NCBI GenBank assembly: GCA_017470095.1
Contig: JAFUFC010000019.1
Coordinates: 1-32,915 of the forward strand
Reading direction: 5' to 3'
DNA: 32,915 bases
From: Clostridia bacterium
GTDB lineage: Bacteria > Bacillota > Clostridia > Christensenellales > Aristaeellaceae
The notes under the pieces were generated by a model that saw nothing but the letters and a program-made list of their open reading frames with translations, made no database searches and was not told where the DNA came from. The position numbers were made by a program, and so were the translations under genes. Each line of letters begins with the position of its first letter. Position 1 is the first letter of the stretch. This document shows, one piece after another, positions 1-32,915 of this stretch.

Positions 1-413
1 TCGCCCTTGGCGTCGTCCTTGAAGGTCATTTCCACATAAGCGGGCAGGTCGGCGCCGGATTCAATGTAATCCCCATAGCGGCGAATGAAGCTGCCCACAG
101 CCTTGTGGCGGCAGATCACTTCCAGCCCATGGCCGAACACCTTGGCCGGCAGCACTTCCATGGTGGTGTTGTTCAGATCGGCGCTGACATAATGAGTCTT
201 GATGCCGGCAGCGTTCACCTTTTCAAAGAAATAGATGCTCATGCGCAGGTTCACATCGCCCACGCCGTCAATGGTCAGCCCTACAGAATTTTCGCCAGGA
301 TCGAACACGCCGTCCTTGCCGGTGCAGTCATCCTTGAATTTGAGGAGATAGTTGCCGTTTTCCAGGGCATAAACGTTCTTGGTTTTTCCGGTGTAGACGA
401 GCTTCTGTTCCAT
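1..413 (-). CDS. purC: SAICAR synthase, partial (C-terminus beyond left edge)
   Basis: This is the N-terminal 137 codons of phosphoribosylaminoimidazole-succinocarboxamide synthase, the purine-pathway ligase that joins CAIR and aspartate using ATP in the cytoplasm. The translation opens with [15 protein letters not shown], the PurC substrate-binding start. It continues with [10 protein letters not shown], then [15 protein letters not shown] and [16 protein letters not shown], which are typical PurC blocks. The ATG at 413 has GGAGT about 8 nt upstream. It lies 43 nt downstream of purE on the same strand, so the two genes should share the ZTP-controlled transcript. The rest of the gene is outside the window, so completeness cannot be judged. 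Confidence 0.93.
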
Positions 414-456
414 GGTGATGCACTCCTTTTTATCGTTGATGTTTATTGAAATGGGT

Positions 457-945
457 TTACAGCTTTTCCATGATGGCCGCATCCTTCACAAGCACGGCCT
501 GGGCATCTTTCGCGCGCTTTTCATCCAGCTTCCTGGCCAAATCAGCATCCTCCAGCGCCAGGATCTGGGCGGAAAGCAAAGCGGCATTGACCCCTCCATT
601 GATGGCAACGGTGGCAACCGGGATGCCGCTGGGCATCTGGACCGTTGACAGGAGCGCGTCAATGCCGTCAAGCACGGAAGATTGACAGGGAATGCCGATG
701 ACCGGTAGGATGGTGTTGGCCGCGATGGCCCCGGCCAGATGGGCCGCCATGCCCGCCGCGGCGATGATCACCCCGAAGCCGTTTTCGGCGGCGTGCAGGG
801 CAAACTGCCGGGCCTCCTCCGGGGTGCGATGGGCCGAATAGACGTGCACCTCAAAGGGAATATCAAAGCTCTTGAGGGTATCTGTGGCTTTGCGGACGAT
901 GGGCAGATCGCTGTCGCTGCCCATGACGATCCCGACTTTTCTCAT
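457..945 (-). CDS. purE: N5-carboxyaminoimidazole ribonucleotide mutase
   Basis: PurE (162 aa) rearranges N5-CAIR to CAIR in de novo purine synthesis. The protein starts [15 protein letters not shown], with the conserved GSDSD phosphate-binding loop, followed by SAHRTPE and the [11 protein letters not shown] and GIPCQSS blocks of class I PurE. Length matches the family (about 160 aa). I chose ATG 945 rather than the longer frame reaching 981, because AAAGGAGG sits 6 nt upstream of it and the longer version would run into the leader terminator. It is the first gene after a ZTP riboswitch and is followed by purC. No purK is visible here. Confidence 0.95.
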
Positions 946-964
946 TCGTTTTCCTCCTTTACGA

Positions 965-1017
965 AAAGCAAAAGGGCGCACCCGGACTTTGATTCGATCA
1001 GCAGTTCAAGTGCGCCC
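965..1017 (-). terminator. Riboswitch-controlled intrinsic terminator in purE leader
   Basis: On the minus strand GGGCGCA (1017-1011) pairs with TGCGCCC (980-974), followed by TTTTGCTTTT. The 5' arm shares its GGGC with the conserved CUGGGC at the 3' end of the ZTP aptamer. Ligand-stabilised aptamer and terminator are therefore mutually exclusive, which is the layout of a genetic ON switch. Confidence 0.85.
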
Positions 1018-1083
1018 AGACGGTCGGCTGAAAATACACTCCTTGTTCCTCCGTGGTGCTCCACGATTGTTCCGTCAGTCGCA
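1013..1083 (-). ncRNA. ZTP/ZMP (pfl) riboswitch aptamer upstream of purE
   Basis: The minus-strand RNA contains GACUGACGGAAC (1080-1069), a short GUGG...CCAC hairpin (1064-1053), a linker, and then CCGACCGUCUGGGC (1027-1014). These are the two conserved halves of the pfl motif, which form the ZMP/ZTP-binding pseudoknotted fold. The ligand (AICAR mono- or triphosphate) accumulates when 10-formyl-THF is short. Placement directly ahead of purE-purC, with a terminator overlapping the last aptamer helix, fits activation of purine synthesis. The call is by motif recognition from memory; a covariance-model search was not possible. Confidence 0.88.
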
Positions 1084-1111
1084 GGGAATGGCGCTTACAA
1101 AACGCATTTTT

Positions 1112-1141
1112 AGTGTAGCATTCCTTGGCGAAGATTGTCAA
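1112..1141 (-). promoter_or_regulatory. Sigma-A promoter of purE-purC
   Basis: On the minus strand, TTGACA (1141-1136), an 18-nt spacer and TACACT (1117-1112) form a good housekeeping promoter. Transcription would begin near 1105, just before the ZTP riboswitch. Confidence 0.75.
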
Positions 1142-1238
1142 GAGAAAAATATTCGGCAAATAGCAGAATTTCACCCTCATTTTTTAGGGCACATTGACGA
1201 GTTGCTATTTTCGGTTCCAAAAAAGGCGAACGAAACCA

Positions 1239-1267
1239 TTGACTTTTCATTTTTTGTGCGTTATAAT
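1239..1267 (+). promoter_or_regulatory. Sigma-A promoter of the pyr operon
   Basis: TTGACT (1239-1244), 17 nt, TATAAT (1262-1267). Expected start near 1275, giving a leader of about 140 nt that contains the PyrR attenuator. Confidence 0.85.
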
Positions 1268-1284
1268 TCCAACGAATCACGGTT

Positions 1285-1396
1285 CTTTAAGCTAGTTCAG
1301 AGAGACTGGCAAGATGCTGTGCCGAGGAAAGGGGCGTTTACGCGCGCTCCGTCTTGTCTGCGCATTCAGCCTTGCCCGTCCCGGCAAGGTTTTTTT
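1285..1396 (+). promoter_or_regulatory. PyrR-dependent transcription attenuator of the pyr operon
   Basis: Three alternative helices are visible. The PyrR-binding hairpin has stem GCTAGT (1291-1296) with ACTGGC (1305-1310) around TCAGAGAG. The core AGTTCAGAGAGACT (1294-1307) matches the PyrR consensus ARUCCNGNGAGGYU except at two positions, which I read as opposite each other in the stem (C to U and G to A), a compensatory change. GGCAAG (1308-1313) in the 3' arm of this hairpin is complementary to CTTGCC (1371-1376), giving an antiterminator. The terminator is CCTTGCC (1370-1376) with GGCAAGG (1383-1389), followed by seven T. PyrR with UMP should stabilise the first hairpin, free the terminator and stop transcription. 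Confidence 0.85.
1370..1396 (+). terminator. Attenuator terminator upstream of pyrC
   Basis: A 7-bp GC-rich stem (1370-1376 with 1383-1389) and a 6-nt loop, followed by TTTTTTT. It ends 18 nt before the pyrC start and is the regulated terminator of the PyrR attenuator. Confidence 0.88.
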
Positions 1397-1414
1397 GATG
1401 AAAGGAGCGCGCCC

Positions 1415-2608
1415 ATGCGTCAGATGCGGTTCATCGGCTTCCCCAGCCTGGATGCACAGCGCCAAGAAGCGTTATTATCCTTCCTGCCCGCGCTGCCCAA
1501 CGGCTCTTTCACCGTTTTTCCCGGCTTTTGCGATGTGCATGTGCATTTTCGTGAGCCGGGTTTTTCTTATAAGGAAACCATCAAAACAGGCAGCCAGGCA
1601 GCGGCCCATGGGGGCTACACTGCCGTGTGCGCCATGCCCAATTTGAATCCTGTACCCGATACCCTCCAGCATTTACAGCCCCAGCTTGACCTGATTCGGG
1701 ATACCGCCTGCATTGCCGTTTACCCGTACGGGGCCATCACAATGAACGAAAAAGGAGAAGAGCTGGCCACTCTGGAAGAAATGGCCCCCCATGTGATCGC
1801 CTTTTCCGACGATGGAAAAGGCGTGCAGCAGGAGGACATGATGCGCGCGGCCATGCGCGCCGCCAGGCGCCTTGGCAAGGTAATCGCCGCTCACTGCGAG
1901 GATAACGCCCTCCTTCATGGGGGCTATATCCACGACGGCGCCTACGCCAAAGCCCACGGCCACCGGGGCATTTGCTCCCAAAGCGAGTGGGGCCCCATCG
2001 CCCGGGATATAAGACTGGCCAAGGAAACGGGCTGCGCCTATCACGTGTGCCACATTTCCTGCAAAGAGAGCGTTGAAATCATCCGGCAGGCAAAAAAAGA
2101 AGGCGTGAACGTCACCTGCGAAACAGCGCCCCATTACCTGCTGCTGGATGAAAACGATCTGCAAGAAGACGGCCGGTTCAAGATGAACCCGCCCCTTCGC
2201 GCCAAAGAGGACCACGAAGCCCTGCTAAACGGCCTTGCGGACGGCACCATCGATATGATCGCCACCGACCATGCCCCCCATAGCGCCGTGGAAAAATCCA
2301 AGGGGCTGGAAAAGAGCGCCTTTGGCATCGTGGGCATCGAAACGGCTTTTCCCCTGCTTTACACCGGCTTGGTGCAAAAAGGCGTGATTTCGTTGGAAAA
2401 GCTGATTGACCTCATAGCCATCGCGCCCCGGAAACGCTTTGACATTTCGCTAAAAAACGATCTCACCGTGTGGGATTTAAACGCAAAAACCACCGTCAAT
2501 CCGGATACGTTCCTGTCCAAAGGAAAAGCCACTCCCTTCGCGGGCGCACCCATTACCGGCGAATGCGTCTGCACGATCTACGACGGCGCCATCGCTTATC
2601 AGAAATAA
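1415..2608 (+). CDS. pyrC: Dihydroorotase (class I)
   Basis: This 397-aa protein interconverts carbamoyl-aspartate and dihydroorotate, step 3 of UMP synthesis, using a dinuclear zinc centre. Visible signatures are the metal-binding HVHFREPG near residues 42-49 (DVHVHFREPG), the NPVPDT region, AAHCEDN, the CHISCKESVE block, TAPHYLLL and ATDHAPHS near the C-terminal third. The open frame extends upstream, but ATG 1415 is chosen because it has AAAGGAGCG 8 nt before it and follows the attenuator terminator. It is the first gene of the operon; carB begins 15 nt later. Confidence 0.94.
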   Translation: MRQMRFIGFPSLDAQRQEALLSFLPALPNGSFTVFPGFCDVHVHFREPGFSYKETIKTGSQAAAHGGYTAVCAMPNLNPVPDTLQHLQPQLDLIRDTACIAVYPYGAITMNEKGEELATLEEMAPHVIAFSDDGKGVQQEDMMRAAMRAARRLGKVIAAHCEDNALLHGGYIHDGAYAKAHGHRGICSQSEWGPIARDIRLAKETGCAYHVCHISCKESVEIIRQAKKEGVNVTCETAPHYLLLDENDLQEDGRFKMNPPLRAKEDHEALLNGLADGTIDMIATDHAPHSAVEKSKGLEKSAFGIVGIETAFPLLYTGLVQKGVISLEKLIDLIAIAPRKRFDISLKNDLTVWDLNAKTTVNPDTFLSKGKATPFAGAPITGECVCTIYDGAIAYQK

Positions 2609-2623
2609 CAGGAGGATGCAACC

Positions 2624-3262
2624 ATGGCAAAGCGCACGGATGTGAAAAAGGTACTGATCATCGGCTCCGGCCCCATCGTCATCGGCCATGCGGCGGAATT
2701 CGACTACGCGGGCACTCAGGCCTGTCTTGCCCTGAAAGAAGAAGGCTATGAGGTCATTCTGTGCAATTCCAATCCCGCCACCATCATGACCGACACTGCC
2801 ATCGCCGACAAGGTATACATGGAGCCGCTGACGCTGGAATACATCGCCAAGATCCTCCGGTACGAGCGGCCGGACGCCATCGTTCCCGGCATCGGCGGCC
2901 AAACAGGGCTGAACTTGGCCATGCAGCTGGAGAAAAAGGGCATCCTGAAGGAATGCGGCGTTGAACTGCTGGGCACTTCCTCCTCCTCCATCGAGCGGGC
3001 CGAGGACCGGGAGCTGTTCAAAGAAATGTGCATGAAAATTGGCGAGCCGGTGATCCCCTCCGAAATCACCTATAATATTGAAGAAGCCAAAGCCGCGGCC
3101 CTGCGCATCGGCTATCCCGTGGTGCTGCGCCCCGCTTTCACCCTGGGCGGCACCGGCGGCGGCTTTGCCAACGACGAAAATGAGTTGACCGAGATCGCCG
3201 CCAACGGCTTTGCCCTGTCCCCGGTGCACCAGGTGCTGGTGGAAAAAAGCGTGAAGGGCTAA
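2624..3262 (+). CDS. carB 5' open frame (N-terminal 212 aa)
   Basis: This is the open part of carB before the internal TAA: the pre-ATP-grasp domain and the start of the first ATP-grasp domain, ending at SVKG. It stops inside a structural domain rather than at a domain border, so a naturally split and functional subunit is unlikely. It is translated from the normal carB start. Confidence 0.5.
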
Positions 3263-3283
3263 AAGGAAATAGAATTTGAGGTC

Positions 3284-5797
3284 ATGCGGGATTCCAATGA
3301 CCACGCCATCACCATCTGCGGCATGGAAAACATCGACCCCGTGGGCGTGCATACCGGCGACAGCATCGTGGTGGCTCCCATTCTTTCCCTGAACGATTAC
3401 GACCTGAAGATGCTGAATGACAGTGCCATCAAGATCATCCGGGAGCTCAAAATCGAAGGCGGCTGCAACGTGCAGTTTGCCCTGAACCCCACCTCCTCCG
3501 AATACTTCCTGATCGAAGTCAACCCTCGGGTGTCCCGTTCCTCCGCCTTGGCGTCAAAGGCCAGCGGCTATCCCATCGCCCGGGTGACGGCCAAGATCGC
3601 CCTGGGCATGGCCCTGGAAGATATCGCCGTGGCTGGGGGCACCGCGGCCATCGAGCCCAGCCTGGACTATATTGTGGCCAAATTCCCCCGCTTCCCCTTT
3701 GATAAATTCGCCTCCGCTCCCAACACCCTGGGCACCCAGATGAAGGCCACCGGCGAAGTGATGGGAATCGGCAGCAGCCTGGAAGAGTGCCTGCTCAAAT
3801 CCGTTCGTTCTCTGGAAACGGGCGTGTGCCACTTCCGCCTGGCAAAGTTTGACGACTGGACGACGGAAACGCTGCTAAATTATATTGCCGAATTCCGGGA
3901 TGACAATGTATTCGCCATCTTTGAATTGCTCCGCCGGGGCGTATCCGTGGAAACGCTCCATGAAAAAACCATGATCACAGAGCTGTTCCTGGAAGCCTTC
4001 CAGCGCATCGTGGAGATGGAGAATATCCTGAAGGAAAAGATTAATTCCGTCCCCGCCCTGCGGGCCGCCAAAATGATGGGTTTTTCCGATCAGTATATCG
4101 CCAGGCTGTGGAACGAAAAGGAAACGGAAATCTACTGCATCCGCAAGAAAAACGGCATCACCCCCGTTTTCCGCATGGTGGACACCCTGCACACCGGCAA
4201 ATACATCGCTTACCTGTACTCCTCCTACCATAACAAAAACGATTCCCGCCTGACGGACAAAAAGAAGATCGTGGTGCTGGGAGCCGGGCCCATCCGCATC
4301 GGCCAGGGCGTCGAATTCGACTATTCCACCGTCCACGCGGTGCAGACCATCAAGCGGGCCGGGTACGAAGCCATCATCATTAACAACAACCCGGAAACCG
4401 TATCGACTGATTATACCACGGCGGACAAGCTGTATTTTGAACCCCTGACCCCGGAAGACGTGATGGCCATCATCGATTTTGAACAGCCCCAGGGCGTCAT
4501 TGCCTCCTTGGGCGGCCAGACCGCCATCAACCTGGCCCAGCCCCTGATGGACCGGGGCGTCAGCATCATCGGCACGGACTGCGCCGCCATTGAGCGAGCA
4601 GAAAACCGGGACAGCTTTGAAAAAATCCTGCTGGAGTTGGGCATTCCCCAGCCCAAGGGCCAGGCCGTCACCCGGATCGAGGACGGCGTAAAAGCCGCCG
4701 CGGAGATCGGCTATCCCGTGCTGGTGCGGCCCTCCTTCGTGCTGGGCGGAAGAGCCATGCAGATCGTGGGCAACGAGCAGCAGTTGCGCAAATACCTGAA
4801 AACAGCCGTGGAAATCGACGCGGACAAGCCCGTGCTGGTGGACAAGTACATTCAGGGCAAGGAAGTGGAAGTGGACGCCATCTGCGATGGGCTGGACGTA
4901 TTCGTCCCCGGCATTATGGAACTGGTAGAGCGCACCGGCATCCACTCCGGCGACTCCATCAGCGTCTACCCAACCTTCTCCATTTCCGACAAGGTGAAGG
5001 GCATCATCCTCCAATACGCCAAGAAGCTGGGCTTGGGCATTGGCATCAAGGGATTGTACAACATCCAGTTCATCGTAGATAAGCAAGAAAACGTATACAT
5101 TATCGAGGTGAACCCCCGCTCTTCCCGCACGGTGCCTTTCCTGTCAAAGGCCACCGGCTACAGCCTGGCAGATATCGCCACCGAGGTCATCCTGGGCAAA
5201 ACCCTCAAGGAGCAGGGCATTTTCTGCCTCTATCCCGAAGAAAAGAAACGGTTCTATGTGAAGGTGCCGGTGTTCTCCTTCAACAAGATCAAGGGCTTGG
5301 ATGTGTATCTCTCCCCCGAAATGAAATCCACCGGCGAGGCCATCGGCTACGACGATAAGCTGAACCGCGCCCTATACAAGGCCCTGCAGGCCGCCGGTAC
5401 GCGGCTGCAAAACTACGGCACTGTGTTTGCCACCATCGCCGACCAAGACAAGGAAGAGGCCCTGCCGCTGATCCGCCGGTTCTACAATCTGGGCTTTAAC
5501 ATCCAAGCCACTGAGGGCACCGCCAAATTCCTCAAGCAAAACGGTATCCGCACCCACATCCTGAAAAAAATCAGCGATGGCAGCGATGAAATCCCCAATG
5601 CCATTCGCCAGGGCCACATCGCCTACGTGATCAACACCCGCCGCATCGATTCCGCCGATCAGGCCAGTGACGGCATCGCCATCCGCCGCCTGGCAACGGA
5701 CAGCAACGTGACCATCTTCACCTCCCTGGACACCGTGCGGGTGCTGCTGGACGTGCTGGAAGAAACCACCTTGACCATCTCCACCATCGACGCGTAA
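3284..5797 (+). CDS. carB 3' open frame (837 aa from first downstream ATG)
   Basis: The remainder of carB in the same frame. The first ATG after the stop (3284) has only a poor, too-close GAGG (2 nt away), with AAAGGA about 16 nt upstream. Restart here would omit KEIEFEV, including the glutamate I align with E. coli CarB Glu215 (ATP ribose contact in the carboxyphosphate site). The second synthetase half and the regulatory domain are intact. Confidence 0.5.
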   Translation: MRDSNDHAITICGMENIDPVGVHTGDSIVVAPILSLNDYDLKMLNDSAIKIIRELKIEGGCNVQFALNPTSSEYFLIEVNPRVSRSSALASKASGYPIARVTAKIALGMALEDIAVAGGTAAIEPSLDYIVAKFPRFPFDKFASAPNTLGTQMKATGEVMGIGSSLEECLLKSVRSLETGVCHFRLAKFDDWTTETLLNYIAEFRDDNVFAIFELLRRGVSVETLHEKTMITELFLEAFQRIVEMENILKEKINSVPALRAAKMMGFSDQYIARLWNEKETEIYCIRKKNGITPVFRMVDTLHTGKYIAYLYSSYHNKNDSRLTDKKKIVVLGAGPIRIGQGVEFDYSTVHAVQTIKRAGYEAIIINNNPETVSTDYTTADKLYFEPLTPEDVMAIIDFEQPQGVIASLGGQTAINLAQPLMDRGVSIIGTDCAAIERAENRDSFEKILLELGIPQPKGQAVTRIEDGVKAAAEIGYPVLVRPSFVLGGRAMQIVGNEQQLRKYLKTAVEIDADKPVLVDKYIQGKEVEVDAICDGLDVFVPGIMELVERTGIHSGDSISVYPTFSISDKVKGIILQYAKKLGLGIGIKGLYNIQFIVDKQENVYIIEVNPRSSRTVPFLSKATGYSLADIATEVILGKTLKEQGIFCLYPEEKKRFYVKVPVFSFNKIKGLDVYLSPEMKSTGEAIGYDDKLNRALYKALQAAGTRLQNYGTVFATIADQDKEEALPLIRRFYNLGFNIQATEGTAKFLKQNGIRTHILKKISDGSDEIPNAIRQGHIAYVINTRRIDSADQASDGIAIRRLATDSNVTIFTSLDTVRVLLDVLEETTLTISTIDA

Positions 5798-5807
5798 AGA
5801 GGCATAA

Positions 5808-6542
5808 ATGAAACAAGGAATTTTCACGGTCACGGGCAACCGCCCGCTGACTGCCAACGTGTATGAAATGCAGTTGACGGGCGATGCATCCGCCGTCACC
5901 CGGCCCGGTCAATTCATCAATATTCAGCTGCCGGGGGCTTACCTGCGCCGTCCCATCTCCGTGTGCGACGCAAGCCAAGGCAACGTCACCATCGTGTACA
6001 AGGTGGTGGGCCGGGGCACCGACGCCCTGAGCCGCATGAAAACCGGGGAGAAACTGGATATTCTTACCGGCCTTGGCAACGGGTACGACGCATCTGAAAG
6101 CGGCGATCACCCCCTGCTGCTGGGCGGAGGCGTGGGCGTGCCGCCCCTGTACCTGCTGGCCAAACGGCTGATGGCTCAGGGCAAGGACGTGACCGTGATC
6201 CTGGGCTTTAACACAAAAGACGAAATTTTCTACGAGCAGGAATTCAAGGCCCTGGGCGCGAACGTCACAATCGCCACCGCGGACGGAAGCGCCGGGGTGA
6301 AAGGCTTTGTGACCGACGCTCTGCCGGAAAGGTATTCCTACGTCTACACCTGTGGCCCGCTGCCCATGCTGAAGGCGGTATACCGGAAGATCACCACCGG
6401 CGGGCAGTTCAGCCTGGAGGAGCGGATGGGCTGCGGCTTTGGTGCCTGCATGGGATGCAGCTGCAAAACCACCGCCGGGTACAAGCGCATCTGCAAGGAC
6501 GGCCCGGTGCTGCGGAAGGAGGAAATCCTGTGGGACGATTGA
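5808..6542 (+). CDS. pyrK: Dihydroorotate dehydrogenase B, electron-transfer subunit
   Basis: PyrK (244 aa) carries FAD and a [2Fe-2S] cluster and passes electrons from PyrD to NAD+. Visible in order are the FAD-binding YLRRPISV near residues 44-51, the nucleotide-binding GGGVGVPPLYLLAKRL, the CGPLPMLKAV block, and a C-terminal cluster motif C-x4-C-x2-C-x11-C within MGCGFGACMGCSCK...RIC. Length is normal. It begins 10 nt after carB with a short AGAGG site, and its end overlaps pyrD by 13 nt, as expected for two subunits of one enzyme. Confidence 0.94.
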   Translation: MKQGIFTVTGNRPLTANVYEMQLTGDASAVTRPGQFINIQLPGAYLRRPISVCDASQGNVTIVYKVVGRGTDALSRMKTGEKLDILTGLGNGYDASESGDHPLLLGGGVGVPPLYLLAKRLMAQGKDVTVILGFNTKDEIFYEQEFKALGANVTIATADGSAGVKGFVTDALPERYSYVYTCGPLPMLKAVYRKITTGGQFSLEERMGCGFGACMGCSCKTTAGYKRICKDGPVLRKEEILWDD

Positions 6543-7441
6543 GCGTGAACCTGTGCGGCATTCCGCTGGATAATCCCGTCATCCCGGCCAGCGGCACCTT
6601 CGGCTACGGCTATGAATTCGCCGAACTGTACGATATCAACTGCCTGGGCACCTTCTCCTTTAAAGGCACTACCAGGGACCCCCGCTTTGGCAATCCCACG
6701 CCTCGCATCGCCGAGTGCACAGCCGGGATGATCAACGCCGTGGGGCTGCAAAATCCCGGGGTTGAGAAGGTGATCAGAGAAGAACTGCCGAAATTGAAAA
6801 CATGCTTCCACAAGCCTGTGATGGCCAACGTGAGCGGCTTTTCCGTGGCCGATTATGCCTACACCTGTGAAAAGCTGGACCAGGAAGCGCAAGTTGGCTG
6901 GATTGAGGTGAACGTTAGCTGCCCCAACGTGCACGGCGGCGGCATGAGCTTCGGCACCGATCCCGCCGCAGCGGCGGAGGTGACGAAGGCGGTCAAGGCC
7001 GTCACGAAAAAACCCGTGATCGTCAAGCTGTCCCCCAACGTGACGGATATCGTGTCCATCGCGAAAGCCTGCCAGGACGCGGGAGCCGACGGTATCAGTT
7101 TAATCAACACGCTCTTGGGCATGCGCGTTGATCTGAAAACCAGGCGCCCCATCATCGCCAACACCATGGGCGGTTTTTCCGGCCCGGCCATCTTCCCGGT
7201 AGCGCTCAGGATGGTATACCAGGTGTCAAAAGCTCTGGCGATCCCGGTGGTGGGCATGGGCGGCGTGCGCACCGCCCAGGACGTGATCGAAATGATGCTC
7301 TGCGGTGCCACCGCCGTGGAAATCGGCGCGGAAAACCTGGTGAATCCCTATGCCTGCCGGGACATCATTGCCGCCCTGCCGGAAGCGATGGATCAATACG
7401 GCATTGCTACCCTGAACGAAATCATTGGAGGTGCTCACTGA
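6530..7441 (+). CDS. pyrD: Dihydroorotate dehydrogenase B, catalytic subunit
   Basis: This class 1B FMN enzyme (303 aa) oxidises dihydroorotate to orotate and forms a heterotetramer with PyrK. The N-terminus [20 protein letters not shown], the ENLVNPYA region and the catalytic-cysteine motif NVSCPN are family features; [10 protein letters not shown] is the phosphate-binding part. GTG 6530 is chosen as start because AAGGAGG lies 7 nt upstream and it gives the canonical N-terminus; the frame stays open further upstream only inside pyrK. Its TGA overlaps the pyrF ATG. Confidence 0.94.
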
Positions 7442-8139
7442 TGGGAAAGGACGTCATCATCGCCTGCGATTTTGCCAGCGCGGAAAAGACCTACGCGTTT
7501 CTGGATCAATTCACCACTCGCAAACCCTTTGTGAAAATTGGTATGGAACTGTTCTACGCCGAAGGGCCTCAAATTGTGCGGGAAATCAAGGCCCGGGGGC
7601 ACAAAATCTTTCTGGATTTAAAACTGCATGACATTCCCAACACCTTGAAAAAAGCCATGGCAGTGCTGTCGAAGCTGGATGTGGATATTTGCAATCTTCA
7701 CGCGGCGGGCACCAGGCGCATGATGGAAGCGGCCATAGAAGGCCTGACCCGGCCGGACGGCACCCGGCCCCTGCTCATCGCCGTCACCCAGCTCACCTCC
7801 ACCGATCAGGAGAGCATGGAAAAGGACCTGCTCATTCACGCGCCCATCGATCAGGTGGTGATGCACTATGCCCAGTGCGCCCGGGACGCGGGGCTGGACG
7901 GGGTTGTCTGCTCTCCCTTGGAAGCGGGCAAAGTGCATGCCGCGTGCGGCGAAACGTTCCTTACCGTCACCCCTGGCGTGCGCTTTGCCGACGGGGATGT
8001 GGGCGACCAAAAGCGAGTCATGACCCCCACCCAGGCCCGGGAAATCGGCTCGGACTATATCGTGGTGGGTCGGCCCATCACCGCCGCTCCGGACCCCGTA
8101 GCCGCCTATGAGCGGTGCGTAAAGGAGTTTGTTGGATGA
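7441..8139 (+). CDS. pyrF: Orotidine 5'-phosphate decarboxylase
   Basis: PyrF (232 aa) decarboxylates OMP to UMP, the last step of the pathway. It starts [16 protein letters not shown], with the catalytic [10 protein letters not shown] motif near residues 59-68 and the C-terminal phosphate loop [10 protein letters not shown]. It starts on the TGATG overlap with pyrD, an arrangement expected to give translational coupling. Its last codons overlap the start of the Nudix gene. Confidence 0.95.
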
Positions 8140-8687
8140 AAAAATTAAAAGAGATCCGGCCCGTCGGCGGCGGTTTTCTGAAAAAATATGAATTGCGCTA
8201 TGACGCGGACGGCCAGCCGATTTGCTGGGAGATCATTTCCCTCAACGACCTGAAAACGGAAAAGGATCTGGCCTCGCGCCTGACAGCCGTCGAAATCATT
8301 GCCCGGTTTGAGGACGGGGATTACCTGCTCTGCCGGGAGTTCCGCTTTGCCGTCAACGATTACGTATGGGAATTTCCCACCGGCATGATCGATGGAAACG
8401 AAACCCCGCAGGAAGCCGCCGCCCGGGAATTAAGAGAAGAAACCGGATTGGAATTGGTGAAAGTAGACCGTATTCTGCCTCCGGCCTGCTACAGCGTGGG
8501 CCTGACGGACGAAATCATCGTGCCCATTTTCGTCACCGTCCGAGGCGATATGCGGCCTTGCGATGAAGCCTATGAGGAAATCACCTCTTATAAGCTGTCC
8601 CTTGATCAAATCCGCGGCCTGTTGAAAGCAGATCATTTACGCATGACCGAAACCTGCTTACTCACGTTGGCCATGCTTTCTCAGTAA
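8136..8687 (+). CDS. Nudix hydrolase (ADP-ribose pyrophosphatase-like)
   Basis: This 183-aa protein has a perfect Nudix box at residues 83-105: G-x5-E-x7-REL-x-EE-x-GL. The N-terminal strand-rich segment and the [18 protein letters not shown] context resemble the ADP-ribose/ADP-sugar pyrophosphatase branch. ATG 8136 overlaps the pyrF TGA and has AAAGGAG about 8 nt upstream. The substrate cannot be read from sequence. Its position between pyrF and pyrE suggests a job linked to nucleotide or PRPP metabolism, or clean-up of an aberrant nucleotide, but that is inference only. Confidence 0.9.
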
Positions 8688-8716
8688 CCCCACAGAACAC
8701 AAAGGAGGTTCTTTCC

Positions 8717-9352
8717 ATGAACACCGCTCGCACCATCGCCCACGATCTTCTGTCCATCCACGCTGTGTTTTTCCGGCCCGACGAGCCCTTCACCTGGGCC
8801 AGCGGCATCAAAAGCCCGGTGTACTGTGATAACCGGCTCACCCTGACTGCCCCCCAGGTGCGCCTGGACGTGGAAAACGGCCTGGCCCAGCTCATCCGGG
8901 AACATTATGCCGACGCCGAAGTGCTCATGGGCACCTCCACCGCCGGGATCGCCCACGCCGCTATTACCGCCCACATCCTGAACATGCCCATGGGCTATGT
9001 GCGGAGCGGCGCCAAGGACCACGGCCGGCAGAACCAGATCGAAGGTAAGCTGGAAAAGGGCCAAAAAGTGGTGGTGGTGGAAGACCTGATTTCCACCGGC
9101 GGCAGCGTGATCGAGGTGGTCAATGTGCTCCGGGACGCCGGGGCCCAGGTCCTGGGCATCGTATCGATCTTCACCTATGGTATGCAAAAGGGCATCGACA
9201 AACTGGCCGCTGCCAACGTGCAAAATATTTCCCTGACCAATTTTGACGTGATCGCCCAGGTAGCCGCCGAGGAGGGCTATATCCAGCCTGACGATATCCG
9301 CCGCCTGATCGCCTTCCGCAACAATCCTTCCGACGAAAGCTGGATCAAATAA
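8717..9352 (+). CDS. pyrE: Orotate phosphoribosyltransferase
   Basis: PyrE (211 aa) transfers the phosphoribosyl group of PRPP to orotate, giving OMP. The PRPP-binding motif [13 protein letters not shown] is at about residues 116-128. The N-terminal [16 protein letters not shown] and the flexible-loop segment [15 protein letters not shown] are typical. AAAGGAGG lies 8 nt upstream of the ATG. One nucleotide separates its stop from pyrB. Confidence 0.95.
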
Positions 9353-9353
9353 C

Positions 9354-10427
9354 ATGAGAAGCGTGATTGACATTCTGGATCTGTCCACCCAGGAAATTGA
9401 CGAGCTGATCGCCACGGCCATCGACATCATCGAAAACCCCGACGCTTACAGCCGCAAATGCGAGGGCAAAAAACTGGCGACGCTGTTTTTCGAGCCTTCC
9501 ACCCGCACGCGGCTCAGCTTTGAAGCCGCCATGTACGAGCTTGGCGGCCATGTGCTGTCCGTCACCGGAGCAGGCGGTTCATCGGTGTCCAAGGGCGAAA
9601 GCATTGCCGATACGGCCCGGACGGTGAATTGCTACGCCGACATCATCGCCCTGCGCCATCCCCAGGAGGGCGCGGCCCTGGTGGCGGCCCAAAGCGTCCC
9701 CATCCCGGTGATCAACGCGGGCGACGGCGGCCATTGCCATCCCACCCAGACCTTGGCCGATCTTTTGACCATTCACCGAGAGAAAGGCAGCTTCGACCAC
9801 CTGACCGTGGGCGTATGCGGCGATTTAAAATTCGGCCGCACAGTGCATTCCCTGATCGGTGCCCTAAGCCGGTATCAGGATGTAAAATTCGTAATGATTT
9901 CCCCGGAGGAATTGAAGGTGCCAGGCTACGTGACCGCCGCCTTAAAGGACCGCAATATTCCCTACACCGAAACTACCTCTTTGGAGGAAGCGCTGCCCTC
10001 ATTGGACATCCTGTACATGACCCGCATCCAGCGGGAGCGGTTTGACGACCCTGCCCTGTATGAAGCGCTGAAGGACAGTTACATCCTGACTCCGAATAAA
10101 ATGAAGCTGGCCAAACAGGATATGTGCGTCATGCACCCTCTGCCCCGGGTGAATGAAATCAGTGTGGCTGTCGACAGCGACCCCCGGGCCTGCTATTTTA
10201 AGCAGGTGCGCAATGGCAAGTACATGCGCATGGCCTTGATTTTAAAATTGCTGCGGGAGCCCTTCGCAGCCAAGCCCCAGCCGGAATTGTTCCATCACCT
10301 GCACTGCCGCAACCCCCGGTGCATCACCCGCACGGAGCAGGAATTGCGCCCCTCCTTTTTCCTGACCGGGGGCAAAACGGCGCCGGTGTACCGCTGCATC
10401 TACTGCGAGCATCGGGCCCGAGAGTAA
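9354..10427 (+). CDS. pyrB: Aspartate carbamoyltransferase with PyrI-like zinc domain at C-terminus
   Basis: PyrB condenses carbamoyl phosphate with aspartate. Residues 1 to about 305 are a normal catalytic chain: [12 protein letters not shown] (carbamoyl phosphate site), [19 protein letters not shown] and [10 protein letters not shown]. The protein continues to 357 aa with a short linker and a segment holding Cys318-x4-Cys323 and Cys348-x2-Cys351. This is the spacing and context of the zinc domain of the regulatory chain PyrI, but the PyrI allosteric nucleotide-binding domain is absent. It starts 1 nt after pyrE with no clear SD, so coupled translation is likely. No terminator is seen before the next promoter. 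Confidence 0.93.
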
Positions 10428-10434
10428 AAAATCA

Positions 10435-10463
10435 TTGACGCTTTCCTTCCAATATGTCATAAT
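10435..10463 (+). promoter_or_regulatory. Promoter of the sugar kinase gene
   Basis: TTGACG (10435-10440), 17 nt, CATAAT (10458-10463), immediately after the pyrB stop. It predicts a start near 10470, which bears on the choice of kinase start codon. Confidence 0.65.
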
Positions 10464-10475
10464 CAACAGGAAAAT

Positions 10476-11588
10476 ATGGAAAAAGGGACGCGATTTTCTA
10501 TGATTCATCAAAATCCCCTGCTGAGGGATCAGGAACCCGGCAAAAAATTCATCACCATGGGCGAAATCATGCTGCGCCTGACCCCGCCCAACTATGATAA
10601 AATCCGTATGGCCACCTCCTTTGACGCTTCCTACGGAGGGAGCGAGGCCAACATCGCCCTGGCGCTGGCTTCCCTTGGGGTGGACAGCACCTTCTTCACC
10701 GTAGTGCCCAATAATTCCCTGGGCAAAAGCGCCATCCGCTCCCTGCGGTCCAGCGATGTGCACTGCACGCCGGTAATTTTGTCCACTCCAGAGGAAACCC
10801 CCACCCATCGTCTGGGCACCTATTACCTGGAAACAGGCTTTGGTATCCGTCCCAGCGAGGTGATCTACGACCGGAAGCATTCCGCCCTGACGGAATACGA
10901 TTTCACCGGCTATGACCTGAAAGCGCTGCTGCAGGGCTTTGATTGGCTGCACCTGTCCGGCATCACCCCGGCTCTGGCCCCCAACTGCCGGCAATTGACC
11001 CTCGATATGCTGAAAACCGCCAAAGAATTGGGGCTGACCGTATCTTTTGACGGCAATTTCCGCTCTACTTTGTGGAGTTGGGAGGAAGCAAGGGATTTTT
11101 GCACCCAGTGCCTGCCCTATGTGGACGTGCTGATGGGCATCGAACCCTACCACCTGTGGCGGGATGAAAACGACCACAGCAAGGGCGATGTGAAGGACGG
11201 CGTGCCCCTCCAGCCCGCCTATGAGCAGCAGGATGAAATTTTCCAGGCATTCATTGCGCGCTGGCCCAACCTGAAATCCATTGCCCGGCACGTGCGCTAT
11301 GCCCATTCCGGCTCGGAAAACAGCCTCAAGGCCTTCATGTGGTACGAGGGCCACACCTTTGAAAGCAAACTGTTCACCTTCACCATCCTGGATCGGGTGG
11401 GCGGCGGCGACGCCTTTGCCAGCGGCCTGATTTACGCCATGATCCACGATTATAAGCCCATGGACATGCTCAATTTTGCCGTGGCTTCCTCCGTCATCAA
11501 GCACACCATCCATGGCGACGCCAATATCACTGACGACGCCAATACCATCCGTAGCTTGATGAACATGAACTACGATATCAAGCGGTAA
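10476..11588 (+). CDS. PfkB-family sugar kinase, 2-dehydro-3-deoxygluconokinase-like
   Basis: This is a ribokinase-fold kinase (370 aa) closest, by recall, to KDG kinases, which phosphorylate 2-keto-3-deoxygluconate from hexuronate breakdown. Signs are FITMGEIMLRLTPP near the N-terminus, GGSEANIALALASLG, and the C-terminal catalytic motif DRVGGGDAFASG, the variant of GAGD common in this subgroup. Two starts are possible. ATG 10476 has AGGA 4 nt upstream. ATG 10500 would leave a more usual leader if the promoter at 10435-10463 is right, and has GGGA 11 nt upstream. It may act with the downstream sugar importer, but it has its own promoter and terminator. Confidence 0.87.
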   Translation: MEKGTRFSMIHQNPLLRDQEPGKKFITMGEIMLRLTPPNYDKIRMATSFDASYGGSEANIALALASLGVDSTFFTVVPNNSLGKSAIRSLRSSDVHCTPVILSTPEETPTHRLGTYYLETGFGIRPSEVIYDRKHSALTEYDFTGYDLKALLQGFDWLHLSGITPALAPNCRQLTLDMLKTAKELGLTVSFDGNFRSTLWSWEEARDFCTQCLPYVDVLMGIEPYHLWRDENDHSKGDVKDGVPLQPAYEQQDEIFQAFIARWPNLKSIARHVRYAHSGSENSLKAFMWYEGHTFESKLFTFTILDRVGGGDAFASGLIYAMIHDYKPMDMLNFAVASSVIKHTIHGDANITDDANTIRSLMNMNYDIKR

Positions 11589-11605
11589 AATTCGCAACCC
11601 GGCCG

Positions 11606-11640
11606 CTCCTGCTTTTTCGGCAGGAGTGTTTTTATTGTTA
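11606..11640 (+). terminator. Intrinsic terminator after the kinase
   Basis: CTCCTGC (11606-11612) pairs with GCAGGAG (11620-11626), followed by TGTTTTTATTGTT. It separates the kinase from the ABC transporter operon. Confidence 0.88.
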
Positions 11641-11664
11641 TCATGAAAACAGGGAAAAAACATT

Positions 11665-11683
11665 CCTTTCCGCCAGGGAAAGG
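11665..11683 (+). promoter_or_regulatory. Inverted repeat upstream of ABC operon promoter, possible operator
   Basis: CCTTTCC (11665-11671) and GGAAAGG (11677-11683) are separated by 5 nt, with no T-run, 21 nt upstream of the -35 box. The position suits a regulator site, but no regulator gene is nearby. Confidence 0.35.
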
Positions 11684-11704
11684 CCGAAGGCCCAGCCCAG
11701 GTGA

Positions 11705-11733
11705 TTGACGGAACGGTCAAAATACGATATACT
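11705..11733 (+). promoter_or_regulatory. Promoter of the carbohydrate ABC operon
   Basis: TTGACG (11705-11710), 17 nt, TATACT (11728-11733). The leader to the first gene is about 105 nt and contains an A+T-rich inverted repeat at 11790-11815 (TGAGAA...TTCTCA), ahead of the ribosome binding site. Confidence 0.75.
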
Positions 11734-11843
11734 TTATCTATGCCCAAGGATGATTGATGGTAAGCTATGTAAAAAATCTCCCGCCTGATTGAGAAGAAAA
11801 TTCTATTTTTTCTCAGCGTTTTCTAAGCAAGGAGTGAAAAACA

Positions 11844-13019
11844 GTGCAGACAACCATACAGAAAGCACGAAAAATTCTGGAGCCGGAAAATAAAACGCCC
11901 ATCATGATTTTCCGGGCCCTGCTCATTCTGGCGGGCTTAATGATCGCCGGCGGCGGCATCTGGTACCTGGCCATCACCGGCATCATTGGCAACAAAAAAT
12001 GGGATTTTCAGCTGTACGGCTTGAAACCCGCCCTGCTGGCCGCAGCCGGGGGCGCGCTGCTGCTGGGCGATCTGATCTGCTTTTTTACGCTGCCCAGCCT
12101 GAAATTCTGGTCCACTCCCATTAAGCGTGATTTGTTCAAGGACCGATACCGGTATCTGCTCATCCTGCCGGGGCTGATTGTGGTATTCGTGTTCAGCTAT
12201 ATGCCCATGTACGGAATCGTGCTGGCTTTCAAAAACTATAAGATCAAAAGCGGCATCATCTTTTCCCAGTGGGTAGACATGTTCCACTTTGAACGGTTTT
12301 TCAAAACTCCCGTAGCCGGCGACGTGATCGGCAACACCCTCTTCATCGGCGTCACCCAATTGTTGATCACCTTCCCCGTGCCCATCATTCTGGCACTGCT
12401 GATGAACGAATTGCGCTCCGTCACCTACCGCCGTACGGTGCAGACGGTGGTGTACCTGCCCCACTTTATCAGCTGGGTCATCATGTACTCCCTCATGTAC
12501 TCCCTCTTTTCCATCACCAGCGGCCTGGTGAACAAAATGCTGATTTCCATGGGGTACAACACCGTCAATATCCTGTCCGACCCCAGCAAATTCTACGGCA
12601 TGCTGTATGTAAGCAGCATCTGGAAGGAGGCCGGCTGGGGCACCATCATCTACATGGCGGCCATCGCCGGCGTGGACCAAGAAATGTACGAAGCGGCCTA
12701 TCTGGATGGGGCCAACTGCTTCCAGCAGTGCCTGCATATCACCCTTCCCTCCATCGCCTTCTCCATCACCACCATGCTGATCCTGAACGTGGGCTCCATC
12801 ATGGGCGCTAATTTTGACCAGATCATGAACCTGCGCAACGCCGCCACTTCCTCCACCGTAGCCCAGGTCATCGACACCTATGTGTACGATATGGGCGTTG
12901 GCAAAGGCCAATACGATCTGTCCACAGCCATTGGCCTGTTCCAGCAGGTGGTCAACTGTGTGCTATTGTTTGTCTCCAACTTCGTGGTCAAAAAGATGTC
13001 CGGCGAAGGCTTCTTTTGA
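11844..13019 (+). CDS. ABC transporter permease, CUT1 / LplB-like
   Basis: First membrane subunit (391 aa) of a carbohydrate ABC importer. The core six-helix permease begins around residue 100 (RYRYLLILPGLIVVFVFSYMP). It carries the ATPase-contact EAA loop EAAYLDGANCFQQCLHITLPS near residues 285-305, as in the LplB/YtcP group that imports oligosaccharides. Unusually, two hydrophobic segments precede the core (about residues 22-45 and 62-82). The start is GTG 11844 with AAGGAG 9 nt upstream. It pairs with the next permease; no ATPase is encoded in the operon. Confidence 0.9.
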   Translation: MQTTIQKARKILEPENKTPIMIFRALLILAGLMIAGGGIWYLAITGIIGNKKWDFQLYGLKPALLAAAGGALLLGDLICFFTLPSLKFWSTPIKRDLFKDRYRYLLILPGLIVVFVFSYMPMYGIVLAFKNYKIKSGIIFSQWVDMFHFERFFKTPVAGDVIGNTLFIGVTQLLITFPVPIILALLMNELRSVTYRRTVQTVVYLPHFISWVIMYSLMYSLFSITSGLVNKMLISMGYNTVNILSDPSKFYGMLYVSSIWKEAGWGTIIYMAAIAGVDQEMYEAAYLDGANCFQQCLHITLPSIAFSITTMLILNVGSIMGANFDQIMNLRNAATSSTVAQVIDTYVYDMGVGKGQYDLSTAIGLFQQVVNCVLLFVSNFVVKKMSGEGFF

Positions 13020-13064
13020 TCCCATCCCACCGCGAAGCGCCATCAAAAAAAGGAGGCAAGGCTT

Positions 13065-13997
13065 ATGGATTCCGCCAAGAAAAACAAGAAAAACCGCAAC
13101 CGCATCAGGCACAGCCTGGGCGACCAGATTTTTAATCTTCTCAATATTACCCTGTTTGCTCTGATCGCCATCATCATTGTTTTCCCGTTTTTCAACATTG
13201 TGGCCATTTCCCTGACCGGCAATGTGGAATACATGCGGGAGCCTTTCATCCTCTGGCCCAAAGAACCCACTTTGGAAGCCTACCGCTATATGTTCGCCAC
13301 GCCCCTGATCCCCCGGTCTTACGGCATCACGCTGCTGATCACCGTCAGCGCCACGGTGCTTTCCACCCTGATCACCTCGATGCTGGCCTACGGCCTGTGC
13401 CGGGGCGATCTGCGGGGGCAGAAGTTCTTCATGATTTACCTGCTCATCACCATGTTCTTTTCCGGCGGCCTGATCCCCAACTATTATAACATCACCAGGA
13501 CCTTGGGATGGAGCAATAATCTGTTAGCGCTAATCGTGCCCAACTCGGTCAGCGTGTTCAACTTCATCGTGGTGCGTTCCTTCTTCCGGCAATTGCCCGC
13601 TTCCCTGGAGGAATCCGCCCGTATTGATGGGGCCAATGAATTCACCATCCTTTTTAAGATCATCTATCCCCTGTCGATTCCCACCCTGGCCACCATCGCC
13701 ATGTTTGTGGCCGTGGGCACGTGGAACAGCTGGTTCGCCGCCATGCTGTACATGCGGGATGAAAAGCTCTACCCCCTGCAATTGATCGTGCGCAATTTCG
13801 TGGTGCACGAAGCGCGCCCGGCGGACATGCAGAACCTGGAAGGCCTGCGCGATGCCGCCGGCAACCGCATCTTCCTCAATGAAACGGGGCTGAAAATGGC
13901 CTGCGCTGTGGCCACCGCCCTGCCCATGGTGATCATCTATCCCTTCATTCAGAAGTATTTTGAAAAGGGCATGACCATCGGCGCCGTAAAGGGATAA
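13065..13997 (+). CDS. ABC transporter permease, CUT1 / LplC-YtcP-like
   Basis: Second membrane subunit (310 aa) of the same importer. The first helix is at about residues 27-48 (LLNITLFALIAIIIVFPFFNIVAI is split across it). The EAA loop reads EESARIDGANEFTILFKIIYP, and the C-terminus has the FIQKYFEKGMTIGAVKG ending typical of this subunit. AAAGGAGG lies 9 nt upstream of ATG 13065. It forms the heterodimeric channel with the preceding protein; the ATP-hydrolysing subunit must come from elsewhere, such as a shared MsmK-type ATPase (inference). Confidence 0.92.
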   Translation: MDSAKKNKKNRNRIRHSLGDQIFNLLNITLFALIAIIIVFPFFNIVAISLTGNVEYMREPFILWPKEPTLEAYRYMFATPLIPRSYGITLLITVSATVLSTLITSMLAYGLCRGDLRGQKFFMIYLLITMFFSGGLIPNYYNITRTLGWSNNLLALIVPNSVSVFNFIVVRSFFRQLPASLEESARIDGANEFTILFKIIYPLSIPTLATIAMFVAVGTWNSWFAAMLYMRDEKLYPLQLIVRNFVVHEARPADMQNLEGLRDAAGNRIFLNETGLKMACAVATALPMVIIYPFIQKYFEKGMTIGAVKG

Positions 13998-14062
13998 GCC
14001 CACCCCCCATTGAATTGTTAGCCACAGAGGCTTTCAAGAAATAAAAAAAGGAGGAACAATAC

Positions 14063-15622
14063 ATGAAACTGTGGAAACTGCTTGCGCTGATTGCCGCGCT
14101 GACGCTGGTGTTCACCGCCACCGCCCTGGCCTATGACGGCGAAGTGCTGGATATCACCGCCGACAGCGATGACGACCCCTTCACCTGGGATCCGGACAAT
14201 GACGCCATGGCCGCCTACATCCGGGACAACTTTGGCATCAACTTCATCCAAAGCGATATCAACTACTACAACAATGACTTTACCCAAACCCAGATCGCCG
14301 CTGCCGACGGCAATTTGCCCGAGGTGTTTACCGCCGATATCCTGTACTACACCCAGGAAATCACCCAGTTCATTCCTGAAGAACTGGTAGCGGAAATCCC
14401 CCAGGAGCTGATCGACAAGTATCCGCTGACCAAGGAACGGCTGGAAAACGACGCCGTGTCCCAGCTGGTGCACGATATGTATGGCGGCTACTACTTCCTG
14501 CCCAAGCCCGACTCCGCTGATCCCACCATCTACAAGGCTGAGCGCAAGGGCCTGTTCATCCGCAAGGACTGGCTGGAAAAGCTGAACCTGGAAATGCCTA
14601 CCACCTGGGAAGAACTGTATGAAGTGGCTCACGCCTTCACCTACGGCGATCCCGACGGCAACGGCATTGACGATACCTACGGCCTGACCGGCGACGGCCT
14701 GGGCACCTTGCGTTACTTCTTCGCTTCCACCGGCGTTTCCAACCGCTACTGGAACAAGGATGCAGACGGTAACTGGTTCTTTGGCGCTTTGGACGACCGC
14801 AACATCACGCCCTTGGAATGGCTGCGCAAAATGTACGAAGATAAGTCTCTGGATCCTGACTTTGCCGCCACTTCCTGGAAGGAAGGTTTGCAGAAGTTCT
14901 CCTCCAACACCTTCGGTATCTGCGTGCGTAATGCCGACGCCGACTGGATCCACAACGTGATGGTCAAGTACTACGGCGCTGCCAACCCCGACTGCAACCC
15001 CTTCGACCGGGTCAGCCTGATCGGCGCGCTGGGCAACAACAAGGGCGACCAGAGCCACATGGAAGCCTACATCTCTTGCATGGTAGCCGTTCAGTTCGCT
15101 CCCGAAATCTCCGAAGAGAAGATGGATCGGTTCCTGGCCTTCTATGAATACCTGCTGGGCGAAGGCAAGTACATGCGTCTGGGCCTGGAGGGCGAAGACT
15201 ACACCATCGAAGCCGACGGCAGCGTGAAGCTGATCCGCGACGCGGAAGGCAAAGCTTCCAACCTGGCCACCAAGTATCCCTCCATCCCCGCCACCCACTG
15301 GACCAGCTGGGGCTTCGAAATGCAGGCCCTGCCCAGCGTCGAGTATTACGATGAGTACAACGACGAAACCAAGGCCCTCAAAGCCGTAGTGTGCGCCATT
15401 CGCAATGTGGAGCCCTTGTATCCTGAAGTAGGCCCCATCCTGATTGACGACGTGGCCGTCACCGACGCCAGCGCCTTCAACATTACCAGTGAATACTGGG
15501 CCATCATCACCGGCACCGAGCCCGTGGCCGACATGTTCCATGACATGCAGTTCCGCGCCCAGGCCTACTATGGCCCCGCTACCGAAAAGGTGACCGAAAT
15601 CGCCGCCCAGTACGGCTGGTAA
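14063..15622 (+). CDS. Extracellular solute-binding protein of the carbohydrate ABC transporter
   Basis: Receptor protein (519 aa) of the importer, in the large family-1 group that accompanies LplB/LplC permeases. It has a signal peptide with charged start MKLWK, hydrophobic core LLALIAALTLVFTATA and cleavage likely after ALA (residue 23). There is no lipobox cysteine, which is odd for a Gram-positive binding protein. Residues from about 200 contain a DPDGNGIDDTYG calcium-loop-like motif, common in these receptors. AAAGGAGG precedes the ATG by 8 nt. A terminator follows it, so receptor mRNA may exceed that of the downstream enzymes. The ligand cannot be deduced. Confidence 0.9.
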   Translation: MKLWKLLALIAALTLVFTATALAYDGEVLDITADSDDDPFTWDPDNDAMAAYIRDNFGINFIQSDINYYNNDFTQTQIAAADGNLPEVFTADILYYTQEITQFIPEELVAEIPQELIDKYPLTKERLENDAVSQLVHDMYGGYYFLPKPDSADPTIYKAERKGLFIRKDWLEKLNLEMPTTWEELYEVAHAFTYGDPDGNGIDDTYGLTGDGLGTLRYFFASTGVSNRYWNKDADGNWFFGALDDRNITPLEWLRKMYEDKSLDPDFAATSWKEGLQKFSSNTFGICVRNADADWIHNVMVKYYGAANPDCNPFDRVSLIGALGNNKGDQSHMEAYISCMVAVQFAPEISEEKMDRFLAFYEYLLGEGKYMRLGLEGEDYTIEADGSVKLIRDAEGKASNLATKYPSIPATHWTSWGFEMQALPSVEYYDEYNDETKALKAVVCAIRNVEPLYPEVGPILIDDVAVTDASAFNITSEYWAIITGTEPVADMFHDMQFRAQAYYGPATEKVTEIAAQYGW

Positions 15623-15639
15623 TTTCCCATCATTTCATG

Positions 15640-15670
15640 GGGCCGCTTCCTCTTGGGAGCGGCCCTTTTT
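15640..15670 (+). terminator. Intrinsic terminator after the solute-binding protein gene
   Basis: GGGCCGCT (15640-15647) pairs with AGCGGCCC (15658-15665), followed by TTTTT. No promoter is seen in the 32 nt before the next gene, so downstream genes probably depend on partial read-through. Confidence 0.85.
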
Positions 15671-15702
15671 ACCCATTACACAGGGAGAGGGGATCAATCG
15701 TC

Positions 15703-17526
15703 ATGGCGAAATCATCCATTGAACTGGTTCCGGAAAAAGGCATTCTGGCCCATGGGAAGACTTGGGCATTCGATGCGTCTTTCCGCCCGTCCATCGTCTA
15801 TCAGGATGGCAGCGAAGTGTTGTTCGATACCGGCGCTGATATCCGCACATTGCCGCTGGTCAACGGCCTGGGAACGGGCGTCAAAACGATGTACCAGGGC
15901 TTTGCAGGCAAGGGCGATCTGCAATTTGAAACCAACGTGCTGGTGTACCCCGCCGGGGATCGGGTGGATTTCAGTTTCGTGATGCTGCGGGACGGAAAGG
16001 GCGCCATCCAGGAGGTGCGCTGGCCTGCGCCCCTTCAAGCGGATGGTGAAAATGCCTATGCCGTGCTGAACACCATGCAGGGGCAATTGCTGCCCAGCGC
16101 CTGGGCAGAAGCTGCATGTGAAAAGCTTCCCTTCGACGGGCAGATGTGCTCCGAAGCCGCCTATATGCCTTGGTGGGGCGAAATCACGCCCCAGGGCGGG
16201 TACCTGGCCTACGTCCGCTCCCCCTGGGATACCAAATACACCGTTTCTCATCCTGCCGGAGGCCCTACCCGCATTTTTGCCCGGCACCTGCCCTCTTTGG
16301 GCAAGATGGCGTATGAGCGCACGGTGTCCTTCTATTTCGTGCCCGCCGGCAGCGATTACGTTACCTTGTGTCAGCTGTATCGCTCCATCGCCGACGAGGA
16401 AGGAAAAGCAGTCACCTTGCGGGCAAAAGCGGCGGAGAATCCCAACGTGGAAAAGCTGATCGGCGCCTGCGTGATGCACGTGCCCGGGAAAAAGCACGTG
16501 GTGCCTGATTCCCGGTATTATGACCGGGAGCACCCCGAAAACAACGACAGCGTAACGCCCTTTAAGCACTGGTCTGAGCGGGTGCGGATGCTGAAGGAAA
16601 AAGGCGTTGACCAATTGTACCTCCATCAGGACGGCTGGGGACAGCCCGGTTATGATAACCAGCACCCGGATTATCTGCCGCCTTGTAGGGAAATGGGCGG
16701 CTGGGAAGGCATGAAGGAATTGTCCGACACCATGCGGGAATTGGGCTTCATGTTCGGCGTGCACGATCAGTACCGGGATTATTATCTGGACGCGCCCACT
16801 TACAACCCCGACCATGCCGCCCAGTCCGCGGACGGCAGCATCTACGGCCACGCCATATGGGCCGGAGGCAAGCAGAATTACCTGTGTGCCGCCCTGGCCC
16901 CTGCCTACGTAAAGCGGAATTTTGACCAGTTGTTCGACCACGGCATCCATCTGGAAGGCACATATTTGGACGTGTTCACCTGCAACGAAGCGGATGAGTG
17001 CGCCAATCCCCGCCACCGCATGACCCGGCAGCAATGCCTGCAATACCGGGCCCAATGCTTCCATTATCTGACCGCCCACCAAGTGGCTCCCTCTTCCGAA
17101 GAGGTGAACGACTGGGCCATGGCATCTCAGGTGTTCTGCCATTGGGCGCCCTACCTGACCGGCGCGGCCATTCCGGTGCCGCTGTTCAACCTGGTGTACC
17201 ACGATTGCGTGCTCATCCCCTGGATGATGCCCGCCGGAGAATGGGGCATTCCAGAAGGAACCACCGGCTTCCTGCAGTGCCTGCTCAACGGCGGCATGGG
17301 CTACATGAGCGAAACCGCCGAAGGAGAGGAATTGGCGGAAAACATCGCCCAGTGGCAAATTATCCGGGAGTTGCAGCGCCATGTGACCAAGGAAAAGATG
17401 ATTGCCCACGAGTTCTTAAACGAAAGCCGCACCCGCCAGCGCACAAAGTTTTCCGATGGCACCCAAGTGACGGTAGACTTTGAGCAAAACACCTACACCA
17501 TCGATTATTCGGAGGACGAAGCATGA
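15703..17526 (+). CDS. Putative TIM-barrel glycosidase-like protein
   Basis: This 607-aa protein has no signal peptide and is probably cytoplasmic. The N-terminal ~250 residues look beta-sandwich-like. The middle region looks like a TIM-barrel hydrolase: LYLHQDGWGQPGYD, a strand FMFGVHDQYRDYYLD, then GTYLDVFT with Asp423, and SSEEVNDW with Glu466/Glu467, a plausible nucleophile and acid/base pair. The style recalls uncharacterised relatives of GH101/GH129-type barrels, but I cannot assign a family or substrate. ATG 15703 is chosen because GAGAGGGGA lies about 9 nt upstream; the open frame further upstream runs through the terminator. Its TGA overlaps the next ATG. Confidence 0.75.
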   Translation: MAKSSIELVPEKGILAHGKTWAFDASFRPSIVYQDGSEVLFDTGADIRTLPLVNGLGTGVKTMYQGFAGKGDLQFETNVLVYPAGDRVDFSFVMLRDGKGAIQEVRWPAPLQADGENAYAVLNTMQGQLLPSAWAEAACEKLPFDGQMCSEAAYMPWWGEITPQGGYLAYVRSPWDTKYTVSHPAGGPTRIFARHLPSLGKMAYERTVSFYFVPAGSDYVTLCQLYRSIADEEGKAVTLRAKAAENPNVEKLIGACVMHVPGKKHVVPDSRYYDREHPENNDSVTPFKHWSERVRMLKEKGVDQLYLHQDGWGQPGYDNQHPDYLPPCREMGGWEGMKELSDTMRELGFMFGVHDQYRDYYLDAPTYNPDHAAQSADGSIYGHAIWAGGKQNYLCAALAPAYVKRNFDQLFDHGIHLEGTYLDVFTCNEADECANPRHRMTRQQCLQYRAQCFHYLTAHQVAPSSEEVNDWAMASQVFCHWAPYLTGAAIPVPLFNLVYHDCVLIPWMMPAGEWGIPEGTTGFLQCLLNGGMGYMSETAEGEELAENIAQWQIIRELQRHVTKEKMIAHEFLNESRTRQRTKFSDGTQVTVDFEQNTYTIDYSEDEA

Positions 17527-19574
17527 GCACATTGATGATTGCCCCGTATTGGATGCCCGGCGCGTCCCTGGGAAAGGAAAATCCCCTGCCGGACCTAAAA
17601 GGCGTAGGCGATGCCCATGAGCACATTGAAATCGACCATGAAACGGTGACCGATGAAGAAGCCCGCTACATGGGCTGGGGACGAATTCACAGCATCCTGC
17701 CCTACACCATCCAGGACGGCTATGGCCGCGCGCGCCGCCGCCGCTCCTTCCCTGCCGCTATTCTGGAAAACGAGCATTTGAAAGCCGTGTTCATCCTGAA
17801 TTTGGGCGGAAGGTTGTGGTCCCTGTACGATAAAGACAAGGGACGCGAATTGCTCCACCGCAATCCCGTGTTCCAGCCCGCTAACCTGGCCCTGCGCAAC
17901 GCCTGGTTCTCCGGCGGCGTGGAATGGAACTGCGGCATCATTGGCCACACGCCCTTCACGGCGGATGATCTATGCGCGGAAACCCTTTCCCTATCCGACG
18001 GCACGCCGGTGCTGCGCATGTTCCAGTACGAGCGGGTGCGCCATTTACTCTACCGGGTGGAAGCGTTCCTGCCCGACGGCGCAAAGGAATTGTACGTCCG
18101 GGTGCGCATTGATAACGCCCGGCAGGAGGATACCGCCGTCTACTGGTGGAGCAACATGGCTGTGGACGAACGGGAGGACGTGCGGGTGCTGGTGCCCGCG
18201 CAGAAGGCGTTCCGCTACGGCTATGGCGGCAAATTATCGAAGGTGCCGGTGCCCTATATGACCGTGGAAGCCGACAAGCTCCGGGGCGACGCCGCCCGGC
18301 TGGCCCGGAAAAACGGCGGCACCCTGGATTGGGATATTTCCCACACTACGGGCCTGCCCCAGGCCATGGATTTCTTCTTTGACGTCCCGAAAACGGCTCG
18401 GCCTTTCATCGCCGCTTTGAACAAGGACGGCTACGGCATGTGCCAGACCTCCACCGGCGAATTGCGGGGAAGGAAGCTGTTCGTCTGGGGCATGGGCCGG
18501 GGCGGACGGCACTGGCAATCCTTCCTTTCAAAGCCCGGCAGCGCGTATATTGAATTGCAATCCGGCCTGGCTCACACCCAATTGGAGCATCTGCCCATGG
18601 CCGCCGGCGCGTCCATCAGCTGGCTGGAATCCTACGGCCCCATTCAAGCTGACGCTGCCGCCGCCCAGGATGCCGACTGGGACAAGGCCGTGTCCGCTGC
18701 AGCCAAGGCGTTGGATACGCAGCGCCCCGGCGAAGCGCTGGAAAAATACCATGATCAAATCAAGCGGGAATTGGACGGCGCCGCCGGCAGGGTCGTCCAC
18801 CGGGGCATGGGCTTTGCCCGGGCGGAAAAAGCGCTGCTGGGCGATGCGTTCGATCTCTGTGGCCTGCCCCTTGCCGCCATGCGCCGGGGCAAGGCGGAAA
18901 TTCCCTGGCTCTCGCTGGCGCAAAAGGGCATGTTTCCCTGCCCCGCTCCTTTGGAGGAACCCGTCAGCTATCAGATTGGCCCCGAATGGGAATCGGCCCT
19001 GCGAAAGGCCGTCGCGTCCGGCGGTAGCGATCACTGGTATGCCCACTATCAACTGGGTGTGATGGCGGCCCACCAGAACGAATGGACAGAGGCACAAAAG
19101 GAATTTGAACTGTCGCTTTCCCAGGCAGAAAACCCCTGGGCCATGCGGTGCCTGTCCTTGTGCGCATCCCAAGCAGGAAATCAGGAGGCGGCGGCGAATT
19201 GGATGCTGGAAGCCGCTACCATGAAGCCCATTCGTCCATTGACGGTGGAAGCCATGGAGCTGCTGCTAAATGCTCAACGATTCGAGGATATGCTGTCGCT
19301 TTACGCCCACTTGTCCCCTGCCTTGCAAAAGGACGGCCGCCTGATGGCCTATCACGCGGCGGCGCTGCTTCGGCTGGGCCGCTTGAATGAAGCGGAAAAA
19401 GTGCTGCAAGGCCCCATCGTACTCACCGATGTGCGAGAAGGCAATAACCTGCTCACCGATCTTTGGTTCGAGGCGGCAGCCCTGCGGCAATTCGGGAAAG
19501 CGGATGAAGCAGCCCGCGCCTGGGCAGAGGAGCATGTGCCCGTGCCGGAGCATCTGGATTTTCGCATGAGATAA
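17523..19574 (+). CDS. DUF5107-like protein with C-terminal TPR-type repeats
   Basis: This 683-aa protein starts on an ATGA overlap with the glycosidase-like gene. Residues ~40-400 resemble the DUF5107 beta-sandwich, with the telltale LGGRLWSLYDKDKGRELLHRN, NPVFQPANLALRNAW and FSGGVEWN stretches. Proteins of this kind sit in glycan-utilisation loci and resemble galactose-mutarotase-like folds. Residues ~510-670 are helical and repeat-like (YAHYQLGVMAAHQNEWTEAQ, LLRLGRLNEAEKVL), consistent with TPRs. No signal peptide is seen. It is likely a cytoplasmic partner in breakdown of the imported sugar; its activity is unknown. Confidence 0.8.
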   Translation: MSTLMIAPYWMPGASLGKENPLPDLKGVGDAHEHIEIDHETVTDEEARYMGWGRIHSILPYTIQDGYGRARRRRSFPAAILENEHLKAVFILNLGGRLWSLYDKDKGRELLHRNPVFQPANLALRNAWFSGGVEWNCGIIGHTPFTADDLCAETLSLSDGTPVLRMFQYERVRHLLYRVEAFLPDGAKELYVRVRIDNARQEDTAVYWWSNMAVDEREDVRVLVPAQKAFRYGYGGKLSKVPVPYMTVEADKLRGDAARLARKNGGTLDWDISHTTGLPQAMDFFFDVPKTARPFIAALNKDGYGMCQTSTGELRGRKLFVWGMGRGGRHWQSFLSKPGSAYIELQSGLAHTQLEHLPMAAGASISWLESYGPIQADAAAAQDADWDKAVSAAAKALDTQRPGEALEKYHDQIKRELDGAAGRVVHRGMGFARAEKALLGDAFDLCGLPLAAMRRGKAEIPWLSLAQKGMFPCPAPLEEPVSYQIGPEWESALRKAVASGGSDHWYAHYQLGVMAAHQNEWTEAQKEFELSLSQAENPWAMRCLSLCASQAGNQEAAANWMLEAATMKPIRPLTVEAMELLLNAQRFEDMLSLYAHLSPALQKDGRLMAYHAAALLRLGRLNEAEKVLQGPIVLTDVREGNNLLTDLWFEAAALRQFGKADEAARAWAEEHVPVPEHLDFRMR

Positions 19575-19596
19575 CACACACCAGGAGGAAGAAACG

Positions 19597-20856
19597 ATGG
19601 ACAGACCGATTACCGTGGCAGTAGCCGGCTGCGGCTCCCGCGGCCAGGATACATACTCGAAAATTTTAATGGAATTGCCGGATAAGGCGCGCATCGTGGC
19701 GGCGGCGGACATTGACCCGGAAAAGCTGGCCGGCATGCGCAAATTGACCGGCATGAAAGAAGACGCCTGCTACGCTTCGGCGGAGGAAATGCTTCAGCAG
19801 CCTAAATTGGCCGATGTGATGCTGATCTGCACACCCGACCGGTGCCACTACGAAGAAGCCAAGGCCGCGCTGCTGAAGGATTACGATCTGCTTTTGGAAA
19901 AGCCCATCGCACCCATCGCCGAGCAGTGCAAAGAATTATCCGATATTGCTTTAGAACGCGGCCGAAAAGTGGCCGTGTGCCATGTGCTGCGCTACACCGC
20001 GTTCTACCAGAAAATCAGGGAGCTGATCGCCTCCGGCGTCATCGGCGATACGGTGAACGTGCAGGCCATCGAGCAGGTATGCTACTGGCACCAGGCCCAT
20101 TCCTTCGTGCGCGGCAACTGGCGCAATGCGGAAATGTCCTCCTGCATGATATTGCAAAAATGCTGCCACGACATGGATATTCTTCTGTGGCTCACCGGCA
20201 AGCACTGCAAGCGCGTTTCTTCCTTTGGGGATTTGCATTTGTTCAAGGAATCCCAGGCCCCCGAGGGCAGCGCCGATCGGTGCGTCAACTGCGCGGTGGC
20301 GCCCAAATGCCCCTATAACGCCGTGGATTTTTACCTGGATGAATTCCGCCGTTCCGGCGATGATTGGCCCCAAAACGTGGTTGCCTTTGAGCCCACGGAG
20401 GAAAAACTGATGGACGCGCTGCGCACGGGCCCCTACGGACGCTGCGTGTACCGGTGCGACAACGACGTGGTGGACCATCAGGTGGTTAACCTGGAATTGG
20501 AGGACGGCGCCACCGTCAACTTCACCATGACCGCTTTCACCGCCCACGGCGGCCGGAACATCCGCGTAGGCGGCACCATGGGCGAAATTGAGGGCGACAT
20601 GAAAAAGAACATCATCAAGGTGATGCGCTATGGCCAGCCCGACGAGATCATTGACGTGCGCACATTGACTGACGATTTCTCTGGCCACGGCGGCGGTGAC
20701 GCAAGGCTGGTGCGGGAATTTGTAGACCTGGTGCGGGGCGATATCGGCGTCACCGGCACCCTCACTTCCATTGACCGCTCTGTGGAAAGCCACTTGGTGG
20801 CCCTGGCCGCGGAAGAATCTCGGAAGCAAAACGGCCAGGTGATCGCCCTGCGCTGA
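19597..20856 (+). CDS. Gfo/Idh/MocA-family oxidoreductase with Cys-rich insertion
   Basis: This 419-aa NAD(P)-dependent oxidoreductase has a Rossmann start VAVAGCGSRGQDTY (residues 7-20), the EKP motif at 101-103 and the His-Asp pair H191-D192 in the catalytic region. A Cys-rich insertion carries Cys229-x2-Cys232-x5-Cys238 and Cys283-x3-Cys287, followed by DNDVVDHQVVN, a subgroup I recognise but whose metal content I cannot prove. AGGAGG lies 8 nt upstream of the ATG, 22 nt after the DUF5107-like gene. It probably oxidises or epimerises a sugar or sugar derivative released by the two preceding proteins. Confidence 0.88.
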   Translation: MDRPITVAVAGCGSRGQDTYSKILMELPDKARIVAAADIDPEKLAGMRKLTGMKEDACYASAEEMLQQPKLADVMLICTPDRCHYEEAKAALLKDYDLLLEKPIAPIAEQCKELSDIALERGRKVAVCHVLRYTAFYQKIRELIASGVIGDTVNVQAIEQVCYWHQAHSFVRGNWRNAEMSSCMILQKCCHDMDILLWLTGKHCKRVSSFGDLHLFKESQAPEGSADRCVNCAVAPKCPYNAVDFYLDEFRRSGDDWPQNVVAFEPTEEKLMDALRTGPYGRCVYRCDNDVVDHQVVNLELEDGATVNFTMTAFTAHGGRNIRVGGTMGEIEGDMKKNIIKVMRYGQPDEIIDVRTLTDDFSGHGGGDARLVREFVDLVRGDIGVTGTLTSIDRSVESHLVALAAEESRKQNGQVIALR

Positions 20857-20886
20857 TTCGGTCACGGCAAACACTCCATCAAAAAA

Positions 20887-20918
20887 GCCAGAGGAGAAGC
20901 GTCCTCTGGCTTTTCTTT
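20887..20918. terminator. Bidirectional intrinsic terminator
   Basis: GCCAGAGGA (20887-20895) pairs with TCCTCTGGC (20902-20910). It is flanked by TTTTCTTTAT on the right and AAAAAA on the left, so it can end both the plus-strand oxidoreductase transcript and the converging DUF362 transcript. Confidence 0.9.
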
Positions 20919-20940
20919 ATTTGGGCTTGGCAGGAAGGCC

Positions 20941-21999
20941 TTATTCGCCTTGCTCCATGGCCGCCAACATCTGGGCCCGGCGCAGGGCCGTTTCGGGCAG
21001 CTCCACAAAAGGCACCACACCCTGCACGGCATCCGCAGGCTGGATTTCAGCATCCGCATGGTCGGTGTCGATCAATGTATACCGATTGTTGCCCATACCC
21101 AGTTCCTTCATGTAGGACAACTGGCGCAGCCCGTGGCGGCTGGTGATGCGCTCCCGCAGGGTGGCGCCATCTTCCTCACTCAGCGCCCAGATCAGATCGA
21201 TGCAGGCCTGATCCAGGGCCAAAATATCCCGGGAAGCCAGGATGCCGATATTGGGCGTAACCACCTTTTCAGCCAGGCAGCCCGCGCAGTCGCAATCCAC
21301 GCTCATGTTGCGCATCACGTTCACAAAGGTAATCTTCTCTCCAAAGTGATCCACCGTTGCCTTAGTGGATTCGGCGATGCGCTCCATCAATTCCTCTTCG
21401 GCGATGGACCACATATCGTCAGATCCTTTTGCTGTGTGGATCATGGCTTTGCCGATTTTTCCATCGGCACAGCCAATGCCAATGTTCTTGTTGCTGCCGC
21501 CGAAGCCGCCCATGGTGTGGCCCTTAAAATGAGTGAGCACCACCAGGGAATCATAGTTGAGCATGGATTTACCCACGCTCATTTCGGTGAACCACTTGCC
21601 GCCTTTCACCGGCAGCATGGCTGTACCTTCAGCGTCGGTGATATCTACGGGGCAGAAGGTCCAGCCGTTCACCTTCAGGGTTTCCAGGTGCTTTTCAGTG
21701 GTGTCCCGGTCGCCCTCGTAATAGGTGTTGGTTTCAATGATGGTGGCATCCGGCAGATCCTGCTTCACCAGGTTTTCCACCCAGGCATGGGGAATGATAT
21801 TGGGGCCGTGCTTTTCGCCGGTATGCAGCTTGATGGCCACCTTACCGCCGATATTTTCATTCACCCGTTCATACAGCTTTTTCAGGCCCTTTTCGGACAG
21901 ATCCCGGGTGAAATACACCACCGATTGTTCTCCATCCCGCTCATTCATCGGCACGTAATGATCGCCGCCGATGCCGGGCGTTTTGTTCATTTCGCTCAC
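20941..21999 (-). CDS. DUF362 domain-containing protein
   Basis: This 352-aa protein has the DUF362 pattern: VAIKLHTGEKHG near residue 55, an internal VVLTHFKGHTMGGFGGSNKN block and the IGCADGK region. It has Cys236-x-Cys238-x2-Cys241 (VDCDCAGC) but not the two CxxCxxCxxxC ferredoxin motifs seen in many relatives. The start is GTG 21999 with AAGGAGGT 6 nt upstream; an in-frame ATG three codons later is too far from the SD. It is a single-gene unit with its own promoter and terminator. Function is not established; an iron-sulfur-related role is only suggested by the cysteines. Confidence 0.85.
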   Translation of the reverse strand: MSEMNKTPGIGGDHYVPMNERDGEQSVVYFTRDLSEKGLKKLYERVNENIGGKVAIKLHTGEKHGPNIIPHAWVENLVKQDLPDATIIETNTYYEGDRDTTEKHLETLKVNGWTFCPVDITDAEGTAMLPVKGGKWFTEMSVGKSMLNYDSLVVLTHFKGHTMGGFGGSNKNIGIGCADGKIGKAMIHTAKGSDDMWSIAEEELMERIAESTKATVDHFGEKITFVNVMRNMSVDCDCAGCLAEKVVTPNIGILASRDILALDQACIDLIWALSEEDGATLRERITSRHGLRQLSYMKELGMGNNRYTLIDTDHADAEIQPADAVQGVVPFVELPETALRRAQMLAAMEQGE

Positions 22000-22033
22000 G
22001 GGAATACCTCCTTCACTGATCTCGGTATTTTAG

Positions 22034-22062
22034 ATTATACCCGAAAGTTTCAATCTTCGCAA
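22034..22062 (-). promoter_or_regulatory. Promoter of the DUF362 gene
   Basis: On the minus strand TTGCGA (22062-22057), 17 nt, TATAAT (22039-22034). The leader is about 30 nt and leads straight to the AAGGAGGT site. Confidence 0.75.
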
Positions 22063-22072
22063 GGCGACGCGC

Positions 22073-22101
22073 AAAAAAAGCAGCTGCGTTGCCACAGCTG
22101 C
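22073..22101 (-). terminator. Terminator of the TRAP-TAXI operon
   Basis: On the minus strand GCAGCTG (22101-22095) pairs with CAGCTGC (22086-22080), followed by TTTTTTT. It lies 18 nt beyond the binding-protein stop. Confidence 0.85.
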
Positions 22102-22118
22102 CTGATAATCATTTCGTT

Positions 22119-23066
22119 TTAGTCGATCAAACCAATTTCCCGATAATACCGGGCGGCGCCGTCATGCAGCGGCACGCCGGCCAGGTCCTCGCAGGCTTTC
22201 GTAGGGTCGGCGGCCCGCAGGGCGGCAAAATCGTTGGTCAGGCTGTCCCAGTTCTCCCAAAATACCTTGGTCATCTGGTAGGCGGTTTCCTCATCCACGT
22301 CAGGGGTCAGGAACAAAGTCAATTTCACGGCGGAGGTGGGCACATCCTCATCCTGGCCCGCATAGGTGCCGGCGGGGATGGTGTAGCTGGCATACCAGGG
22401 ATAATCCGCCTTCATAGCGTCCACTACTTCGGCAGGGATGGGCAGCAGCTTGGCGTCGCTGCTGGTCAAAATCTGGGTAACGCCGGAATTGGGCGCGCCC
22501 GCCATAATCCACGCGCCGTCCAGCTGCTTATTCTGAATAGCGTCAGCGGAAGAGGACACATCCATGTACTCGGTCTTCATATCATCCAAGGTCAGGTTGG
22601 CGGTGGCCAAATGATGAACTGCTTCATCAATGGTGGTGGAGCCGGCAGCGCCCACGGAGAAATGCTTGCCAACGAAATCGGCAAAGGAATGAATGCCGCT
22701 GTCCTTGGTCACAACCACCTGATTGGGGTTATAGTACAGACCAGCGAAAATGCGAATATCAGGATTGGCATCGCCTTCAAAAGCGTCGGTGCCCATCATG
22801 GACTGATACACCAAATTGGCATTGGCAATGCCGATCTGGGCATCGCCATCCTTGGCCTGGTTCAGGTTGTCCACGCCGCCGCCGGAAGGCGTCGCCACGG
22901 CGCGCATGCCTTCGATGTTGTCGTTCCACAGCTTGGTCACGGCCACGCTGATGGCGTAGAAGGTACCAGCGGTGCCCGCGGTGACAAAGTTGATATCGGC
23001 GGCCATGGCGGGCACGGCGGCGCAAAGCATCACGGCGCACAGGAAAAGGGCGGTCAGTTTTTTCAT
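22119..23066 (-). CDS. TAXI-family TRAP transporter solute-binding protein
   Basis: Substrate receptor (315 aa) of a TRAP transporter. After a signal peptide (MKKLTALFLCAVMLCAAVPAMA, cleavage likely after AMA at residue 22) the mature start reads ADINFVTAGTAGTFYAISVAV. This is the TAXI signature region, followed by ATPSGGGVDNLNQAKDGDAQIGI. Cysteines occur inside the hydrophobic core, but the AMA site looks more like signal peptidase I than a lipobox. CGAGGA lies 8 nt upstream of the ATG. It is 65 nt downstream of the fused permease. TAXI receptors bind small carboxylates such as glutamate or succinate-type acids; the ligand here is unknown. Confidence 0.93.
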   Translation of the reverse strand: MKKLTALFLCAVMLCAAVPAMAADINFVTAGTAGTFYAISVAVTKLWNDNIEGMRAVATPSGGGVDNLNQAKDGDAQIGIANANLVYQSMMGTDAFEGDANPDIRIFAGLYYNPNQVVVTKDSGIHSFADFVGKHFSVGAAGSTTIDEAVHHLATANLTLDDMKTEYMDVSSSADAIQNKQLDGAWIMAGAPNSGVTQILTSSDAKLLPIPAEVVDAMKADYPWYASYTIPAGTYAGQDEDVPTSAVKLTLFLTPDVDEETAYQMTKVFWENWDSLTNDFAALRAADPTKACEDLAGVPLHDGAARYYREIGLID

Positions 23067-23131
23067 AGATCATTCCTCGCTTTCCAATGAAAATAAAATT
23101 GATTGAGCGCCTTTCGGCGTAGAATCCTGAT

Positions 23132-25111
23132 TCATGCCGTTTGCAGTGGCTGGGCTTTGGAAACGACAGCCTTATTGATCACAAACTGCACGGCAATCAG
23201 GGCCAGGGCAATGCCGTCGGTGATCAACGTGGGATTGATGAACAGCACGCCCGCCGCCACCAGCAGCGCCCGGCACAAAAGCCGCAACACGGCAGTAGAA
23301 GCGCTGTACTTTTGCACCGGCAGCCCCGCCAGGCCGCTGCTCAAAGCCAATACGCCCATGCAGGCGGTGAGGAAGGTATAAATGGTGGTGCCGATAGCCA
23401 CCCCCTCCGTGCTGCCATAGAGCAGGACGGGGTTGTCCAGGAAGAAGAAGGGCACAATGAAGCCGGCAATGCCCAGCTTGATGGCAATCAGGCTGGTTTT
23501 GGTCATATCACTGTCCGCGATGCCGCTGGCCACATAGGAGCTCATGGCCACCGGCGGGGTAATGTTGCTCAGGCAAGCGTAGATCAGGCAGAACATGTTG
23601 GCCGCCATTTCAGTAGCCCCCACGCCCCGCAGTACCGGCACGGCCACGGCGTACACGATCACATAGGCAGCCACGCCGGGCACGCCCATGCCCAGGATGA
23701 TGGACATGACCATCACCATCAAGCCGCCCAGGAACAATTGCCCTTCCCCTACCACCTGCAAAATCAGGTTGCCGAAGTTGACGCCCAGGCTGGTCATGTT
23801 CACTGACCCGATGATCACTCCGATGATCACGCAGCTGATGCCCACGCCGATGGCACTGCGGCTGCCCTCGACCACCGCCTGCAATATGGTTTTGGGAAGC
23901 ATGCGTGTTTCCTTACGAATCCAGGAAACGGGAATGGTGACGAAGATTGCCATGATAGCGGCGTACAGGGGCGTGTAGCCCATGAACATCATCATCAGCA
24001 GCACCGCCAAGGGAATCAGCAAATGCCCCCGCTCCTTGAGCACTTTCCCCGCTTTGGGAATGTTTTCCGGGGACAGGCCGCTCAAACCCAGGCGTTTGGC
24101 CTCCAGATGCACGGACCAGAGCAGACTCAGGTAATACAAAATGGCCGGAATAGCCGCCGCCAGCATGACTTTCGTATAGCTGACCGCCATGAATTCCGCC
24201 ATCACGAAGCCCACAGCCCCCATGATGGGCGGCGTAAACTGGCCACCGGTGGAAGCCACCGCCTCCACCGCCCCGGCAAATTCCTTCTTGTAGCCGGTCT
24301 TTTTCATGAGCGGAATGGTGATCGTGCCGGTAGTGGCCACATTGGCAATGGCGGAACCGTTGATCATGCCCATCAGCGCAGACGCGATAACGGAAACCTT
24401 CGCTGGCCCGCCGGGCGAGCGGCCCACCAAAGTCAAGGAAATATCGTTAATAAACTGGGAAAAACCGCTGTACTTGAGGAACGCACCGAAGAGTACGAAC
24501 ACGAAAATATACGTGGCAGATACCCCCGCGCCGGTGCCCAGGATGCCGATGGTGTCCCACACCAGGGATTTGATCACCCGTTTGAGCGTAAAAGCCGCGG
24601 TGCCAAAGGTGCCGGGAATATACCGGCCCCAAATAGCAAAATATGAAAGGAAAACCAGAGCAATGATGGCAAGGTTGCCGCTGGTGCGCCGGGCCGCCTC
24701 AAAGGATAACACCAGACAGGCAACGCCTACCAACACGTCCATATCGTTCAATCGTCCCGTACGCGCCAAACTGTCGTAGCGGTACAAAATATAACCAAAG
24801 CAGAAAATGGCCGCCGCCGACAGGATGTAATCCCACCAGGGCATGGATTTACGCTTCCGTCGCTCCTTCTTGTAGGTGGGATACAGCATAAACGCCAAAG
24901 GCAGCAGCACCATGATGTGGGCCGTCCGCAGTTTTACCGCTCCCAGGGTGCCGGTCATGTTGGCCCACACCTGAAATACCGCAAACGCTGCCAATATAAC
25001 GATAATCAGTTTATCAAATATCCCGCTGTACACTCGAGTGCGGCTGTCGGAATCTTTTTCCTCCATTAACTGTTGGGCTTTTTGATCCATATCCTGCTGC
25101 AAAGCTATCAT
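23132..25111 (-). CDS. TRAP transporter fused permease (TAXI type)
   Basis: Membrane component (about 659 aa) with the small (DctQ-like) and large (DctM-like) subunits fused, as usual for TAXI systems. The N-terminal part has about four helices (from IFDKLIIVILAAFAVF). The large part contains GMINGSAIANVATTGTITIPLM, ASTGGQFTPPIMGAVGFVMAE, LGMGVPGVAAYVIV and ACLSNITPPVAMSSYVASGIA, the re-entrant substrate and sodium-site loops. The start is uncertain. ATG 25111 has AAGGAG only 1 nt upstream, TTG 25102 has it at 9 nt, ATG 25090 is also possible, and the frame extends to TTG 25132 without an SD. First gene of a two-gene operon. Confidence 0.92.
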   Translation of the reverse strand: MIALQQDMDQKAQQLMEEKDSDSRTRVYSGIFDKLIIVILAAFAVFQVWANMTGTLGAVKLRTAHIMVLLPLAFMLYPTYKKERRKRKSMPWWDYILSAAAIFCFGYILYRYDSLARTGRLNDMDVLVGVACLVLSFEAARRTSGNLAIIALVFLSYFAIWGRYIPGTFGTAAFTLKRVIKSLVWDTIGILGTGAGVSATYIFVFVLFGAFLKYSGFSQFINDISLTLVGRSPGGPAKVSVIASALMGMINGSAIANVATTGTITIPLMKKTGYKKEFAGAVEAVASTGGQFTPPIMGAVGFVMAEFMAVSYTKVMLAAAIPAILYYLSLLWSVHLEAKRLGLSGLSPENIPKAGKVLKERGHLLIPLAVLLMMMFMGYTPLYAAIMAIFVTIPVSWIRKETRMLPKTILQAVVEGSRSAIGVGISCVIIGVIIGSVNMTSLGVNFGNLILQVVGEGQLFLGGLMVMVMSIILGMGVPGVAAYVIVYAVAVPVLRGVGATEMAANMFCLIYACLSNITPPVAMSSYVASGIADSDMTKTSLIAIKLGIAGFIVPFFFLDNPVLLYGSTEGVAIGTTIYTFLTACMGVLALSSGLAGLPVQKYSASTAVLRLLCRALLVAAGVLFINPTLITDGIALALIAVQFVINKAVVSKAQPLQTA

Positions 25112-25148
25112 GCTCCTTCGCAAAGATTTCAATGCTTTAATCTGTTAA

Positions 25149-25177
25149 AGAATACACGTTTCCTTTCTTTCTGTCAA
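25149..25177 (-). promoter_or_regulatory. Promoter of the TRAP-TAXI operon
   Basis: On the minus strand TTGACA (25177-25172), 17 nt, TATTCT (25154-25149), about 40 nt before the permease start. It is back to back with the HAD-gene promoter. Confidence 0.8.
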
Positions 25178-25233
25178 GACGTGGGAAGCGGAAAACATTA
25201 AAAAAACAATAACCGTTTCAGCTGTCCGATGGG

Positions 25234-25263
25234 TTGATTGTGGACCTCGTTTTATGCTATAAT
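25234..25263 (+). promoter_or_regulatory. Promoter of the HAD hydrolase gene
   Basis: TTGATT (25234-25239), 18 nt, TATAAT (25258-25263), followed by a short leader to AAAGGAG and the ATG at 25297. Confidence 0.7.
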
Positions 25264-25296
25264 AATTTGTTCATTTTTCCCCAAAGGAGCAGCCCC

Positions 25297-26058
25297 ATGA
25301 AAGACGTCTACCAGCATTTCATATTTGATTTATATGGCACCTTGGCCGATATCCATACCGACGAGGAGGATCCCCGACTGTGGGAACAGCTGGCCTGGTA
25401 TTTGAATTTCCGGGGCGTTCCCGTTCATCCAGATGCGCTGCAGCAGGATTATCTGCGCCTGTGCGGCATTTATCAGAACAAAAAAGACACAGCCCTAATC
25501 AAGCATGGTGTCCACGGTCCCGGGGAAATGGACATCCGAAAAGTGTGGAAAAAACTGCTCAAGAAGCACGGCGCGGATGCATCCAAAGAAGCAATTGAGG
25601 ATATTTGCCGTTTGTTCCGGGCGCTTTCCATCCGGAAATTGGCTTTGTTTGATGGCGCCGCGGAGGTATTGCATGCACTCCGAGAACAAAGAAAATCCGT
25701 ATTTCTGCTCACCAACGCTCAGGCCGTGTTTACTGCCCCAGAGCTTCGATACCTGGGCATTGTCGACGCCTTTGACGGCATTCTTATTTCCAGCGACGCG
25801 GGCGTGAAAAAGCCCTCCCCCTCCTTCTTTGACCTGCTGATGAAGCAGCATCGCCTGGCCCCGTCGGAGTGCCTGATGATCGGCAACGACGATTTGTGCG
25901 ATTGTCGCGGAGCGGCCCTGTGCGGCATTGACAGCCTGTACCTGCAAACGGAGCAATCTCCCCGGCGGCTCCATCCCCTGCCGAAAAACTGCCGGGAAAT
26001 CCACCATATCACCGATGTAATCAGTTTTGTCTCATCCCTCGATAGGCCGAACAATTGA
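25297..26058 (+). CDS. HAD-superfamily hydrolase (subfamily I)
   Basis: This 253-aa protein has all four HAD motifs: I FDLYGTLAD with nucleophile Asp11, II LLTNA, III KKPS lysine and IV IGNDDLCD. Tyr13 stands where most phosphatases carry the second Asp of DxD, a pattern seen in L-2-haloacid dehalogenases and in a Clostridia group annotated only as HAD hydrolase. A cap domain lies between motifs I and II (about residues 20-110). ATG 25297 has AAAGGAG 8 nt upstream; the earlier open frame overlaps the promoter. The substrate is unknown, probably a small phosphorylated metabolite. Confidence 0.88.
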   Translation: MKDVYQHFIFDLYGTLADIHTDEEDPRLWEQLAWYLNFRGVPVHPDALQQDYLRLCGIYQNKKDTALIKHGVHGPGEMDIRKVWKKLLKKHGADASKEAIEDICRLFRALSIRKLALFDGAAEVLHALREQRKSVFLLTNAQAVFTAPELRYLGIVDAFDGILISSDAGVKKPSPSFFDLLMKQHRLAPSECLMIGNDDLCDCRGAALCGIDSLYLQTEQSPRRLHPLPKNCREIHHITDVISFVSSLDRPNN

Positions 26059-26098
26059 TGATACCCTACCAACTTAGCGTGTGTTTCTCAAATGAGGA

Positions 26099-26260
26099 AT
26101 GTGCAGTTTCGAGCGGCTCGGTCTTGCAGCGCAAGGCGCTTTGACGATGGGTTTATTGGGGCCCACGCCCTGGGACGAAGAATCCATCGAGGGAAAGCAA
26201 CGCAGAAATGCCGGTCGAACCGCAAAAAAGCATCTTTCCAAATTTAGAAACAGGCCCTAA
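26099..26260 (+). CDS. Possible small ORF upstream of the radical SAM gene
   Basis: A 53-codon frame (or 37 codons from ATG 26147) ends 22 nt before the radical SAM start. The product starts MCSFERLGLAAQGALTMG and has a basic tail (GRTAKKHLSKFRNRP). No good SD is seen for either start (GAGGA abuts the first ATG), and I recognise no homolog. The 224-nt gap 26059-26282 otherwise shows only short hairpins (AGCGC-AAG-GCGCT at 26128-26140) and no convincing promoter. It may be real, decayed, or just a chance frame. Confidence 0.2.
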   Translation: MCSFERLGLAAQGALTMGLLGPTPWDEESIEGKQRRNAGRTAKKHLSKFRNRP

Positions 26261-26282
26261 TCTGCACGCGGAGGAATGATCT

Positions 26283-27407
26283 ATGAAAATTTCCAAGAAG
26301 GACGCCCTTTCCTGGTTTGAATTTTTTGCTTCCCTGCCTGAGGAAGAAGAATTGATGCCGGGCCAGCAGGAAATTGCCCTGTCGGCCTTTGCCCAAATTG
26401 AAGCGGCTGTGAAGGCGAAGCACGATCAGCTGCTGTCTGAAATCCCTAACCTGAAAATGTTGGCCGGCCGCACTTATTATATAGGCGATGACGGCTTATT
26501 CCCCCAAGGCTGCAAAAGCTGCTTGCTCGGCACAGGCTTGAGCGCTGTGCGCAAAACCAACCGGTGCAACGCTGCCTGCCGTTTCTGCTACGATTATGGT
26601 GCGCTGGATCGCCAGCCTCCGGTAGGCGAAGGCATGTGGGAAATCGGCGGCACGAAGTTTTATGAGGATGACATTGATCTGCTCTTGTCCATTCAGCAAA
26701 AACCCACCGGCATTTCTTATGTATACCTGGAGCCCTTCATGGAGATTGAAAAATACTACGGCGTCATCCGGAAATTCCATCAGGCGGGCATCCACCAGCA
26801 CATGTACACCAACGGTATTAACGCCAATGAAACCAACCTGAGAGCATTGGCAGAGGCGGGGCTCAATGAGTTGCGCTTCAATCTGGGGGCCACTAACTGC
26901 TCAGATAAGGTGATCGAAAGCATGGCCATCGCCGCCCAATATTTCCCCGCCGTGGGCATCGAAACCCCCATGACCCCAGAGTTTTTTGATAGCTTTCAAA
27001 AGAAAAAAGATGCCATTCTTTCCAGCGGCATCCGCTTTCTCAACTGCGCTGAGCTGCACCTGAACGAAAACAACATCGACAATTACGCAGGCGAAAACCT
27101 GTACATGTGCCGCCAAGGCTATATTTCCCCCATTTTTAGCCGCAATTTGACCCTGCGCCTCCTGCGCCAGGCATCAGAGGAGCACTGGCCCATCCTGGTG
27201 CACGATTGCTCAAACCGCACCAAATTCGCCCGGGACCTGAACCTGAAAGCCAAGGAAGGCGGCTGGTTCGGCCAGAGCACCTACGGGTGCGAATTTGCTA
27301 AACTGCCCTACGAATACTTCCTGCCCGTGCTGAGGGATGAGTATTTCCAGTTTCTCGAAGAAGAACCCATGCCTAAGGGCTTTGGCCTTACCGATATCGT
27401 GCTGTAA
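26283..27407 (+). CDS. Radical SAM protein of unknown function
   Basis: This 374-aa protein has the [4Fe-4S]/SAM motif Cys95-x3-Cys99-x2-Cys102 (RCNAACRFCYDYG). Just before it is a second pair, Cys77-x2-Cys80 (QGCKSCLLG), and further cysteines occur late (YMCRQGY, HDCSNRT, GCEFAK), so an auxiliary metal site is possible. A partial TIM barrel is suggested by YVYLEPFMEIEKYYG, MYTNGINANETNLRALAEAG and LRFNLGA, in the order typical of the SAM barrel. GGAGG lies 9 nt upstream of ATG 26283. No dedicated substrate protein is recognised nearby. Confidence 0.88.
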   Translation: MKISKKDALSWFEFFASLPEEEELMPGQQEIALSAFAQIEAAVKAKHDQLLSEIPNLKMLAGRTYYIGDDGLFPQGCKSCLLGTGLSAVRKTNRCNAACRFCYDYGALDRQPPVGEGMWEIGGTKFYEDDIDLLLSIQQKPTGISYVYLEPFMEIEKYYGVIRKFHQAGIHQHMYTNGINANETNLRALAEAGLNELRFNLGATNCSDKVIESMAIAAQYFPAVGIETPMTPEFFDSFQKKKDAILSSGIRFLNCAELHLNENNIDNYAGENLYMCRQGYISPIFSRNLTLRLLRQASEEHWPILVHDCSNRTKFARDLNLKAKEGGWFGQSTYGCEFAKLPYEYFLPVLRDEYFQFLEEEPMPKGFGLTDIVL

Positions 27408-27428
27408 CACCGGAAAAACATCATAAAA

Positions 27429-27469
27429 GCAAACAGCCATGCGCTCCGTTGGAGAACATGGCTGTTTGC
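27429..27469. terminator. Hairpin between converging genes, likely terminator for the methyltransferase
   Basis: A 13-bp stem, GCAAACAGCCATG (27429-27441) with CATGGCTGTTTGC (27457-27469), stands between two convergent genes. On the minus strand it is followed by TTTTATGATGTTTTT, a usable terminator tail. On the plus strand the tail is GTATAAAATAATT, which is weak. Confidence 0.7.
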
Positions 27470-27484
27470 GTATAAAATAATTCA

Positions 27485-28033
27485 TTATTTTGCATCGATC
27501 AGGCTGGGCTTCCAACCGATAATGGCCCCGAAAAAGCCGCTGGTTCGGAAGGATACATCCTTAAAGCCAGCTTCCTGCATTAGGCGCATCATTTCCTTCC
27601 GGGAAATGTCTCCTTCGCCCCGGAGGGAAAACAACGGCGCGGCCATGACGAACTGGCCGCCATTATTGAGCACCCGCAGCGTTTCATCCAGCACCCGGCG
27701 GGCATCCCCTTTCATGGCCCCGGAAAGCATAACCACGCGGAACGTATCATCCCGCCAGGGAATATCCTCCATCCGGCCGGGAACCACATCGGCGCCGCCC
27801 AACTGCTCGGATACGGCCCGGGCCCGCTCCGCCGTGTCGCACATGCCGCATAGGGTCAGGCGCATTTTGCCGTTCAGATGGTCCAATAAAGCGCCGTTGC
27901 CGCAGGACATATCCAGAATTTTATCGTGCTCCTCCACCGCCGCCCAGGAAGCGCAGGCTTTCATGGCGGCGGACAGGCGGTGTTGCTCTTTGCCCGCCAG
28001 ATCATACCCCATCGTTTCGGTTTTGGTCAGCAT
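27485..28033 (-). CDS. Class I SAM-dependent methyltransferase
   Basis: This 182-aa Rossmann-fold methyltransferase has motif I ILDMSCGNGALLDHL near residues 39-53, an acidic motif II region (LTLCGMCDTAE), MEDIPWRDDTFRVVMLSG (post-II, UbiE/Methyltransf_11 style) and ETLRVLNNGGQFVMAAP (motif III). ATG 28033 is chosen with GGGAAGGGG about 8 nt upstream; the longer frame to 28117 would include the promoter. The substrate cannot be predicted. It is a single-gene unit just downstream of the metK terminator. Confidence 0.85.
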   Translation of the reverse strand: MLTKTETMGYDLAGKEQHRLSAAMKACASWAAVEEHDKILDMSCGNGALLDHLNGKMRLTLCGMCDTAERARAVSEQLGGADVVPGRMEDIPWRDDTFRVVMLSGAMKGDARRVLDETLRVLNNGGQFVMAAPLFSLRGEGDISRKEMMRLMQEAGFKDVSFRTSGFFGAIIGWKPSLIDAK

Positions 28034-28084
28034 TCGTCGAACCCCTTCCCGGTGGATTTTCGTGTCAGCCCACTCGGTGACATG

Positions 28085-28113
28085 ATTATAACACACTTTT
28101 TCATAAATTGCAC
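28085..28113 (-). promoter_or_regulatory. Promoter of the methyltransferase gene (extended -10)
   Basis: On the minus strand GTGCAA (28113-28108), 17 nt, then TATAAT (28090-28085), preceded by TGT, i.e. an extended TGn -10 that may compensate for the weak -35. The upstream stretch 28114-28195 is very A+T rich and shows no gene. Confidence 0.6.
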
Positions 28114-28194
28114 GCATTTTTGTAATATTTTTTTAATTTTTTTAAAACTTTTTAAATGGTGCAGAAAAATCAAAGGGTTTTGAACATTTGCTGG

Positions 28195-28235
28195 AAATAA
28201 AGAAAACCCTGTGAGCCCGTTTTAAGCTCACAGGG
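28195..28235 (-). terminator. Intrinsic terminator of metK
   Basis: On the minus strand CCCTGTGAGC (28235-28226) pairs with GCTCACAGGG (28216-28207), followed by TTTTCTTTATTT. It starts 17 nt after the metK stop. Confidence 0.92.
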
Positions 28236-28252
28236 TAATGACTTTGTAACAA

Positions 28253-29428
28253 TTACAGTTCCTTCCAGGCTTTTTTCAGGGCTTCCACCTGATCGGTGTG
28301 CTCCCAGGGCAAATCGATATCAGTGCGGCCAAAGTGACCGTAGGCCGCCGTCTGGCGGTAGATGGGGCGGCGCAAGTTCAGCCGGTCGATGATGGCGTCA
28401 GGCCGCATATCAAACACCTTTTCAACCAGCTTGGCAATATCCTCATCCGGAATCACGCCGGTGCCCCGGGTGTTCACCTGGAAGGAAACGGGCTTGGCCA
28501 CACCGATGGCATAGGCCAGGGCAATTTCGCACTGCTTGGCCAAGCCGGCAGCCACCACGTTCTTGGCTGCATGCCGGGCGGCGTAGGCAGCGGAGCGGTC
28601 CACCTTGGTGGGGTCTTTGCCGCTGAAAGCGCCACCGCCGTGAGGCGCATAGCCGCCGTAGGTATCTACGATGATCTTGCGCCCGGTCAGGCCGCTGTCC
28701 CCTGCGGGACCGCCCACCACAAACCGGCCGGTGGGGTTGATAAAGTATTTGGTTTGTTCGCTCAGCAGTTCTGAAGGGATTTCGTGCCGAATCACTTCTT
28801 CGATCATGGCCCGCTCGATCTGCTCGTGGGTCACGGTATCGTCATGCTGGGTGGAGATAACCACAGTATCCACCGCCACGGGCTTGCCATCCTCGTACAC
28901 CACGGTAACCTGGCTTTTCCCATCGGGGCGCATCCAGGAGCAAATGCCTTCCTTGCGCACCTTGGCCATCCGCCGGGTGAGCCGGTGGGCCAAGGCGATA
29001 GGCATGGGCATCATTTCCGGGGTTTCATCGCAGGCGAAGCCGAACATCATGCCCTGGTCGCCGGCGCCGGTTTCGTTGTTTGCTTCCGCCCGGGTTTCCA
29101 GGGCCGCGTCCACACCCTGAGCAATATCCGGCGACTGATCGTGCACCGCGGTGAGCACGGCGCAGGATTCGCCGTCGAAGCCCTTCTTGGCCCGGTCGTA
29201 GCCAATATCATTGACCACCTTGCGCACGATATCGGCAATGGGCACATAGCCCTTGGTGGTAATTTCACCCATCACCAGGATGAGCCCGGTGGTAGCGCAG
29301 GTTTCGCAAGCCACCCGGGAGTGAGGGTCTTGCTCCAAAAGAGCGTCCAAAACAGCGTCGGAAATCTGATCGCAAATTTTATCGGGATGCCCTTCGGTGA
29401 CGGATTCGGAGGTAAACAGGGTACGCAT
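28253..29428 (-). CDS. metK: S-adenosylmethionine synthetase
   Basis: MetK (391 aa) makes SAM from methionine and ATP in the cytoplasm. Clear signatures are [19 protein letters not shown] at the N-terminus (ATP and metal site), [13 protein letters not shown] near residue 115, the active-site loop region, and the C-terminal glycine-rich [19 protein letters not shown]. Length is typical. ATG 29428 has CGAGGAAAG about 9 nt upstream; the frame stays open further upstream only through the riboswitch. Its own product SAM is the ligand of the leader riboswitch, giving feedback control. Confidence 0.97.
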
Positions 29429-29479
29429 ACGTTTCTTTCCTCGCTTTCGATTGATCTGAATTGACACCTTCCGGGCCGC

Positions 29480-29511
29480 AATAGAAAACCGCCTGTCACG
29501 CAGACAAGCGG
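29480..29511 (-). terminator. SAM riboswitch expression-platform terminator
   Basis: On the minus strand CCGCTTGTC (29511-29503) pairs with GACAGGCGG (29497-29489) over 9 bp including one G-T wobble, followed by TTTTCTAT. It lies 25 nt beyond the aptamer and should form when SAM is bound. Confidence 0.85.
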
Positions 29512-29535
29512 CAAGAAAAATCTCTTGTGATTGCG

Positions 29536-29642
29536 CCTTATCTGCCAGCGTGATCATCACGCTGCTGGAATTGGCACCTTGCGCTGATCCGCGCCGGTTG
29601 CCGGGCTTCATCGGGCCAGTCCCTCAGCCGCTCTGGATAAGG
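29536..29642 (-). ncRNA. SAM-I (S-box) riboswitch upstream of metK
   Basis: The minus-strand RNA opens CCUUAUCCAGAGCGG, continues with the classic GAGGGACUGGCCCGAUGAAG and CCCGGCAACC, then AAGGUGCCAAUUCC, and closes with GCAGAUAAGG. P1 pairs CCTTATC (29642-29636) with GATAAGG (29542-29536). These are the defining blocks of the SAM-I aptamer. With the terminator downstream it should switch metK off when SAM is abundant. Confidence 0.97.
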
Positions 29643-29712
29643 TATTCAATTCGTTCCATAGTATACACGTCTTTGCCCCGGCCGTCAATAGCCGGGTGAC
29701 GTAATTTGCCAT
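29608..29712 (-). CDS. Possible 34-aa ORF running across the metK promoter and into the riboswitch
   Basis: ATG 29712 has AAGGAG 4 nt upstream and opens a 34-codon frame ([14 protein letters not shown]...) ending at TGA 29610-29608, inside the SAM aptamer. It starts 39 nt after the glpK stop, so it could only be translated from glpK read-through mRNA. No homolog is recognised; a chance frame is the simplest reading. Confidence 0.2.
29660..29688 (-). promoter_or_regulatory. Promoter of metK
   Basis: On the minus strand TTGACG (29688-29683), 17 nt, TATACT (29665-29660). Expected start near 29653, about 10 nt before the SAM-I aptamer. Confidence 0.85.
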
Positions 29713-29751
29713 TTTCTCCTTAGGAAACCATGCCGCATCGCCCTGGGCGCG

Positions 29752-31251
29752 TCACCTTTCCTCCGCCCAGTGCAGCGCCGCGTCCACCGCCCGTCGCCAG
29801 CCATGGATTTTTTCCTGGCGGGTCGTTTCGTCCATATGGGGCGCAAAAGTATCGGCCACGTGCCAGCCGGAAGCCGTTTCCTGCAAATCGGAATAAATAC
29901 CCACGGCCAACCCTGCCAGCAGCGCCGCGCCAAGGGCCGTGGTTTCCAGCACCGCGGGCCGCTGCACCGGCACATTCAGCAAATCTGCCTGGAACTGCAT
30001 CAGCAGTTGATTGGCGCTGGCCCCGCCGTCCACCCGCAGGGCCATGCTGTCGATTCCGCAGTCTCGAGCCATCGAGGCAAACAAATCCCGGCTCTGATAG
30101 GCGATGGATTCCAGCGCCGCCCGCACGATATGGGCCCGGCCAGTACCCCGGGTCATGCCCACCAGGGTGCCCCTTGTGTACATATTCCAGTAGGGCGCGC
30201 CCAGGCCTGTGAAGGCCGGCACCAGATACACCCCGCCGGTATCCCCCACGGACGCGGCCACTGCTTCACTTTCCGCGGCAGTGGAAATCATATGCATTTC
30301 ATCCCGCAGCCACTGGATGGTGGCGCCGCCCATGAACACGCTGCCTTCAAAGGCATAGGTAGGCTTGCCGTTTAGCCGCCAGGCCATGGTGGTCAACAAT
30401 CCACTCTTGGACAGGCGGAATTCCTCTCCCGCGTTCATCAGCATGAAGCAGCCGGTGCCATAGGTGTTTTTCACATCGCCCTGACGGAAGCACGCCTGGC
30501 CGAACAGCGCCGCGTGCTGGTCCCCCACCAGGGCCGCCACCGGGATTTTGACGCCCAGCAAGTCCTCCCGCAGATCACCAATCACTTGGGCGGTATCAAT
30601 CACCTGCGGCAGCATTTCCTTAGGGATATCCAGCATGCGAAGCAGCTCATCATCCCACTCCTGGGTGTGCAGGTTAAACAGCATGGTACGGCCGGCGTTC
30701 GTAGCGTCCGTCACATGGGGATGACCCTCCACCAGATGCCAGGCCAGAAAGGAATCCACCGTGCCAAAGCAGATTTCCCCCTTCTTTGCCCGGTGCCGAA
30801 CATTCATTTCATCCAGCAGCCATTTTAATTTGGTGCCGGAAAAATAGGCGTCCGCCACCAGACCGGTCTTTTCCCGGATCATGGGGCCAAAGCCCTTTGC
30901 AATCAAATCATCCACAATAGGCGCCGTCCGGCGGCACTGCCACACGATGGCGTTATGCAGGCACACTCCCGTTTCCCTGTCCCAGATAAAGGTGGTTTCC
31001 CGCTGGTTGGTGATGCCAATGGCGGCGATTTCAGCAGGATTAATATCCGCCTTCCGCACAGCAGCGCGCAGGGATTCAATCTGAGTGGATAAAATATCCG
31101 CCGGGTCATGCTCTACCCAGCCGGGCTGGGGATAATGCTGGGGAAATTCCTGCGCGGCGGAGGCAACCATGTGGCCCTCCAGCGTGAATACCACGGCCCG
31201 GGAACTGGTAGTGCCCTGGTCCAGCGCCACCAAATAACGCTTGTTCATCAT
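29752..31251 (-). CDS. glpK: Glycerol kinase
   Basis: GlpK (499 aa) phosphorylates glycerol with ATP in the cytoplasm. It starts YLVALDQGTTSSRAVVF (phosphate-binding loop), contains GITNQRETTFIWD, GTVDSFLAWHL, VGDQHAALFGQACF and, in the C-terminal FGGY region, GLGAPYWNMYTRGTLVGMTRG and LRVDGGASANQLLMQFQADLL. Length equals the family norm. ATG 31251 has AAGGAGG 8 nt upstream; a second ATG follows directly. No glycerol facilitator or glpD is adjacent, and no terminator is seen after the gene, so transcripts may run into the metK leader. Confidence 0.95.
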   Translation of the reverse strand: MMNKRYLVALDQGTTSSRAVVFTLEGHMVASAAQEFPQHYPQPGWVEHDPADILSTQIESLRAAVRKADINPAEIAAIGITNQRETTFIWDRETGVCLHNAIVWQCRRTAPIVDDLIAKGFGPMIREKTGLVADAYFSGTKLKWLLDEMNVRHRAKKGEICFGTVDSFLAWHLVEGHPHVTDATNAGRTMLFNLHTQEWDDELLRMLDIPKEMLPQVIDTAQVIGDLREDLLGVKIPVAALVGDQHAALFGQACFRQGDVKNTYGTGCFMLMNAGEEFRLSKSGLLTTMAWRLNGKPTYAFEGSVFMGGATIQWLRDEMHMISTAAESEAVAASVGDTGGVYLVPAFTGLGAPYWNMYTRGTLVGMTRGTGRAHIVRAALESIAYQSRDLFASMARDCGIDSMALRVDGGASANQLLMQFQADLLNVPVQRPAVLETTALGAALLAGLAVGIYSDLQETASGWHVADTFAPHMDETTRQEKIHGWRRAVDAALHWAEER

Positions 31252-31295
31252 GTGGGTTTCCTCCTTCAACGGGAACCATGTCAAATTCTGCTGCT

Positions 31296-31324
31296 ATTAT
31301 ACCATATGTGCCCTTTCACTTCAA
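31296..31324 (-). promoter_or_regulatory. Promoter of glpK
   Basis: On the minus strand TTGAAG (31324-31319), 17 nt, TATAAT (31301-31296) with an extended TGG before it. It is divergent from the T-box promoter, about 30 bp away. Confidence 0.75.
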
Positions 31325-31356
31325 CTCCCGCGCCCCCATTTTTCCCCTTTGGGGCC

Positions 31357-31385
31357 TTGACATTTTGATTTGATTTCATTATAAT
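31357..31385 (+). promoter_or_regulatory. Perfect consensus sigma-A promoter of the T-box operon
   Basis: TTGACA (31357-31362), 17 nt, TATAAT (31380-31385): both boxes match the consensus exactly. Expected start near 31392, at the base of T-box stem I. Strong initiation combined with attenuation is typical of T-box genes. Confidence 0.92.
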
Positions 31386-31391
31386 GCCTGT

Positions 31392-31660
31392 GTGGCTGCG
31401 ATGGGAACATAGTAGCCAGGATGTGCAACCTTTCAGAGAGCTTCCGGTCGGTGCAAGGAAGCGGCGGCATCCTGCGTGAATTACCTCCCTGAGCTCGGCT
31501 CCGAAGGAAGGGCGTCCTTCTGCGTAGGCGGTCGCCGGTGCGCCGGATACAGCGCGCAAGAGGGCATTCCGTTTTTTCGCGCAAGTGAAAAAACGATGCC
31601 GAACGGAAGTGGTACAGCGATCATCCGCCTTCCCCGATTGTGGGCAGGCGGTTCTTTTTT
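31392..31660 (+). ncRNA. Tyrosine-specific T-box riboswitch
   Basis: Stem I shows the loop-E strands AGTA (31411-31414) and GAA (31478-31480), a helix CAGGATG (31417-31423) with CATCCTG (31468-31474), a lower helix GGGA (31403-31406) with TCCC, and the distal AGAGAG (31435-31440) and GGTCGGTGCAAGG elements. Counting as in known T-boxes (GAA, one nucleotide, specifier), the codon is UAC (31482-31484), tyrosine. The T-box itself reads GAAGTGGTACAGCG, with TGGT (31610-31613) to pair with an ACCA tRNA end. The antiterminator CGGA (31604-31607) with TCCG (31624-31627) competes with the terminator. Uncharged tRNA-Tyr should allow expression. Confidence 0.92.
31625..31660 (+). terminator. T-box terminator
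   Basis: CCGCCT (31625-31630) pairs with AGGCGG (31646-31651), with inner CCC/GGG pairs, followed by TTCTTTTTT minus the interruption. Its 5' arm shares bases with the antiterminator, the usual T-box competition. Confidence 0.9.
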
Positions 31661-31681
31661 ATCATTAGAAAGGAGCGCATC

Positions 31682-32872
31682 ATGGACATTCACAGCCTGA
31701 CCTTTGCCAGCCGCTTTGACGGCATCTCTGGCAGCGCCATCCGGGAAATTTTTAAATTGCTGGCCGTCCCCGGCATGATTTCCTTTGCCGGCGGCAATCC
31801 CGCCGCCAGCGCCCTGCCCGACATTCAAATGGCCGAAATCGCCAAGGAATTATTGCTGGATAAGGGAAAAATTCTTTTACAGTACGGCGCCACGGAAGGC
31901 TACGCGCCCCTGCGGGAAAGCCTGGTGCCTTATTTGAAGAACCGCTTCTCCTTTGACTGCAAAGCCGATGAGATCCTGCCCGTCACCGGATCCACCCAGG
32001 CCATGGATCTTTTGTGTAAAGCCCTCATCAATCCCGGAGACAAAGTGGTGGTGGAAAACCCCACGTTCCTGGGTAACATGCAGTGCATTAAATTATACCA
32101 GGCGCAGTTGGTGCCCGTGGACAGCGACGAGGACGGTATCAAGGTAGACGAACTGGAAGAAGTGTTCAAAAAAGAGCGCCCCAAAATGCTCTATGTGATC
32201 CCCACCTTCCAGAATCCCACGGGACGCACCCTGTCCCTGGCGCGCCGTAAAAAAATTGCCGAGCTGGCGTCCCAGTACGGCGTGATCATTGCTGAAGACG
32301 ATCCCTACCGGGACCTGCGCTACGCGGGAGATGAATTGCCTTCCATCAAATCCTTCGATACGGAAGGCTGGGTGGCCTTCATGGGCAGCTTTTCAAAGGT
32401 CATTTCCCCCGGATTGCGCGTGGGCTTCCTGTGCGCCAATCCCACGCTGCTTCGCAAATGCACCATTGGCAAGCAGTCCAGCGATGTGCATACCGCCAAT
32501 CTGAACCAGGCTATTGTGGACGCATACCTGCGAAGGAACCTTTTGATGCCCCACGTAAACGAAATCTGCAAGAATTATGCCGAGCAATTGAACACCATGC
32601 TGGGCCTGCTGGCAAAATGCGGCGGAGTGGCCCGATATACCCGGCCCCAGGGCGGTCTGTTCATTTTTGCGGAACTTCAGGAGGGCATGGACAGCGTGAA
32701 GCTGCTTAACAAAGCCGTTGAAAAAGGCGTGGCCTATGTGCCCGGCACCTATTTCTATGCCCAGGGTGGCCACGAAAACACTTTCCGGCTCAATTTCTCC
32801 ATGTCCACCATCGACGAGATCGAACGCGGCATGGGCATCCTGAACGAAGTCTTTTCAGAAGCAATCGGATAA
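31682..32872 (+). CDS. PLP-dependent class I aminotransferase (aromatic/2-aminoadipate type)
   Basis: This 396-aa fold-type I aminotransferase has ISFAGGNPAASALP near residues 33-46, LLQYGATEGYAPLRE, NPTG (178-181), the cofactor-binding AEDDPYRDL (Asp207/Tyr209) and the Schiff-base lysine Lys239 in GSFSKVISPGLRVGF. It belongs to the group that includes 2-aminoadipate and aromatic aminotransferases. Control by a tyrosine T-box and the following tyrS-like start favour a role in tyrosine/phenylalanine metabolism, which is inference. ATG 31682 has AAAGGAG 6 nt upstream. Confidence 0.9.
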   Translation: MDIHSLTFASRFDGISGSAIREIFKLLAVPGMISFAGGNPAASALPDIQMAEIAKELLLDKGKILLQYGATEGYAPLRESLVPYLKNRFSFDCKADEILPVTGSTQAMDLLCKALINPGDKVVVENPTFLGNMQCIKLYQAQLVPVDSDEDGIKVDELEEVFKKERPKMLYVIPTFQNPTGRTLSLARRKKIAELASQYGVIIAEDDPYRDLRYAGDELPSIKSFDTEGWVAFMGSFSKVISPGLRVGFLCANPTLLRKCTIGKQSSDVHTANLNQAIVDAYLRRNLLMPHVNEICKNYAEQLNTMLGLLAKCGGVARYTRPQGGLFIFAELQEGMDSVKLLNKAVEKGVAYVPGTYFYAQGGHENTFRLNFSMSTIDEIERGMGILNEVFSEAIG

Positions 32873-32886
32873 GGAGATGAAACGCT

Positions 32887-32915
32887 ATGCAGAACGTACT
32901 TGACACTTTGAACGA
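32887..32915 (+). CDS. tyrS: Tyrosyl-tRNA synthetase, N-terminal start only (partial)
   Basis: Only nine codons and two bases are in the window: MQNVLDTLN. This matches the usual bacterial TyrS beginning (NVxDTLxERGF). AAGGAG lies about 9 nt upstream and the aminotransferase stop is 14 nt before the ATG. Position behind a UAC-specifier T-box strongly supports the call despite the short sequence. Confidence 0.7.

Follow-up and report, generated by a model that had tools for sequence, protein, structure and literature searches.

A premature TAA at a tyrosine codon of carB in a Clostridia bacterium, probably a consensus artefact or a very recent mutation

The carB gene of this Clostridia bacterium carries a TAA at codon 213, and its description as a single-base change at a tyrosine codon is close to certain. 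The TAA probably reflects a consensus artefact or a mutation of very recent date rather than a new mechanism. carB acts early in the synthesis of pyrimidines and arginine. The window, which is the whole stretch of DNA that was analysed (32,915 nucleotides), is the complete contig C97 of an assembly of 3,049,380 bases in 183 contigs, 92.46% complete and 2.67% contaminated.

Results

The carB frame and its internal TAA

carB starts at 2624 and ends at 5797 on the plus strand. The frame is open on both sides of a TAA at 3260-3262, as the earlier note had described: the codon and both flanking frames agree. The parts of the gene are as follows.

2624..3262, plus strand: carB 5' part, 212 codons and the internal TAA; positions 1-212 of CarB model NF003671
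3260..3262, plus strand: internal TAA, codon 213; a Tyr codon in 95 of 106 usable carB rows
3263..5797, plus strand: carB 3' part, 844 codons and the natural stop; CarB model match from position 214
3284..5797, plus strand: frame from the first ATG 3' of the TAA, 837 amino acids; a conceivable restart site, putative

In a model search, the 5' part matched positions 1-212 of NF003671 and the 3' part matched positions 214-1050. The large-subunit match thus extends in register over both synthetase halves and nearly the whole model, with the TAA as the one interruption of the frame. The 3' part by itself passes the curated cut-offs of both NF003671 and TIGR01369. The alignment of the 3' part with the E. 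coli chain 1bxr_A opens at residue 214 and has Glu at 215, so the stop corresponds to residue 213, which we take to be Trp in E. coli. Compared with these CarB references, the window differs in the TAA at 213, where near relatives have Tyr, and in the absence of carA from its genome. The genome search for a second carB that the earlier note had proposed was run on the assembly (92.46% complete) and returned this one carB, a single CPSase large subunit.

Codon 213 in relatives

Codon 213 was read in the carB loci of the genus and, from the genome collection, in the best 80 of 589 places. From 111 loci examined we obtained 110 rows. Two of these were the window itself and two aligned the other CarB half, which left 106 usable rows. 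Among these rows, some of which are not independent because a named and an unnamed row come from the same contig, 95 have Tyr (52 TAT and 43 TAC), 6 Phe, 1 Cys and 4 Trp. None of the 106 has a stop at this position, and the conserved stop that programmed read-through would show is therefore missing.

The four Trp rows (L027, L028, L030 and L031, all TGG) are 56.6-58.5% identical to the carB 5' part. carA lies on the same contig in all four, and an OTCace_N gene is also there in three. These rows are a separate, second type of carB, and the ancestral codon that matters at position 213 is thus a Tyr codon. The earlier note had assumed that the family has Trp here and that two substitutions (TGG to TAA) were needed. 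Neither assumption holds for the near relatives: since they have TAT or TAC, the TAA is one substitution away. The note had also named an intact GWKE motif in relatives as evidence against its reading. The motif is intact in relatives, but as GYKE and not as GWKE. An intact GYKE fits an error or a recent mutation and gives no support to read-through.

Selection on carB and state of the pyr genes

We counted the codons that are unique to the window relative to five reference relatives (L003, L004, L006, L008 and L009). The ratio of silent to replacement changes was 13:1 in the 5' part and 53:3 in the 3' part. On the window's own branch, purifying selection has therefore acted before and after the stop, and carB was constrained over its full length until very recently. 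The relaxed selection 3' of the stop that marks a pseudogene was not seen in this count, as expected if the event is very recent.

The other genes around carB, all on the plus strand, are listed below.

872..2608, plus strand: pyrC (dihydroorotase); frame as listed, with the true start further in, as in L166
5808..6542, plus strand: pyrK-like dihydroorotate dehydrogenase electron transfer subunit; family match
6455..7441, plus strand: pyrD; family match begins at residue 28-29 of the listed frame
7441..8139, plus strand: pyrF; family match
8115..8687, plus strand: NUDIX-domain protein; domain match
8717..9352, plus strand: pyrE; family match
9354..10427, plus strand: pyrB; C-terminal stretch 314-355 resembles the regulatory subunit PyrI

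The frames of pyrC, pyrK, pyrD, pyrF, the NUDIX gene, pyrE and pyrB are all open. A second OTCace_N gene, on contig C151, is open as well, so no dependent pathway shows decay. This agrees with two statements of the earlier note: that the rest of the operon is not decaying, and that the absence of decay, which the unique codons confirm on either side of the stop, points to an error or a very recent event. A frameshift in pyrC was suspected, since the listed frame is matched by family models only from about residue 214; it was rejected because pyrC of L166 has the same short N-terminus. In PyrB, residues 314-355 resemble the C-terminal part of the regulatory subunit of ATCase.

Other in-frame stops

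Codon use was scanned in 100 stretches including the window. The scan is heuristic and its 74 rows were sorted by eye, so the counts are rough lower bounds. Most of the rows are gene ends with a start after them. Besides carB, single in-frame stops were found in three recognisable genes in the half of the genome that was scanned.

The first gene encodes an SBP_bac_5 protein, with TAA at 12350-12352 on the minus strand of L180 (contig C82); both of its parts match the family. At this position the three closest orthologs have TAC, while nine rows at a greater distance show Asn four times, Leu and Tyr twice each and Gln once. The second is DprA, with TAG at 1414-1416 on the minus strand of L288 (C183). 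Its 3' part matches 3uqz_A and its 5' part was recognised by eye only. In 19 rows of relatives the position is Ala (15), Ser (2) or His (2). The third is tRNA-dihydrouridine synthase (Dus), with TAG at 12307-12309 on the plus strand of L282 (C103). Its 3' part matches 6ei9_A and 1vhn_A, and its 5' part was likewise recognised by eye only. A common rule that stops replace Tyr codons fitted both TAA cases that were checked. The rule predicted Tyr at the DprA position as well, where most rows have Ala, and it was dropped.

With a stricter setting, 978,992 bases of the genome gave three rows that were convincing by eye: carB, the SBP_bac_5 protein and L177, where a TAG at 9749-9751 lies inside a small unassigned frame. 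The same setting, with the codon model of the window's own genome, gave 17 rows in 346,525 bases of five relatives (G004, G009, G010, G019 and G024), two of them convincing by eye and both TAG. Within the 90 matches to ABC-transporter domains in the assembly, no stop was found. Single stops are thus scattered at a low rate through this genome and its relatives, the one in carB among them.

Inspection by eye gave additional in-frame TAG candidates at 17740-17742 (L158, minus strand) and 709-711 (L287, minus strand) in this genome, and at 7830-7832 (L219) and 17030-17032 (L167, minus strand) in relatives. In the genus, TAG predominates among the internal stops that are convincing or possible, though few long frames end in TAG; biased sorting of the rows may explain this. 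On the minus strand of L213 (C180), the frame at 376-3348, presumably UvrA, stops at a TAA, after which an apparent lyase end of the fumarase/aspartase type, without its N-terminus, continues in the same frame. The arrangement suggests a remnant or a misjoin. The search on viral contigs found nothing.

Terminators, tRNAs and RNA structure

Terminators were counted in 1,515,638 bases, half the genome, in non-overlapping frames of at least 200 codons (n = 1038). In 991 of these frames the stop lies within the stretch: 458 end in TGA, 447 in TAA and 86 in TAG. ARAGORN assigned an anticodon to all 40 tRNA matches. One is tRNA-Tyr with the ordinary GTA anticodon, and none has the UUA anticodon that would read UAA. 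The RNA 3' of the TAA folds like its shuffles (z = -1.12; 29 of 200 shuffles folded as well). Loss of queuosine, leading to misreading by tRNA-Tyr, was considered and rejected: tgt was found and is free of stops. We observed nothing that supports recoding.

carB without carA

The genome lacks CarA (PF00988), the small subunit of a glutamine-dependent CPSase: no match was found in the assembly (92.46% complete). PF00988 was found in 17 of 29 genomes of the genus and in 14 of 14 controls. A single carB without any carA is also the state of G001-G004, G010 and G019 (77-96% complete), which makes seven genomes with the window's own. In a survey of the family, 39 of 60 genomes drawn at a completeness of at least 90% have carA.

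No carA was seen in the DNA flanking 85 carB loci (the window, L032-L111 and L164-L167). Apart from the window, the upstream DNA at these loci is at least 2 kb in 80 of 84 and at least 5 kb in 61, and there is very little in some. As a positive control, carA was seen at 7 of 13 carB loci from genomes that have it. The six misses are L016-L021, where the upstream DNA is too short for more than the end of carA; for L018 the position was worked out from the PF00988 search, and the others were taken as alike. These six loci have Tyr at 213 and come from genomes with carA, and Tyr at 213 is therefore no marker of a carA-less carB.

Among the six class-I glutamine amidotransferase matches of the genome, none stands out as a stand-in for CarA. 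Three of them are GMP synthase-type proteins, the third of which is below its family cut-off. The others are CTP synthase, HisH and a protein like gamma-glutamyl-GABA hydrolase, which is likewise below the cut-off of its family. Carbamate kinase was rejected as the source of carbamoyl phosphate: the genome has no match, and matches in 20 of the 29 genus genomes are all below the family cut-off.

Another genome of the genus, G028 (95% complete), lacks carB, carA and any OTCace_N gene. It is possibly a natural auxotroph for pyrimidines and arginine.

Discussion

The carB stop is probably an ordinary nonsense substitution or a consensus error. It resembles these in being one substitution from a sense codon, with an intact frame 3' of it and no other decay in carB, and no difference from them was observed at carB. 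One base has changed in a Tyr codon, TAC or TAT in relatives, to give TAA at codon 213 in this assembly. The reading we consider somewhat better than an even bet is that the TAA is confined to the consensus, through a base-calling or assembly error or an allele of a minority strain, and that the population has a working carB. We infer that the living population has not fixed the change. The Tyr codon in most relatives, the constraint on both sides and the low rate of scattered stops elsewhere in the assembly fit such an artefact.

A real and very recent nonsense mutation is the main rival, which we would put short of an even chance. Translation would then stop after residue 212, in the first ATP-grasp domain, CarB activity would be lost, and pyrimidines and arginine would come from the surroundings. 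One substitution is enough for it, and the assembly has no second carB. Other in-frame stops are few, and a high error rate is not evident; the stop-free ABC-transporter matches in particular speak against one and so count against an artefact. The DprA stop cannot be reached by a single change from the codons of relatives, and real divergence accounts for this better than one miscalled base would. G028, without carB or any OTCace_N gene, shows that real loss of the pathway is not far-fetched. Against the mutation stands the lack of decay in the rest of carB and in the other pyr genes, so that the mutation, if real, must be very recent. We favour the artefact over the mutation because this is the only carB found and those dependent genes that were examined are open.

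The remaining explanations together account for well under a tenth of our expectation. Partial read-through, with the ordinary tRNA-Tyr or some other near-cognate tRNA decoding the stop, would give some full-length CarB. In its favour, the second TAA, in the SBP_bac_5 gene, also lies where the closest orthologs have TAC, and a report on Vibrio cholerae describes more UAA read-through in cells lacking tgt (PMC11703503). In the present genome, tgt is present and no tRNA has a UUA anticodon. By the codon use of this genome, Tyr codons make up about 27% of the sense codons one step away from TAA, so that two of two TAA stops at Tyr positions are unremarkable. The DprA and Dus stops are TAG, the DprA position is mostly Ala, and the RNA 3' of the carB stop has no special fold. 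We therefore regard read-through as very unlikely. A wider version, in which UAA at former Tyr positions is a tolerated, weakly suppressed codon of the lineage and the ordinary tRNA-Tyr keeps both carB and the SBP_bac_5 gene alive, has at best a slim chance. If true, UAA would be on its way to becoming ambiguous, at an early and unfinished stage.

A restart of translation from the ATG at 3284 is barely credible. It would give a protein of 837 residues with the second synthetase half and perhaps part of the activity; the 212-residue fragment might or might not contribute. The frame exists, and there are precedents (PMC6022934): Aquifex aeolicus has CPS.A and CPS.B as split genes, and the small CPS described in Methanobrevibacter smithii functions as a dimer. 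As in Aquifex, the CarB sequence here occupies more than one frame. The Aquifex pieces are whole synthetase halves, whereas the break in carB lies inside the first ATP-grasp domain and is absent from all usable rows of relatives. Reassignment of TAA to an amino acid, for which only the carB codon itself and the SBP_bac_5 case could be cited, is excluded because TAA ends 447 of the 991 long frames and none of the 40 tRNAs reads UAA; the earlier note had already thought it unlikely.

The case of codon 213 carries a caution. An interrupted gene should be compared with the residue of its close relatives, and an apparent auxotrophy in an assembled genome can hang on one base.

The carB without carA is more interesting than the TAA. 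Missing contigs could account for an absent carA in one genome, but hardly in seven. On the simplest view, CarB may stand alone here and use ammonia. We found nothing on this carB stop or on a bacterial carB without carA in the literature, a weak negative since the searches partly matched unrelated words. The set of carA-less carB genes makes it testable whether these gut bacteria build carbamoyl phosphate from free ammonia.
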